Origin: Denitrovibrio acetiphilus DSM 12809
Lineage (GTDB): Bacteria; Chrysiogenota; Deferribacteres; Deferribacterales; Geovibrionaceae
Length of the DNA stretch: 64,000 nt
Reading direction: 5' to 3'
NCBI RefSeq assembly: GCF_000025725.1
Contig: NC_013943.1
Location: forward strand, 3,038,001 to 3,102,000
Under the pieces are notes generated by a model. It was not told where the DNA came from. It ran no database searches and was given only the letters and a program-made list of their open reading frames with translations. The position numbers were made by a program, and so were the translations under genes. Shown here piece after piece: positions 1 to 64,000 of the stretch; position 1 is the first letter of the stretch, and every line of letters starts with the position of its first letter.

Positions 1-1
1 A

Positions 2-520
2 GATCTCGAAGAGGTCTGGAGGCAGATAATCCCTAACATACGGCTCAAAAAAGAACTGAGTGAAAACAGCCCGCATATCATACAGATTGTTTCTCAGAAC
101 GAAGTTGTTATACTTGTAGTTTGTGAAGTCAAGTTCGGCGAGGTTCTCGGTATGATGAACCTCTGCATCCCTGCGATAGTTCTTGAACCGGTTCTGGGTA
201 AAATAAGCTCCAGCGACTGGTTAATAGGTGCTAAGAAAGGACTTCAGGGGGAGAAGGAAGACGAGATTATGCATATGCTTAACGATACTGAGGTTCCGAC
301 AAGCATCTATCTCGGTCACAATAAACTTACGATCGAAGATGTTCTGGGGCTTCAGAACGGAGACCTGGTTATGTTTAACGTGAAACAGGACAGACCTGTT
401 GAAATACACTTTAACAACAAACAGAAATTCCTCGGCGAGGTCGGTACTCTCGGGGTTAAAAAAGCAGTTAAGATCACACAATTTATAACGGAGTCAGACG
501 ATGAAAACCCCGCTGAGTGA
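2..520 (+). CDS. fliM: Flagellar motor switch protein FliM, C-terminal part (5' end outside window)
   Basis: The reading frame is open from the window edge to the stop at 518-520 and gives about 172 residues of the C-terminal half of FliM. FliM is a C-ring protein that binds CheY-P and sets rotor direction. The visible part holds the end of the middle domain (up to the WLIGAKKG region) and then a SpoA/FliN-like domain with the pattern PTSIYLG...LTIEDVLGLQNGDLV...VEIHFNNK. The last 20 nt overlap fliY in another frame, which points to translational coupling. Methionines at 152 are internal, not the start. The CheY-binding N-terminus cannot be seen. Confidence 0.92.
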   Translation, partial: DLEEVWRQIIPNIRLKKELSENSPHIIQIVSQNEVVILVVCEVKFGEVLGMMNLCIPAIVLEPVLGKISSSDWLIGAKKGLQGEKEDEIMHMLNDTEVPTSIYLGHNKLTIEDVLGLQNGDLVMFNVKQDRPVEIHFNNKQKFLGEVGTLGVKKAVKITQFITESDDENPAE

Positions 521-1400
521 AAACAGGCACAGCACATTCACAGATGTGGCTAAGGAAGTGTTCCAGTCCACACTGAACAGTATGTTCGACAAAGATATCA
601 AAGTGTCCTTTTCTGAAGTTTCCAGCGGTGGTCCGGATGATCTCGCAGGCGGCTACGAAGGACAGGTGCTTATTATTGTCACTGAAGAAAAATCAGGACT
701 TGAAGCCGGTCTGATGTTTAAAACAGCAGACATAACATTTCTGACAAATCTAATGATGATGATGGATGAGCCAGGTAAGGAATCTCTAGAAGACGACGAC
801 AAAGACGCAATAAAAGAGCTGGCGTCCCAGGCTCTCGCTGCTGTCACTGTGCCTCTTGAGGAAAAAACTCAGGTTAAAGTGTCTTTCAGAATAGACGATG
901 TAATGGTTAATGATGCTCCCGCACTTTTTCAGTCAGATGCTTATATGATAATTGATGCAGACCTCGGGATAGGTGACCAGAATACCACATTCCGTTTCTA
1001 CACCGACATAAATCTTATGAATCTTTTCGGCGGCGGAGACGATGAGGAACCAGATTTCGGCTCAGCGTTCACGTTCCCAGAAGATGACGATGAACCCGCT
1101 ACTGGAGGGTTTGGAGGCGGATATGGCGGAGGTTCTCCATCCAATCTGGATCTCCTGCTTGATATCGATGTTCCGGTTAGTGTAAAAATGGGCTCTACAA
1201 AAATGTTTTTAAAGGATATACTAACTATGGGATCAGGGAATATCATCGAACTGGACGAGTCCGCTGACGAACCTGTTGAACTTGTTATTAATAATAAAGT
1301 CATCGCCAGAGGCGAGGTTGTCATTGTTGATGGTTATTTTGGTTTCCGAATTAAAGAAATTGTCAGTCGTGCAGAAAGAATTAAAAAATTAAAAGATTGA
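501..1400 (+). CDS. fliY: Flagellar motor switch protein FliN/FliY
   Basis: A 299-residue switch protein of the C-ring. Residues ~10-175 resemble the CheC/CheX/FliY phosphatase fold, followed by an acidic, Gly-rich linker (~175-215, many GG and DDDE runs) and a C-terminal SpoA domain (~215-290; LLLDIDVPVSVKMG, then FLKDILTMGSGNIIEL), which is the FliN part. In active CheC/FliY proteins an ExxN signature carries the catalytic Asn; here the equivalent helix reads KELASQAL, so a Ser stands in that place and CheY-P phosphatase activity is doubtful. That fits with a separate cheZ downstream. It overlaps fliM by 20 nt. The name fliY reflects the two-domain build; fliN is the usual database label. 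Confidence 0.88.
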   Translation: MKTPLSENRHSTFTDVAKEVFQSTLNSMFDKDIKVSFSEVSSGGPDDLAGGYEGQVLIIVTEEKSGLEAGLMFKTADITFLTNLMMMMDEPGKESLEDDDKDAIKELASQALAAVTVPLEEKTQVKVSFRIDDVMVNDAPALFQSDAYMIIDADLGIGDQNTTFRFYTDINLMNLFGGGDDEEPDFGSAFTFPEDDDEPATGGFGGGYGGGSPSNLDLLLDIDVPVSVKMGSTKMFLKDILTMGSGNIIELDESADEPVELVINNKVIARGEVVIVDGYFGFRIKEIVSRAERIKKLKD

Positions 1401-1458
1401 CACAGTGTAGTATTTTGGAAATAATATAAGATAAGAGAAACAAGGTGGAGGACCAGAA

Positions 1459-1836
1459 ATGGCTCACGAACACGTTATAATAACAGTGGATGATTCTTCT
1501 ACCATGAGAAGAATTATAAAAAACACCCTCACGAAGCTTGGATTCACCAATGTTCTTGAAGCTGCTAATGGTGTTGAAGGTCTTGATGTGCTTGCGAAAA
1601 ACGACGTTGATATGATAATCACAGACTGGAATATGCCCGAAATGGACGGACTCACCTTTGTAAAGACTATCCGTTCAAAAGAGGAATATAAAGAAACTCC
1701 TATTCTGATGGTTACAACGGAAGCCGCAAAAGAAGACATCCTGACAGCACTCAGAAGCGGTGTGAACAACTATGTTGTTAAACCTTTCACACCGGACACT
1801 CTTCAGGAAAAGGTGAATAAGCTCCTCGGTATTTGA
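1459..1836 (+). CDS. cheY: Chemotaxis response regulator CheY
   Basis: A 125-residue single receiver domain with all catalytic residues visible: acidic pair D11/D12, phospho-acceptor D56 in IITDWNMPEMDG, T86/T87, and K108 in the YVVKPF motif. Phosphorylated CheY binds FliM to change flagellar rotation. A good ribosome site (GGTGGAGG) lies upstream of the ATG at 1459. The gene sits directly after the switch genes and overlaps cheZ at its stop codon, so kinase, regulator, phosphatase and target are encoded side by side. Confidence 0.95.
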   Translation: MAHEHVIITVDDSSTMRRIIKNTLTKLGFTNVLEAANGVEGLDVLAKNDVDMIITDWNMPEMDGLTFVKTIRSKEEYKETPILMVTTEAAKEDILTALRSGVNNYVVKPFTPDTLQEKVNKLLGI

Positions 1837-2471
1837 TGATGTCTGCATACAAAGACATTAATGAGCTTCTGGATATTGCCAGAAGTATAAATGAAGGAAA
1901 TTATGACGTTGCCAGTGTTGATGTTAACGCTGAAAACGAATTATTTCATATCGCCCAGTATTTCAGCGAATCTATAGAAAAACTCCAGACAGTTTATGAC
2001 ACCGTTGAGGACAGCTATGAAGACCTGCCCGGCTTCGAAGACACGCTAAAAGCTATAATCAGCGATGCAAAAACCGCCTCAGAGAATGTTCTGAGCTGTG
2101 TGGACAAAATCACTTTTGTCGGTGATGATATACGTGACAACCTTAAAACCCTTAAGACCCAGGTAGAGGCAAAAAAGTTCGCCCAGACAAGCGGGATAAT
2201 TGACAGACTGAGAGATAAAGCCCTCTCAGGTCAGGATTCATCGTTTGATATTATTGCTTCACTTGAATTTCAGGACATTACCAAGCAAAAAATCGATAAG
2301 CTTGTTAAAATAATATACGACCTTCAGGAAAGACTTTCTCACCTGGTAATAATGTACGGCGTTAAAGAAGATAAGATAGACATTGAGGCGCTGGACAAGA
2401 TCAAATCGAAGAAAGACCTTTTGGAGGATCAGAACCTTGTTGATGAACTTATGAAAGAGTTCGGTCAGTAA
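1836..2471 (+). CDS. cheZ: CheY-P phosphatase CheZ family protein
   Basis: About 211 residues, predicted mostly helical. The segment SLEFQDITKQKI carries the CheZ signature: D148 and Q152 (numbered from the TTG at 1833) have the same four-residue spacing as the catalytic Asp143 and Gln147 of E. coli CheZ (DLTGQ). The C-terminal ~20 residues are acidic and could be the CheY-binding tail. The start is taken as ATG 1836, which overlaps the cheY stop (TGATG); TTG 1833 and ATG 1839 are also possible. CheZ is less common outside Proteobacteria, so the call rests on the motif and position between cheY and cheA. Confidence 0.85.
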   Translation: MMSAYKDINELLDIARSINEGNYDVASVDVNAENELFHIAQYFSESIEKLQTVYDTVEDSYEDLPGFEDTLKAIISDAKTASENVLSCVDKITFVGDDIRDNLKTLKTQVEAKKFAQTSGIIDRLRDKALSGQDSSFDIIASLEFQDITKQKIDKLVKIIYDLQERLSHLVIMYGVKEDKIDIEALDKIKSKKDLLEDQNLVDELMKEFGQ

Positions 2472-2488
2472 GATCTCTGGAGGAAAGC

Positions 2489-4570
2489 ATGAACAACAAC
2501 GATATGCAGGATCTTGTACAGGATTTTATTCTGGAAACTGAAGAAATCATAGAAGCTCTTGATCACGACCTTGTTGAACTTGAAACACGTAAAAACGATC
2601 TTGATCTGCTTAATAAAATATTCAGAGGCGCACATACCATGAAAGGTGCGTCGTCATTTCTGGGTTTCGACAAAATGAGCGGGGTCACCCACCACGCAGA
2701 AGAAATCCTTAACAAACTTAGAAAAAATGAAATTTCCGTCACACCAGGCATTATGGATATTCTGCTTGAGTTCGTAGACATAACAAAAACCATAATCGTT
2801 GACATCAAAAACGGTACAGACGTTGCAGATGTTACTGACCTTATCAACAGGCTCAAACTTGCAAATGAAGGAAAGCTCCCCGGAGCGTCAGATGCAACAA
2901 GATCCGGAGCTCCCGAGGCACCGCAGAAAAATGTTGAGCAGGTGAAAAAAGCAGCGATGTCCATTGAACAGACTATCCGTGTGGATGTTTCCAGACTGGA
3001 CTCTCTGATGAACCTTGTTGGTGAACTCGTTCTCTCCCGTAACCGTATCGGGCAGATCTCCGGAGATCTCGAAAAGAAATTCGAAGGGGAATTCCTCATT
3101 GAGCAACTCATGGAAACCACATCGCAAATAGGACTCATCACGACTGAACTACAGCTTGCTGTAATGAAAACAAGAATGGTTCCTATCGGCAAAGTCTTCA
3201 ATAAGTTCCCAAGAATGGTTCGTGACCTCTGCCGTGATATGGGCAAAGATGTTGATCTTGTCATATCAGGGGAAGAGACAGAACTTGATAAATCTGTTGT
3301 CGAAGAGATAGGGGATCCGCTTATCCACATGATCAGAAACTCTGTGGATCACGGTGTTGAAGTACCTGAAATCAGACGTAAAAGAGGCAAACCTGACAAG
3401 GGGATTGTTAACCTCTCCGCATATCACGAAGGGAACCACATTGTCGTTGAGATCAAAGATGACGGTGCAGGGATGGATGCAGAGGTTCTCAAAGCGAAGG
3501 CCGTTGAAAAGGGCGTCATCACTATTGATGAGGCTAAGAACCTTGACAATGAATCAGCTTACGGTCTCGTTTTTAAACCCGGTTTCTCCACCGCAGCCCA
3601 GATCACAGACGTTTCCGGACGTGGCGTGGGCATGGATGTGGTTAAAACTAACATAGAAAAACTTAACGGTATCATCAACATTGAGTCAGAGTTAGGACAC
3701 GGGACACGTTTCCGTCTGAAACTTCCTCTCACACTCGCAATTATACAAGCGCTGCTTGTTGATGTCTCCGGAGAAATATTTGCTATCCCTCTTGTTTCAG
3801 TTATCGAAACAGTACGCATTAAAGAGACTGAAATTCACAGCTTTGAAGGGCGCGAGGTTCTTAAACTAAGAGACTCCGTTCTCTCGCTTATCAGACTTGA
3901 CGAAATATACGAACTTCAGGAATCACTCAATGATGACATATACGTTGTTGTTGTGGGGCTTGCTGAAAAGAGACTTGGATTTGTTGTTAATAAACTTGTA
4001 GGACAAGAAGAAATTGTCATCAAATCCCTAGGCGACTACCTCAGCGGCAATGAAGGCATCGCAGGCGCAACCATTATGGGTGACGGACGCGTTAGACTTA
4101 TCATAGACGTTGCCGGCGTTATGGAGATAGCTACTAAAATGCCGCGCAGGTTCAGGAAGAAAAAAACTGAATCAACAACAACCAAAAGAAACGATAAAAT
4201 AACAGCTCTTATAGTGGACGACTCTGCCACTGACAGAAAAATAATAAACAGGCTTCTGACATCCACCGGATGGATAGAAAGCAAAGAGGTAACCAGCGGT
4301 AAAGACCTTATCAAAGTTTTTGAAAAGGTTGATCCGGATATAATTATCACAGACATAATGATGCCTGAAATGGATGGGTATGAAGTAGCCAAAGCCCTAA
4401 GAGAAAAGGGTTTTGAAAAACCTATCATAGCTATCTCCGGTCGGTCTGAAATATCCGAGAGGAAAAAAATCTCTGCTGCAGGGATCGACGCCTTTCTGCT
4501 GAAACCTGTCAACCTGCAGTCTATGCTGGATAAAATTGATGAGCTTATGGCGAATTCTCGTAATAAGTAG
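2489..4570 (+). CDS. cheA: Chemotaxis histidine kinase CheA with C-terminal receiver domain
   Basis: A 693-residue hybrid CheA. In order: HPt domain with phospho-His H49 (RGAHTMKGAS), a linker, dimerisation helices (~160-235), GHKL ATPase with N-box (HMIRNSVDHGVE, ~276), DDGAGMD and GRGVGMD motifs, a CheW-like domain (~415-545), and a receiver (~570-690) with phospho-acceptor D622 in IITDIMMPEMDG. It phosphorylates CheY in response to chemoreceptors. The fused receiver may act as a phosphate sink or adaptation module; this is inferred from other CheA-Y fusions. The ATG has a strong GGAGG site. The 3' end overlaps the next small gene by 32 nt. Confidence 0.95.
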   Translation: MNNNDMQDLVQDFILETEEIIEALDHDLVELETRKNDLDLLNKIFRGAHTMKGASSFLGFDKMSGVTHHAEEILNKLRKNEISVTPGIMDILLEFVDITKTIIVDIKNGTDVADVTDLINRLKLANEGKLPGASDATRSGAPEAPQKNVEQVKKAAMSIEQTIRVDVSRLDSLMNLVGELVLSRNRIGQISGDLEKKFEGEFLIEQLMETTSQIGLITTELQLAVMKTRMVPIGKVFNKFPRMVRDLCRDMGKDVDLVISGEETELDKSVVEEIGDPLIHMIRNSVDHGVEVPEIRRKRGKPDKGIVNLSAYHEGNHIVVEIKDDGAGMDAEVLKAKAVEKGVITIDEAKNLDNESAYGLVFKPGFSTAAQITDVSGRGVGMDVVKTNIEKLNGIINIESELGHGTRFRLKLPLTLAIIQALLVDVSGEIFAIPLVSVIETVRIKETEIHSFEGREVLKLRDSVLSLIRLDEIYELQESLNDDIYVVVVGLAEKRLGFVVNKLVGQEEIVIKSLGDYLSGNEGIAGATIMGDGRVRLIIDVAGVMEIATKMPRRFRKKKTESTTTKRNDKITALIVDDSATDRKIINRLLTSTGWIESKEVTSGKDLIKVFEKVDPDIIITDIMMPEMDGYEVAKALREKGFEKPIIAISGRSEISERKKISAAGIDAFLLKPVNLQSMLDKIDELMANSRNK

Positions 4571-4859
4571 CGCATTAACCCTTATATCAATCTCAGCATT
4601 TGCCGATATATATATTTACGAGGTGGTCACTGAAACCAAACGGTTTCAAACCGCCTCAAAAATGAAACCGAACACTTTTCTCAAATACCAGGGCGGAAGC
4701 GATGTTGTCTACGAACTTATCGTTGTTGATAAAATAAAAGGTGATAACTTTGAAGAAGCAGCCAAACAATACAGGCTCGATGAAAACAACTACCGTGCCC
4801 TCTCTCCTAAGGCTTCTAAGCGCCCTGATAATTTTCGCCGCTTTATCTGGTGGCGCTAG
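4539..4859 (+). CDS. Small secreted protein of unknown function
   Basis: A 106-residue product that starts inside the end of cheA (ATG 4539, other frame). The N-terminus is a convincing signal peptide (SLWRILVISSALTLISISAFA, cleavage after AFA), followed by DIYIYEVVTETKRF and a soluble region with no family that I recognise. Its mature style (short beta-strand start, then an EEAAKQYRL-like helix) resembles the start of the next protein, so the two may be related secreted products. Its last 80 nt overlap the OmpA-like gene in another frame, which makes the tail (after ~residue 80) less trustworthy as conserved sequence. Confidence 0.55.
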   Translation: MSLWRILVISSALTLISISAFADIYIYEVVTETKRFQTASKMKPNTFLKYQGGSDVVYELIVVDKIKGDNFEEAAKQYRLDENNYRALSPKASKRPDNFRRFIWWR

Positions 4860-5670
4860 CTACGCAGCGGAAAGGCAAAAATATAAGATCATCGTAACCC
4901 GCCCCGATACAGATGTCACAACCCAGCTCCGTGTATATGCAGAAAACGAAGAAGAAGCACGTGAAAATGTTGCTCTAAACGGATGGCAGATCCTTTCAAT
5001 CGAATTATATCAACCGCCTACAGCTGTTTCAGGTGAGATGAGAGGCTTAACGCCGACATCTGACGGAGAATATTCAATTACAATTACAAAAGTCGGGGAA
5101 GGCTCTGTTAAACCATATGGCACGACTAATGTACCTGCAAACGGCAGCCTAATGATCGAAATGACACCTGATCCGTGCGAAAAGTTAGGAAGCCTAATTT
5201 ATAATGGTCAGAAGCTCACCCCGGAAGGCAACTCACACACTATAGAAAATATAGAAAAAGAAGGTTCTGTGGTGGTGGTTTTTGAAGCTAACGGAACAGA
5301 ATGTGCAGATAATGGTATACTCAGTGCAAATCTTAATGAGCAGGGGGCTATTTACTTTGCTCTTGGCGAATTTCGTAAGGAATTAACTGACAAAGAAATA
5401 AATATTATAAGCAATGCTAACAATGCAAAAAAGTATGTAATAATCGGACATACTGACGATGTGCGTGTTGTACCGAATACAGAATATGCTGACAACTTTG
5501 AACTTTCAGCTAAAAGGGCTGCATTTTTCTTAAACAAACTTACTGAAGCAGGGATTCCGGCAGAAAATGTTCAGACATTAGGGCTCGGCCCCGCTTTTCC
5601 GGCAGCACCAAACAAAAAAAACGGACAACCTCTTAACCGGCGGGCTATACTCTATGAACGAATCAGATAA
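4780..5670 (+). CDS. OmpA-family peptidoglycan-binding protein
   Basis: A 296-residue exported protein. The ATG at 4780 is preferred because it gives a classical signal peptide (LLRLLSALIIFAALSGGASYA, cleavage before AER); an earlier GTG at 4741 would add 13 poor residues. Residues ~20-60 form a small alpha/beta module rich in Glu. The C-terminal ~105 residues form an OmpA/MotB-like domain with IIGHTDD, NFELSAKRA and a final LNRRAILYE, the typical peptidoglycan-contact pattern. It probably anchors something to the cell wall in the periplasm. Location after cheA suggests a motility link, but it is not MotB: it has no inner-membrane helix other than the signal peptide. Confidence 0.8.
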   Translation: MKTTTVPSLLRLLSALIIFAALSGGASYAAERQKYKIIVTRPDTDVTTQLRVYAENEEEARENVALNGWQILSIELYQPPTAVSGEMRGLTPTSDGEYSITITKVGEGSVKPYGTTNVPANGSLMIEMTPDPCEKLGSLIYNGQKLTPEGNSHTIENIEKEGSVVVVFEANGTECADNGILSANLNEQGAIYFALGEFRKELTDKEINIISNANNAKKYVIIGHTDDVRVVPNTEYADNFELSAKRAAFFLNKLTEAGIPAENVQTLGLGPAFPAAPNKKNGQPLNRRAILYERIR

Positions 5671-6631
5671 CAAAATAACCTATCAGGATTTCTTCAATAT
5701 AAAGCTAAAAAAGTTTTACGAATACGTCACTGATGTCATGCATGACTTTTCATATGCAATACACAGAAACCTTAAAGAAGACGAAAATAAAAGACGTGTT
5801 GAAATATGGCGTTCATCAAAAAATGAAAACGTTAACGCACTAATCTGGCTGGAAATAGTTAAAGGCGGAGCAGAGATTGATCATTACATAGCTACTGATG
5901 TTCTCCGCACTATGAACGAAGAGGGTATGCTGAAACTCTTCTTCTTCACCAATGCAGACATTTCTGCGGACATGAAGGATGTTCTGGACGGGAAAGATCA
6001 CTACGTTTTCACACCTAAAGATATCATAGAGACTATCGAAGCCCTTGAGCTTAAAAAGCTTTCAGGCTCTGGCAAGAAACGTAAAAATGTCAAAGTTCCG
6101 TCTGGAAGGCTTGTGATAAGAAACTATCTAAAGAACCACCAGCTGAAAGGAAAAAAAGTTTTTGTAAATACGAGCACACTGTCAGATCTGGCAGAAAACT
6201 ATCTGCACCTCGCCAGAGAAACCTTTAATGAAGTTGACAGGATTGATGATATCAACAACCTTACACCAGAAGTGAAGGACAGATTTCGTAATCTTCAGAC
6301 AAAACTTCTTCCGGAACTGAGAAAAACGCTTTATTTCAGATTCACTGAACGTTTCAGCTATCTGTCGCAAACCATATACAACATAGTCCAGAATCTTGTT
6401 ATGTACATTGGATCACTAATTGAAATGGAATCAGAAGAGCAGATGAACAAAGCAAGGGATGTTGTCGAAAATGAGCTGGATGTTCTTCGTAATATTGACG
6501 AAAAACTTGAAGAGTTTTATACAGAACAAATGAAAAAGACTGTAAGACTCAGCTACAATCTACTCTACATTTCAATAGCTATCATATCATTTATGATCGT
6601 ATTTTATCTCATCATGGTAAAATCAAAGTAA
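5654..6631 (+). CDS. Tail-anchored membrane protein with possible Mrr-like N-terminal fold
   Basis: A 325-residue protein with no signal peptide and a single hydrophobic C-terminal helix (~299-321, LLYISIAIISFMIVFYLIMV), so it is probably tail-anchored with the bulk in the cytoplasm. Residues ~45-135 (ALIWLEIVKGG, then LKLFFFTNADIS, then HYVFTPKDIIETIEAL) follow the strand-helix order of Mrr-type restriction-endonuclease folds, where the ExK-like LEIVK would be the active-site strand; this is a weak visual match only. Residues ~185-295 look helical or coiled coil. It overlaps the OmpA gene by 17 nt and closes this sub-cluster. Function unknown. Confidence 0.7.
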   Translation: MNESDNKITYQDFFNIKLKKFYEYVTDVMHDFSYAIHRNLKEDENKRRVEIWRSSKNENVNALIWLEIVKGGAEIDHYIATDVLRTMNEEGMLKLFFFTNADISADMKDVLDGKDHYVFTPKDIIETIEALELKKLSGSGKKRKNVKVPSGRLVIRNYLKNHQLKGKKVFVNTSTLSDLAENYLHLARETFNEVDRIDDINNLTPEVKDRFRNLQTKLLPELRKTLYFRFTERFSYLSQTIYNIVQNLVMYIGSLIEMESEEQMNKARDVVENELDVLRNIDEKLEEFYTEQMKKTVRLSYNLLYISIAIISFMIVFYLIMVKSK

Positions 6632-6775
6632 GGTTTTATCAAAGCTTAATTTTTTATTCCTCCAAAGCGTTTGATTTTTACCCAGCAATGAATTAAACTT
6701 ACTGTAACATATAGTCTTTAAAAACAAGGCTGTATAATGCTTTCATTAAAATACATAACCGGAACGTGACAGACA

Positions 6776-8350
6776 ATGGAATATAGCAGCGAAATATTAA
6801 ATTTTATCAGCGAGATAGTGCTGGTTGTAAATGATAAATTTCAGATACAATACTGCAGTCCGCAGGTAAAGCAGCTTACAGGCAAGGGTCCGGAAAAAAT
6901 GACAGGCAAGAAATGTCATATGGTCATGTTTAACAAAATGGAACCTTGTAAGGACTGTCAGCTCGCTAAACTTAAAGACAATAGGATTCCTCTGGATATC
7001 GAGCATGACACTATCACACACCGCGGTTTCCGGAAACTTTTCTCAGCTAAATTCATCAAGCTTGAAGATAATGCATATGCTGAAATCCTCAGCGACATAA
7101 CCAGTACAAAAAAACTTATAGATAAACTCACCCGCCACTCGAAAGAACTTAAGGCATCAAACGTCATACTGAACCTTAAGCGGAAGGAAACCGAGAAAGA
7201 ACACAGATTCATACTTCGAACAATAAACTCTCTCAATGACGGTGTTATGGTCGTTAACCCTGACCTTACTATAAATGTTTCAAACTCCAGCCTCATTGAT
7301 ATGTGCAGTCTGGAGGGGAAAAAGACTCCGGAGATGAGATGCTACGAAGTTTACGGCTATACAGAACAGTGTAAAGACTGTCCGCTGCTTGACCCGAAAA
7401 ACACACGAGCCTTCCGGGAAGCACATGGTAAGAAACTCACTGTCACAATGAATCATTTCGACAGATATATTGTGGAAAGTCTCCGTGACACCACAAAAGA
7501 GCTTAAACTTATAGATGAAATAAAAAACCAGCAGTCTGTACTGCATGAGAAACAAAGACAGATGAGCCTTCTCAACGAAGACCTACTCAGAATGAATGAT
7601 AAGCTCAAAGTTGCACACAAAATAATTGACGAAGAGCTGACACAGGTTGGTCAGATACAGGCAAGCCTTCTGCCGGAAACACTACCGCAGATAGAGGGCT
7701 ATGACTTCGGCGCTTTCTATACCCCTGCTGAACACGCAGGCGGTGATTATTATGACTGTATAGAAATGAGCAACGGATACTGGGGGCTCGGCGTGGCAGA
7801 TGTTTCAGGTCACGGTATACCTGCATCAGTCATAATGGCTATAACCCGTGCTATAATGCGTTCATACACTTACGACGTAATATCCTCATCAGAAGCCGTC
7901 GCCATGGTGAACGAGATATTATGTGACAACATACACACAAATGACTTTGTTACAATGTTTTACACTGTTTTCAATTCCAAAAACGGAACCCTGAACTATG
8001 CAAGCGCAGGGCACAACCCCTTACTTTTTTATGACAAGTCTGAGATGCTTGTTAAGAAAATTTCGTGTCACGGAATGTTTCTTGGGGCGTTTGATATGGT
8101 AGACTATGAAGAAGGGGAACTGGAAATTGACTCCGGTGACATTGTTTTCCTATATACTGACGGACTTAACGAAGCGATGAACCGCAGCAGAGAGCAGTAC
8201 GGATATGATCAGCTCATCTCAAAGATAATGATGTTTGCGAGTCTCCCCGTCAGTGAAATGATTGAGAACATTATGGAAGATGTCCGGAACTTTACACAGG
8301 GACACCCTTTCGAAGACGATATTACGATATTGGCTTTCAAAAAACTCTAA
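6776..8350 (+). CDS. PAS-PAS-PP2C serine phosphatase (RsbU/SpoIIE type)
   Basis: A 524-residue cytoplasmic protein. Two PAS domains (~8-115 and ~145-245) each carry a three-cysteine pattern: C-x10-C-x2-C (CHMVMFNKMEPCKDC) and C-x9-C-x2-C (CYEVYGYTEQCKDC), seen in some redox or metal-linked PAS sensors. A coiled coil (~245-300) leads to a SpoIIE/PP2C phosphatase domain (~300-522) with metal-binding motifs AGGDYYD, GVADVSGHG, FLYTDGLNEA and FEDDITIL. Such enzymes dephosphorylate STAS anti-anti-sigma proteins, and the next gene encodes one. A TATAAT at 6733-6738 in the 144-bp upstream gap could be part of its promoter. Confidence 0.9.
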   Translation: MEYSSEILNFISEIVLVVNDKFQIQYCSPQVKQLTGKGPEKMTGKKCHMVMFNKMEPCKDCQLAKLKDNRIPLDIEHDTITHRGFRKLFSAKFIKLEDNAYAEILSDITSTKKLIDKLTRHSKELKASNVILNLKRKETEKEHRFILRTINSLNDGVMVVNPDLTINVSNSSLIDMCSLEGKKTPEMRCYEVYGYTEQCKDCPLLDPKNTRAFREAHGKKLTVTMNHFDRYIVESLRDTTKELKLIDEIKNQQSVLHEKQRQMSLLNEDLLRMNDKLKVAHKIIDEELTQVGQIQASLLPETLPQIEGYDFGAFYTPAEHAGGDYYDCIEMSNGYWGLGVADVSGHGIPASVIMAITRAIMRSYTYDVISSSEAVAMVNEILCDNIHTNDFVTMFYTVFNSKNGTLNYASAGHNPLLFYDKSEMLVKKISCHGMFLGAFDMVDYEEGELEIDSGDIVFLYTDGLNEAMNRSREQYGYDQLISKIMMFASLPVSEMIENIMEDVRNFTQGHPFEDDITILAFKKL

Positions 8351-8363
8351 GGAGGATCTTATT

Positions 8364-8684
8364 ATGTTTGAAGTACAGGACAAAGGGGACAAAAAGCTTG
8401 TTTTTGTCAAAGGGGAAGTTAACGCTCAGACAGGCAGCGAACTGAAAAAAAACATTCTCGATATTTTCAACAGTGCAAATACCGTTGTGCTCTCTTTCAA
8501 AGGTGTTGTCTATATGAACAGTTCTGGTCTCAGAGAGATAATCGACCTTTTGAAGAACGCTAACAAAACCAAAAAGACTCTCATGCTCTGTGAAATGACT
8601 CCTGATATCAGAGAGATGTTTACTTTCACAGGTCTGGATAAAGTTTTCAAAATATATGATACGCAAGCTCAAGCTCTGGGGTAA
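8364..8684 (+). CDS. STAS-domain anti-sigma factor antagonist
   Basis: A 106-residue single STAS domain of the SpoIIAA/RsbV family. The ATG at 8364 follows a perfect AGGAGG (8350-8355); upstream codons belong to the phosphatase 3' end. The phospho-site loop reads YMNSSGLREI, so S53 matches the regulatory Ser58 of SpoIIAA while Asn replaces the preceding Asp. Expected role: substrate of the PP2C phosphatase just upstream and partner of an anti-sigma-type kinase, which is not present in this window. The spacing of 13 nt after the phosphatase supports an operon. Confidence 0.9.
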   Translation: MFEVQDKGDKKLVFVKGEVNAQTGSELKKNILDIFNSANTVVLSFKGVVYMNSSGLREIIDLLKNANKTKKTLMLCEMTPDIREMFTFTGLDKVFKIYDTQAQALG

Positions 8685-8687
8685 ATT

Positions 8688-10106
8688 ATGTCAGTAGAAT
8701 TCGCCAAAGACGGTGACGTTCTCAAAATAATTGTGGAACAGGATACAAGCGGCAAAGACCTCGAAGATGCTTCCAGAAGAATTCTGGACGAAAAAGGGGT
8801 TTCTAAAGTCAGCCTTGATCTTAAGAAATGCTTCTACATCCAGAGTAAGGCTCTGGCGGCTCTTATTGCGTTTAAAAAAAACTCAGCTAAGATAGGCGCC
8901 GAATTTACGGTAACTAATGTATGTGAGAACGTCTTTCAGGTTCTTGAAATGGCAAACCTCACTATGTATTTCACAATAGAAGAGGACTTCAGCACCTATA
9001 CTCCCGATGAACTTATTGAAAAGTTTTTCGAAGCAGATTACGCAGACAGAGTTTCAGACTATATCGTTCAGTACATGAATGACGATATCCGCAACAAACT
9101 TTACGAAATACTGGACTCTGAAGATCCTACTCTGAAATATTACGCAATACTAACTTTAGGCAGAGCACACGATTACAGCTCTGAGGACAAAATCAAAGCA
9201 GCTCTGGAAAGCGACACTCCGCAGGTTGCAAAAGCAGCCGTGCTTGTGCTGGGGTGGTTTGGTGATACAGACAGCAAAGAGAAAATGTACGAGTTCCTCG
9301 ACTGTGATGTGGAAGAGCTCAGAGAGGCCGCCGCCGCATCTATCGCTCTGCTCTCTGATGACTCTGATGCTGAGAGGCTCGGAAAGCTGCTTCAAAGTGA
9401 CGATCCTTCCGTAAGGACAGTCACGGTGCAGGCACTCACTCTCATTAACGATACTAAGGCTTTTAACCTTCTGGTGGACAGAGTCGATAAAGAAGAAAAC
9501 GAAGCAGCAAGTGCGGCACTTATCAGAGCCATATCATCCTTCAACAAAGAGGGTGTTTCTGATATCCTCATCAAAGCTCTCGGAAGCTCTTTTATCAAAA
9601 CCAGAGAAGCAGCAGCAGGCGGTCTCGCCAAAATCAAAGCCAAAGATAAGCTCAGTGAAATACTGGAAAGAGTCACTGACAACGACTCATGGGTTGGTTA
9701 CTTTGCCGTAAAGGCTTGTGGTGAGATATGCACCCCTGTCGAAGCTGAAAAACTGAAAGAAAGCTTCGGGCATGTTGATGAAAATGTCAAGCTTGCCATA
9801 GTGGAAGCACTCGGTAAAATTAATGCGGACTTCAGCGATTTTTATATGACTATTCTGGAAGACGAAAACGAAGATATCCGCAAAGAGGTCTTAGCTGCCC
9901 TTGCTAACGACAACAAACAGCTCGCTGCTGAAGCGGCGGGGACGCTGTTCATCGCTGACCAAAGCTGGATTGTCCGCTACAAGGCTCTGGAGATACTTAT
10001 TAACCTTAAGCCAGAAGGCTACCTTGATCTTTTAAAGAAAGGGCTGGATGAGGACGATAATAAGTATGTGAAAGAAAAAATACAGTCTGTTTTGGATGCG
10101 ATATGA
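8688..10106 (+). CDS. STAS domain fused to HEAT repeats
   Basis: A 472-residue protein. Residues 1-105 form a STAS-like domain, but the usual DSSGL loop is YIQSKALAAL, so the phospho-site is changed. From ~135 to the end there are about ten HEAT-like helical pairs of ~31 residues (for example DPTLKYYAILTLGRAHDYS, DPSVRTVTVQALTLI, DENVKLAIVEALGKI), which form a protein-binding solenoid. It starts 3 nt after the small STAS gene and overlaps cheR by 4 nt. It may link the partner-switching pair to the chemotaxis apparatus as a scaffold; that is inference from position only. Confidence 0.85.
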   Translation: MSVEFAKDGDVLKIIVEQDTSGKDLEDASRRILDEKGVSKVSLDLKKCFYIQSKALAALIAFKKNSAKIGAEFTVTNVCENVFQVLEMANLTMYFTIEEDFSTYTPDELIEKFFEADYADRVSDYIVQYMNDDIRNKLYEILDSEDPTLKYYAILTLGRAHDYSSEDKIKAALESDTPQVAKAAVLVLGWFGDTDSKEKMYEFLDCDVEELREAAAASIALLSDDSDAERLGKLLQSDDPSVRTVTVQALTLINDTKAFNLLVDRVDKEENEAASAALIRAISSFNKEGVSDILIKALGSSFIKTREAAAGGLAKIKAKDKLSEILERVTDNDSWVGYFAVKACGEICTPVEAEKLKESFGHVDENVKLAIVEALGKINADFSDFYMTILEDENEDIRKEVLAALANDNKQLAAEAAGTLFIADQSWIVRYKALEILINLKPEGYLDLLKKGLDEDDNKYVKEKIQSVLDAI

Positions 10107-10936
10107 TAAGTACAGGTACAATAAAAATTAAAGATGACGAGTTTGTAGAGCTGAAAGATATCATCTACAAAAATGCAGCCATCGCCTTTGCTGACAGCAA
10201 AAAGTATCTGATTGAGAACAGACTCTCCAAAAGGCTTCAGGAACTTAACTTCTCCAGCTTTAAGGATTATATTTATTACCTTAAATACGATCCGAAAAAG
10301 CGTGAGGAGATGGAGGTTCTGCTAAATCAGGTAACGATAAATGAGACCTACTTTCTGCGTGAAAGAGCTCAGATGGATCACATGATTAAAAACATCATCC
10401 CTGACCTCTTGGCAAAAGGGAAGAAGTCTTTAAGAATATGGTCTGCTGCATGTTCTTCAGGTGAGGAGCCGTATTCCATTGCGATCCTCCTTAACGAAGC
10501 AGGTCTGTTTAATAAAATGAATATTGAAATACTTGCCACAGACATCAATACTGAGGTGCTGGGGATTGCTCAGAAAGGTCTCTACAGAACGATATCTTTC
10601 AGGGGTGTTCCGCCTGCTGTACAGCAGAAGTATTTCACAAAAGACGGCTTCACCTTTAAAATTGACCCTATGATCATGAGCAAAATCAAGTTCTTTCAGG
10701 GGAACCTGCTCAGTCCGATGATAGGCTCAAAAGTAGGCAGACTGGATGTTATATTCTGTAGAAATGTGCTCATATATTTCGACATTCCTGCAAAGCAGAA
10801 GGTTATCGAAACTTTTCACAAAGCTCTCGGTGTACCAGGTGCACTTTATCTGGGACACTCTGAGACACTGAATAAGATATCCGACAGCTTTAAAATGGAA
10901 AACTTCGGGGGCGGTATAATCTACAGGAAAGGTTAG
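10103..10936 (+). CDS. cheR: Chemoreceptor methyltransferase CheR
   Basis: A 277-residue SAM-dependent methyltransferase that methylates glutamates of chemoreceptors for adaptation. The N-terminal helical domain (~10-90, ending LLNQVTINETYFLRE) precedes the SAM-binding domain with RIWSAACSSGEEPYSIA, LATDIN and DVIFCRNVLIYFD, all typical of CheR. The ATG overlaps the STAS-HEAT stop (ATGA), so it is translationally coupled. No cheB is seen in the window. Confidence 0.95.
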   Translation: MISTGTIKIKDDEFVELKDIIYKNAAIAFADSKKYLIENRLSKRLQELNFSSFKDYIYYLKYDPKKREEMEVLLNQVTINETYFLRERAQMDHMIKNIIPDLLAKGKKSLRIWSAACSSGEEPYSIAILLNEAGLFNKMNIEILATDINTEVLGIAQKGLYRTISFRGVPPAVQQKYFTKDGFTFKIDPMIMSKIKFFQGNLLSPMIGSKVGRLDVIFCRNVLIYFDIPAKQKVIETFHKALGVPGALYLGHSETLNKISDSFKMENFGGGIIYRKG

Positions 10937-11005
10937 GGATAATACCATGGGATAGCGCCAACTGAATTCCGGCAGGTTTTAAGCCACTCAGCCTCTACAG
11001 AAAAA

Positions 11006-11251
11006 GTGGCGGATGTGCACGACAAAGCGGCTGATAACAAACAGGTCGCAATCGCACAGGAAATGAAAGAGCAGGCAGACAAACGCTCTAAAAGTGTGTC
11101 CGAAACCGAAAACTCCCAGGGTAAAACCATTAACAGCGATGAAAAACGCCGTAGAGAACGTGAAGAGCAGAAGAAAAAAAGAGAACGAAATAAAGAAATT
11201 GCCCGGCGTCTCGAAAGGGATACCGGGCATATTATAGATCTGGAAGCATAA
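11006..11251 (+). CDS. Small charged protein of flagellar clusters; 5' end unclear
   Basis: A Lys/Arg/Glu-rich protein of at least 81 residues ending GHIIDLEA, a layout seen in small uncharacterised proteins of flagellar operons. The first standard start in frame is GTG 11006, but the frame stays open upstream to 10943 and would encode an extra GIAPTEFRQVLSHSASTEKV, which looks like genuine protein. A well-placed AGGG (10935-10938) and ATG (10947) sit just before that segment, but in a frame that stops after two codons (ATG GGA TAG). A single-base loss near codon 2, or a non-standard start, would explain this. Confidence 0.6.
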   Translation: MADVHDKAADNKQVAIAQEMKEQADKRSKSVSETENSQGKTINSDEKRRREREEQKKKRERNKEIARRLERDTGHIIDLEA

Positions 11252-12031
11252 ATGACGAGCTGTAAGCTTTTATTATATTCTATTAATGATTTCCGCATTT
11301 TTTCAGGAAATCTGCTAAGTACAGAACCACTTACTGTTGAACTACCCAGTGCTGATGTGGGCAGTTTTAACGATGCTGTCCGTCTTAAGCTGAAATGGTA
11401 TGAGAATACCGTAACGCATACCGCTGAGGTCAAACTTATCTCTGTATCAGATAACAGGCTGGAGCTTCGTATAGTCTCTGATGTCAAGCACTCTGAATCT
11501 GACAGCCATTTTATAGAGTTTAAAGATCATTTCGAAATTGTACCTGCTGACGATGGGAACATAGCAGACCTCCGTTACAGGGCAGAAAAACTAAATAATC
11601 GTTACAAAAGCACTCTCACTAACCAGATTAAAAAGATTATCACTGATGAATCCCTCACTAATCAGTACATTCTGAAAATGCTGATGAGCATCGACGGAAA
11701 GATGGACGAACTTCTTGATTCACTGAAAGATGAAGATACTGTCGAAGGGATCACAGCAAGAAAGATGCTCAGCCTCGGCGGCGACGGGTTGTCTTTTGTG
11801 TATGATAGCTGCGGAATAAAACCGGATGATATGGTTTATGTCCAGTCCACTCCAAAGACAGGTTCAGGGCTGAATTTCGCTGCTGTCTGCAAGATAACTG
11901 ATGTCATACCAACCGGAAACACCTGTATATGCGAAGCTGTTTTCAGCAATATAAATGATAGTACGAAAGAGAATATCATACACTTTGTATTTCAGAAAGA
12001 CCGCGAAAACCTGAAGAGGAACAGAAGCTGA
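11252..12031 (+). CDS. PilZ-like domain protein of the flagellar cluster
   Basis: A 259-residue soluble protein. The C-terminal ~110 residues (ARKMLSLGGDGLSFVYD, then DDMVYVQS, then AVCKITDVI, then IIHFVFQKDRENL) follow the strand order of a PilZ domain, where RxxxR and (D/N)xSxxG bind cyclic-di-GMP; here the second motif is LSLGGDGLSF and the first is poorly kept. Residues ~120-170 are helical. The start ATG is immediately after the previous stop (TAAATG). It probably acts in flagellar control, with c-di-GMP binding uncertain. Confidence 0.65.
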   Translation: MTSCKLLLYSINDFRIFSGNLLSTEPLTVELPSADVGSFNDAVRLKLKWYENTVTHTAEVKLISVSDNRLELRIVSDVKHSESDSHFIEFKDHFEIVPADDGNIADLRYRAEKLNNRYKSTLTNQIKKIITDESLTNQYILKMLMSIDGKMDELLDSLKDEDTVEGITARKMLSLGGDGLSFVYDSCGIKPDDMVYVQSTPKTGSGLNFAAVCKITDVIPTGNTCICEAVFSNINDSTKENIIHFVFQKDRENLKRNRS

Positions 12032-12531
12032 TGAACCCTATGACGCTTGTTGGTCTGGCTTTTCTGCTTATATGTATATTGTTTATACTTCTGCTGATCG
12101 CCATATCGAAAATAAACTCTCTCCACAAAAAAATAACAGATGTAAGCCCAAATGACCTTTATCCTTTTATGGAGGAGATGCGAGAGCTTGTCATTGAGAG
12201 CGAACGTGTCGCAGATAAGCTTGAGGATTCTGTCAGACAGAAAGAAGAACTGCTTGAGGACATATCCTCTCTGATCGACGAAAAGCTAAAAAGGCTGGAG
12301 TCCTTCGAAGATGCTCCCCCACCTGTTTACAAGCCCCAGTCCGGATATAGCGAAGACACATACGAACCTGCCATGAACCACGTAAGGCAGCCAGAAAAAC
12401 CAAAAGGAACGGGCATCAGAGACAAAATATCTGAACTGGTACGCTCAGGGCTTTCTGACAGCGATATCGCATCAAAGCTTGGTGTTTCAGTAACAGAAGT
12501 TCAGATAGTCAAACGTATGGATCTGGGCTGA
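12031..12531 (+). CDS. Membrane-anchored coiled-coil protein with C-terminal helix-turn-helix-like segment
   Basis: A 166-residue protein: one N-terminal transmembrane helix (~5-27, LVGLAFLLICILFILLLIAI), a coiled coil (~45-95), a Pro-rich linker (~96-125) and a C-terminal segment IRDKISELVRSGLSDSDIASKLGVSVTEV that resembles a helix-turn-helix or DUF6115-like end. This resembles SwrB-type proteins that sit in flagellar operons of other phyla and assist flagellar activation; the link is by architecture only. The ATG overlaps the preceding stop by one base. Confidence 0.65.
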   Translation: MNPMTLVGLAFLLICILFILLLIAISKINSLHKKITDVSPNDLYPFMEEMRELVIESERVADKLEDSVRQKEELLEDISSLIDEKLKRLESFEDAPPPVYKPQSGYSEDTYEPAMNHVRQPEKPKGTGIRDKISELVRSGLSDSDIASKLGVSVTEVQIVKRMDLG

Positions 12532-12532
12532 T

Positions 12533-13708
12533 ATGAACATCTTCTGGCCTGACGGTCTCCAGAAACTTGCAGCCAGCGGAGAAATCAGCTTCAAAGATGG
12601 TGAACGGCTGAACCTTAATATCGTGCGCAAGATGGAAAACGGCATGTTTCTCATCAATCTCAAAGGGAAATCCTTTACAGCTCAACTCCCTGCCGAACCG
12701 GAAGGCAAAACTGTCCGTGCTGAGGTTGTTAAAGCAGACAGCGGATCCCTGACACTGCGTATTATCCCTAAAACTGAAAACAGCACGAACCCAATGCGCA
12801 TTATAACAACAACTCAATCAACGCCTTCTGCCGCAACTGCGCCAACAGCAACAGCCCCCCAGGGTGAGCCGGCAAAGCTTATCCTGCAGATACCTGCGGG
12901 TACAATAGAAGCAAACCCCGGCGAAAAGATCGAAATACAGATTCTTAAAATTCTTAATAACGGCAATTCCCTTGTGGCAGTTAAAAATAATCTTTTTGAG
13001 GTCAAGCTCGATGCGAATATGCAGCAGCTTCTGAAAAATATTACTGCGGAAGTTACAAAAATAGATGGTAAAGAGATAGAGCTTACGGTTGAAAAAACTC
13101 CTGTGCAGAATCTGAATGTAAACTATGTCAAGCAGGAGGTCGGAACATTCGACCTGGCAAAACTTATGAAGGCATTCGGAAAATTTCAGAGCGTAGACGT
13201 ACAGAATATCACCCCGGATACACTGAAGCAGGCTATTAAAAATTCCGGTCTGTTTATGGAAAACAAGCTTCTGAATGATGACAGCATGGCTGGTGACGAA
13301 AAAATCAGAGCTTATGTCAATTCTGACAATACTGCAAAAGACGGCATAACCAAAATGCAGGTTTCAAATATGCTCCTTGCCGGCGGTCTATTGGCTTTCC
13401 TCAAAACAGGGGATGAGAATATTGATGATACATATGTCAGGCTTAAACGTGGGAAAAATGGTCAGAATACTCTCTACGTCTCCACAAAATTCTCACAGCT
13501 CGGTGATACTTTCATAATCATAAGAAATAACAGAAATACCCACGATGTCATGGTAAAAACAGAAAAAGACATTTCTGATGAGCTAAAAGACGTGAATATT
13601 GAAAACACGCGCATACATTGGGTAAAATTTAATAAAAAAGATCTGGAAACTATGGACGTTAAGAAGGATATTGTGTTTAATATGGGAAATTTTGAGGTGA
13701 TTACCTGA
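12533..13708 (+). CDS. FliK-like flagellar protein (tentative)
   Basis: A 391-residue protein with no signal peptide. Residues ~85-110 are a Thr/Ala/Pro-rich linker (TTTQSTPSAATAPTATAP). The region DTLKQAIKNSGLFMENKLL (~228-246) is of the type found in FliK-related hook-length proteins, and the C-terminal ~120 residues (NTLYVSTKFSQLG, then HDVMVKTEKDI, then IHWVKFNKKDL) could be a diverged hook-length control domain. Position within the flagellar operon, 1 nt after the preceding gene and overlapping the next by one base, supports a flagellar role. The assignment is weak. Confidence 0.5.
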   Translation: MNIFWPDGLQKLAASGEISFKDGERLNLNIVRKMENGMFLINLKGKSFTAQLPAEPEGKTVRAEVVKADSGSLTLRIIPKTENSTNPMRIITTTQSTPSAATAPTATAPQGEPAKLILQIPAGTIEANPGEKIEIQILKILNNGNSLVAVKNNLFEVKLDANMQQLLKNITAEVTKIDGKEIELTVEKTPVQNLNVNYVKQEVGTFDLAKLMKAFGKFQSVDVQNITPDTLKQAIKNSGLFMENKLLNDDSMAGDEKIRAYVNSDNTAKDGITKMQVSNMLLAGGLLAFLKTGDENIDDTYVRLKRGKNGQNTLYVSTKFSQLGDTFIIIRNNRNTHDVMVKTEKDISDELKDVNIENTRIHWVKFNKKDLETMDVKKDIVFNMGNFEVIT

Positions 13709-14907
13709 TGCATATTGACGCAGAAGCGATTAAACAATTTATATTTAATACGTCTGAATATTCTATAACTTTCTTTGCAGCTTTTATCAGCTATTTTATA
13801 GTCAAAAACGTACTGATAAGGGTTATAATTTCTTTCCTGCAAAGGACTAAGAACACTATAGATGACCTTCTTATAGACTCAAAGCTTCTGAATCATCTCG
13901 CCTTTATAGCGCCGGCTATTGTGCTCCTGTATACTAAAGAGATAATCAATATGCCACCAGAGCTTACACAGATTATTTCCGCATATATCGGACTGAATAT
14001 AACTTTTTTCCTCGTAAGACTTTTTACACTTATCAACAGTATTTACAATACCTTCAATATTTCTACCACACGCCCAATCAAAGGCTATCTTCAGCTTGCG
14101 CAGGTGATTATAGGCTTCATGGGTGTTGTCGCATCTGTATATATCGCAGTTGGTAAATCTCCTCTTGGGTTCCTGAGCGGACTCGGCGCTATGACCGCTA
14201 TCCTCATGCTGATATTCCGCGATACTATCCTGTCCTTCATAGCAGGCATGCAGATAATGTTCAACGACCTGATCCATAAAGGAGACTGGATAGAGGTTCC
14301 CCGTTTCGGTGCGGATGGTGATGTTATCGACATAGCACTATATAACGTTACAGTTCAGAACTTTGATAAAACTATAGTATATATCCCTACCAGTAAACTC
14401 ATGGACGGCTCATTCAAGAACTGGCGGGGGATGAAAGAAGCCGGAGGCAGACGCATCAAAAGAGCTATAAACATCGACCAGTCTTCTGTACGGTTTATCA
14501 GTAAAGACGACATAGACAGGTACAGAAAGTTTAAGGTTCTGAAAGAATATTTTGACAAAAAGCTACAAGAAGATATAGACATAGAAGGTACAGACATAAA
14601 TAGAAGAAAGCTGACAAATATAGGAACTTTCCGAGCTTATATTATAAACTACCTAAGGAACCACCCGCATATAAGACAGGATTTAACTTTTCTCGTAAGG
14701 CAGCTTCCACCAAGCCCGGACGGACTGCCCATTGAGATTTATGTTTTCACCGACGACACAGACTGGATTAGATATGAAGGGATACAGTCAGATATATTTG
14801 ATCACCTGTTAGCTGCTGTACGTGAATTTGACCTTGCAGTTTTTCAGCATCCTGCGGGGAGTGACTTTAAGAAACTGGTTCAAGTTCCTGATAATTATTC
14901 CGATTAG
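13708..14907 (+). CDS. MscS-family mechanosensitive channel (YbdG-like)
   Basis: A 399-residue inner-membrane protein with about five N-terminal transmembrane helices, then the MscS pore and beta domain: SGLGAMTAILMLIFRDTILSF, FNDLIHKGDWIEVP, VTVQNFDKTIVYIPTSKL. The long soluble C-terminus (~250-399) with RQLPPSPDGLPIEIYVFT is typical of the YbdG/MscM subgroup, which opens on hypo-osmotic shock. It overlaps the FliK-like gene by one base, so it is co-transcribed with the motility operon although no motility role is known for the family. Confidence 0.9.
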   Translation: MHIDAEAIKQFIFNTSEYSITFFAAFISYFIVKNVLIRVIISFLQRTKNTIDDLLIDSKLLNHLAFIAPAIVLLYTKEIINMPPELTQIISAYIGLNITFFLVRLFTLINSIYNTFNISTTRPIKGYLQLAQVIIGFMGVVASVYIAVGKSPLGFLSGLGAMTAILMLIFRDTILSFIAGMQIMFNDLIHKGDWIEVPRFGADGDVIDIALYNVTVQNFDKTIVYIPTSKLMDGSFKNWRGMKEAGGRRIKRAINIDQSSVRFISKDDIDRYRKFKVLKEYFDKKLQEDIDIEGTDINRRKLTNIGTFRAYIINYLRNHPHIRQDLTFLVRQLPPSPDGLPIEIYVFTDDTDWIRYEGIQSDIFDHLLAAVREFDLAVFQHPAGSDFKKLVQVPDNYSD

Positions 14908-14936
14908 TAATTCTGAATATTTCTGGAGTGTAACAA

Positions 14937-16619
14937 ATGTTTGGCTCAAAAAAATTTACTGTCACAGTGACAGGCAGCAGTCATGTTCTCGAGGCTAAAA
15001 GCGGTACTAACCTTTACCACCTCTTGCGAGAACATGACCTCATAGATAAAAAGCTTTGCGATGGAAACGGGCAGTGCGGCAAGTGCAAAGTAAAGATTAA
15101 AGGTGTGTCTGTCAACAAACCTACTAAGAAAGAACGCCTTGTACTGGCTGAGGCAAGCCTTGATGCCGGAATGCGTTTAGCCTGTCAGTACGGTGTAAAA
15201 TCAAACATCACTGTGGACACTCAGGAAGCTGTTAAGTTTGAAAATGTCAATCCTGGGATAGTCAGTCTCAAGATTAAAAACAGTAATGGCGTTGTTGAGG
15301 AGAATGAATTCAAAAGTTTTCTCACAACAGACATGTTCATCAAGCAGGCAGAGAGAGATGACAAGAAACAAACTGATAGCAAAGAACCTGAAATTATCGA
15401 AGATTTCAGCGATGAAGTAATCGTTGATGATTTTGTATATGATGAAAGACCAATCGAAGAGATAGCCGGACACTCCCGTGATACTATCGAAATTAAAAAA
15501 TTCGAGGAGAATGAGCAGGAAGAGGATACCTCTTTCAGTAATGACGGTTTGTTATTTATCCAGCAGCCGGATGGAGTTCGTTACTACCACTACAGTGCCG
15601 GCATAGGGAATGTTGTTGATGACGGACATATTAAAACCTCTGAAAGACTCGAGAATATTCTTGAAGATCAGCTCATTTCTGATTTTATCCACAATAATGT
15701 TAAAGTTCTTGATATCGAACGTGTAATTGTGATCCTTGATAAGCCTTATTTTGAGGGCGAAGAGATGTTCGGGCTGGTTAAATATAAATCTATGAAGCTT
15801 GGAGATTTTCTTGTTGAGGTTCTTCAGCCGAGGGAAAACCACAGAGACCTGGTGCGCTTCATGCGGTTTGTCAACCAGACACCTGGGAAAAAGCTTCTTA
15901 TACCTCTTGATAATCTTGAAAAAGCGCATTTCATGGATGATGGTAATCTTCATGACATGTCTGCCGGCTTCATAGACTGCGATTCACTTTTCGGGATGAG
16001 TGAGTTTTACGGAAAAAATCCTATAGTTTCCATGAGTAAGGATCTTCTTGAAACAAAGCTCAAGGATGATTTTCACCTTCCTGACTCCATATCTTTTACT
16101 GTCTTTTTCAGAACTGCATCCCTTCTTATGAAAAACGGGCTTGCAGACCGCCGTCTCAACCTCTACGACAGGGCAGATGTTATGGACGACCTGCCGCTTG
16201 ACCTGACTGTAAAACTCGGCATCAAAGACGATGTAAAACGCTTTAATCTGTATCGTAAGCAGGGGGTTGATCTTTATATCGACCAGAATGCTTTGGACAG
16301 TCTCCACAGGCTGCGTATTTTCATTTACTCAGTCATTACCTATACAGAAAAGCGTTTCGGTCATATTGACGATGTGGTTTTTTATACGCTTACTAACAGT
16401 GACACACTTGCAGATGACCTTATATCTTTGTCTGCCATACCTAAAAAGTATGAAAAGAAGGTCAAAACATTTTACGGTGACCCGACAATGTATGCTGTGC
16501 AGTTTTTTCAGGAAAAGAATATTGAGATATACTTCAATAAGCGATTCGGGGAGCAAAACTTCATTAACCTTGATGAAGATGAGCTTTTTATTGAGACACA
16601 GCGGAATTCACAGTTTTAA
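14937..16619 (+). CDS. 2Fe-2S ferredoxin domain fused to large uncharacterised region
   Basis: A 560-residue protein. Residues 5-95 form a plant-type ferredoxin domain with cysteines C41-x5-C47-x2-C50-x32-C83 (LCDGNGQCGKCK, LACQYG), the arrangement seen at the N-terminus of corrinoid-activating RACo proteins. After an acidic linker (~130-205, including DFSDEVIVDDFVYDE) the remaining ~350 residues match no family that I recognise; the GTTTV-type ATPase start of RACo/DUF4445 is absent. The C-terminal part has alternating strands and helices and no membrane segment. A TGGAGTG site precedes the ATG. It ends the + strand motility block. Confidence 0.7.
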   Translation: MFGSKKFTVTVTGSSHVLEAKSGTNLYHLLREHDLIDKKLCDGNGQCGKCKVKIKGVSVNKPTKKERLVLAEASLDAGMRLACQYGVKSNITVDTQEAVKFENVNPGIVSLKIKNSNGVVEENEFKSFLTTDMFIKQAERDDKKQTDSKEPEIIEDFSDEVIVDDFVYDERPIEEIAGHSRDTIEIKKFEENEQEEDTSFSNDGLLFIQQPDGVRYYHYSAGIGNVVDDGHIKTSERLENILEDQLISDFIHNNVKVLDIERVIVILDKPYFEGEEMFGLVKYKSMKLGDFLVEVLQPRENHRDLVRFMRFVNQTPGKKLLIPLDNLEKAHFMDDGNLHDMSAGFIDCDSLFGMSEFYGKNPIVSMSKDLLETKLKDDFHLPDSISFTVFFRTASLLMKNGLADRRLNLYDRADVMDDLPLDLTVKLGIKDDVKRFNLYRKQGVDLYIDQNALDSLHRLRIFIYSVITYTEKRFGHIDDVVFYTLTNSDTLADDLISLSAIPKKYEKKVKTFYGDPTMYAVQFFQEKNIEIYFNKRFGEQNFINLDEDELFIETQRNSQF

Positions 16620-16660
16620 ATTGTCAACAATTCCACTGAAACATTCTGTAATGTTGAATA

Positions 16661-17023
16661 CTATTTAAAGCAGTCGTAAAGGGCAGCCTCAAGGTCTGCT
16701 GCACGAACAGGCTTATTCAGATACAGGCATGTTCCGTGTGAAGCTGTATCTTTATACGATTTATAAGAACCAAATGCAGTGATCACTATCTTTTTGGCTT
16801 TATGATTACTTTTGTCCAGCTTTTCAATGAATTCTACACCGTTCATCTTTGGCATATGCAGGTCAGAAATTATCAGATCATAATCAGTAACTGAAGCTTT
16901 CGCCAGCCCTTCCATTCCGTCTGCTGCCATATCAACTTCATGCCCGCCCATTTTTAATATTTCCGCATATCCGAGTCTCGTGTGTTCTTCATCGTCAACT
17001 ACAAGTATTTTAAGTTTCTGCAT
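16661..17023 (-). CDS. Single-domain response regulator (CheY-like)
   Basis: A 120-residue receiver with D10/D11, phospho-acceptor D54 in IISDLHMPKMNG, T82 and K104 (YLNKPV). It has no output domain. The start codon lies 1 nt after the stop of the tandem Hfq-like gene, so the two are translated from one message. It is more like regulators of the two-component type than the chemotaxis CheY at 1459 (sequence LVVDDEEHTRLGYAEIL). Its kinase is not apparent nearby. Confidence 0.9.
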   Translation of the reverse strand: MQKLKILVVDDEEHTRLGYAEILKMGGHEVDMAADGMEGLAKASVTDYDLIISDLHMPKMNGVEFIEKLDKSNHKAKKIVITAFGSYKSYKDTASHGTCLYLNKPVRAADLEAALYDCFK

Positions 17024-17024
17024 A

Positions 17025-17540
17025 TTATCTCTCGTTATCGTATTTTATTATTTCCCCATGTTGATATATAGGAAAAATGGTTGAAACCGTATTTTTATAC
17101 ACAAGCTGTTGTCTGCCTTCAAATGATGTTAACAATGTATAATTATCGAATCCTATGAGGCTTCCGCGTATCTTAACACCATTAATGAGAAAGCTTATGA
17201 TAGGCGAGCGCGATTTACGGACCTCGTTAAGAAAAATATCCTGCATCGGCGGTCTTGTATGCCTTGGATGGCGTCCCTGATGTGCGCTGTAGTATATTTT
17301 GGATATAAAGTCTATATCCACAACAGTCTTAGCCGCAGCTACAGTGGCAATATCATTTTTGTTAAGGAGAATCTTCATTTCTGCATCATCAATCATAATG
17401 TGGTACTGATCGAAGTCCTCAACGCGTCCCCTGAATCTCTCTTTATTTTTCATAATAAACATGAGAGGAACCTTTTTTGTTCTCGCGTTATGCATAAAAA
17501 CAAACTCAATCTGCGCGTGAAATGTCGAAGAATTTTCCAT
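17025..17540 (-). CDS. Tandem Sm-domain protein (two Hfq-like domains)
   Basis: A 171-residue protein containing two Hfq-like Sm domains. The C-terminal copy (~98-160) starts MQDIFLNEVRKSRSPIISFL, has the Sm1 feature GFDNY and ends VYKNTVSTIFPI, very close to E. coli Hfq (LQDPFLNALRRERV, SFDQF, VYKHAISTVVP); the RNA-contact YKH is YKN. The N-terminal copy (~8-73) is more diverged but keeps FRGRVEDFDQYHI and LLNKNDIATVAA. Classic Hfq is a single domain of ~70-100 residues that forms hexamers; a double version could form a trimer of dimers. It has its own strong promoter (17617-17644) and is followed by a response regulator. Confidence 0.9.
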   Translation of the reverse strand: MENSSTFHAQIEFVFMHNARTKKVPLMFIMKNKERFRGRVEDFDQYHIMIDDAEMKILLNKNDIATVAAAKTVVDIDFISKIYYSAHQGRHPRHTRPPMQDIFLNEVRKSRSPIISFLINGVKIRGSLIGFDNYTLLTSFEGRQQLVYKNTVSTIFPIYQHGEIIKYDNER

Positions 17541-17616
17541 TTAATCAGCCTTCCTAAATTAAACTGGTCATAAATAGTGACCATTCTGTAAAGTACCGTG
17601 TGTACTTGTTGATGTG

Positions 17617-17644
17617 ATTATAAAGTGTTTAGTCGTGTTGACAA
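17617..17644 (-). promoter_or_regulatory. Sigma70-type promoter of the tandem Hfq-like gene
   Basis: On the - strand: -35 TTGTCA (complement of 17639-17644), 16-bp spacer, -10 TATAAT (complement of 17617-17622). This leaves a 5' leader of about 70 nt before the start codon at 17540. Confidence 0.7.
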
Positions 17645-17778
17645 GTTTTAATTTTATCCACTTAAATATAGACGCTATTTTACTTTTTCTCCAAATATGT
17701 TTACTATGTTGAAAGTACGTTGAAGTTTTCCACTAGATTTAAAATGCAAAAATCATTGACAAATTTGGTGTAAATCGC

Positions 17779-17807
17779 TTGTCAACAATTTCCAAATAGC
17801 TTATTAT
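17779..17807 (+). promoter_or_regulatory. Sigma70-type promoter of dnaN
   Basis: -35 TTGTCA (17779-17784), 17-bp spacer, -10 TATTAT (17802-17807), about 40 bp before the dnaN ATG. The 10-bp CTTGTCAACA around this -35 box also occurs, inverted, around the -35 box of the divergent hfq-like promoter. Confidence 0.7.
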
Positions 17808-17847
17808 TACTACGACTATATTTATAATATAATACTAAGAGGTTGCT

Positions 17848-18953
17848 ATGCGTTTTAAGGCAGTAAAAGATGAAATCTACCCTTTCATACAGTTTGCTAA
17901 CAGCTTTACCAGCCCAAAGAACCTTAATACCGTTCTGCAAAACATACTGATAGATGCTGAACCTGACGGTGTGACCCTGCGTGCCACAGACATGCAGGTT
18001 GGTTTCTCAGGTAAAATTCCCGTCTCAGTAGAAGAGACCGGCACTGCCACAGTATCAGGCAAAAAACTTTTAGATATTATAAAAGAAATTCCTGACGGTT
18101 CTGTTATAGACTTCTCCTTTGACGGATCAAAGATTAATATAGATTCAGGTAAGTCAAGCTTCAAGCTTTCAACTATAAGTCACGAAATATTTCCGACAAT
18201 GGCTGAGATTACTCCAGAATATTATCTGAAAATTAAGTCTTCTATGCTTTATAACCTTTTAAAAAAGACAAGCTTTTGTATCTCCACAGATGCATCAAAG
18301 ATAGAATACACCGGCTCTCACATGGCGGTTTACGGAGATAAGCTTGAGATTTCAGCAGCAGACTTTCAGCGGATAGCTACAAGCAGTGTCAAGTTTGACG
18401 AAGAGTATTCAAATGAATTCATGATAAACATTCCACGAAAAACTGTTATGGAGCTTTTAAAGATTCTCGATGAAGACGAATATGTAGAGATCGAAACAGA
18501 CAGAAAGCAGATTATCTTCACCATTGGTCAGGTTAAAATTTTCAGCAAGCTGATAGAAAAATATATTAAAAGCATAACAAAGCTTTTTGCCAACGACCTT
18601 CCATTACAGGCTAAACTTAACAGAGCTGAGTTTCTCGACGTTATTAAGCGTGTTTCAGCTATCACAAGTGAGGTTACACACGGTGTAGTTCTTTCTTTTA
18701 AGCCTGGAACATTTACTGTTTACTCGCTTGAAACTGAATATGGAACAGGTCATGAATCTATAGATGATTTTGAATACAACGGAGAGCCTTTAGATATCAT
18801 CTTCAATGCAAAGCACGTTGCAGAAATGATTTCAAACATAGATACCGATTATTTTTACCTGCACATGGTGGGAGAGAGAAATCCTGCAGTGATCATTCCT
18901 GAAACAGGAGAATATAAATATCTTGTGGTACCTATCTCCATCAACAGGTACTG

Positions 18954-18954
<1 letters not shown>
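17848..18954 (+). CDS. dnaN: DNA polymerase III beta sliding clamp
   Basis: A 368-residue sliding clamp with the three repeated clamp domains. Recognisable parts are the N-terminal LRATDMQVGFSGKIPV segment, ISGKKLLDII-like VSGKKLLDIIKEIPDG and the C-terminal YLHMVGERNPAVIIPETGE...LVVPI. It encircles DNA and tethers polymerase III and other repair enzymes. Length is normal. AGAGG precedes the ATG and recF overlaps the stop by 1 nt, so this is the head of a dnaN-recF-gyrB-gyrA replication operon. Confidence 0.97.
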
Positions 18955-22344
<3,390 letters not shown>

Positions 22345-22354
22345 GTGGGAATAG

Positions 22355-24841
22355 ATGTCTGATACAAGTAAAACAATTGATATTAGTATAGAAGAATCTG
22401 TCAAGAATAGTTATCTTGACTACGCAATGTCCGTTATTATCGGACGTGCGCTCCCTGATGTCCGTGACGGTCTGAAACCTGTTCACAGACGTGCACTCTT
22501 TTCTATGAGCGAGATGGGAGTACATTATAACAAAGCATATAAGAAATCCGCACGTATAGTCGGTGACGTTATAGGTAAGTTTCACCCGCATGGTGATTCT
22601 GCTGTTTACGATACCATCGTACGTATGGCGCAGGATTTCTCTCTGAGGTATCCTCTTGTGGATGGTCAGGGTAACTTTGGTTCTGTTGACGGCGACTCTG
22701 CTGCTGCCATGAGGTACACAGAGATCAGACTTTCAAAGATTTCTGATGATCTCCTCGCAGACCTTGATAAAGATACTGTGGATTTCTCTGAAAACTATGA
22801 CGGCACTATGGTTGAACCTACTGTTCTGCCTACCAGAATTCCAGCCCTTCTTGTAAATGGTACCAGCGGTATTGCTGTTGGTATGGCAACCAATATCCCT
22901 CCGCATAACATTACAGAGATAATCAGTGCTCTTAATTATATGATTGACGAGCCGGGATACGACACTGAAGGTATCCTCCGTCACGTTTCAGGTCCTGACT
23001 TCCCCACTGCCGGTATTATCATGGGCAGCAAAGATATTCAGACCGCATACAGGACAGGGCGGGGCTCTATTACAATAAGAGCCAGAGTCCTTATAGAAGA
23101 GACTAAAACAGGCAAGCCTGTAATTATCGTTCGTGAGATACCTTATCTTGTGAATAAGGCTTCAATGATCGAAAAGATCGCTGACCTTGTTCAGGAGAAG
23201 AAGATAACAGGTATCACAGACCTTAGAGATGAATCCGATAAAGACGGCATAAGGGTAGTTATCGAGCTTAAAAAAGGTGAAAATGTCGATGTGGTGCTCA
23301 ATAGACTTTATAAATTCACCCAGTTGCAGACATCTTTCGGTTTTAATATGGTCGCTATTGTTGACGGTAAACCACAAACACTCTCTCTCAGAGAAATACT
23401 TGAAGAGTTCCTGAAACACAGAGTGACCGTTGTAACGAGAAGAACGCAATTTCTTCTTAGAAAGGCTGAGGCAAGGCTTCATATTTTAGAAGGTCTTATC
23501 AAAGCTGTTGAAAACATCGACGAAGTAATTAAAACAATCAAAGCTTCTAAAGATACTCCTGCTGCTAAGGCAAACCTTTGTGCTCAATTCGGTTTTACAG
23601 AAATTCAGGCTCAGTCAATCCTTGAAATGAGACTTCAGAAGCTCACAGGTCTGGAAATTGAAAAACTTAAAGAAGAGTACGAAAACATTCTTAAAGACAT
23701 AGAATATTATAAAAGCATCCTTGGGAACCGTTCTGTAATGATGTCTGTCATAAAAGATGAGCTTCAGGATGTACTTGATAAATACGGTGACGACAGAAGA
23801 ACTGAGATAGCTCCCGGGCTTACTGAGTTCGAAGACGAAGACCTGATTCCTAATAATGAAAAAGTAGTGACAATGACCCATAATGGTTATATAAAAGCTA
23901 CTCTTCTTTCAAGCTATGTCGCACAGAAGCGGGGCGGTAAAGGTAAGACCGGCGCTGGCAGCAAGGATGAGGACTTTGTAGAACGTCTGATAGTGACTAC
24001 AAACCACACAAGGCTGATGTTCTTTACCAACACAGGTAAAGTACACTATCTTAAGGTTTATGCACTGCCGGAGGCGCAGAGAGACGCAAAAGGGAGACAC
24101 ATATCTAACCTGCTCACTCTGGAACCGGAAGAATTCGTAGCTTCAGTGCTTGCTCTGCCGGCTGAAACAGATGGTAAATACCTCTTTTTCGCTACTAAAT
24201 CCGGTACTATTAAAAAGACTAGCCTTGAGGAATTCAAAAGCGGACGAAGCGGCATAGTAGCAATTAAACTTCGTGACGGTGATGAAATTCTCACAGCAGA
24301 TATCACTACCGACGAAGACACTGTGATTCTCTCCACTAAAGCAGGTAAGACAATTCAGTTTTCTTCAACAGATGCCAGACCAATGGGCAGAAGTACAAGC
24401 GGTGTGAGAGGGATTACACTAGAGGCTAGAGATGAACTGATGAGTATGGAGGTTCTTACCGGAGCTCCTTATATTCTTTCTGTCACATCAGCAGGTTACG
24501 GAAAACGTACCCCTGTTGACGAGTACAGGGTTCAGACAAGAGGCGGTAAGGGATTGAAACTTTGCCGTGTCAGCCCTAAAACTGGCTTTGTGGTCGGAGC
24601 CAAGCAGGTAACTGACAATGACGACGTGATGATTATCACAAGGTCTGCTAAAACAATCAGAACAGAGGTTCAGGGTATCTCAAAAATGGGCAGGGACACA
24701 ATGGGTGTTAAGCTTATGGATACCGGAGATGACGATATTATAGCATTTGCAGTAATAAAAGAGGGGACAATTCATGAAGACAGCGACAATAATGAACGGG
24801 AAGGCACTGGCAGCGAAGGTCAGGGCGGGACTGAAGACTAA
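22355..24841 (+). CDS. gyrA: DNA gyrase subunit A
   Basis: An 828-residue breakage-reunion subunit. Catalytic Tyr is Y121 in [10 protein letters not shown]. The quinolone-determining region reads [19 protein letters not shown] with wild-type S82 and D86 (E. coli S83/D87), so no target resistance is suggested. The C-terminal beta-pinwheel starts with a GyrA box (QKRGGKG), which marks gyrase rather than topoisomerase IV. A strong AGGTGGG site precedes the ATG. The acidic, Gly-rich last 22 residues are encoded in a 68-nt out-of-frame overlap with folD. Confidence 0.97.
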
Positions 24842-25625
24842 GGTAGCTGACTATAAAAGTAAGCATGGTAGAGGACCTGGGCTCGCAGTTTTTCTTGTGG
24901 GCGAAGACCCTGCCAGTGATATTTATGTAAATGCAAAAAATAAAGCGTGTGTCGAAGCTGGCTACAAGTCTGTTGTTATACGCATGCCGGAGAATACTCC
25001 AACAGAGGAGCTTCTTGCAGCAGTGGAGAAGTATAATAAAGACGACACCATTCACGGTATACTTGTCCAGCTCCCTCTGCCGAAGCATATAGATGAGAAA
25101 AAAGTTATATACGCCATAGCTCCAGAAAAGGATGTAGACGGTTTTCATCCTTTTAATGTGGGGCTTATGTATTCGGGGGAAGAGGGGCTTTACCCATGTA
25201 CTCCTGCCGGATGTATGATGATACTCGATGAATATAATATAGATCCCAGAGGGAAACATGCCGTTGTGATAGGTGCCAGCAATATTGTCGGCAGACCTAT
25301 GAGTGCGCTTCTGCTCCGTGCAGACAGCACCACCACAACATGCCATATATATACGCAGAACCTGAAAGAGATAACACGTCAGGCAGATATTCTCGTTGCG
25401 GCTCTTGGTAAGCCGGAGTTTGTCACTGCTGATCATGTTAAAGAGGGTGCTGTTGTCATAGACATTGGCATCAACAGGGTTGACGGAAAACTTGTCGGTG
25501 ACGTTGCATTTGAGGAAGTATCAAAAAAAGCGAGCTACATTACACCTGTTCCCGGTGGTGTCGGTCCTATGACTATCGCTGTGCTCCTTGACAACACACT
25601 GAAGGCTTTTGAAGCTACACTTTAA
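24774..25625 (+). CDS. folD: Bifunctional methylene-THF dehydrogenase / methenyl-THF cyclohydrolase
   Basis: A 283-residue FolD that interconverts 5,10-methylene-THF, methenyl-THF and 10-formyl-THF with NADP. Seen motifs: [13 protein letters not shown] with the catalytic Lys, [47 protein letters not shown] in the nucleotide-binding part, and [12 protein letters not shown]. The ATG at 24774 has a good GAGGGG site within gyrA. Its stop is directly followed by the mnmE start, and supply of formyl/methylene-THF is relevant to MnmE-MnmG chemistry. Confidence 0.96.
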
Positions 25626-26939
25626 ATGGAAACCATATATGCGGCACTGAGTCCGCTGATAACATCAGCAGTTATTGTTGTCCGCATCTCCGGCTCAGAT
25701 GCGCTTGATGTTCTGTCATTGCTTGGCGCAGAAGGGCTGGAAGACAAAAGAGTTATACATACCAAATACAGCGGGTCTGTAAATGATGATGTGCTTGTCA
25801 CATACTTCAAAGGACCCGCATCTTATACCGGAGAGGATGTTGTAGAGATATCCTTTCATGGAAATCCACTGATAGTTTCATCCGCATTTGCAGATTTTGA
25901 AAAGCTAGGTTTCCGTGGTGCTCAGCCGGGAGAGTTTACCAAGAGGGCTTTTATAAACGGTAAGATTGACCTTACTCAGGCAGAATCTGTTGCCGAACTT
26001 ATCGACTCTAAAACCAAACGTGGAATAGACTACTCTTACAGCCAGCTGAAAGGCTCTATGCGCAAGGAAGTTGAAGGCATAAGGGATATTTTTATCAATA
26101 TTCTTACTGTTATCGAGGCACATATAGATTTCCCTGAAGAAGATATCGAAGAAGCACACGAAAATATCGTATTCAATAACCTGCAAACTCTCAGAGACTC
26201 TGTTTCTGAAATCCTCAGATCATACACGACACACAAAGTCTTACGAGATGGCTACCGTATAGCGATTGTAGGAAAGCCCAATACAGGTAAATCCTCTCTT
26301 ATGAATTACCTTTTAAAAGAGGATAGGGCGATAGTTTCAGAGGTTGCAGGAACTACGAGAGACTATATTGAAAGCTCATTCGTGCTGGATGGTGTTCCCG
26401 TATCACTTGTGGATACTGCGGGGATGCGCTTTACTGATGATGCTATTGAAAAGGCAGGGATAGAGAAGACTGTTTCACTCATTAATGACGCTGACCTTGT
26501 TGTTGTCCTTCTGGACAATTCCCTCCCGCTGAACCACGAAGATGAGAATGTTTTAAGTATCACAGAAGGGATGGACAGACTTTTAGTTGTTAATAAGTGT
26601 GATTCTCAGAATATACTCGATCTGGACAATGTGGATTGTCACGTATCTGTAAAACATGATAAAAATATGAAAGTTTTTCTAAACATGTGCGCTGCAAAAG
26701 TTTCCTTGTCGGATGCTGATGTTTTTGGTAAGTCCGTTATGGTGACTGAGCGTCAAAAACATTATTTTGACCAAATTTTAACTTCTGTGGAAAAACTAAT
26801 TGAATATTCTGAAATAGATTTTGATATTTTTGAATATGAACTGAATTCCTCCCTTAGGTTATTGTCTGAAATTACAGGTTTATCATATACAGAGGATGTT
26901 TTATCAAATATTTTTGATAACTTCTGTATTGGAAAATAA
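25626..26939 (+). CDS. mnmE: tRNA modification GTPase MnmE
   Basis: A 437-residue GTPase that, with MnmG, places carboxymethylaminomethyl groups on U34 of certain tRNAs. The G domain has G1 GKPNTGKSS, G2 region GTTRDY, G3 VDTAGMR and G4 NKCD; the C-terminal end is the invariant FCIGK. In the folate-binding N-terminus the usual TPPGRGG stretch before VRISG is replaced by SPLITSA, and the protein is a little shorter than the common ~455. The ATG follows the folD stop without a gap. Confidence 0.95.
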   Translation: METIYAALSPLITSAVIVVRISGSDALDVLSLLGAEGLEDKRVIHTKYSGSVNDDVLVTYFKGPASYTGEDVVEISFHGNPLIVSSAFADFEKLGFRGAQPGEFTKRAFINGKIDLTQAESVAELIDSKTKRGIDYSYSQLKGSMRKEVEGIRDIFINILTVIEAHIDFPEEDIEEAHENIVFNNLQTLRDSVSEILRSYTTHKVLRDGYRIAIVGKPNTGKSSLMNYLLKEDRAIVSEVAGTTRDYIESSFVLDGVPVSLVDTAGMRFTDDAIEKAGIEKTVSLINDADLVVVLLDNSLPLNHEDENVLSITEGMDRLLVVNKCDSQNILDLDNVDCHVSVKHDKNMKVFLNMCAAKVSLSDADVFGKSVMVTERQKHYFDQILTSVEKLIEYSEIDFDIFEYELNSSLRLLSEITGLSYTEDVLSNIFDNFCIGK

Positions 26940-26967
26940 ATTATTTTAAAAATTGTGGAAATGTTTA

Positions 26968-26983
26968 TGTTTCACGTGAAACA
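26968..26983. other. parS centromere site (ParB binding)
   Basis: A perfect 16-bp palindrome TGTTTCACGTGAAACA, identical to the widely conserved chromosomal parS sequence bound by ParB. It lies in the 64-bp gap between mnmE and mnmG, 21 bp before the mnmG ATG. parS sites cluster near the chromosomal origin, so this agrees with an origin-proximal location of the dnaN-gyrA region. parA and parB are not in this window. Confidence 0.92.
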
Positions 26984-27003
26984 TTCGATATTATAGGTGG
27001 ACT

Positions 27004-28863
27004 ATGCTTACGTATGGGAAGACATATGACGTTATTGTAGTTGGGGCAGGGCATGCCGGGTGTGAAGCTGCTCTTGCATCTGCAAGGATGGGTGCTGATA
27101 CATTGCTTTTTACGATCTCTGTGGAGTCTCTGGCACAAATGAGTTGTAACCCTGCAATAGGCGGACTTGCAAAAGGTAATATTGTTAAAGATATAGATGC
27201 CCTCGGCGGTGAGATGGCAAAAAACACTGACGAAACAGGGATACAATTCCGAGTGCTGAATATGAAGAAAGGTCCGGCAGTACGCAGCAGCAGAGCGCAG
27301 GCAGACAAAGAGCTATACCGCCAGAGGATGCTTCAGGTCATTATGCAGCAAAGCTCACTTGATCTGAAACAGGGGATGGTTGAGGGTGTAGAAGCCGAAA
27401 GTGGTGAAGTTGTTGGTGTCGTGAGCGACACAGGTATGCTGTATAAAGCAAAAAAAGTGATTCTTTCAACTGGTACGTTCCTTAAGGGACTGATTCACAT
27501 CGGTGACAGTCACTACAGCGCCGGACGAATGAATGAATTTGCATCTATAAATCTTGTAACATCGCTGCATAAACTGGGATTTGAAACAGAAAGGCTGAAG
27601 ACAGGCACACCTGCAAGGCTTGATGTAGGGACTATAGATTTTAGTAAGCTGGAAGAGCAGGGAGGAGATAATCCCCCGAAACCATTCTCTTTTGAGACAA
27701 AGGAGATATTACTACCGCAGGTTCCATGCTTTATCACTTATACAAATGAAAATACCCATAATATAATAAGAGAAAATATGCACAGGTCGCCACTTTACGG
27801 TGGGATCATTGAGGGAATAGGCCCGAGATATTGCCCTTCTATAGAAGATAAAGTAAAAAAATTCCCTCATAAGGACAGACACCAGATTTTTCTTGAACCT
27901 GAAGGCCTGAAATCGAGGGAATACTATGCAAATGGATTTTCCTCCTCACTGCCTATTGATGTACAGATTGCGATGTACCGATCAGTGCCCGGGCTTGAAA
28001 AAGTAGAATTTGTACGCCCCGCATATGCTATAGAGTACGACTTTGTTCAGCCCACCGCACTGCATCCGACTATGGAGACTAAGCACGTTAAAGGTCTTTA
28101 TTTTACAGGTCAGCTCAACGGAACCAGTGGATACGAAGAGGCTGCGGCGCAAGGGCTTGTTGCAGGTATTAACGCTGTGCTTGCAGTGGACGGCAAAGAA
28201 CCGTTTATAGTAAAAAGGGACGAAAGCTATATCGGTGTGATGTGCGATGACCTTGTGAATAAAGGGGTAGATGAGCCCTATAGAATGTTTTCTTCAAGAG
28301 CGGAATACAGGCTGTGGCTCAGAGAGGACAATGCAGAATATCGTCTGCTGGAAAAGGGTTACGATCTCGGTCTTATATCGAAAACAAGGTATGAAAGGTT
28401 TCAGAAAGAGAAAGAAGCCTTTGAGAACGAATTTAGTAGACTAAACAATTTTGAGATTACACCTTCTAAGGATAATCTGGAGATACTGGCTGAATACAAT
28501 ATTGCGCCCAGAACAAAAACTAACGCAAAAGAGATACTGCGCAGACCAGAACTGACATATGCAGACATTAAAAAAATGTTTGGCGGCACAGATGATGAAA
28601 AAATATCTGAACAGGTGGAGATAGCAGTAAAATATGAAGGTTATCTGAATAAGCAGAAGGAAGAGATAGAAAAATTTAACAGAACAGAGAATGTAAAACT
28701 TCCGGATGATATCAGATATGATGACATACAGGGACTTCGCAGGGAATATATCGAAAAACTAAACACAATCAGACCCCAGACACTAGGGCAGGCAAGCCGT
28801 ATAAAAGGTATGACTCCTGCTGCGGTCAGCCTTCTGCATATATATATAACAGGTAAAAAATGA
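27004..28863 (+). CDS. mnmG: tRNA uridine 5-carboxymethylaminomethyl synthase MnmG (GidA)
   Basis: A 619-residue FAD enzyme that partners MnmE. FAD-binding VVVGAGHAGCEAALASARMG lies at the N-terminus; other family motifs are MSCNPAIGGLAKG, KGPAVRSSRAQADK, LKTGTPARLD, YFTGQLNGTSGYEEAAAQG and FSSRAEYRLWLREDNAEYRL. Full-length. It starts with ATG 27004 after AGGTGG and overlaps rsmG by 4 nt. Confidence 0.97.
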   Translation: MLTYGKTYDVIVVGAGHAGCEAALASARMGADTLLFTISVESLAQMSCNPAIGGLAKGNIVKDIDALGGEMAKNTDETGIQFRVLNMKKGPAVRSSRAQADKELYRQRMLQVIMQQSSLDLKQGMVEGVEAESGEVVGVVSDTGMLYKAKKVILSTGTFLKGLIHIGDSHYSAGRMNEFASINLVTSLHKLGFETERLKTGTPARLDVGTIDFSKLEEQGGDNPPKPFSFETKEILLPQVPCFITYTNENTHNIIRENMHRSPLYGGIIEGIGPRYCPSIEDKVKKFPHKDRHQIFLEPEGLKSREYYANGFSSSLPIDVQIAMYRSVPGLEKVEFVRPAYAIEYDFVQPTALHPTMETKHVKGLYFTGQLNGTSGYEEAAAQGLVAGINAVLAVDGKEPFIVKRDESYIGVMCDDLVNKGVDEPYRMFSSRAEYRLWLREDNAEYRLLEKGYDLGLISKTRYERFQKEKEAFENEFSRLNNFEITPSKDNLEILAEYNIAPRTKTNAKEILRRPELTYADIKKMFGGTDDEKISEQVEIAVKYEGYLNKQKEEIEKFNRTENVKLPDDIRYDDIQGLRREYIEKLNTIRPQTLGQASRIKGMTPAAVSLLHIYITGKK

Positions 28864-29477
28864 TAAAAAGTTATTTTGAATTTACTGATGAAATGCTGGA
28901 AAGGATAGAGAAATTCTATGATATGCATATAAATGCAACGTTGAATCTTACTGCTATAAAAGATAAAGATTCATTCTATACAAAACATGTACTGGATAGT
29001 TTTCTCCTCTTTACTGAGAAGAAGCATCTGTTAAAAGGTAAGATTGGAGATATTGGTACTGGTGGAGGATTCCCGGGGGTTATTCTTGCGGTAATGTATC
29101 CGGAGCTGAACTTTACGCTTGTGGACAGTGTGGCGAAAAAATGCAGATTTCTCGAAGACGCTGTTAAAGAGCTTGGACTCACAAACGTTGAGGTGATAAC
29201 ATCCAGAAGCGAGGACATCAAAAATAGAAAGTTTTCCACTATTTTGTCGCGTGGCGTGGCTAAAGTGGAACAAATGATTAAATATACTATGAATTTAGCC
29301 GATAAAGACTGTGTGTGGGTGCTTTATAAAGGCGAAAATGTGAAAGACGAACTTGCAGCCGCACAGAGTATTTTGGAAAAGAAAAGACTGGAGTTTATAA
29401 ATGTCAGATATGATACGCCGATTCAGAGGACTTATACTATTCTTAGCAGCTCTGCTGATAATGACAGGCTGCGCTGA
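28860..29477 (+). CDS. rsmG: 16S rRNA (guanine527-N7) methyltransferase RsmG (GidB)
   Basis: A 205-residue SAM-dependent rRNA methyltransferase. Motifs: NLTAIKD, HVLDSFLLF, GDIGTGGGFPGVILA (SAM loop), FTLVDSVAKKCRFLED and TILSRGVAKVEQM. It overlaps mnmG by 4 nt, the common gidA-gidB order, and its 3' end overlaps the following lipoprotein gene by up to 77 nt in another frame. Confidence 0.95.
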   Translation: MIKSYFEFTDEMLERIEKFYDMHINATLNLTAIKDKDSFYTKHVLDSFLLFTEKKHLLKGKIGDIGTGGGFPGVILAVMYPELNFTLVDSVAKKCRFLEDAVKELGLTNVEVITSRSEDIKNRKFSTILSRGVAKVEQMIKYTMNLADKDCVWVLYKGENVKDELAAAQSILEKKRLEFINVRYDTPIQRTYTILSSSADNDRLR

Positions 29478-30843
29478 ACAGTTCCAGATTGAGAAACAGG
29501 AACCCGTAAGGCTCTTCAACAGAGAATATTATGCTGTTAAGAACCTCACCCGCTCAGATATCCGTAAAATGAAAGAGATGATGCAATCAGATGATATCTC
29601 TGCTGCAAAGACAGCGGGGCTGATTCTTGGGCGTCACTATGTCCGCAGCGGAGATGTTGAGCAGGGTTTTCGCATGATAAAGGAAAACCTTGACGACAGC
29701 TATCTAGACAGGTTTACAAGAGTATCAGGTCATCTTTGGCTATATGATGCCGGTTACAAAATGAATGACATAGATGTTATAGACAAAGAGGGTGAATATC
29801 TGCAAAGCATAGAGATGGATCCCGTGGCACAGAAAGTTTTCAGACATTATTGTGCTCAGGAGAAGAGGGCAGTTATTGACGGTGACCTCAAAGGGTGTGC
29901 ACTTTCTGACAACATAGCTGGTGAATCACCTGTTGAAATAGAAATTTTTGAAGAGCCAAAACATGTTGATGAATCATCTGTCAAAGAGCCTGACGGGAAC
30001 CTGATGGAAAAGATAGTGCTCAATGTGAAATCAGCAGAGGAAGATCCTAAACTGATAGATGCCATGCTATACACAATCAGCAAGCTTGGAGTGGATGTCG
30101 AGCTTGATTTCACAGGAGTGAGGGATGATTATGATTTTTCGCTGGACGTAGGGTCGAAAATTCTGACATCAGATACCACAATGTATGAGTTTGCAATTGA
30201 GATGGACAAAGTTTTTGAAGAAGCCGCGAACCTTGCGATGCTGAACGGCGGTACCACCATTGTGCTTGGGTATACTAAAGAGCTTTACCAGAAGGCGCTT
30301 GAGATAGAAGATAAATTTAAAAATTCTGATGTAAAAATATATATGTTTGACATAGAAGACCCTAATTTTCAGACAACGCTGAGCACTATTAAAGAGAAAG
30401 CAGGGAAAGATACTACTATATCTTTTGCTGTTGGCGGTTCACAGGAGCAGCTTGCAAAAGTAGTTCCATTTTTGCGCTATTATTCTGATAAACCGGACAA
30501 GACTGTCATAGCGTGTGCAGTGGACGGGTTTGGTAAAGTATTTTTCAGCTCAGAATATGCAGAATACTTCAGAGGGGCGTATGTTGTCACAGAAGTTCTG
30601 CTACTCAGCAAAGCCAATGTTGAGCAGTTTAATCAGGAGTACTACGACGACTATGCAAAACTGCCTGCGGTGAAAGATATGCTTGGGCATGATATTGTGG
30701 TCTTTATGGAGAGGTTGAAAAACCCGTCATTTATCGCTGACTATCTGACAGGGATAAAGAATATGGATGAAGGCACAATGGATAGAGACACGGAAGCATA
30801 CAAAATAGTAACCACAAGAAAGATAAGGAAACTGGTAAATTAA
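29401..30843 (+). CDS. Lipoprotein with periplasmic-binding-protein-like C-terminal domain (LpoA/LppC-like)
   Basis: A 480-residue (or 477 from ATG 29410) protein with a lipoprotein signal peptide (ILFLAALLIMTGC, lipidated Cys at ~24). A helical N-terminal half (~30-200) is followed by an alpha/beta region resembling type I periplasmic-binding folds (TTIVLGYTKELYQKALEIE, DTTISFAVGGSQEQ, YVVTEVLLLS). The layout recalls LpoA/LppC penicillin-binding-protein activators, but no diagnostic motif is certain. The 5' end lies within rsmG; it is followed by a terminator and closes this long operon. Confidence 0.65.
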   Translation: MSDMIRRFRGLILFLAALLIMTGCAEQFQIEKQEPVRLFNREYYAVKNLTRSDIRKMKEMMQSDDISAAKTAGLILGRHYVRSGDVEQGFRMIKENLDDSYLDRFTRVSGHLWLYDAGYKMNDIDVIDKEGEYLQSIEMDPVAQKVFRHYCAQEKRAVIDGDLKGCALSDNIAGESPVEIEIFEEPKHVDESSVKEPDGNLMEKIVLNVKSAEEDPKLIDAMLYTISKLGVDVELDFTGVRDDYDFSLDVGSKILTSDTTMYEFAIEMDKVFEEAANLAMLNGGTTIVLGYTKELYQKALEIEDKFKNSDVKIYMFDIEDPNFQTTLSTIKEKAGKDTTISFAVGGSQEQLAKVVPFLRYYSDKPDKTVIACAVDGFGKVFFSSEYAEYFRGAYVVTEVLLLSKANVEQFNQEYYDDYAKLPAVKDMLGHDIVVFMERLKNPSFIADYLTGIKNMDEGTMDRDTEAYKIVTTRKIRKLVN

Positions 30844-30875
30844 AAAGTTACGAAAAAAGATAAATGAAATGTATA

Positions 30876-30906
30876 ATCCCCGGTAGAAAAGTGCCGGGGA
30901 TTTTTT
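30876..30906 (+). terminator. Rho-independent terminator
   Basis: Hairpin ATCCCCGG (30876-30883), 10-nt loop, CCGGGGAT (30894-30901), followed by a run of T (30901-30906). It ends the dnaN-to-lipoprotein transcription unit just before the convergent DUF362 gene. Confidence 0.85.
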
Positions 30907-30922
30907 GTATAAAGCGTAGGAG

Positions 30923-31990
30923 TTACTGGACTTCTATCAGTTTATATTTTTTGGTTCCGACTCCCATCTTTTCAGCATGAGAAAGCTGTATATCAGAATC
31001 AACTTCCGGATAGCGTTCTCTGAAAGGATCAGTCCCGCCGTATGCATTACAGACAAGATCAAGACAGGCTTTGTCGAGGGCTACCGGGTCAGTTGAAGCA
31101 GCAAATCCTATATCACCAACTACAGGTCTGTCGTTGCCGGGGTAACAGTCGCAGGCGGGTGAGACAGACATTATAATATTTAAATAAATGATCTTTCCTT
31201 TGAGAGCCTTGACGACACCGGATGCATATTCAGCCATCTTTGACTGGGTTGATGCAGAGGAAGCGTTCCAGTTTATATAGATAGCAGCTTGCGGGCACAC
31301 ACTGATGCACATGGAGCATCCGGAGCAGTTCTCATTAATGGTTGCTTTGGGGCTCATGTCTATGGCGCTTGACGCACAAAAGCTCAGGCATCTTCCGCAA
31401 GAGGTACATTTGTCGGCAAAAATGCCGGGTTTGGAGTCAGAATGCATATCAAGCTTACCTTGTCTGCATGAACAACCCATAGAGATATTTTTAATAGCAC
31501 CGCCGAAACCTGTAACTTCGTGCCCTTTGAAGTGTGAAACGACAAACATGCCGTCGGCAGTGGCGATGTCAGCCGCGAGTTTAACACTGGAAAGGATATC
31601 TCCGTTAATCTCTATTTCAGTAGAGTTGTCGCCACGGAGTCCGTCAGCGATGATCACAGGAACTTGCAGAGTAGAATAGTTAAACCCGTTCATGGTTGCG
31701 TTGTAAAGGTGATCAACACTATTTGTCCGCATTCCAACGTAAAGGGTATTGGTATCAGTGAGGAAGGGCTTTGCACCGATATTGTTAAGTTTTTCAATGA
31801 CAGGTCGAAGAAAAACAGGACGCAGGAATGCAGTATTACCCATCTCGCCGAAATGCGTCTTAACTGCTATTAATTCATTCTTGGAAAAGAATTTCTCTGG
31901 AGCGCATCTGTTAATAAGTTTTTTGACTTTTAAAAGAGGGCTTTTATGTTTTTTGCTGTCTATAGTTGAAAAAAATACATCGGATGACAT
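30923..31990 (-). CDS. DUF362 protein with two 4Fe-4S clusters
   Basis: A 355-residue cytoplasmic protein of the DUF362 family. N-terminal KTHFGEMGNTAFLRP and VSHFKGHEVTGFGGAIKNISMGC are family features. Two ferredoxin motifs follow: CTSCGRCLSFC and CSGCSMCISVCPQAAI, fit for two 4Fe-4S clusters. Further cysteines occur in SPACDCYPG. The exact reaction is not known; such proteins are common in anaerobes and are thought to work in electron transfer or iron-sulfur chemistry. It stands alone and is convergent with the preceding operon. Confidence 0.88.
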   Translation of the reverse strand: MSSDVFFSTIDSKKHKSPLLKVKKLINRCAPEKFFSKNELIAVKTHFGEMGNTAFLRPVFLRPVIEKLNNIGAKPFLTDTNTLYVGMRTNSVDHLYNATMNGFNYSTLQVPVIIADGLRGDNSTEIEINGDILSSVKLAADIATADGMFVVSHFKGHEVTGFGGAIKNISMGCSCRQGKLDMHSDSKPGIFADKCTSCGRCLSFCASSAIDMSPKATINENCSGCSMCISVCPQAAIYINWNASSASTQSKMAEYASGVVKALKGKIIYLNIIMSVSPACDCYPGNDRPVVGDIGFAASTDPVALDKACLDLVCNAYGGTDPFRERYPEVDSDIQLSHAEKMGVGTKKYKLIEVQ

Positions 31991-32268
31991 AAAGTGCTCC
32001 TTGTTTGGTATAATATGTTACACAATAATATATGTATGCAGTTTGGAACACAAGGAATTGACGAGAGTAGACAGCTAATAAGTGAAAACTGCATGGAATA
32101 AGCATACTTAGTTTAAATTTTTTATGACAACAGGAAGAAGTGGTTCTCCTCTGAAACAGGTATAGTGCGGGGATATGGGAAAAATACCTTTTATGTTATA
32201 TCCAAAAGAACTTATACTTACGTCGGAAATGAATCGCTATGTAATAAGGCAAATACTGACGGGAAGTT

Positions 32269-33504
32269 ATGAACAAAGAGTTTTATATCGGGAGACAGCC
32301 AATACTTGATGCCAGAGGGCATATATACGCTTATGAACTGCTTTTCAGGCAGGCAGGTGAAGTTACAGCCAAAATCCTGGACAATTCATCTGCGACGGCA
32401 AGAGTGCTTATAAACGCAATACAGAATATCGGACTGGGGACTCTTCTAAGTGGAAAGCTTGGATTTATTAACGTAGACGAACATATCATACTTGAAGGAA
32501 CGCTGGACATTCTCCCGAAAGATAACTTTGTAATCGAGATCCTCGAAACAACTAAGGTCACTGATGAACTGATAGAAAAAATTAAATTTTATCAGGAGCA
32601 GGGATATAGATTTGCACTGGACGATATGGTTTTGTCAAAAGAATATTACGCAATGTTCAGTCGGCTGTTTACTATGGTAGATGTCATAAAAGTTGATTAT
32701 ATGCTTTGTAACAAAGAAAATCTCAAAGTAAATATGCAGATATTTAAAAGACTTAGGGCACAGTTGCTTGCTGAAAAAGTCGAAACGCAGGCAGATTATG
32801 AGTTTTGCCGGGAATTAGGTTTTGACCTGTTTCAGGGATACTTTTTTGCCAAGCCTGTCACTATTTCGTCAAAATCTGTTGATCCTTCTAAGGCAGCGAC
32901 GTTGCAGCTGATCAGTATGCTTAAAAAAGATGCAGAAGCATCAGCGCTGGAAAAAGTTATTAAAAATTATCCTGATCTATATATTAATCTACTGAAATTC
33001 ATGAATTCCGCAGCTTTTTTTACCAAAGGGCATATAACGTCAATAAAACATGCTATGGCGCTTCTCGGAAGGGAAAATCTAACCAAGTGGTTATATCTGA
33101 TATTATACGCAGGTCCGGGTATGGATAGCTTTGATAATCCACTCCTTATGACAGCGCAAATTCGCGCACGAGCTATGGAAAATATCTGTGTAAAAGGGCA
33201 TGTTGCTCCGGACAAGGCAGGTGAAGCATATCTTGTGGGGCTGATGTCGCTGATGGACGCAGTCTTTAACAAGACTAAAGAAGACGTTATGAAAGAGTTT
33301 AATTTAGATACAGAGATAAAAGATGCTGTAATTAGCCATAAAGGGATGCTTGGGAAAATTCTTAAAACTATAGAAGACTATGAAAAAGATAATATCATTA
33401 TGCTGGATGAACACTTTAAGGCTCTGGGCATCAAAGTAGGTTCATTTAATGAAATTATGCTGGATAGTTTTAATTATGCATGTACTATTAGTGGTGATTG
33501 CTAA
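32269..33504 (+). CDS. EAL-HDOD signalling protein (degenerate EAL)
   Basis: A 411-residue protein: an EAL-like domain (~1-200) and a HDOD domain (~200-400; LLKFMNSAAFFT, IKHAMALLGRENL). The EAL signature is YELLFR rather than EALLR, and the DDFGTGYSS loop is DDMVLSKEY, although FQGYFFAKP at the end of the EAL domain is kept. This is the YuxH/CdgJ architecture, usually inactive as a phosphodiesterase and acting as a regulator, often of motility. The 278-bp gap upstream shows no feature that I can name with confidence. The gene is monocistronic. Confidence 0.88.
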   Translation: MNKEFYIGRQPILDARGHIYAYELLFRQAGEVTAKILDNSSATARVLINAIQNIGLGTLLSGKLGFINVDEHIILEGTLDILPKDNFVIEILETTKVTDELIEKIKFYQEQGYRFALDDMVLSKEYYAMFSRLFTMVDVIKVDYMLCNKENLKVNMQIFKRLRAQLLAEKVETQADYEFCRELGFDLFQGYFFAKPVTISSKSVDPSKAATLQLISMLKKDAEASALEKVIKNYPDLYINLLKFMNSAAFFTKGHITSIKHAMALLGRENLTKWLYLILYAGPGMDSFDNPLLMTAQIRARAMENICVKGHVAPDKAGEAYLVGLMSLMDAVFNKTKEDVMKEFNLDTEIKDAVISHKGMLGKILKTIEDYEKDNIIMLDEHFKALGIKVGSFNEIMLDSFNYACTISGDC

Positions 33505-33688
33505 CTAATTTCCATAGACTAAACAAAAATTGTGTTTACATTTTGAAACTTTTGTTTTATTTAAAGTTTATGAAAAAAAATGCTATTGACGTAATTAGTA
33601 TTTTTTGTAATGATATTAGTCATTAGACCAAATTTCTGCAAAGTAAACGGTGTTATGTTCTGTATAGTACCGCTACTAGGGAGTTTTT

Positions 33689-34480
33689 ATGAAAAGGGAA
33701 AAATCTGAATACGCTGTACAGGCTGTCAGTAACGCAATAGATATACTAGAACTTCTCGGTGAGCAGGATCACGAATTCAGCATAACTGATATTGTCAGCG
33801 ACCTGAATCTCACAAGGAGTAATGTTAACAAGCTTCTTTCTACTCTGGAACTGCTCGGTTATGTCGAACACAACAGATATACTGGAAACTTTAGGCTAGG
33901 GGTCAAAACATTTCAGATTTCACAAGCATATATAAATAAGTTGAATATTATAGAAATTTCTATTCAGGTTCTTCAGCAGCTTAAAAATGATACAAATGAA
34001 TCAGCATATATTAGTGTTCTTCGTGACGGAAATGTAGTTTATCTTAATGTCATTGAGACAGAGCAGGCAGTACGTGTACTCCCCAGAATAGGTAACGTAG
34101 GGCCTGCATATGCCACTGCAACAGGAAAAGCGCAGCTTGCTTATTATGACGCTTTAGAGCTTGAAAAGCTTTACTCAGGGGACTTTGAAAAAATAACACC
34201 TAATACTGTCGGCAGCTTTGATGAGCTTAAAGAAGAACTTTCGGAGATCAAAAGACAAGGGTACGCTCTTGATAATGAAGAGTATGAGCTTGGTGTAAGA
34301 TGTGTAGGTGCGCCTATCAAAGACTTTATGGGGAATGTTATAGCAGGGATAAGTGTCTCTGCACCGTCTGAAAGAATGGAGATGGAGCATGTTCGCGAAG
34401 TTGTGGCGCCGATAGTTACGGAAGCTGCCAGAGTTCTGTCTAAAAAATTCGGATTCAGAGAATTTGAAGACGAACTTTAA
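33689..34480 (+). CDS. IclR-family transcriptional regulator
   Basis: A 263-residue regulator. The N-terminal winged helix (~8-70: AVSNAIDILELL, SITDIVSDLNLTRSNVNKLLSTLELLGYVEH) is followed by the IclR effector domain (SAYISVLRDGNVVYLNV, GPAYATATGKAQLAY, VGAPIKDFMGNVIAGISVSAP). It probably senses a small carboxylic acid; the ligand cannot be read from sequence. A possible promoter (TTGACG 33586-33591, TAATGA 33608-33613) lies upstream. The next gene, a histidine kinase, is 52 bp downstream on the same strand. Confidence 0.92.
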   Translation: MKREKSEYAVQAVSNAIDILELLGEQDHEFSITDIVSDLNLTRSNVNKLLSTLELLGYVEHNRYTGNFRLGVKTFQISQAYINKLNIIEISIQVLQQLKNDTNESAYISVLRDGNVVYLNVIETEQAVRVLPRIGNVGPAYATATGKAQLAYYDALELEKLYSGDFEKITPNTVGSFDELKEELSEIKRQGYALDNEEYELGVRCVGAPIKDFMGNVIAGISVSAPSERMEMEHVREVVAPIVTEAARVLSKKFGFREFEDEL

Positions 34481-34532
34481 TTAACAGATATAATCACTTG
34501 TAAAGTTCAACCCATAGGGTTTATATTTTAGT

Positions 34533-36785
34533 ATGAGCCCTGAAAAAGTTAAACACATACTATTTCTTACTGAAAACCGTAAACTCAAAGAGGCGGTGGT
34601 CAGCTATCTCCGCTCGCAGAAGATTCTTATCAAGATTAAACTGTGCGAGGGGTATTCCTGTCTGGAAAGAGAAGTGAAAGCAGGCAATATCTCTATGTGC
34701 TTTGCTGACTACAAACTTGGACATAATCTTATCGTTAAGGCTATAGATGCTCAGAAGAGCATTGACAGCGACCTGCCGTTTATCATAATCACTGAAAAAG
34801 ACAAACAGGATGCTGCCGCAGAATTACTTGCTGTCGGTGCTGATGATTATATCACTCTCGATAACATGAAACGTCTTGCTCCTGTCATACGCAGAGAGAC
34901 AAAAGCCTATGAAGAAGTGCAGGCAGGGAAGAAGGCACGACAGGAAATCAAAGAACTTATGAATATTGTTCAGTCCGCAGAGGACGAGGTTTATGTCCTT
35001 GGCGGTGAAAGCCATAAGATCAAATTTGCCAATAAAAAGGCTCTAAGTAATCTTGGCTATGATATGCAGGAACTTGACGGTAAAAATATACATGATATCA
35101 CAGAGGAAGGTCTGCCTCTGAAAGCAGAGGAGAGGGAAGCGCAGGGGCGGGTTATGCTCCATACTCGCTTTATAAGGAAAGACGGTACAAAATACCCAGC
35201 AGAAGCAATTTTCCAAACGGCAGAAACAGAAGGCGGAACAGCCATCCTTGTCATTGTTCACGACAGCACGGAGAAGGAAAGTGCAAAACAGCATGCATTT
35301 GTTCTTAACAAAGCTATTGATGCCAGTGCGTCTGCTGTTACAGTGACAGATTCAGATTTCTGCATAATCTATCTCAATAAGAAACAAATCACTACCGCTG
35401 GAAACAGCAAAGCATTTATGATTGGGAAAGATATTACTGAGCAGAAAATGTATGAAAGCAGCGGGAAAGAGTTTTTCAATGCTCTGGATAGGTGCAGACG
35501 TGGCGAAAGCTGGGTAGGAGAATATCAGAAGACAGGGCATAACGGAGAGGAATATATTGTCCTCGGGTCAATGTCGCCGGTTTATTCTGATCTTAACACT
35601 GTTACTAATATAGTCATTGTTGAAGAGGACATAACCGAACGGGTACGCATAAAAAGCCAGCTTCTCCACGCTCAAAAGATGGAAACAGTAGGAGAGCTGA
35701 CAAGTGGTATTGCACACGATTTTACAAATATGCTGACAGCTATAGGCGGTTTTTCATCCATTATGAAGCGGAAGATGGATAAAGACAGCCGTTTTTACGT
35801 TTATGCAGAAAAGATATCAGAGCTGACTGTGCGGGCAAGGGAGCTGACTAAGAACCTTCTGACTTTCTCCCGGAAGCAGATGGAAGCGGAAAGGGCAGTA
35901 AGTGTTAATACCCTGGTGAAATCTGTCGGAGAATTTCTGACAATGGTTATAGGAAGCCGTATAGAGCTTGAGTTGAAACTGATGGAAGAAGATATTAATA
36001 TCATGGGAGATCCTGTTCAGCTTGAGCAGGTAATAATAAATCTCGCCACAAACGCCCGTGATGCTATTGAGGCGGAAGGGAAGCTTGTTATTACCACTGA
36101 TAAAACAATGGTCAGCGACGAGAAATCTGCAGGGGGGTTTGCTGAGTACGCAGTTATAAGCGTGAAAGACAACGGCTGCGGCATAGACCAGAAAACTCTT
36201 GATAAGATATTTGAGCCTTTCTATACAACCAAACAGGCAGGGAAGGGGACAGGACTTGGTCTATACATCGTTACCGATATAATAACAAGGCATCATGGAT
36301 ATATTGAGTGCTTCAGCGAACCCGGGCAGGGGACTGAATTTGTGATCAAACTTCCTGTCACAGATCAGACACCGGAAGCTGCTTGTGCAGAGGCAGAGAT
36401 TGAAGATTCTTCAGAGAATATTACAATACTCCTTGTTGAAGATGAAAAGATCGTAAGAGAGAGCCTGAGCCACGCTCTGGATGTATATGGTTATAAAGTT
36501 TATGAAGCAGTAAACGGTAAGGAAGCCGTGGAGATATTCAAACAGCGAAGTTTTGAAATAGATATGGTTATCTCAGATATTGTGATGCCCGTAATGAACG
36601 GTATAACCGCATATAAAGAGATGATAGCGATAAAACCCGGACAGAAATTTATCTTTACCACAGGATACGTAGGCGAAGCACACAGGAAAGAGGGGTTCGA
36701 CGAGGAAGATCATGTTGTGATGATAAAGCCGCTTATGCTGAAAGAACTGGTAAGAAAGATAGAGGAACTTCTCCGAGAGAACTAG
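34533..36785 (+). CDS. Hybrid sensor histidine kinase: receiver-PAS-PAS-kinase-receiver
   Basis: A 750-residue soluble kinase. In order: an N-terminal receiver-like domain (~5-125; MCFADYKLG in the acceptor position and ITEKDKQ), two PAS domains (~140-250 and ~255-370), HisKA with H395 (SGIAHDFTNML), GHKL ATPase (NLATNARDAI, DNGCGID, GKGTGLGLYIV) and a C-terminal receiver with D682 (MVISDIVMP). No membrane helix is seen, so the signal is probably cytoplasmic. An HPt partner is not in view. Confidence 0.92.
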   Translation: MSPEKVKHILFLTENRKLKEAVVSYLRSQKILIKIKLCEGYSCLEREVKAGNISMCFADYKLGHNLIVKAIDAQKSIDSDLPFIIITEKDKQDAAAELLAVGADDYITLDNMKRLAPVIRRETKAYEEVQAGKKARQEIKELMNIVQSAEDEVYVLGGESHKIKFANKKALSNLGYDMQELDGKNIHDITEEGLPLKAEEREAQGRVMLHTRFIRKDGTKYPAEAIFQTAETEGGTAILVIVHDSTEKESAKQHAFVLNKAIDASASAVTVTDSDFCIIYLNKKQITTAGNSKAFMIGKDITEQKMYESSGKEFFNALDRCRRGESWVGEYQKTGHNGEEYIVLGSMSPVYSDLNTVTNIVIVEEDITERVRIKSQLLHAQKMETVGELTSGIAHDFTNMLTAIGGFSSIMKRKMDKDSRFYVYAEKISELTVRARELTKNLLTFSRKQMEAERAVSVNTLVKSVGEFLTMVIGSRIELELKLMEEDINIMGDPVQLEQVIINLATNARDAIEAEGKLVITTDKTMVSDEKSAGGFAEYAVISVKDNGCGIDQKTLDKIFEPFYTTKQAGKGTGLGLYIVTDIITRHHGYIECFSEPGQGTEFVIKLPVTDQTPEAACAEAEIEDSSENITILLVEDEKIVRESLSHALDVYGYKVYEAVNGKEAVEIFKQRSFEIDMVISDIVMPVMNGITAYKEMIAIKPGQKFIFTTGYVGEAHRKEGFDEEDHVVMIKPLMLKELVRKIEELLREN

Positions 36786-36797
36786 AGGGAACTTCAT

Positions 36798-36823
36798 AAA
36801 AAAGGCGGACTCGAAAGCCCGCC
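36798..36823 (-). terminator. Rho-independent terminator of the aminotransferase gene
   Basis: Read on the - strand: GGCGG (complement of 36819-36823), a short loop, CCGCC (complement of 36804-36808), then a U-run from the A-tract 36798-36803. It follows the aminotransferase stop by about 10 nt. Confidence 0.7.
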
Positions 36824-36833
36824 GCTTGCTGGT

Positions 36834-38150
36834 TTAGCTGTTTTGTTTACCGGATTCTACATACTCAACGATTTTCTTTTTAAGTGTCTGAACCATATTT
36901 TCAAACTTCTCCACATTTTTCTCAAGCAGTGTCATCCTGAACCCGGGAGTAGAAGTAAAGAATGATGTGAGCGGCACAACACATATACCTGTTGCACCCA
37001 AAAGATAGTATGTGAACCGCTTATCCATCTCTATGCGTCCGGATGTGAGGTCCTCAACTATATTTCTTACTTCGTTAATTTCTATGTTCAGTTTTTGCTT
37101 GTCAGAGAGTACGGCCTCATTGAATACCACAGACATATAGAAAGCACCGTTAGAGCGGTTAACAACTACGTAAGGGCAGTCCTTAAGTATGTTGTAGGCT
37201 ATGTTAGAGAGCTTCTCATAGTGCTTCAGTCTCTCTCCGAGATAAACAGGGTATTCGTCATGTTCCATTATGTGCGGTATAGATAGCTGAGGGAGAGTTG
37301 TGGAGCACACCTCAGACATCTTCTGGTTTAGTATGGCGTTTACAAATCTGGCGAACTGCTCGTCTTTATCTGCGTTATAAACTTCCATCCAGCCGCATCT
37401 TGCGCCAGGCCAAGGGTATTCTTTTGATATGCCTTTCATAGATATACCGGGTACATCACCGATGATGTCAGCTAGTGCAGGAGTCTTGTGACCGTTGTAG
37501 ACCATATTGTGATAAATTTCATCAAATACAAGCATAAGCTCATACTCTTTGGCTATCTCAACAATACGGTGTAAATCCTCGACTGTGTGGACATATCCCG
37601 TCGGATTGTCGGGGTTGATAACAAGTATCCCGACTACAGAATGAGAGCTTCGTACTTTTCGCTCCAGCTCGTTGAGATCCGGACGCCAGTTATTATAAGG
37701 ATTCATTCTATATGTATTAGGCGGGTAGGATGCGTGAAGCACTTCCGCCAGAAGGTGTGTAGAGTAAGTGGGTTCGGGGAGCATTATCCTCGCATCCACT
37801 CTGATTGAGCTATACGCTCGCGCTATTGCGTCGCCAAGTCCGTTAAAAAATATGATGTCTTCTTTTGTGATCTGTGCCCCGCCTCTGGCGTTATTTTTAT
37901 CAGCCAGATACTGGCGCACTTCTTCGACACCTTTTGTTGAGCAGTATGCAAAAGAGAGGTCATGATTCTTAACTATGTCCCCGATGGTATCTTTCATCCA
38001 GTCGGGAATGATCTCGCCTTTTGCCACAGGGTCGCCGATATTTTCGTAACATATCTCGACACCGTGTTTCTCCAGCAGCTTAGCTACTGTTACAATGTTG
38101 CGGATTTCGTATGTGAGTCCGTTTCCGCTTTTTGCTAAGTCATAGCGCAT
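36834..38150 (-). CDS. PLP-dependent aminotransferase class I/II
   Basis: A 438-residue fold-type I aminotransferase. The PLP Lys lies in GISKEYPWPGARCGW; other motifs are NPDNPTGYVHTVEDL, VFDEIYHNMVYNG and the late FRMTLLEKN with the substrate-carboxylate Arg. It resembles alanine/aspartate aminotransferases of the AlaA/AspC type; the substrate is not certain. It stands alone with its own terminator. The 242-bp region upstream (38151-38392) is AT-rich and holds nothing else that I recognise. Confidence 0.9.
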   Translation of the reverse strand: MRYDLAKSGNGLTYEIRNIVTVAKLLEKHGVEICYENIGDPVAKGEIIPDWMKDTIGDIVKNHDLSFAYCSTKGVEEVRQYLADKNNARGGAQITKEDIIFFNGLGDAIARAYSSIRVDARIMLPEPTYSTHLLAEVLHASYPPNTYRMNPYNNWRPDLNELERKVRSSHSVVGILVINPDNPTGYVHTVEDLHRIVEIAKEYELMLVFDEIYHNMVYNGHKTPALADIIGDVPGISMKGISKEYPWPGARCGWMEVYNADKDEQFARFVNAILNQKMSEVCSTTLPQLSIPHIMEHDEYPVYLGERLKHYEKLSNIAYNILKDCPYVVVNRSNGAFYMSVVFNEAVLSDKQKLNIEINEVRNIVEDLTSGRIEMDKRFTYYLLGATGICVVPLTSFFTSTPGFRMTLLEKNVEKFENMVQTLKKKIVEYVESGKQNS

Positions 38151-38392
38151 GTTTTACACCTTTGTTATTCGGGGCTTGCCCGTTTTTTTAAACTTCTTTT
38201 TGTTGCGACGCAAAAAGAGTACAAGTTAACTTTTATATTACAACTTATCGGATAATTCCACCCATAAGTTAATCAGAGCGCATTTAAACATAAATTTTCT
38301 GAGCTTAAGTCAAAAATGAGGATTAAAAAAACGATGAAAAAATGTTAAAATATCTTAAGTGTGTCTATAGAAATTGAAGAGGAGAAGAGATT

Positions 38393-39298
38393 ATGAGAAA
38401 ATTATTATTGCTGCCGTTGATGGCATTGATTGTTGCTTGCGGCGGGAGTTCCAGTGACCGTGACTCCGGACCTTACCGTTTGGTTAAAGTTGACGAGTAT
38501 TCTTCATTACCTAAAACAACCGGAATTGGAAAAGCGGACGCATCTGGAACAATAGTAAGGTCGTATGAGATTTCTTACAACGAGGATGGATATGCTTCGA
38601 AGGTGGAATATTTTAAAGATGATTCATCAACTCTTTATGAGACTTACGACTATACCTATAATGCAGACAGCAACCGTACAGAAATTTTAATAACTGACAA
38701 TGAAAATGACACCATTGATGATATCATAACCTATACTTATGATAGTAATGGTGTTCTTTCTGCTTCTTCGAGCGATGACGATGGAGATAACACTATTGAT
38801 TTTACATCTGTTTATACTTCTGATGCAGACGGACTGATAACCAGAATCGACGAATATGATGAACCGGGGCATGTTCTGGACAATAGCATTGTGTATACCT
38901 ATTCTGACGGGCTGCCTACACAAAAAGAGGAAGATGATGATGGTGACGGCATCTTTGATGAGACCACTGTTTACACATTCTCAGCATCTGAAATGCTCCT
39001 TACGGCTGTTACTACAGGAGATGATGAAGAAACTGTTACCTACAGCTATGACAGCGATGATAACCTGCTGGCGATAGCTTATGATAATGATTCGGATTCT
39101 GTGACAGACCGGATAAGAACATTTACTTATGACGATAACGGAAACATTGTTAAAGTTGAGGATGATTATAACTCTGATGGTGTGGCAGATGCGCAAGCAG
39201 TGCTGACGTATGAATCCGGAGAAGAGAAGGGGACTGATATAATATGGCACCAGATATACGGCTACGAACCGATTATATATGAGCAGTACAATAGATAA
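38393..39298 (+). CDS. Lipoprotein with YD/RHS-like repeats and acidic Asp-rich motifs
   Basis: A 301-residue lipoprotein with signal peptide LLLLPLMALIVAC, lipidated Cys ~16. The rest is made of about six imperfect repeats, each with a strand-turn unit of the type YTYDSNGVLSA (similar to RHS/YD repeats) and an Asp-rich turn such as DDDGDGIFDE, DNDSDSVTDR or DYNSDGVADA, which resembles calcium-binding dockerin or thrombospondin type 3 loops. It is probably surface or periplasmic and stabilised by calcium. It has a GAGGAG site and a terminator after it. Function unknown. Confidence 0.75.
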   Translation: MRKLLLLPLMALIVACGGSSSDRDSGPYRLVKVDEYSSLPKTTGIGKADASGTIVRSYEISYNEDGYASKVEYFKDDSSTLYETYDYTYNADSNRTEILITDNENDTIDDIITYTYDSNGVLSASSSDDDGDNTIDFTSVYTSDADGLITRIDEYDEPGHVLDNSIVYTYSDGLPTQKEEDDDGDGIFDETTVYTFSASEMLLTAVTTGDDEETVTYSYDSDDNLLAIAYDNDSDSVTDRIRTFTYDDNGNIVKVEDDYNSDGVADAQAVLTYESGEEKGTDIIWHQIYGYEPIIYEQYNR

Positions 39299-39308
39299 GA
39301 AAAACTAT

Positions 39309-39336
39309 GAGCGCAGTTTTAAGACTGCGCTCTTTT
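39309..39336. terminator. Bidirectional Rho-independent terminator
   Basis: Hairpin GAGCGCAGT (39309-39317), loop TTTAAG, ACTGCGCTC (39324-39332), followed by TTTT and preceded by AAAA (39301-39304). It separates the convergent repeat lipoprotein and der genes. Confidence 0.85.
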
Positions 39337-39343
39337 AATTTAA

Positions 39344-40696
39344 TTAACTGTTTTTTACTTCATCGCGCATATTTTCCCCTTTCGTCTCTCCACGTTTTCT
39401 CAGATGGACTCTGACCGGAACTCCGGAGAAACCGTGATACTCTCTTACGAGGTTCACAAGAAAACGCTGATAGGAAAAATGCACAGAGTCGGGATAGTTT
39501 ACGAAAACTACAAATTCAGGGGGGAGTATGCTCACCTGAGTTATGTAGTAGAATTTGATACGCTTATTTTTAACCACAGGCGGCTGATGTCTGTAAACGG
39601 CTTCTTCGATAATCTGCTGAAGCTTGTGGGTGCCGATACGCTTTGATGCTTCTATGTAAAGGTCTTTTGCAGCTTTGAATATTTTATAGATATTTTTCCC
39701 TGTGATGGTGGAAGTAAAAATCATCGAAGGATTATTCAGGAACTGAAGCTTATAATCGACATCTTTAAGGAAAGCCTTAGCAGCGTCGTCCTTATCTTCG
39801 ATTAGATCCCATTTGTTGACCACAAGGATAACAGGTCTGCCTGCTTCCCATGTGTCTGCTATGACCTTTACGTCTCTCTCTGTGATGCCCTCTTCAGCAT
39901 CTATAAGGCATACTGAAATATCTGCACGTTCAACAGCATCCTTCCAGCGGTAATAGCCGTATTTTTCTATTTTGTCTTTGAACATCGACTTCTTTTTGCG
40001 TATGCCGGCAGTATCAATGAGAACATATTTGTCGCCGTCCAGCTCAAAGAAAGTATCCACAGCGTCACGGGTTGTGCCTGGTATAGGAGTAACGATAAGA
40101 CGTTCCTCTCCCAGCCATTTATTTATCATGCTGGATTTACCTACATTAGGGCGTCCTGTGACGACAATTTTTATGCGTCCCTCATACGGGTCCGTAGTGT
40201 CGTGCCCCTCTGGTATGAATTTTATTATTTCGTCCAGAAGCATGTCTACGTTACGTCCGTGGGAGGCGCTTATTGCAATTATATGCTCGACTCCCATGCG
40301 GTAGAAGTCATATATGAAGTCCTCTTTGCTGTCAGAGTCGACTTTGTTCACTACGAGCTGGAATGGTTTATTTTTATGACGGAGCAGGTCTATAACTATT
40401 TCGTCCAGCGGGTGAACGCCTTCCGTTCCGTCAGCCATGAGTATAAAGTAATCCGCTTCGTCCAGTGCAGAGTAAAACTGCTGCTGCATCTCTTTTTTTA
40501 CGAGTTCTTCTTTCAGGTCAAAACCGGCAGTGTCCACTATGCGGAATTTTTCGCCTTCCCATTCAGTAGTGAACTCAATGCGGTCACGTGTAACACCAGG
40601 CATGTCATCGACTATCGCAAGGCGTTTGCCGGCGAGTCTGTTAAAAAGTGTTGATTTACCAACGTTTGGTCTGCCGATAATTCCGACTGTAAACAT
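39344..40696 (-). CDS. der: Ribosome-assembly GTPase Der (EngA)
   Basis: A 450-residue protein with two tandem GTPase domains, each with GRPNVGKS(T/S), DTAG and NKVD or NKWD, and a C-terminal KH-like domain (QPPVVKNKRIKFYYITQ, GFSGVPVRVHLRKR). It helps 50S subunit maturation. It is the third gene of argH-lipoprotein-der on the - strand, 15 nt after the lipoprotein. Confidence 0.97.
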   Translation of the reverse strand: MFTVGIIGRPNVGKSTLFNRLAGKRLAIVDDMPGVTRDRIEFTTEWEGEKFRIVDTAGFDLKEELVKKEMQQQFYSALDEADYFILMADGTEGVHPLDEIVIDLLRHKNKPFQLVVNKVDSDSKEDFIYDFYRMGVEHIIAISASHGRNVDMLLDEIIKFIPEGHDTTDPYEGRIKIVVTGRPNVGKSSMINKWLGEERLIVTPIPGTTRDAVDTFFELDGDKYVLIDTAGIRKKKSMFKDKIEKYGYYRWKDAVERADISVCLIDAEEGITERDVKVIADTWEAGRPVILVVNKWDLIEDKDDAAKAFLKDVDYKLQFLNNPSMIFTSTITGKNIYKIFKAAKDLYIEASKRIGTHKLQQIIEEAVYRHQPPVVKNKRIKFYYITQVSILPPEFVVFVNYPDSVHFSYQRFLVNLVREYHGFSGVPVRVHLRKRGETKGENMRDEVKNS

Positions 40697-40711
40697 ATAT
40701 TTGTATCCTTA

Positions 40712-41575
40712 TTATTTGCAAAATCTGTAGCTGGCAGTGGTTGAGCGCAGCTTTGTGTTAAGAGCATTTACAGTTATATCGATGCAGTTGTCAAACTCTT
40801 TCTCATATACTGCGTATGGAACTGCGGTTGTGATAGTTTCACATGAAACATCGTTGCACACTTTTGTTTCATATGATGCTGCACCTTTTACGCTGTCCCA
40901 CACAATGCGTGCTGCCCCGCCTATAAAAACGGCGGTGAGTCCTGTTATCTCAGGCAAAGGTTCCGGTTTGGTCTCAGGTAGAATGCTGACTGGAAATCTT
41001 TCTCCTCTGTTTCCGTAGGAATCCATAAGAGATATCTCCACATTATTGTTAACAATATCTTTTTGCTCTGCTTTCGCTGTTGTGTAGCCAGTCTGGACAA
41101 TACTTTTTCCGCCGGAATATATGTCCATACGGATAAAATCAGAACTTGGGGTTACATCCAGAATTACCGCACCATCGTCCTGTGTCACTTCTATATCCTG
41201 TACAACAGGCGGGATAGAGAAAACAACAGGGTAAAGCCTTGGCGCTGAGAGCAGTTTATATTTGATAGTCTTTTTTGTAACCTTGTAAACGTATGCCTGA
41301 TCCGGCTGAACATCAGTGTCTATGAAGTCCTCACCCGGAGTGAGAACTTTCAGCCTGGAGTAGGACGAGCACTCAGAGCCGACAAAATCTGCTTTTTCGA
41401 CTATAAGGAATGCTTTTTCGTTATTCGCGATAAAAAAACCTTCCGGCTGTGCCTTTACAATTACGCTCTTCGGGTACTGGACATTCTCCAGAGACTCCTT
41501 AGGGATTGGGTCAGTCTTCTTTCCGCAGGCTGTAAGTATCAGAAGGGCTGCAAAAAGCAGGCTAATATATTTCAT
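40712..41575 (-). CDS. Lipoprotein with fibronectin-like beta domains
   Basis: A 287-residue lipoprotein with signal peptide ([12 protein letters not shown], then [12 protein letters not shown] after the lipidated Cys). The mature part is mostly beta and includes segments such as [24 protein letters not shown] and [30 protein letters not shown], which resembles a fibronectin type III strand pattern. The CGKKxDPxP start recalls short LptM-like lipoproteins, but this one is much longer. It overlaps argH by 14 nt. Function unknown. Confidence 0.75.
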
Positions 41576-42947
41576 TTAAAAACTTCTTTGCGCTTTTGAT
41601 CTGTTCTTTTACAGAGGATTCCGCAGTACCGCCGTAAGCGACCCTGCTGTTAACAGAGGCTCTGACAGTTATATACTGATAGATGTCATCGGTGATAACG
41701 TCGGTGAATCTTGCAAATTCATCCATAGAAAGTTCGCTCAGGTCAACGCCTTTTTCAATGGCGTATGCAACGGCAGAACCGACTATATGGTGAGACTGGC
41801 GGAAAGGAACTCCTTTGCGTACAAGGTAGTCAGCGAGGTCTGTAGCAGTTGAATATCCGTTTCCTGCTGATTTTTCCATTTTGTCCTTTCTGAGCGTCAT
41901 CTTTTCAACCATCGGAGAGAAAATCTTCAGTGATGCCTTAATAGTATCCACGGCGTCAAAAACAGGCTCTTTGTCTTCCTGCATATCTTTGTTGTATGCC
42001 AGCGGAAGTCCCTTCATAGTGGTGAGCAGGCTGATAAGGCTGCCGTAAACACGTCCTGTCTTGCCTCTGATCAGCTCCGGCATGTCGGGGTTTTTCTTCT
42101 GAGGCATGATTGATGAGCCAGTGCAGAAGTCGTCAGAAAGCTCAATAAAGCTGAACTCTGATGCAGAGTAAATTATAAGCTCTTCTGAAAACCTTGAAAG
42201 ATGCATCTGGCATATCGAACACGCAGCCAGAAACTCTAACGCAAAATCCCTGTCGGAAACAGAGTCGAGACTGTTTTCCGTGGGAGCTTTGAATCCGAGC
42301 TCTGCTGCTGTGAAGTGCCTGTCTATGTTAAATGTTGTCCCCGCAAGTGCTCCCGCCCCGAGAGGACAGAAATCCATACGTTCCAGACAGTCTGCGAATC
42401 TTGAGAAATCTCTTTTGATCATCTGAAAGTAAGCCATTGCCCAATGTGCGAAGAGTATAGGCTGCGCAGTCTGAAGGTGGGTGAATCCCGGCATCATGAC
42501 TTCATGTTCTGCTTCTGCTTTTTTCATCAGAGTGTTGAGAAGTTCTGCGATGAGTGCCTGAATTTCAATAATTTCAGCTTTGAGATACATCCGGAAATCA
42601 ACAGCGACCTGATCGTTTCTGCTTCTCGCTGTATGAAGACGTTTTCCTGCGTCGCCGACAAGCTCCGTCAGGCGTTTTTCAACGGCCATGTGGATGTCCT
42701 CGTCCTCTGTTTTCCACTCAAGCTTACCGGTTTCTATCTCCTGCAAAACCTGATTCAGCCCTTTTATTATGCTGTCACGGTCTTCCGTAGAGATTATCTC
42801 CTGCTTTGCCAGCATTTTAGCGTGTGCTATGCTGCCTTTGATGTCATATTTATAAAATCTGTTATCAAAGTGAACAGACGCATTGAATTCTTCAACAAAC
42901 TTGTCAGTGGGCAGTGAAAATCTTCCGCCCCACATCTTTTCAGACAT
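41562..42947 (-). CDS. argH: Argininosuccinate lyase
   Basis: A 461-residue enzyme that splits argininosuccinate to arginine and fumarate, the last step of arginine synthesis. Fumarase-superfamily motifs: [34 protein letters not shown], and the signature [12 protein letters not shown]. Full-length; ATG preceded by GAGGTAG. It leads the argH-lipoprotein-der unit. The 227-bp gap toward dnaJ shows nothing distinct. Confidence 0.97.
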
Positions 42948-43174
42948 ATCGATCTACCTCTAACTATTGTATGTTTGATTTATATTATAAATGGCTGAAA
43001 AACACAACAGACATAACGTCAGACCATGACTGTAACCTGAGAAGTTCAGATTTACAGTCTCTAAATATATTAGAAGATGAAAGAGGAAAAGCTCAAAAAA
43101 GATAGTTGGTCTGCTCACCCTTTCACTTGGGATGCTGATTATAATTAAAAATATATTAACTTAATGCCGGCTGC

Positions 43175-44296
43175 CTAGCTGAAGAAGTTTTTCATTTTGT
43201 CCCATATAGTTTTGTGAGTTGAATAATTATCATCAGTGGTGGCACCGTCAAATTTCTGTAAAAGTTCCTTCTGCTCCTTAGTAAGCTTAGTAGGTAACAG
43301 AACTTTTATGTCTATGTTCATATTCCCTATACCGTAGCCCTGAACATCCGGCAGGCCTTTCCCTTTGAGTACGATTCTGTCGCCCGGTTGTGTTCCGGCT
43401 TTGATTTCGAGTTTTTCTTTGCCTTCCAGCGTGGATATCTCCAGCTCTTTTCCAAGCACTGCATCCACAAAGGATATTGGAAGCTCTACAAATATGTCTC
43501 GTCCGTCTCTGCGGAAGAAGTCATGCTCTATAACGTTTATCTCGACATAAAGATCCCCTGAAGGACCTCCGTTCATCCCTGCGTTCCCTTTACCGGTCAC
43601 CCGCAGTGTCATGCCACTTTCAATTCCTGCTGGTATCTTGAGATTAATTTTACTTTTTACCCTATGTGTACCTGCACCTTTGCACTCGGTACATACTTCT
43701 TTGATTACCTGCCCTGTTCCCCCGCAGTTTGAGCAAGGTGTGCTTATAGCAAAAAGTCCCTGCCTGCGCTGAACAGTACCGGAACCGTTACATGTCGGGC
43801 ATGTTTCCATTGCTCCTGGTTCTGCACCGGAACCGTCACATCGTTTACAATTTTCTGTTTTTGGAATCTCAATCTCTTTTTCGACACCGAATGCTGCCTC
43901 CATGAATGTTATGTCCATATCATACTGGATGCTCTGACCTTTCTGGGGTCTGCGTTTGCGTTTAGTGTTGCCGGTTGTGCCGAAAAAGTCGCCAAAGACA
44001 TCACCGAAGAATTCTTCAAAAATGGTTTCCCCGCCGAAGTTGCCTCCGCCTCCGCTACTGCTGAATCCGCCGTTTTCGTCAAAAACACGACCGTACTGGT
44101 CATATTGTGCGCGTTTTGTACCATCTGAAAGTACTTGATAAGCTTCGTTTATTTCACGAAATTTCTCTTCGGCGGCTTTGTCCCCAGGATTTCTGTCCGG
44201 GTGGTATTGCATTGCGAGTTTGCGGTATGCTTTTTTAAGTTCTGCTTCTGTGGCGTTTCTTTTAACGCCGAGTGATTCGTAATAATCTTTGGACAT
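43175..44296 (-). CDS. dnaJ: Chaperone DnaJ
   Basis: A 373-residue type I J-protein: J domain with HPD ([11 protein letters not shown]), Gly/Phe-rich linker (~75-110), zinc domain with four CxxCxGxG-like motifs ([32 protein letters not shown]) and C-terminal substrate domain. It stimulates DnaK ATP hydrolysis. It follows dnaK with a 155-bp gap that contains a terminator hairpin, so it may be partly or wholly transcribed on its own. Confidence 0.97.
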
Positions 44297-44398
44297 TTAT
44301 ATTTCCCCGTAGTTTTGAAAGCTAGTCGAGAAGGGCAGTCTACCCTTTCTGCATATTTCAGCAGTGGCGAGTATAGCCCACCTGGATTAAATTTCAAG

Positions 44399-44429
44399 AA
44401 AAAGGGCGATGTAAAAGGATACACCGCCC
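44399..44429 (-). terminator. Rho-independent terminator after dnaK
   Basis: On the - strand: GGGCGGTGTA (complement of 44420-44429), short loop, TACATCGCCC (complement of 44404-44413), then U-run from the A-tract 44399-44403. Located between dnaK and dnaJ. Confidence 0.75.
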
Positions 44430-44451
44430 ACAAAATCTATGATTTAAAGGA

Positions 44452-46389
44452 TTATTTTTTGTCTTCGTCCTTTACTTCTTCGAATTCTGCATCGACTACG
44501 TCGTCAGCAGGTTTTTCTTCGCCGGAGTCAGCACCGGCATCTGCTCCGCCTTCAGCGTTTGCAGCATTTTCAGCCTGAGCAGTTTTATATATCTCTTCTG
44601 CTAGTTTGTGAGCAGACTGAGTCAGCTTATCTATAGCTGCTTTGATAACTTCCGGATCTTCGCCTGTGTTGGCATCTTTAAGTTCCTGAAGTGCTTCTTC
44701 GATAGATTTTTTAGTTGCTTCGTCAACTTTGTCACCATGCTCTGTCAGAGATTTATCTGTTGAGTAGATAAGTGTGTCGGCTTGGTTTTTAACTTCCACA
44801 AGCTCTTTTTTCTTCTTATCTGCCTCAGCGTTCACTTCTGCATCTTTTACCATTTGATCAATCTCTTCATCAGAGAGACCGCTTGTAGGGGTGATGCGGA
44901 TGGACTGTTCTTTGCCTGTTCCCTGATCTTTAGCGGAAACATGGAGAATACCGTTTGCATCTATGTCGAAAGTAACTTCGATCTGAGGAATACCGCGTGG
45001 TGCAGCGGGGATACCCACAAGGTCGAAACGTCCGATTGATTTGTTGTCAGCAGACATTTCACGTTCACCCTGAAGGACACTGATAGTAACAGATGTCTGG
45101 TTGTCAGCAGCAGTTGTAAACACCTGAGACTGACGTGCAGGGATAGTTGTGTTTCTTGTAATGACTTTTGTCATTACACCGCCGAGTGTTTCTATACCGA
45201 GGGAAAGAGGTGTAACGTCCAGAAGGAGTACGTCTTTCACGTCGCCGGCAAGAACAGCACCCTGAATAGCAGCACCGACAGCAACCACTTCATCAGGATT
45301 AATACCTTTATGAGGTTCTTTACCGAAGAATTCTTTAACACGTTTCTGTACGAGAGGCATTCTTGTCATACCACCTACAAGGATAACTTCCTGAATCTCG
45401 CTTGCGGCTACACCTGCGTCTTTCAGTGCTTTTTTGCAAGGCTCAAGAGAACTTTCCACAAGGTCGCCGACAAGTGACTCAAATTTGCTTCTGGAAAGTT
45501 TTACCACAAGGTGTTTAGGACCGGATGCATCTGCTGTGATGAACGGAAGGTTGATCTCTGTTTCGCCCGCACTTGAAAGCTCGTGTTTAGCTTTTTCAGC
45601 AGCTTCTTTAAGACGCTGAAGAGCCATTTTGTCATTTTTAAGATCAATGCCGTTCTCTTTTTTGAACTCGCCAATAAGCCATTCAACAACGCGCATATCA
45701 AAGTCGTCACCACCAAGGAATGTGTCACCGTTAGTGGATTTAACCTCAAATACCCCGTCGCCGAGCTCAAGGATGGATATATCGAATGTACCGCCCCCAA
45801 GGTCGTATACAGCGATTTTCTCATCATTCTTTTTGTCCAGACCATATGCGAGTGCAGCGGCTGTAGGCTCGTTTATGATACGCTGAACATTCAGTCCGGC
45901 GATCTTACCGGCATCTTTAGTAGCCTGACGCTGTGCGTCGTTAAAGTAAGCAGGAACAGTGATAACAGCTTCAGTAACTGTTTCACCAAGATAGTCCTCG
46001 GCAGTGGATTTCAGCTTCTGAAGGATCATTGCTGATATCTCCTGCGGAGCGTATTTTTTACCTTTTACCTCAACCCATGCGTCCTGATTGTCTGAGGGAA
46101 CGATTTTGTAGGGGAGGATGTCTTTGGCTTTTTTAACCTGAGGACCGTCAACTTTTCTACCGATCAGTCTTTTGATGGAAAAGATGGTATTTTCAGGGTT
46201 TGTGATAGCCTGACGTTTTGCAAGCTGACCGACAAGTTTGTCTGTGTCAGTGAATGCAACAACTGAAGGAGTGGTAAGTGTTCCCTCAGAGTTCGCGATA
46301 ACCTTTGGTTTACCACCCTCCATAACGCTTACACAGGAGTTTGTAGTACCAAGGTCGATACCTATAACTTTTTGAGATTTAGTAGCCAT
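44452..46389 (-). CDS. dnaK: Chaperone DnaK (Hsp70)
   Basis: A 645-residue Hsp70. Signatures: [40 protein letters not shown] in the ATPase domain; [16 protein letters not shown] in the substrate domain; acidic C-terminus [20 protein letters not shown]. It is downstream of grpE in the CIRCE-controlled hrcA-grpE-dnaK unit. Confidence 0.98.
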
Positions 46390-46454
46390 AAAATTATCTC
46401 CTTTTATCTATGTTTTTTACTAATATCCAGAAATTTTCTGCTTACTGCAGATCA

Positions 46455-47006
46455 TTAACTTTTCTTATTCACTTTAACTTTTGAAGGGCGGACAACCCTG
46501 CCGTGCAGTTTGTAACCCTTTTGCAGTATCATCAGCACTGCGTTGTTTTTATAATTGTCGTCATTGTCTACCATAAGCGCTTCGTGATAGAGCGGGTTGA
46601 ACTCGTCGCCGATGTTCAGCTCTATCTCCTCCAGACCGTTCTTCTCCAGAACTTCACGCATCTGCTTAAGCGTAAGCTCCACCCCCTGTTTCAGTGATTC
46701 CACTGGGTTATCAGGGTTGATATGATCCAGAGAGGTCTCGAAGTTGTCCATAACAGGGAAAAGCCCTGCAATAAGGTTCTGGTTGGAAAATTTGAGTTTA
46801 TCATCAAATTCCTTGACCAGTCTTTTACGGACATTCTCCAGATCTGCTATGGTGCGAAGCTCATTCTCTTTCGCCTCATTAAGCTGCTCAAGAAGGCGCA
46901 TGTTCTGTTCCTGAAGAACAGTTATCTCGTCTTTCTCTTCCGTTTCCGCAGATTCAGAGTTTTCGTCTTCGGGATTTTGTCCCTTTTCGTCCTTAATCTC
47001 TTCCAT
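46455..47006 (-). CDS. grpE: Nucleotide exchange factor GrpE
   Basis: A 183-residue protein with an acidic N-terminus, a long coiled coil (~25-85, including DLENVRKRLVKEFD) and the C-terminal beta domain (GDEFNPLYHEALM, then ILMILQKGYKLHGRVVRPSKVKV), typical of GrpE. It releases ADP from DnaK. It begins 8 nt after the hrcA stop. Confidence 0.95.
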   Translation of the reverse strand: MEEIKDEKGQNPEDENSESAETEEKDEITVLQEQNMRLLEQLNEAKENELRTIADLENVRKRLVKEFDDKLKFSNQNLIAGLFPVMDNFETSLDHINPDNPVESLKQGVELTLKQMREVLEKNGLEEIELNIGDEFNPLYHEALMVDNDDNYKNNAVLMILQKGYKLHGRVVRPSKVKVNKKS

Positions 47007-47014
47007 CTATTTCC

Positions 47015-48055
47015 TCACTTGCTCTCTAAAAATTTCCCTAGAATGTCAGTGACTATCTCCGCAGAGCAGTCCACGACAGAGATCACGTCAGAGTATCTCA
47101 TCCTTTTTGGTCCAATGATGCCGAGCATCCCGACAACATTTCCCCCTCTGGAGTATGTTTTTGTCACAAGCCCCAGTTCGGATATCTCCTCTCTTCCTAT
47201 CTCTGTTCCGACAAATATATTTACACCTTTTTCGTTCTGGCATTTGTCCAGAATGTCAAAGATAAATTTCTTCTCTTCAAAAGTTCCGAGCAGCCCTTTA
47301 AGTCTGGATACATCGCTGAATTCCGGTAAGTCAAGTATGCCGGATGCACTGCTCATAAAAATATCCGAGTCGCCGCTGCTTTTGGCAAATACGGCTTCAG
47401 CCATGGATGATACGTTCTGAAAAAGATGATCCATCGTCCGCTTATCGTCTTTCATCTCTTCTACTATTTCGGACTTAACTTCCATCAGGCTTTTGTTTTC
47501 AAAGTGAGCGTTAAGGTAGTTGCTCACCTGTACTAAGTCTGACTCTGTGGTTGTCGTCGGAACCTCTATCATAACGTTATGCACTATGCCTGTACGCGCA
47601 ACTATCACAGCAAGTACGGTTATTGAACTCAGCCGTACAAACTCTATGTGTTTCAGCAGCATAGTGTTCAGTTTCGGTGATATAACAAACCCTACTGAGC
47701 TTGTCAGTTTGCCGAGGCTGTCGCTGATCTTCTTAAGCACACCGTTGATGTTATCTGCGCCGCAGTCTGCTCTCAGGCTGCTTATTATCGATTCTTTATC
47801 CGCATCAAATGTTACAAGCTTGTCTATGTAGTATCTGTATCCTTCGTCAGAGGGGACACGTCCGGAGGATGTGTGCGGCTGCATTATGAATCCCTTGTCT
47901 TCAAGGTCGCTCATAATGTTTCGTATGGACGCAGGTCCAAGCTTAAGCGGTCCTGTTTTGGAAATAAAACGTGAACCGACAGGCTCGTTGCTCTGCACAA
48001 ACTCCTCAATAATTGTTTTAAGGACGATTTCCTCTCTTTCGTTAAGAAAACTCAC
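47015..48055 (-). CDS. hrcA: Heat-inducible transcriptional repressor HrcA
   Basis: A 346-residue repressor. The N-terminal winged helix (ILKTIIEEFVQSNEPVGSRFI-like start, GPASIRNIMSDLEDKGFI, QPHTSSGRVPSDEGYRYYID) is diagnostic, and the C-terminal domain holds the GroE-sensing part. It binds the CIRCE operator upstream of its own gene and so controls the whole heat-shock unit. Confidence 0.96.
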   Translation of the reverse strand: MSFLNEREEIVLKTIIEEFVQSNEPVGSRFISKTGPLKLGPASIRNIMSDLEDKGFIMQPHTSSGRVPSDEGYRYYIDKLVTFDADKESIISSLRADCGADNINGVLKKISDSLGKLTSSVGFVISPKLNTMLLKHIEFVRLSSITVLAVIVARTGIVHNVMIEVPTTTTESDLVQVSNYLNAHFENKSLMEVKSEIVEEMKDDKRTMDHLFQNVSSMAEAVFAKSSGDSDIFMSSASGILDLPEFSDVSRLKGLLGTFEEKKFIFDILDKCQNEKGVNIFVGTEIGREEISELGLVTKTYSRGGNVVGMLGIIGPKRMRYSDVISVVDCSAEIVTDILGKFLESK

Positions 48056-48177
48056 AGTTACCTCATGTTAAACCCTGCATTTAATTCCGTTTTCAGTTGC
48101 AGGAGACGGGCAATACTGCTTTTTGCAGTCAGATATCTCCATCGTATTTTTGTTGTGGAGTATATCTTTTTTAGTTA

Positions 48178-48204
48178 TTAGCACTCGGAGGGGTTGAGTG
48201 CTAA
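48178..48204 (-). promoter_or_regulatory. CIRCE operator (HrcA binding site)
   Basis: Perfect inverted repeat TTAGCACTC (48178-48186), 9-bp spacer, GAGTGCTAA (48196-48204), exactly the CIRCE consensus. It lies between the -10 box and hrcA. Confidence 0.97.
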
Positions 48205-48211
48205 CAATGAT

Positions 48212-48240
48212 AGAATAAGAATTCATCCTTTTTGTGTCAA
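48212..48240 (-). promoter_or_regulatory. Sigma70-type promoter of hrcA-grpE-dnaK
   Basis: On the - strand: -35 TTGACA (complement of 48235-48240), 17-bp spacer, -10 TATTCT (complement of 48212-48217). The CIRCE begins about 7 bp after the -10 box, so HrcA would block initiation. Confidence 0.85.
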
Positions 48241-48269
48241 GGACTTTTTGGTCTGGTTATTTATAGAAA

Positions 48270-49094
48270 TCATCTTATCTGATCAAGGGCATCACGGATA
48301 ACGCCGAAGGCTTTTGCTGCCCCCTGCTGAATATATATATCAGGTCTGCAAACTCTGGTAGAGTCAGGGTCGGGGTTTATAGTAATAACTTTTGCTCCGT
48401 GGGACTGCAAAGATTTTGCTATGTAGTCATTGGTGGGGATCTCGCTGCTTGAGCCTACTAGGAATATAAGATCCGGTATATGTACTTCGTCTAAAAACTG
48501 CCTGTAATTATTGTATTGGTGCAGGTGCTCAACATACTCCCAGTCGCCGAACATTAAAACATTCGGACGGAGGAGAGAGGAGCAGTGCGGGCAGAGGGGC
48601 ATGTCTGATGCGGACATTGTTTCGTAGTCCAGTTCGCATAAAGGTACCTGATCGTTTTGTTCATACATAAAACGGCATCCGTTTCCGTTCATGCACTGTA
48701 TTCGCCAGATAGAGCCATGCACTTCCATAACTTTTGATTCGTCCAGACCGGATATAAGGTGGTAGCCGTCTGTGTTGGTTGTATGCACAAAGGCGTTTTT
48801 AAAATAATTATTCAGCATGTCATTTATTATCTCATAGCCTATGTGCGGAGTGTTTTCGCGTGCGTTTCGTCTACGCCATTCGTAAAATGCCCAGCTGTGG
48901 TGTGCCTGAGTGCGGAAAGAGTGGGGGGAGGCAAGTTCCTGCGGGTGCAGTCCCTTCTCTTTGAAAATGGGGAAGTTGCGCCAATAGCCGTCACGGTCGC
49001 GAAAGGTTGGTATGCCGGAATCAGCGCTCATGCCTGCACTGGTGAGGAAAAGGCATGTTTGTGCATCTTTAAGAAGTGTTATAAGGTTGTCCAT
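48270..49094 (-). CDS. Sir2-family NAD-dependent protein deacylase (sirtuin)
   Basis: About 274 residues from the ATG at 49094, which has an AGGG site at a good distance; the frame is open to 49196, but the extra residues are non-family sequence. Motifs: TSAGMSADSGIPTFRD (NAD binding), THNTD-like TTNTDGYH, catalytic His in EVHGSIW, a zinc site with C-x5-C and CPHC, and VGSSSEI. The zinc knuckle first pair is wider (C-x5-C) than the usual CxxC. It removes acyl groups from lysine using NAD. Confidence 0.9.
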   Translation of the reverse strand: MDNLITLLKDAQTCLFLTSAGMSADSGIPTFRDRDGYWRNFPIFKEKGLHPQELASPHSFRTQAHHSWAFYEWRRRNARENTPHIGYEIINDMLNNYFKNAFVHTTNTDGYHLISGLDESKVMEVHGSIWRIQCMNGNGCRFMYEQNDQVPLCELDYETMSASDMPLCPHCSSLLRPNVLMFGDWEYVEHLHQYNNYRQFLDEVHIPDLIFLVGSSSEIPTNDYIAKSLQSHGAKVITINPDPDSTRVCRPDIYIQQGAAKAFGVIRDALDQIR

Positions 49095-49134
49095 CCAGTA
49101 TCCCTTTTTACTGGAATTATAGCATGAATTGGTG

Positions 49135-49196
49135 TTGGGCACAGTATTTTGCAGAGCCTCAACAGCCCGAAGAGGCGATCTTAAGACTGTGCCCAA
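49135..49196. repeat. Nested inverted repeat (cruciform/hairpin element)
   Basis: Outer arms TTGGGCACAGT (49135-49145) and ACTGTGCCCAA (49186-49196), 11 bp perfect; inner arms GCCTC (49156-49160) and GAGGC (49172-49176). It lies just upstream of the sirtuin start and outside any convincing gene. Origin unknown; it might be a palindromic repeat unit or a structured leader. Confidence 0.6.
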
Positions 49197-49230
49197 AGCA
49201 TTACGTTTGATGAACCTAATCTAAAAGAAC

Positions 49231-49256
49231 AAAAAGACTATAGCATTAGCCTTTTT
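49231..49256 (-). terminator. Terminator-like hairpin after DUF2917 gene
   Basis: AAAAAGACTA (49231-49240), 6-nt loop, TAGCCTTTTT (49247-49256) with one mismatch; the A-tract gives a U-run on the - strand. It follows the DUF2917 stop at 49265. Confidence 0.55.
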
Positions 49257-49264
49257 GTAATCGC

Positions 49265-49522
49265 CTAATGTGCCATTTCGCCCGGAATATCTTTTCTGAG
49301 AGTAAAAGCAAAACTGACAGCGGCATCTTCCAAAGCTTCAAGTACAATTTTATCTTTTGTTATCAGGCTGATGTCTTGCCCTTTCTGCAGGACAATATCA
49401 CCAAAACCGTGACCTGCTGTGATCCATAGCTTGCCCTCAGTACATGATATACTTGCAAACTCATGGCTTTCGATGGACATTGTCTGAAATCTTTTAAGCT
49501 GCTCCACGTTTTTCTGTGTCAC
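49265..49522 (-). CDS. DUF2917 family protein
   Basis: An 85-residue protein of predicted all-beta fold (FASISCTEGKLWITAGHGFGDIVLQKGQDI), matching the DUF2917 pattern in which a WxT-G-x-x-D segment forms a cupin-like sheet. Function is unknown. It is divergent from a MocR-type regulator across a 101-bp region with repeated operator-like sequences, and may be controlled by it; this pairing is familiar in other bacteria. Confidence 0.75.
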   Translation of the reverse strand: MTQKNVEQLKRFQTMSIESHEFASISCTEGKLWITAGHGFGDIVLQKGQDISLITKDKIVLEALEDAAVSFAFTLRKDIPGEMAH

Positions 49523-49568
49523 ACTGTTACCCTCATTTGATTTATGATTGTAATATATTCAGTAAACA

Positions 49569-49612
49569 GTTACCATAACAGATACAGAAAACAGGAAATG
49601 TTACCATAACAG
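49569..49612. promoter_or_regulatory. Tandem 13-bp operator candidate between DUF2917 and MocR genes
   Basis: GTTACCATAACAG occurs twice in the same orientation, at 49569-49581 and 49600-49612, 31 bp apart start to start (three helical turns). Each copy has a palindromic core GTTA-CCA-TAAC. The second copy ends 11 bp before the MocR start. MocR/GntR-type regulators often bind such repeated sites. Confidence 0.7.
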
Positions 49613-49623
49613 TTGAGGGTGAT

Positions 49624-51054
49624 ATGACAAAACTTAAGCAGAATTATAAGTTCCGTCAGGTGATGGATGTTATTGTTAATATGGTCAAAAATGAACTTCT
49701 TAACCCGGGGGATAAGGTGCCTTCTCTCCGAAGGATGAGTGAAGACCAGTCGGTTAGCATCTCAACTGTTATGCAGGCATATATGGAACTGGAGTCTGTG
49801 GGGATACTGGAGGCTAAGCCTCAGTCTGGTTTTTATGTTTCAAAGGGGAGCCTTAAGCCGAGAGAGCAGATAAGCAGAACAACCCCAAGCAAAAAACCCG
49901 TACGTGTTACGAAGAGCGAACATATACAGAAAGTGCTTCATGACATGATGGATCCCGATATTATCCCTTTAGGGTGTGCGATACCATCCGCTGACCTCCT
50001 GCCTCATAAGGAGCTTCTGGGGATAATGAAAAGAGTTCTGAACATGGAAAGGACAACTAACCTTGAATACGGCGATACTCAGGGGGATAAGTTTTTTCGT
50101 CAGCAGCTTGCGTATTATATGAATATGAACGGCAACGATGTTCACTCTGATAACATAATCGTTACAAACGGTGCTTCGGAAGGGATGTCCCTCGCTTTGC
50201 GTGCTCTGACAAGCCCGGGGGATCTTATCCTTATGGAATCACCCAGTTATTTCGGCTTTATGCATCTGCTTGAGACGAGCAAGGTGTTTGCTATGGAGCT
50301 TCCGACCTGTCCGGAATGGGGTATTGATCTGGATGATTTCTATCAGGCAGTTAAAAAATATGGAGTTAAGGCGTTTCTCACGCAGCCGAATTTCGGCAAT
50401 CCACTAGGGCACACCTATCCGGAAGAAGTTAAAAAAGAGATAGTTGAAATCTGTACAAGATACAACGTTCCTGTGATCGAAGACGATATAAACGGTGATT
50501 TTGCATTTAACGGCAAGAGAGGGAGCAACCTTAAGAAATATGATAAAGAGGGGAATGTTATACACATCTCTTCATTTTCCAAAACTCTCAGCTCGGGGAT
50601 GCGCATCGGGTGGATAGAAGCGGGGAAATATTTTGATGATATACTCAGGCAGAAGATAGCCAGCTCTCTTGCTACTAACGAAATAAACCAGCTCACCATT
50701 GCACACTATCTGGCATCAGGAAAGTATCCGAGACATCTGCGCAGAATGAATAATGCTATTAAGAATCAGGTGGAAAACTATAAAATGAAAATTTTTAAAT
50801 ACTTTCCGGAAGGCACAAAGGTGTCCGACCCTCAGGGCGGTTTTGTACTCTGGGTGGAGCTGCCTGATCAGGTTAATACAGATGAGATATTTATGAAAGC
50901 CGTGGAGGAGAATATATCTTTTACACCGGGCGGTATATTCAGTTCTCAGGAGCGTTATACAAACTGCATGAGGATAAATTGCGGCTTCCCCCTTGATGAG
51001 CGCATCGAAAGAGGTATCGAACGTCTGGGAGAAATGTGCCGCGGGTACCTTTAA
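49624..51054 (+). CDS. MocR-type (GntR-aminotransferase) transcriptional regulator
   Basis: A 476-residue regulator with an N-terminal GntR winged helix (~10-75; NPGDKVPSLRRMSEDQSVSISTV, ELESVGILEAKPQSGFYVS) fused to a fold-type I aminotransferase domain (~115-476). PLP-site motifs: NGASEGMSLAL, QPNFGNPLGHTY, EDDINGDFAF and SSFSKTLSSGMRIGW with the PLP Lys. Such proteins use PLP or an amino compound as effector. It probably controls the divergent DUF2917 gene and itself. Its 3' end overlaps murI (convergent) by 4 nt. Confidence 0.92.
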   Translation: MTKLKQNYKFRQVMDVIVNMVKNELLNPGDKVPSLRRMSEDQSVSISTVMQAYMELESVGILEAKPQSGFYVSKGSLKPREQISRTTPSKKPVRVTKSEHIQKVLHDMMDPDIIPLGCAIPSADLLPHKELLGIMKRVLNMERTTNLEYGDTQGDKFFRQQLAYYMNMNGNDVHSDNIIVTNGASEGMSLALRALTSPGDLILMESPSYFGFMHLLETSKVFAMELPTCPEWGIDLDDFYQAVKKYGVKAFLTQPNFGNPLGHTYPEEVKKEIVEICTRYNVPVIEDDINGDFAFNGKRGSNLKKYDKEGNVIHISSFSKTLSSGMRIGWIEAGKYFDDILRQKIASSLATNEINQLTIAHYLASGKYPRHLRRMNNAIKNQVENYKMKIFKYFPEGTKVSDPQGGFVLWVELPDQVNTDEIFMKAVEENISFTPGGIFSSQERYTNCMRINCGFPLDERIERGIERLGEMCRGYL

Positions 51055-51821
51055 GGTTTCAGGACAGCTTTCTTTGCGGTAATTCCGCCGGCAAGTATGT
51101 TTTTAAGGGTTTCAAATGCAGGGGACTCGTCCGTCAGGTATATCTCTCTTTTACTGTGCTGGTTTACATTTAGTTTGAGTTCGTTGATGCAGTCTATAAT
51201 TGCTTCGGAGCTGTCAACTATCTTTATGTCGGGGTAGAACTTCGCTATAACATTCTTTAGAAGAGGGTAGTGAGTGCATCCGAGAATGAGTGTATCTGCA
51301 CCCGTTGTCATCATGTTGTCCAGATAGTGCCTGACCACCATGTCAGCAATGTCTGTATCCACAAGCATCTCTTCCACTATGGGAACAAACAGAGGACATG
51401 CTGTTTGCGTAATCTCTACGTCACTGCGTATGGCTTTCAGCGCTTTCACATATGAACCGCTTCGTACTGTGGCGCGTGTGCCTATGACGCCTATCTTATT
51501 ATTTTCTGTTACCTGAAGGGCGCTATATGAACCTGGCTCAACAACCCCTATGACGTTCACTTTGAATTTTTTTCTGATATGGTCTATGGCATATGATGAT
51601 GCTGTGTTGCATGCAACAATAATAGTATCAATGTCGAAGTTGTCCACTAGAAAGCCGGCACACTGAAGACTGTAGTTTATGACTGTCTCCTGTGATCTGC
51701 TTCCGTATGGGACACGGGCTGTATCGCCCAGATAGTGCATGTCGAGTTCTGGAAAGTGCTCGCTTATAGTTTTGTAAACAGTTAGTCCGCCGACTCCGGA
51801 GTCGAAGATACCGATTGCCAA
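51051..51821 (-). CDS. murI: Glutamate racemase
   Basis: About 256 residues from a TTG start at 51821, chosen because GAGAGG lies 8 nt before it and it gives the expected N-terminus MAIGIFDSGVGGLTV; the frame extends further to 51869 without family sequence. Catalytic cysteines are in VACNTASS and LGCTHYP. It makes D-glutamate for peptidoglycan. It lies downstream of the LuxQ-like receptor gene on the same strand, 65 nt away. Confidence 0.95.
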   Translation of the reverse strand: MAIGIFDSGVGGLTVYKTISEHFPELDMHYLGDTARVPYGSRSQETVINYSLQCAGFLVDNFDIDTIIVACNTASSYAIDHIRKKFKVNVIGVVEPGSYSALQVTENNKIGVIGTRATVRSGSYVKALKAIRSDVEITQTACPLFVPIVEEMLVDTDIADMVVRHYLDNMMTTGADTLILGCTHYPLLKNVIAKFYPDIKIVDSSEAIIDCINELKLNVNQHSKREIYLTDESPAFETLKNILAGGITAKKAVLKP

Positions 51822-51886
51822 GTGAATAACCTCTCTGAAAATAAGGATTTGATAATAGCTCTTATGCAAACTGTTGGCAAGGGTGA

Positions 51887-54800
51887 TTATTTCCAGTTTC
51901 GTACGAACTCAAGGAACTCGTCGTAAGGCATCGGCTTGCCGTAGTAGTAGCCCTGAACGATGCTGCACCCCATATCTTTCAGCATATTAACCTGTGATTC
52001 TGTCTCCGCACCCTCAGCCACAACATTCAGCCCAAGGCTCTTTGACATGAGTATTACAGAAGAGACTATAGACTCACTATCAGTGTCAGAATCAATTTTG
52101 CTTATGTAGCTTCTGTCTATCTTTAATGTGCTGATCGGCATTTTTTTAAGATAGCCTATTGAGCTGTAGCCCGTTCCGAAGTCATCAATGGCAAACTTTA
52201 TATTAAGATTACTGATTTCGTTCATTATTCTGGATATTGTGGATAAATCTTCAGTAAAGATATTTTCAGTTATTTCAAATTCGACATTTCGGTTATTTAG
52301 TCCTGCTGTTTCAATTGACTTTTCTACAAACTCCACCAGTCCTTTTTTCATGAACTGGCGCAGGCTGAGATTTATGGCAATCTTAAGATCTGCAAAGCCT
52401 TCTTTATGCAGCTTTGCTGTGTCAGAGAGTGCCCTTTTCATAACCCATTCGCCTATAGGAAGTATAAGCCCGCTATCTTCTGACAGCGGGATGAATTTGT
52501 CCGGAGGGATAAAGCCAAGCTCAGGGTTGTGCCATCGCAGCAGTGCCTCCATGCCCATTACAGAATCTGTGGCGAGGTCAATTTTAGGTTGGTAATGGAG
52601 AGAAAATTCATCGTTTTCTATAGCTCTGTTCAGTTTGGACTCCATGATAAATCTGTCTCGGATAGTTTCATCAAGGCCATCGGTGTATAGTTGTATATTG
52701 TTTTTCCCCGTTTGTTTTGCCTGATACATTGCTATTTCGGCATTTTTTATTAGTTCAGAGGCTGTCAGCCCGTTATCAGGGTAGACTGATATGCCGGCAC
52801 TGGTCTGTATGAAAAGCTCATAGCCTTGAATGTGAAGAGGCTCAGAGATTCTTTTAGTAACATTCTTGACCATTTCAATTAATGCATCCTGATTTTTTAC
52901 CCCTGTGAAAAATACAGTAAATTCATCTCCGCTGAATCTCGCCGCCATATCCGGACCGTGGACAGTATTTCTTATCCTTTCTGCAATAATCTCCAAGACC
53001 TTGTCACCTGTTGTATGTCCCAGTGTGTCGTTCAGATTTTTAAACCTATCTAGATCGAGAAACATTATTCCTATGCACGAAGGAAGGTGGTTCTTAGGTA
53101 TCTGTTCGGCAAGCTTATCTGTGAAATATATTCTGTTTGGCAGTCCGGTGAGACTATCGTGTGTTGCCTGATATTTAATTTGCTCTTCATACCTTTTTTG
53201 TTCGGTTATGTCGTGCAGAACGCTGATGAATTCTGTAATTTCGCCCTCGCTATTTCTTATGCTTGAGCAGCTCATCAGTGTGGGGAATATTTCGCCGTCC
53301 TTTTTTTTCTGCCAGACTTCTCCGTCCCATTTGCCGTATTTAAAAAGGTTTTTCCAGAGGTCTTCGTAAAAATAGTCAGGATGAATACCCGGGCGGAACA
53401 TTCTGGCATTTTTGCCTATAATTTCTTCCTCGCTGTAGCCAGTGGTAGACGAGAAGGCTTTGTTGCACGAAACAATTTCTCCGTCTTTTTTTACAATCAT
53501 TATTCCGTCGAGAGTATTGTCAAAAACTTTTGATGCGAGCAAAGTTTTTTCCTCTGCATTTTTGATTTCTGTGATATCTATCCCCTGGAGAATTGTGCCG
53601 GCATATTTAGTGTCACTGAAAATATCTGTAATATTCCACAGAATATAGCTGTTTTCGCCGGACTCCCTGTGTGTTAAGGCAGATTCAAACTGTGCCGAGC
53701 TTGATACATCAGTATCGTTGTTCTCCAGTGCGACCTTTGCGTGGGGGAAGATATTGTATATGTGGCTGAGGTGTTTTCCAAGCATGTTCGAGCTGTCATA
53801 CCCTGACAGTTTCTCCAGTGCATTGTTGAAAAGCGTAATATTTCCGTTTCTGTCCCAGGTTGCTATCGGTGCCGCTGCATTGTTGATCAGCTTTTTCATA
53901 TATGCCTGAGCCTCTGTCAGGTCATAGTTGACATCTGCTATTGAACCGGCAAGAAGGTTAAACTCTGAGATTATGGATTTTTTGAACTGAATATTTTTGT
54001 TTCCGGACATAATTGCTTTTGTGTAGTCAACAAGCTTATAGAGTGATTTTACTGTAATTATATTGATCAGATATCCCATGACAATTGTGATAATAAAGAC
54101 TATGAGCATAGCAATGTAGCCCATTTTAATATTTTGTTTTTTTACATTTTCTATGAAATGGTCGGGGAGATTCTGGTAGAACTTTAAGTCTACTCCTCCG
54201 GCTCCCAGCCTTATATCAGAGCAGAATGAAACCTCTTCGCTGGTGAAATTCACGCTGTTAGCATTGTAGCATGTTTGGATAATTTGCTTTTCTGAGCGTT
54301 TTATATTACCAGCTATTATGCTGTCTCCGTATACTAATGCCGCTTCGGATATGTCTGTTGCCTGCATTATCTCTTCTATTATTTCAGATGCACTGTTCAG
54401 GACTATCCCTGTGTATAGATATCCGGCTAATTCCCCTGTTTTCCTACTGATGACTTTTGCAGATCCTGAGAGAGCGACTAATATCCCGCTGCTTGACTCA
54501 GACTGTATTACCCGTATCCCTTCACGGAGGAAACGTCCGTTTGCTGTCATGTAGTCTACGATGTGGCTGGTATCGTAGAAAGGCGTGCTGGCGTCAAAAA
54601 GATACTTTCCGTCAGCAGACTGGAAAAAGAATATGTCGATATCTTTTGCAAAAGAATGATCATATATTTCCATTATTTCTGCTTCGAAGGTTTCAATGTC
54701 TCCCTGGGTGTATGCTCTTACTACATCGGCAAAAACGTACTCGATATCATCAATAGTGTTGGTTAGTATGGCAGATTTTTTGTCCAGAATCATAGTTGCT

Positions 54801-54946
54801 ATGCGGGAGTTCATTTTAATGATTTCTGTCGTTTTATTCATAAATGATTTACGGGTGAATTTATCACCCATGAGGAACATAGGCGCAGAGAGTGCCACGG
54901 ACATTATTACTATTGCCAGTATAAAAAAATAACTCAAGTTTCGCAT
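51887..54946 (-). CDS. LuxQ-like membrane receptor with PAS-PAS-GGDEF-EAL output
   Basis: A 1019-residue receptor. TM helix ~5-26, periplasmic domain ~28-275, TM helix ~276-298, short HAMP-like region, PAS (~350-465), PAS (~470-590), GGDEF (~592-765) and EAL (~770-1019). GGDEF site is FSGDEF (672-676), with no RxxD inhibitory site (HGPD instead). The EAL site is EALLRW at 800, with DDFGTGYSS and QGYYYGKP kept, so both enzyme domains look usable. The periplasmic part, notably KTGELAGYLYTGIVLNSASE and AALVYGDSIIAG, resembles the LuxQ sensor region (STGEVLGFSFNAVVLDNN). It follows a LuxP gene but is separated by an IS; the ATG and first four residues (MRNL) lie in the IS terminal repeat, and no good ribosome site precedes it. 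Confidence 0.88.
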   Translation of the reverse strand: MRNLSYFFILAIVIMSVALSAPMFLMGDKFTRKSFMNKTTEIIKMNSRIATMILDKKSAILTNTIDDIEYVFADVVRAYTQGDIETFEAEIMEIYDHSFAKDIDIFFFQSADGKYLFDASTPFYDTSHIVDYMTANGRFLREGIRVIQSESSSGILVALSGSAKVISRKTGELAGYLYTGIVLNSASEIIEEIMQATDISEAALVYGDSIIAGNIKRSEKQIIQTCYNANSVNFTSEEVSFCSDIRLGAGGVDLKFYQNLPDHFIENVKKQNIKMGYIAMLIVFIITIVMGYLINIITVKSLYKLVDYTKAIMSGNKNIQFKKSIISEFNLLAGSIADVNYDLTEAQAYMKKLINNAAAPIATWDRNGNITLFNNALEKLSGYDSSNMLGKHLSHIYNIFPHAKVALENNDTDVSSSAQFESALTHRESGENSYILWNITDIFSDTKYAGTILQGIDITEIKNAEEKTLLASKVFDNTLDGIMIVKKDGEIVSCNKAFSSTTGYSEEEIIGKNARMFRPGIHPDYFYEDLWKNLFKYGKWDGEVWQKKKDGEIFPTLMSCSSIRNSEGEITEFISVLHDITEQKRYEEQIKYQATHDSLTGLPNRIYFTDKLAEQIPKNHLPSCIGIMFLDLDRFKNLNDTLGHTTGDKVLEIIAERIRNTVHGPDMAARFSGDEFTVFFTGVKNQDALIEMVKNVTKRISEPLHIQGYELFIQTSAGISVYPDNGLTASELIKNAEIAMYQAKQTGKNNIQLYTDGLDETIRDRFIMESKLNRAIENDEFSLHYQPKIDLATDSVMGMEALLRWHNPELGFIPPDKFIPLSEDSGLILPIGEWVMKRALSDTAKLHKEGFADLKIAINLSLRQFMKKGLVEFVEKSIETAGLNNRNVEFEITENIFTEDLSTISRIMNEISNLNIKFAIDDFGTGYSSIGYLKKMPISTLKIDRSYISKIDSDTDSESIVSSVILMSKSLGLNVVAEGAETESQVNMLKDMGCSIVQGYYYGKPMPYDEFLEFVRNWK

Positions 54947-54948
54947 CT
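54933..54948 (+). repeat. Left terminal inverted repeat of IS4-family element
   Basis: 16 bp, perfect inverted match to 56443-56458. On the - strand it contains the ATG (54944-54946) now used by the GGDEF-EAL receptor gene. Confidence 0.9.
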
Positions 54949-54990
54949 CGTATCTTTGCGCTAACTTATTGTTATAGTTAATATAATAAT

Positions 54991-55056
54991 AGAAAAAGTC
55001 TCACATAAATGGTATATTGATTTTCGAAGAACAATTACATCTAGGAGACTTTTTCT
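54991..55056 (+). promoter_or_regulatory. Inverted repeat covering the transposase ribosome-binding site
   Basis: AGAAAAAGTCTC (54991-55002) and GAGACTTTTTCT (55045-55056), 12 bp perfect, 42-nt loop, ending at the transposase ATG (55057). The right arm includes AGGAG (55043-55047), so in RNA the hairpin would hide the ribosome site. Promoter-like TTGCGC (54956) / TAATAT (54979) or TATAAT (54982-54987) would start transcripts at about the left arm. Confidence 0.6.
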
Positions 55057-56457
55057 ATGTTTGAGAATAAATCAATACAAACCGAAGTTCAAGCGGCATT
55101 ATGGAAAGAATTTGAGATATTCCGAGTAATAAGGGCTCTGCAGCTGCGTACAATTGCCTATAGGTGCGGTATCTCAAAGAATCAGGGCGTTGAACCGTTT
55201 TCTGTTCTTATTGCCTTGGTTTTTCTGACGTTTCTCGGCAAAAGCGTTCACCATTTTGTTTCCCACTGCCGGAATAGCTTATTCGATTTAGGCGGTAAAG
55301 ATGTTTTTTATCGTTTAAGTACACGTACAAGTATCAATTGGCGACGTTTTATGATGGATATATCGTTAAGGGTGATCAAGCATTTTAAATCATTCAGCAG
55401 CTGGCAACAGCGTGTTCTTGTCATTGATGACACAGTGATTCCGAAAGCCGGTAAGAAGATTGAAGAAGTCTCCTGGGTGTTTGACCATAGCAAAGGTAAA
55501 AGCGTGAAAGGCTTCAGTGCTGTTGTACTTGGCTGGAGTGATCGTTCGTCATTTGTTCCTGTAGATTTTGCTTTGCAGCGGAGCAGCAGAAAAGTATTCA
55601 ACCAATCGACAGAGACTGAAATGGATAAGCGGATGCTGGCGTGGCATCGTAGACAGGAAGCAGTAAAAGACAAACCAACACTGGTAAAAGAAATGCTCAA
55701 ACGGGCGAAACAGAAAGGGCTGGATGCAGGAGCGGTTCTGTTTGACAGCTGGTACTGTACGCCGAAGCTTGTTTCATCAATCTTTCATGAGATAGGCTAT
55801 GACGTGATTGCCATGCTTAAAACTACACCGACATTAACTGTTGTATTAAATGGCAAGGTATACTCAACCAAACGCTTATGGGAATGCGTTGTTCCAGCTT
55901 TAAAGAAAGAAACAGTTACTATTGGTAAAGACAGGGTATTTGTATCATCCACTAATGCTTTTTTCGGTGAAACTCTTGTTAAGCTTGTCTTCTGTCAGCC
56001 ATCAGAGAAAAGTAAATCGAAGAAGCCTATTATTCTGCTGTCAACGGATACCTCTTTGACATCGGCAAAAATAATTGAAACCTATGGGCAACGATGGGCG
56101 GTGGAAGTACTGTTTAAAGAAGCTAAGAGCAAGCTCTTCTTTGGGAAAAATCAATCCAGAAGCTTTGAGGCTAACATTTGCTTCCTGACACTGTCACTCG
56201 TTAGGTTTATCATTCTGAGCTATATGGAACGGATAAATGGTGATTTCCGTCACAAAGGCAGTCTGTATGAGGGTTTACGTTATGAAGTTGAAGAACTGAA
56301 CATTCTGGCGTTTATGGAAAAATTCATAAACCAACTATTATCGATAATTGATGGTGCAAAAGAAACATTCGCATTTTTTATGGATAAATTAACTGGGATT
56401 CAAGAAATGGTAAGGCATTCTATCCAAAATTTACTATTTCAAAGATGCGAAACTTGA
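55057..56457 (+). CDS. IS4-family DDE transposase
   Basis: A 466-residue transposase. First catalytic Asp in VIDDTVIPKAGKK, second in VLFDSWYCTPK, and the IS4 signature Y-x2-R-x3-E-x6-K is exact in YGQRWAVEVLFKEAK. The frame is intact and the product ends QRCET in the right terminal repeat. Start ATG follows AGGAG with 9-nt spacing. It is the only mobile gene in the window. Confidence 0.95.
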   Translation: MFENKSIQTEVQAALWKEFEIFRVIRALQLRTIAYRCGISKNQGVEPFSVLIALVFLTFLGKSVHHFVSHCRNSLFDLGGKDVFYRLSTRTSINWRRFMMDISLRVIKHFKSFSSWQQRVLVIDDTVIPKAGKKIEEVSWVFDHSKGKSVKGFSAVVLGWSDRSSFVPVDFALQRSSRKVFNQSTETEMDKRMLAWHRRQEAVKDKPTLVKEMLKRAKQKGLDAGAVLFDSWYCTPKLVSSIFHEIGYDVIAMLKTTPTLTVVLNGKVYSTKRLWECVVPALKKETVTIGKDRVFVSSTNAFFGETLVKLVFCQPSEKSKSKKPIILLSTDTSLTSAKIIETYGQRWAVEVLFKEAKSKLFFGKNQSRSFEANICFLTLSLVRFIILSYMERINGDFRHKGSLYEGLRYEVEELNILAFMEKFINQLLSIIDGAKETFAFFMDKLTGIQEMVRHSIQNLLFQRCET

Positions 56458-56458
56458 G
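56443..56458 (-). repeat. Right terminal inverted repeat of IS4-family element
   Basis: 16 bp, perfect inverted match to 54933-54948; followed by the AAAATAA duplication. It overlaps the 3' end of the transposase gene. Confidence 0.9.
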
Positions 56459-56490
56459 AAAATAAGAAAGTCTTAGACCATAGGTCTTGT

Positions 56491-57588
56491 TTATTTGTCT
56501 GAGTATCTTAGTGCCCTCGCTCTAAGGTTGTCTATCATCTCTGTGGACATTGAATTTGTTACCATTACAAATTTTCCGCTGAATATTTGTGGAACCTGTT
56601 CAGGTGTTCCTTCCATGTCAAGGCGTATCGCTTCAGCTATTGCTATGCCGTTGTCATCATTCATGCGCATAACGGTAAAATCAAGTTTTCTTCTTTTGAT
56701 AAGATCCAGCTCTGCCGCAGTGCCGCCCCAGCCACTCACGAGAACCTGACCTGTGCGCCCTGCATCTTCTACAGCTTTTAAAGCGCCCAGTGCTATGTCC
56801 GTGGAACATGCATAGAAGAATGACAGATCGTCAAATCTGGACAGAGCAGATGCCGCCGCCTTATAGGTTTTGTCCGGGTCAAAGTCTGTATAGAATTTTG
56901 CAGCGGGGATCAGCCCTTTTGCAAGGCTGTACTTTTCAAAACCGCCGCCTCTCTGGGAGCTTACTGCCCCTTTGGAACCATATAGCATAACATACTTTCC
57001 ACCCTTTGGGTAAATGTAGCTGTAATGTTCGGACAACATCCTAGCCCCCTGCAAGTGGTCAAACCCGACATACATGAAAGGCTGATAATTATCCCATTTT
57101 TTCAGAGGTGTTGTCAGGTTTTGTATGATGACCTTCGGTTTGCCTTTCGCAAGAATGCCATCCATAAGCCTTCGTATGCTGTTGCTGTCCGCTGATACGG
57201 CAAGATAGTCTACATCGTTACTAGCTGCTTTTGTGAGCTGTAGCGCCTGAAGGCGATAATCACCGGATGGTTTACTGTAGTATTTGAGCAGTTCATATCG
57301 GATTCCAAGCTCGTTGAGTCTTTCTCCCATAGCCTTAACACTGTCGTGCCAATAGCTGGAGTTTTGTATTGCAGGGTAAACAACAGCTATCCTGACAGGC
57401 TTTTGCTGGCGGAATCTAATAGGTTTGCCATCATCAGACACGATATTAGAGAACTGCTCAGAAACAGCTTTCTGTTGAGGATATTTTTTAAAATATTCGC
57501 TGATAGTATAAATATCGGGCGCATCGAAACAGTGCCCTGCAGCAGAAACCAAATAAAGAAGTAGTATTAATGCTCCTCTAATAAACAT
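56491..57588 (-). CDS. luxP: LuxP-type periplasmic autoinducer-2 binding protein
   Basis: A 365-residue exported protein (signal peptide ~1-18), the same length as Vibrio harveyi LuxP, and clearly similar along its length (shared blocks: QPFMYVGFDH vs QPFLYVGFDH, YACSTDIALGA vs YACSTDVALGA, VMRMNDD, RYSD end). The AI-2 contacts of LuxP are all kept: Q75, S77, W80, N157, R213, T263, D264, W287, R308 (Vibrio Q77, S79, W82, N159, R215, T266, D267, W289, R310). In Vibrio, LuxP binds borate-AI-2 and acts through the kinase LuxQ. Here the next gene is a LuxQ-like GGDEF-EAL receptor, separated by an IS. It lies 14 nt after a membrane-protein gene. Confidence 0.93.
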   Translation of the reverse strand: MFIRGALILLLYLVSAAGHCFDAPDIYTISEYFKKYPQQKAVSEQFSNIVSDDGKPIRFRQQKPVRIAVVYPAIQNSSYWHDSVKAMGERLNELGIRYELLKYYSKPSGDYRLQALQLTKAASNDVDYLAVSADSNSIRRLMDGILAKGKPKVIIQNLTTPLKKWDNYQPFMYVGFDHLQGARMLSEHYSYIYPKGGKYVMLYGSKGAVSSQRGGGFEKYSLAKGLIPAAKFYTDFDPDKTYKAAASALSRFDDLSFFYACSTDIALGALKAVEDAGRTGQVLVSGWGGTAAELDLIKRRKLDFTVMRMNDDNGIAIAEAIRLDMEGTPEQVPQIFSGKFVMVTNSMSTEMIDNLRARALRYSDK

Positions 57589-57602
57589 TCGTGCTCCTCA
57601 TG

Positions 57603-58700
57603 TCAGAAATTCTTGATCCTGTAGTTCCCTTTTGAAAAGAAGACTGCAAACAGGAATATCAGGTATGCAATCAGTGTCGGTATTACAAAAGATACGTTAA
57701 AGAAAGCCATAGGAGCCAGCAGTGCAACTATCAGCCAGTGCAGGGCAATTGCCGGACCAGAATGCAGCATAATAGGGAAGTCTTTAAATCTGCATATTAC
57801 CGCCAGTCCGCTTATGTTCCAGCCGTACAGGGCGAGTGTCCTGTGGTATGTTATTGTAAGATCTCTGTAAAAAGGGTCAGTGTATCCGTATGCGTAAATC
57901 AGTATGTAGAGAACACCGGTTACAGATGTCATAAGCAGAAAGACGATCCCTGATGTCAGATATGCTTTCTGCTGCTCTTTTATGCCGAGCCGTATGTAAA
58001 GGTATAAAACGCATGACACAGATATGAAGAGCATTACAGATATTGCCAGCTCAAGATAAATTGCCTCAAAAAGTATAAAAACGAAAAAAACTATTACCCC
58101 CATAGTGATAGTCCAGAAGCTGATAACTTTCATGTCGCGATATACGGTGTTTGGTGCTTTGTGCATTGTGGTGAACATCACGCTGAGGGATATGAGTGAA
58201 ACCGGAAATGAAAACCCCAGAAAAAACGTGTTCAGGGTGAGTTTTTCAGAGTGTATGAATGTGTAATATTCCTGGTTAACTATTGCAGATATAGAAATCA
58301 GAAGACCTATGGAAAGGCACAGTAGTGATGCGTGGTGGAATTTCTGTGCTGTGGGAACCTTTCTGGTGAAAAAGTCCCATGGGAAAAAGCTGAATTTTAT
58401 ATTTCGTACGGATTCCACTATCCCGAAAAGAATAAGCGATATTGCTATCGCAAGGGCGTAATACTCAAAGAAAGCAAGAAAAGCATAAACGAAAGAAAGC
58501 AGGAAAAAAGCATACAGACGTTTTGTCATTTTGCCCTTATCCATTGTAAAATATAAGATTATGGTGCCGCCTGTGCATAGATTGAACAGGAAAATGTGCA
58601 GCCTCTCAAAGTTGTAATCAGCTATGAAGTGATGCATAAAACCGAAAGAAAGGGCGATAGTCATTGTAAGCATAAATGTTATGCGCAGAGCTATACTCAT
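57603..58700 (-). CDS. Polytopic membrane protein of unknown function
   Basis: A 365-residue protein with about ten hydrophobic helices and no signal peptide beyond the first helix. No family recognised; HH pairs (FMHHFIADY, KFHHASLLC) and conserved-looking VPTAQKFHH lie in loops. A possible quinol- or NnrS-like pattern was considered but not supported. It overlaps the epimerase gene by 4 nt and precedes luxP by 14 nt, so all three are probably one transcript. Confidence 0.75.
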   Translation of the reverse strand: MSIALRITFMLTMTIALSFGFMHHFIADYNFERLHIFLFNLCTGGTIILYFTMDKGKMTKRLYAFFLLSFVYAFLAFFEYYALAIAISLILFGIVESVRNIKFSFFPWDFFTRKVPTAQKFHHASLLCLSIGLLISISAIVNQEYYTFIHSEKLTLNTFFLGFSFPVSLISLSVMFTTMHKAPNTVYRDMKVISFWTITMGVIVFFVFILFEAIYLELAISVMLFISVSCVLYLYIRLGIKEQQKAYLTSGIVFLLMTSVTGVLYILIYAYGYTDPFYRDLTITYHRTLALYGWNISGLAVICRFKDFPIMLHSGPAIALHWLIVALLAPMAFFNVSFVIPTLIAYLIFLFAVFFSKGNYRIKNF

Positions 58701-60073
58701 TTTGTTCTCCCTAGCTGATGCCGTAATGCATCTTCTAATATAGGGTATCTGAATGTAAAACCGCTTTCAAGCAGCTTTTTCGGCTGGACATTTGCACTGG
58801 CGAGCAGAACTTCTCTCCCCATCTGTCCATAGACTGTTTTTATAAGCCATTCAGGCACACGCAGAAAACGCGGTCTGTCCATCACATGTGCAAGAGTGTC
58901 GGCATAGTCCTTCCATCGTACAGGGTTAGGAGCGGTGAGGTTGACTGCTCCCTTGATGTTATCATTTTCTATTATATGTGTGATCGCATAGAGCACGTCG
59001 TCCATGCTTACCCAGCTCAGGTACTGCCTGCCGGAGCCTATTACTGTCCCCAGCCCAAAAGCTGTTGGTTTGTATGTACGCTCCAGAGCGCCCCCCTGCG
59101 GAGACAAGGCAACTCCTATGCGGAGATAGACAACTCGTATCCCTTTCTCCTCTGCTGCTTTTGCAGCCTTTTCCCAGTGGTAGCAAACATGAGATATAAA
59201 ACCCTTTCCTGTGCCGGATTCTTCTGTGAGAATCTCGTCGCCTCTGTCACCGTAATAGCCGATAGCAGATGCACATATAAGCAGTTTAGGAGGTTTTTCC
59301 ATATTTGATATTGTTTTTGCAAGGAGGCTTGTGCTTCTGACCCTGCTGTCCACTATCGAAAGCTTCTTTTTATTTGTCCAGTTTGCATTGCCTATGGGCT
59401 CACCGGCGAGGTGTATTATAACGTCGGCGTGTTCAAAGGATTCGTTCATCGTTTCGGCGTACGGGTTCCAGCATACGTCACCAATACAGAGTTGTTTTTC
59501 GTTGCGGAGCATTCTTATGGTTTTATGCCCTTGGGTCTGTAGATATGGGATGAGGTTTGACCCCACAACACCCGTGGCTCCCGATACTACGATTGTTTTC
59601 GGCGCCGGCTTGTAGCTGCTGAGAGTTTCAATGTCGTTTTTAGAAACAGCCTGTCTGTACGCAAACATTCTGCGGAGTTTCTTTTTTATGACAGAGCCAG
59701 CAAAATATTTAGAAATGTTATGCATCGGCAATTGATATTCAATTTCATCTATTATTAAAGTTTTCCCATTCAGAGTCTTAAAATAGTGGGAGTGCTCCCA
59801 TTTTGAGAAAGGACCTTTTGTCTGTATGTCCTTAAAAAACTGGTCTTTATTGTATTCGACATGTTCAGCGTGCCACGGCGTGCTAATAAAACCCGCTTTA
59901 ACCTTAAGTTTAACTGAAGCTCCGATATTAATTCCAATATTTTTTTCTATAACTTCAAGTGGCTCCCATGGCGGGGTGAGGCGTTGCAGAGCACCCTCAC
60001 GTTCGTGCCAGGAGAAAGCTGTGTATATGTCAGAATTAATTTCTGTGTTACAATAAAAAACTGATTTACCCAT
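58697..60073 (-). CDS. TIGR01777-family NAD-dependent epimerase with N-terminal SRPBCC domain
   Basis: About 458 residues from ATG 60073 (MGKSVFYCNTE); the frame is open to an ATG at 60112 and no ribosome site decides. Residues ~1-150 form a SRPBCC/START-like ligand domain; from ~160 a Rossmann domain VVSGATGVVGSNLIPYLQ, IHLAGEPIGNANWT and ASAIGYYGDRGDE place it in the YfcH/TIGR01777 epimerase group. The fusion of both parts is common in this group. Substrate unknown. It is the first gene of the operon with the membrane protein and luxP. Confidence 0.88.
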   Translation of the reverse strand: MGKSVFYCNTEINSDIYTAFSWHEREGALQRLTPPWEPLEVIEKNIGINIGASVKLKVKAGFISTPWHAEHVEYNKDQFFKDIQTKGPFSKWEHSHYFKTLNGKTLIIDEIEYQLPMHNISKYFAGSVIKKKLRRMFAYRQAVSKNDIETLSSYKPAPKTIVVSGATGVVGSNLIPYLQTQGHKTIRMLRNEKQLCIGDVCWNPYAETMNESFEHADVIIHLAGEPIGNANWTNKKKLSIVDSRVRSTSLLAKTISNMEKPPKLLICASAIGYYGDRGDEILTEESGTGKGFISHVCYHWEKAAKAAEEKGIRVVYLRIGVALSPQGGALERTYKPTAFGLGTVIGSGRQYLSWVSMDDVLYAITHIIENDNIKGAVNLTAPNPVRWKDYADTLAHVMDRPRFLRVPEWLIKTVYGQMGREVLLASANVQPKKLLESGFTFRYPILEDALRHQLGRTK

Positions 60074-60346
60074 AATATATGACATTTTAAATATAAAAAC
60101 GATTTTAAGCAATGTAAGTTCAATATTTGTTTAATTATTGATGATTTATATTACGATTATAAACTTGTTTTAGAAAGGCTTATGAAAGATTATGGGAAAT
60201 TTCCTAACACTGGTTGATTACTTGGTTAATGATTTGTAATAGGAAGGAAAGAGAGAACATCAGCAATAGAATAAAATTATTTTATTATTGAGTTTTTTGA
60301 TAATTAGTTGTAAAACATAAATGCAACATTTAATCGGAGGTTTTCT

Positions 60347-61336
60347 ATGTCTCTTATGGAAAAGTTCTGGAATATAGCGAAGTCCAGAAACAAGACGATC
60401 GTTCTCCCTGAGGGGGAAGACGAAAGAACAGTCGACGCTGCAAACGCAATAGCCGAAAACGGACTATGCAAAATTATACTCCTCGGTAATGATGTGCAAA
60501 TCAGAAAGGCGTTTGAATCTAAAGGGTATGAGGTTCGATGTGAGATCATCGATCCGGAAAAAAGTGAATATCTGGAAGATTTTACAAATACATACTATGA
60601 AAGCAGAAAAGCAAAAGGGCTTACAAAGGAAGAAGCTCTGGAGAGCATGAAGGATGTTCTTTATTTCGGGGCTATGCTGGTGCAGAAGGGGATCGCTGAC
60701 GGTGCTGTTACCGGTGCCTGCCATACAACAGGAGATGTGCTCCGGGCTGCAATCCGCATCATAGGTACAAAACCTGGGATGAAGACAGTTTCCAGCTGTT
60801 TCATAATGGTTCTTCCTAAACCAGAATTTGGAGAAGATGGTGCAGTGGTTTTTGCTGACTGTGCTGTAAATCCTAATCCTGATGCTAAAACATTGGGAGA
60901 GATTGCTGTTGCGGCAGCGGCAAGCTGTAAGTCATTTCTTGAGGTTGAGCCGAAGGTTGCGATGCTCTCATTCTCTACGAAAGGTTCTGCGGAGCATGAT
61001 GATGTTGAAAAGGTTCGTGAAGCGGTGAAAGCTGCAAAAGAGCTTGCGCCGGAACTTTCTGTTGACGGTGAGCTTCAGGCTGATGCAGCTCTTCTGGAAG
61101 CCGTGGGTGCTAAGAAGGCTCCCGGGAGCGATGTGGCGGGGAAAGCAAATGTACTAGTCTTTCCGACACTTGATGCGGGCAATATCGGGTATAAGCTTGT
61201 TGAGCGCCTTGCAGGTGCAGAAGCTATAGGACCCGTTATTCAGGGGCTCGCTAAACCGGTTAATGACCTCTCACGAGGATGTAAATATATGGACATAGTC
61301 AACGTAGCGGCTATAACGGCTGTTCAGGCTGACTAG
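60347..61336 (+). CDS. pta: Phosphate acetyltransferase
   Basis: A 329-residue single-domain Pta that interconverts acetyl-CoA and acetyl phosphate. Motifs: [68 protein letters not shown]. It lacks the long N-terminal regulatory domain of the E. coli enzyme. CGGAGG precedes the ATG. It begins an operon with ackA, 11 nt downstream. The 234-bp gap before it is AT-rich with no feature that I can name. Confidence 0.96.
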
Positions 61337-61347
61337 GAGGATTTTGG

Positions 61348-62598
61348 ATGGATATATTAGCTCTGAACTGCGGAAGTTCATCAGTTAAATACCAGCTTTA
61401 CGATTGGGAAAATAGAAGAGTAATAGCTAAAGGGGTGGTTGAAAGGATCGGTATCGGTGATTCATTCATTGTGCATGAGGCGGACGGCAAGAACACATTC
61501 AGAGATGAATACGAATGTCACGACCACGCCACTGCCGTCAGCCTGATCGTCAGAACTCTTACAACCGGTGAATACAAAGTTATGGACAGTATGGAGCAGA
61601 TATCTGCTGTGGGACACAGGGTGGTTCACGGCGGTGACAAGTTCGCAAGTTCTGTTTTACTCACACCAGAAATTATCAAAACAATAGAAGATGTACAACA
61701 CCTCGCACCTCTGCATAACCCGCCCAACCTGGCAGGTATCAGAGCTGCCCAGAAAGTTATGCCGAATGTTCCTCACGTGGCGATATTCGACACAGCTTTC
61801 CATCAGACCATGCCGCAGGCAGCATATATCTATCCTGTGCCTTACGAGTGGTATGAGGATTATGGAGTGAGACGTTACGGGTTCCACGGTACAAGCCACT
61901 TGTATGTTTCTAAGCGTGCCGCGGTTCTTCTGGGGAAAGATGCGAAAGACTGCAACATAATAACCATGCACATAGGTAATGGTGTTTCTCATACAGCTAT
62001 TAAAAACGGCGTATCTGTTGATACCTCTATGGGGCTTACGCCTCTTGAGGGGGCTATGATGGGAACCAGGTGCGGCGATATCGACCCCGCTGTTCCGCTT
62101 TTTATGCAGCAGCAGCTCGATGTTGATGCAAGAACTATGGATAATATTCTTAATAAAAAATCAGGCGTGCTCGGCATCACAGGACGATTTACCGACAGGC
62201 GTGATGTTCTGATGTGTGATGATGTGGAATATAAGCACAGGTGTTCCCTCGCTGTTGATGTCGAGTCCTACAGGCTTCGTAAATATATCGGCTCTTACTA
62301 TGCTGTTCTTGGCAGACTGGACGCAATTGTCTTCACCGCGGGTGTGGGCGAGAATGCAGGAGCAATACGTCAGATGGCGCTGGAGGGGCTTGAGCATATG
62401 GGGATTGAAGTGGACAGGGAAAAGAATCTTGCAACTTTTTCCAAGCACGGTGAAACAGAAATTTCCACTCCGACTTCAAAAGTGAAAGTTTTTGTTATCC
62501 CCACTAACGAAGAGATAGTGTTTATTGAGGATGTTGTAGCAATACTTAATGGTACCTACAGACCTCATACAGAATATCCTTATTCATTTGCTGAATAG
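61348..62598 (+). CDS. ackA: Acetate kinase
   Basis: A 416-residue kinase that interconverts acetyl phosphate + ADP and acetate + ATP. Motifs: LALNCGSSSVKYQL, VGHRVVHGG, IFDTAFHQTMP, RRYGFHGTSH, GVSVDTSMGLTPLEGAMMGTR and VFTAGVGENAGAIR. Together with Pta it forms either the acetate-activating or the ATP-yielding route in acetate metabolism. AGGAGG precedes the ATG, a terminator follows. Confidence 0.98.
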   Translation: MDILALNCGSSSVKYQLYDWENRRVIAKGVVERIGIGDSFIVHEADGKNTFRDEYECHDHATAVSLIVRTLTTGEYKVMDSMEQISAVGHRVVHGGDKFASSVLLTPEIIKTIEDVQHLAPLHNPPNLAGIRAAQKVMPNVPHVAIFDTAFHQTMPQAAYIYPVPYEWYEDYGVRRYGFHGTSHLYVSKRAAVLLGKDAKDCNIITMHIGNGVSHTAIKNGVSVDTSMGLTPLEGAMMGTRCGDIDPAVPLFMQQQLDVDARTMDNILNKKSGVLGITGRFTDRRDVLMCDDVEYKHRCSLAVDVESYRLRKYIGSYYAVLGRLDAIVFTAGVGENAGAIRQMALEGLEHMGIEVDREKNLATFSKHGETEISTPTSKVKVFVIPTNEEIVFIEDVVAILNGTYRPHTEYPYSFAE

Positions 62599-62628
62599 TT
62601 GTAGTAATTTTTTTTAATATCACAAACG

Positions 62629-62659
62629 CTCCGATGGTTTATGCTGTCGGAGTTTTTTT
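62629..62659 (+). terminator. Rho-independent terminator of pta-ackA
   Basis: CTCCGA (62629-62634), 12-nt loop, TCGGAG (62647-62652), then seven T (62653-62659). Confidence 0.85.
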
Positions 62660-62788
62660 GTGCCTGCAAGTGCTTAAGGAGGTTGAGCCCCGCAGAAGAA
62701 TATAATAGTTCGGCTGGTAAACTAGACTGATATTGCCTCAGGTTTAAGAAACTGATATGATGCCGGATATCTATATGACGGGGGAGAG

Positions 62789-63814
62789 ATGGACAATATC
62801 TTTACTGATGATAAACAGCCGGAAGATTTTCAGAACTCTTCTATCAGACCACAGGGTTTTGATGACTATGTGGGGCAGAAGAAGGTAAAGGAAAACCTGA
62901 AGGTATTTGTTCAGGCTGCGAAACAGCGGGGGGAAGCCCTCGACCATTGCCTTTTCCACGGTCCTCCCGGTCTTGGGAAGACGACTCTGGCAAACATTAT
63001 ATCCCACGAGCTGGGTGTAAATATAAATTCAACAAGCGGTCCGGTTATAGACAAGGCGGGCGATCTGGCTGCCATACTCACTAACATTCAGGAGGGGGAT
63101 GTCCTCTTCATAGACGAGATACACAGACTTCATTCTAATGTGGAAGAGATACTTTACCCCGCTATGGAAGATTTTAAGCTGGATATCCTCATAGGGCAGG
63201 GACCAGCAGCGAGAACTGTTAAGATAGATCTGCCTCCGTTCACTCTCATAGGTGCTACCACAAGAGCCGGGCTCCTCACTTCTCCGCTCCGTGACAGATT
63301 CGGCATGATAATGCGCCTTGAGTTTTATGATGTGGATGAGCTTAAACATATCCTCCTGCGTGGAGCCGGAATCCTAGAGGCAGATATTGAAGATGCCGCC
63401 GCAGAAGAGATTGCAGGCAGAAGCAGAGGGACTCCCCGTATAGCACACAGGATACTCCGCCGTGTGCGTGATTTTGCAGATATACTTAATAACGGGCAGA
63501 TTACCCTAGACATGGCTCGCGAAAGCCTCAGGAGGCTGGAGATAGATACAGAAGGGCTGGATGCGTCCGACAGGAATCTGCTCCTGTCGATTATAGAAAA
63601 ATATGAAGGCGGTCCCGTTGGTGTGGATACTCTTGCGGCAACAATGAGCGAAGAGAGGGACACCATCGAGGATGTAATAGAGCCTTACCTTATATATCGG
63701 GGATTTGTGAAAAAAACCCCGCGGGGACGCATGGCGACAGCACATGCGTATGAGCACCTTAAGATGGCTGTACCCGGAAGGCTGACAGTTGCAGACTTTC
63801 TGGAAGAGGAATAG
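62789..63814 (+). CDS. ruvB: Holliday junction branch-migration helicase RuvB
   Basis: A 341-residue AAA+ motor. Walker [10 protein letters not shown], Walker [10 protein letters not shown], sensor 1 LIGATTRAG, arginine finger SPLRDRFG, and a C-terminal winged helix ([13 protein letters not shown]). It works with RuvA and RuvC at Holliday junctions; those genes are not here. GGGGGAGAG precedes the ATG. radA starts 2 nt after its stop. Confidence 0.97.
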
Positions 63815-63816
63815 CC

Positions 63817-64000
63817 GTGGCTAAAAAGAAAGCTAAATACGTCTGCCAGTCCTGCGGGTATGTCAGCCCGGGCTGGATAGGCAAGTGCCCTGAGTGCAAT
63901 AGCTGGAGTAGCTTTGTTGAAGAAATCCAGGTGGATGCGGCAACTACAGCGATAGGAAAACGTATAGCTAAGGCTAAACCTGTTTCGCTGAAAGATGTCA
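63817..64000 (+). CDS. radA: DNA repair protein RadA, N-terminal part (runs off window)
   Basis: GTG start at 63817, open to the window end (61 codons). The N-terminal zinc finger is clear: YVCQSCGYVSPGWIGKCPEC, four cysteines as in RadA, followed by NSWSSFVEE. RadA is a RecA-like helicase for recombination intermediates. Coupled to ruvB. Confidence 0.92.
   Translation, partial: MAKKKAKYVCQSCGYVSPGWIGKCPECNSWSSFVEEIQVDAATTAIGKRIAKAKPVSLKDV

Follow-up and report, generated by a model that had tools for sequence, protein, structure and literature searches.

A conserved PP2C, STAS and STAS-HEAT gene set beside cheR in Denitrovibrio acetiphilus and its phylum may belong to a partner-switching circuit that serves chemotaxis

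Our analysis concerns a window of 64,000 nt of the Denitrovibrio acetiphilus DSM 12809 genome, to which all coordinates refer unless another contig or locus is named. The set begins with a 524-aa PAS-PAS-PP2C phosphatase of the SpoIIE/RsbU type (6776..8350, + strand; Pfam PAS_9, E 7e-9; SpoIIE, E 8e-47), followed by a STAS-only protein of the anti-sigma-factor-antagonist family (8364..8684, +; STAS, E 1e-15), a 472-aa STAS-HEAT protein (8688..10106, +; Pfam HEAT_2, E 6e-44; STAS, E 1e-6) and the CheR receptor methyltransferase (10103..10936, +; Pfam E 2e-54), whose gene overlaps that of STAS-HEAT by 4 nt. The successive spacings of 13, 3 and -4 nt, all on the same strand, make it likely that the four genes share one transcript. 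A promoter scan gave 18 sites and a terminator scan 8, where shuffled sequence gave 10.3 and 4.2; both excesses are about 2 sd and not decisive. The initial annotation had grouped the PP2C, STAS and STAS-HEAT proteins with che genes and placed them between cheA and cheR. The Pfam domains and the tight packing with cheR bear out the grouping, and cheR is the immediate neighbour; cheA (2489..4570, +; Hpt, dimerisation, HATPase, CheW and receiver domains by Pfam) does lie upstream as a context gene, but beyond a 144-nt gap that precedes the phosphatase gene (6632-6775) and a further two or three genes (4536-4859, 4741-5670 and 5654-6631).

Across 50 genomes of the phylum, window included, the full order PP2C-STAS-STAS/HEAT-CheR is kept on one strand in 38, the outgroup family among them. 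The 12 others comprise four in which contig ends interrupt the set, four without STAS-HEAT, two that retain only STAS and STAS-HEAT, and two that retain nothing; this survey of gene order in relatives, suggested with the initial annotation, did not find the module separable from che genes in all of them. In 36 of 44 PP2C-bearing loci the PP2C gene has cheA ahead of it in the same orientation. The remaining eight are five loci cut no more than 613 nt from the PP2C gene and the three outgroup loci (L120-L122), which have no cheA in the 11 kb upstream and still have cheR. The upstream genes thus differ in the outgroup while the order of the set is retained, and in L121, the only outgroup locus read gene by gene, the set stands among flagellar-type genes. 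These loci rule out cheA as the core link and make CheR the firmer tie. The set is apparently ancestral to the phylum. With the PP2C protein as query, plasmid records gave 32 matches, one with at least 80% query coverage at 26% identity, and the architecture was not found among them; a PP2C scan of genome contigs, which reaches close relatives only, gave 12 loci, all Deferribacterota-type. Judging by titles and the starts of abstracts, we recognised no paper in the open-access literature as describing the set.

The phosphatase and CheR occur together. Of the 39 genomes at least 90% complete, 36 have both and three, from two separate lineages, have neither (tallied by hand, with G046 scored as PP2C-positive from a 34%-identical contig-end fragment); over all 50 genomes the two disagree in G031 and G048, where the set lies at a broken contig end. 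The joint losses represent two independent events only. The Flexistipes-type genomes G015 and G017 are without the module PP2C, any CheR and FliG; in a passage of PMC3236037, Flexistipes sinusarabici is described as non-motile and without cheB, cheR, cheV and cheW. G004 and G005, of the small-genome family f9, are 86 and 90% complete at 1.3 Mb. They retain FliG together with a kinase resembling CheA, but CheR, PP2C, STAS and the orphan kinase described below were not seen in them.

The STAS-only protein scores 70.6 bits against the anti-sigma-factor-antagonist model TIGR00377, above the cut-off of 53.45, and its phosphosite, Ser53, lies in N-S53-S-G. This serine is present in 45 of 47 rows (re-counted over all rows; alignment A2 held 32 of the 47) and is missing only in L123 and L124, from G015 and G017, where D-K-E-G replaces N-S-S-G. 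Among STAS-bearing genomes Ser53 is therefore gone only where the module PP2C is absent, in agreement with its earlier designation as the likely substrate, and comparison of the sequences marks it as a likely target of the neighbouring phosphatase. The PP2C and the phosphorylatable STAS track CheR, which, together with the conserved gene order, sustains the coupling of the set to chemotaxis put forward in the initial annotation; STAS-HEAT does not track it. The latter scores below the same model's cut-off (31.8 bits), yet its own Ser53 is invariant in all 43 covering rows (alignment A3, 35 of 44 rows) and, in an AlphaFold model of mean pLDDT 93.5, stands where the STAS helix starts. STAS-HEAT is absent from G033-G036, which form one genus, and kept in G015 and G017, which have no CheR; it is a non-obligate part of the set, and a role as obligate CheR partner is ruled out.

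The SpoIIE domain of the phosphatase scores 160 bits against a curated cut-off of 25, and the motifs GGD, DVSGHG, TDG and DD, whose Asp residues we take to be the metal ligands, are kept in all 41-42 covering rows of the 42 in alignment A1. That alignment draws on 46 rows (45 loci and the window) and omits L051 for its in-frame stop, L115 because it shares a contig with L061, and the fragments L125 and L131; residues were re-counted over all rows, with L061 and L115 both included. The AlphaFold model has a mean pLDDT of 85 and a pTM of 0.49, and its best Foldseek matches are the bacterial PPM phosphatases RssB, SiaA and Rv1364c.

Each PAS domain carries a Cys triplet with the spacing originally reported: C47-x10-C58-x2-C61 in PAS1 (6914..6958, +) and C189-x9-C199-x2-C202 in PAS2 (7340..7381, +). 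The first is intact in 43 of 43 covering rows; in the second, C199 and C202 are present in 45 of 45 and C189 in 44 of 45, the exception being the contig-end fragment L125. Loss of Cys conservation, named beforehand as a refuting result, thus did not occur, and the triplets appear to be under strong selection. Both they and Ser53 of STAS-HEAT are constant within otherwise variable domains, and in PAS1 the only invariant residues are C47, C58, C61, D107 and the start Met. We scanned 1152 open frames, none shorter than 200 aa and many of them overlapping, from the compared loci rather than from the PAS proteins of whole genomes, and found the Cys motifs in the module PP2Cs and two MsrA-like frames only. 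The triplets may bind a metal or an Fe-S cluster. They could instead be structural Zn sites or thiol pairs with no sensory function, an alternative that we consider improbable but take seriously, as invariance alone cannot tell a sensor from a structural site and each PAS has three Cys where the NreB-type PAS has four. The model puts C47 and C189 each at the start of a short helix and the second and third Cys of each triplet in the loop that follows, presumably on the side where a PAS fold holds its cofactor; this predicted placement, within a PAS1 that is otherwise hardly conserved, argues for a sensor. On the structural side there is also the [4Fe-4S] cluster of a group D hydrogenase, proposed to signal, whose redox state is described in part of PMC13104023 as unchanged with H2.

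The sole HATPase_c_2 match in the window at E <= 1 is CheA, which agrees with the initial annotation that no anti-sigma kinase is nearby. A search for the missing kinase elsewhere in the genome did find a candidate, an orphan RsbW/SpoIIAB-like gene 2.1 Mb from the set in contig numbering (G000:C1:915299-916108; L127:8300-9112), and this rules out a reading in which there is no kinase at all. Its product matches HATPase_c_2 with 64 bits (cut-off 27.4), scores under the RsbW and SpoIIAB equivalog cut-offs, and carries the N-box, G1 and G2, whose key residues are the same in all 6 rows of alignment A4 (6 of 47 matching genomes). Matches occur in 46-47 of 50 genomes, 43 of them over nearly full length, and G036 holds one PP2C (the module's own), two STAS proteins and one orphan-type kinase. 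On these grounds the orphan protein is the putative partner kinase of the STAS protein. It may serve other STAS proteins, since G015 and G017 retain it despite the loss of STAS Ser53 and those genomes hold two other DSSG STAS genes. Candidate rival kinases in the same genome are two PP2C-HATPase fusions, four more proteins just above the HATPase_c_2 cut-off and a 169-aa frame that falls below it.

The conservation of gene order and of residues across the phylum indicates that the pattern at this locus is more than chance. We propose, with somewhat more confidence than doubt, that a Cys-PAS phosphatase, a STAS phosphoswitch and a distant kinase form a dispersed partner-switching circuit like RsbU-RsbV-RsbW that serves chemotaxis. 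The three-Cys site of each PAS would sense redox, Fe-S or metal conditions in the cytoplasm and set PP2C activity, with ligand and direction conjectural; the phosphatase would remove phosphate from Ser53 of the neighbouring STAS, and perhaps from Ser53 of STAS-HEAT, as sequence comparison suggests; and the orphan RsbW/SpoIIAB-like protein would oppose it, judging by motifs and co-occurrence. The phospho-state of STAS would then switch its partner and so tune CheR-dependent adaptation or another chemotaxis or flagellar part, CheR or the motor being the presumed target, with STAS-HEAT, a STAS switch on a protein-binding HEAT solenoid, as an accessory output or scaffold. The position in the operon may, all the same, reflect co-expression only.

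Alternatively, a sigma/anti-sigma pair might connect the set to the expression of flagellar or chemotaxis genes rather than to CheR activity, with cheR merely co-transcribed. This is conceivable in light of Pseudomonas aeruginosa HsbA, which in its unphosphorylated form binds FlgM according to a passage of PMC6482189, of the match of STAS to TIGR00377, and of the flagellar-type surroundings in L121. We think it unlikely, as Pfam found no sigma or anti-sigma factor in the ten locus proteins scanned and the lineage that keeps FliG has lost both CheR and the set, a pattern more in keeping with CheR than with the expression of flagellar genes, although it comes from one lineage of small genomes. 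General stress or redox partner switching that has no particular tie to chemotaxis and inherited its operon position by accident has a poor claim, for although the FliG-less Flexistipes-type genomes retain STAS-HEAT and the orphan kinase and HEAT solenoids are generic binders, the module PP2C and STAS Ser53 are missing where CheR is missing (with two contig-end exceptions) and the set order survives different upstream genes in the outgroup.

The upkeep of the set next to cheR in most of the phylum suggests that these bacteria may link swimming behaviour to internal chemistry. In a more specific form, offered as speculation, Fe-S or thiol chemistry in the two three-Cys PAS domains would set STAS serine phosphorylation as a second input, independent of CheA, which would reset the methylation of receptors by CheR and let chemotactic adaptation in a phylum of anaerobic respirers follow intracellular redox, with STAS-HEAT as a phospho-gated scaffold. 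The natural losses (the Flexistipes type, family f9 and the genus without STAS-HEAT) and a named kinase candidate make the assignment testable.

Partner switching is already known from sigma factors, biofilm formation and some motility systems; a phylum-wide copy beside a chemotaxis methyltransferase, with invariant Cys sensors, would add a serine-phosphorylation input to chemotaxis beside CheA. HsbR of P. aeruginosa is a receiver-PP2C-HATPase fusion, whereas the PP2C described here has PAS domains and, by Pfam, no receiver or HATPase; a receiver-PP2C-HATPase protein is encoded elsewhere in the D. acetiphilus genome (L004). The HsbR-HsbA-FlgM/HsbD system is likewise one of partner switching, and there governs motility, as a passage of PMC6482189 describes. 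CheS of Sinorhizobium meliloti and Agrobacterium, in the account given in a section of the review PMC12654446, binds CheA and consists of a STAS domain only, its gene lying in a che cluster. In most loci our STAS gene likewise lies among che genes, a likeness of gene position; the section mentions neither a PP2C nor a HEAT protein as a partner of CheS. In Nostoc punctiforme, HmpU-HmpV-HmpW is a phosphatase-STAS-kinase motility switch (described in part of PMC8256260), which concerns polysaccharide and the movement of hormogonia instead of flagellar chemotaxis. A Cys-ligated [4Fe-4S] cluster in a PAS sensor has an established precedent in the NreB type of Staphylococcus (as cited in a passage of PMC10468136), from which the present PAS domains differ in having three Cys each, spaced C-x9/10-C-x2-C. 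With RsbU-RsbV-RsbW and SpoIIE-SpoIIAA-SpoIIAB of B. subtilis, the set has in common a SpoIIE-family PP2C, a STAS protein with the canonical phosphoserine and a HATPase_c_2 kinase in the genome; it differs from both in that the candidate kinase lies outside the operon and no sigma factor was found at the locus, and in having a Cys-bearing PAS pair as putative sensor, an additional STAS-HEAT protein, and cheR within the operon.

The genome of Denitrovibrio acetiphilus, reported to be motile and obligately anaerobic (PMC3035293), is a single contig of 3,222,077 bp; in the window (positions 3038001-3102000), genes for a PAS-PAS-PP2C phosphatase (6776-8350), a STAS protein (8364-8684), a STAS-HEAT protein (8688-10106) and CheR (10103-10936) follow one another at spacings of 13, 3 and -4 nt. 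Because the gaps are so short, the four genes are probably carried on a single transcript. They lie 3' of a flagellar and chemotaxis block comprising two FliN-type, CheY-like, CheZ and CheA genes; between this and the PP2C gene are a short frame, an OmpA-domain gene, one gene without assignment and a 144-nt gap. The gap 3' of cheR (10937-11251) can be read without a stop over about 100 codons, the first Met coming about 40 codons in, and the matching position of an outgroup locus (L121) holds a 108-aa frame (15359-15685). Translations of 17848-22344, 7 kb downstream of cheR, read as DnaN-, RecF- and GyrB-like proteins, which suggests that the motility block may be near the replication origin.

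A search of all 50 genomes in our sample of the phylum gave matches to the STAS-HEAT protein in 43 and to PP2C, at E <= 1e-20, in 47, the match in two Flexistipes-type genomes (G015 and G017) being another frame of 1074 aa. We mapped gene order at 48 loci, which come from 47 genomes other than that of the window. PP2C, STAS, STAS-HEAT and CheR share one strand in this order in 37 mapped loci; with the window, the survey of relatives advised in the initial annotation thus places the set beside cheR in 38 of 50 genomes. The 37 include L050 and L051, each with a single in-frame stop in one gene (STAS-HEAT and PP2C, respectively). A third such stop lies in the kinase gene of G019 (L134), and these interruptions, all in Denitrovibrio metagenome-assembled genomes, may be assembly errors. 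Of the remaining ten mapped genomes, four have the set broken by contig ends (G031, G045, G046 and G048), four from one genus (G033-G036) are without STAS-HEAT, G033 also being cut by a contig end, and G015 and G017 retain STAS and STAS-HEAT only. In the genus that lacks STAS-HEAT, the STAS-to-CheR interval of L118 (12863-13531) has no start-to-stop frame longer than 62 codons. Upstream cheA is present in 36 of 44 PP2C-bearing loci; the other eight comprise five cut within 613 nt and three from the outgroup family, in which no cheA was found in 11 kb upstream. L121, the sole outgroup locus read gene by gene, has fliD-like and fliS-like frames 5' of PP2C.

FliG, CheR and the module PP2C were all looked for in G015 and G017 and none was found; Flexistipes sinusarabici is described as non-motile and without cheB, cheR, cheV and cheW (PMC3236037). 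The STAS protein of both genomes reads D-K-E-G, the other 45 STAS rows reading N-S-S-G or N-S-A-G, and their STAS-HEAT is retained with its Ser53. G016 (L057), of the same genus, carries the whole set with STAS S53 kept. At one Flexistipes-type locus (L123), identical transposase-like genes (6479-7798 and 14749-16068) flank the STAS/STAS-HEAT remnant. In a small-genome lineage, G004 and G005 (1.3 Mb; 86% and 90% complete) retain FliG together with a CheA-like kinase but nothing of the set, with no match to CheR, PP2C or STAS. By hand tally, the 39 genomes with a completeness of 90% or more divide into 36 that have both module PP2C and a CheR of any kind and three that have neither; over all 50 genomes, 44 have both, four neither and two are discordant (G031 and G048, in each of which the set lies where a contig breaks off), the joint absences representing only two independent loss lineages.

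Ser53 and Asp44 of STAS-HEAT are kept in all 43 covering rows, and a position near Ser53 takes 13 different residues over the 35 rows of the alignment. In the confident predicted model (mean pLDDT 93.5), Ser53 starts the STAS helix, where SpoIIAA and RsbV carry their phosphoserine; the protein provides another Ser-bearing STAS domain, here attached to a HEAT solenoid. A Foldseek search with this model has generic repeat folds (HEAT, ARM and designed) as its top 50 hits. The STAS domain of STAS-HEAT reads N-S-S-G in the outgroup and Q-S-K in most other rows, and given the outgroup form Q-S-K is probably derived.

The Cys triplets that the initial annotation had singled out in the PAS domains are strongly conserved: C-x10-C-x2-C spacing is found in 41/41 covering rows of the 42-row PP2C alignment and C-x9-C-x2-C in 41/42, one row having x10. 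Among 46 PP2C rows in all, the PAS1 triplet is kept in 43/43 covering rows; in PAS2, C199 and C202 are kept in 45/45 and C189 in 44/45, the exception being a contig-end fragment. Mean conservation of PAS1 is 0.49, with only the start Met, the three Cys and D107 invariant. Domain placement in the PP2C model is uncertain, given a pTM of 0.49 and mean pLDDT of 85; C47 and C189 are each predicted to start a short helix, with C58/C61 just ahead of the helix that comes next and C199/C202 in the loop that follows.

We propose a model, probable in our judgement, in which the Cys-PAS pair would gate PP2C, PP2C would dephosphorylate STAS Ser53 and an orphan RsbW/SpoIIAB-like kinase would rephosphorylate it, the phospho-state changing what STAS binds to. 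The STAS switch may act on CheR itself, on a protein of the receptor array or on a flagellar sigma/anti-sigma pair. Of 45 CheR-bearing genomes, 19 have a single CheR match, which is the operon's own wherever no contig end interrupts the set; the operon CheR is therefore the ordinary chemotaxis CheR in these genomes.

No anti-sigma kinase lies beside the set, as first noted, but a candidate exists elsewhere: a 276-aa orphan (G000:C1:915299-916108), the genome's top HATPase_c_2 match (64.5 bits; cut-off 27.4). It carries the motifs ExxxN..EHGN, DxGxGF and HGRGI (six aligned rows) and occurs in 46 of 50 genomes; there is no match in G004, G005 or G047, the one in G045 is weak and falls in a different frame, and in three outgroup genomes the match spans the C-terminal half only. 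The next two matches (39.6 and 37.5 bits) are PP2C-HATPase_c_2 fusions (G000:C1:2689195-2690271 and 2114845-2115867), one with a receiver domain in an HsbR-like architecture, and are possible rival kinases. Four more proteins clear the cut-off by a margin of at most about 1 bit; a further frame, of 169 aa at 1529305, scores 19.3 bits and misses it. By elimination, the orphan kinase is our candidate for the set's natural partner, since G036 combines a single PP2C with two STAS proteins and a single match to this kinase. A dedicated role is disfavored by its retention in G015 and G017, with two further DSSG STAS proteins. The second STAS of G036, which by eye resembles a D. acetiphilus STAS gene beside a YcgR-like gene, is possibly another client. 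At that locus (L129:7706-9141; G000:C1:2007705-2009140), the YcgR-like gene (PilZNR and PilZ domains) precedes two STAS-only genes, one N-S-S-G and the other D-S-E-G, a second STAS pair adjoining a motility-type gene.

Fe-S PAS domains have precedent (PMC10468136), whereas H2 did not reduce a cluster for which a signaling role had been proposed in a group D hydrogenase (PMC13104023). In a published AlphaFold2 prediction for RsbU-RsbV, S56, the phosphosite of RsbV, lies close to the catalytic center of the phosphatase (PMC11418112). CheS, a STAS protein of alphaproteobacterial che clusters, is reported to bind CheA (PMC12654446), and a review describes STAS-only proteins in motility and chemotaxis operons, with roles not established (PMC8256260). 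No published description of the PP2C-STAS-STAS/HEAT-CheR set was found among titles and the openings of abstracts. Partner switching of motility is already known from P. aeruginosa (PMC6482189) and Nostoc (PMC8256260), and we judge the PP2C-STAS-STAS/HEAT-CheR combination to be a new variant.
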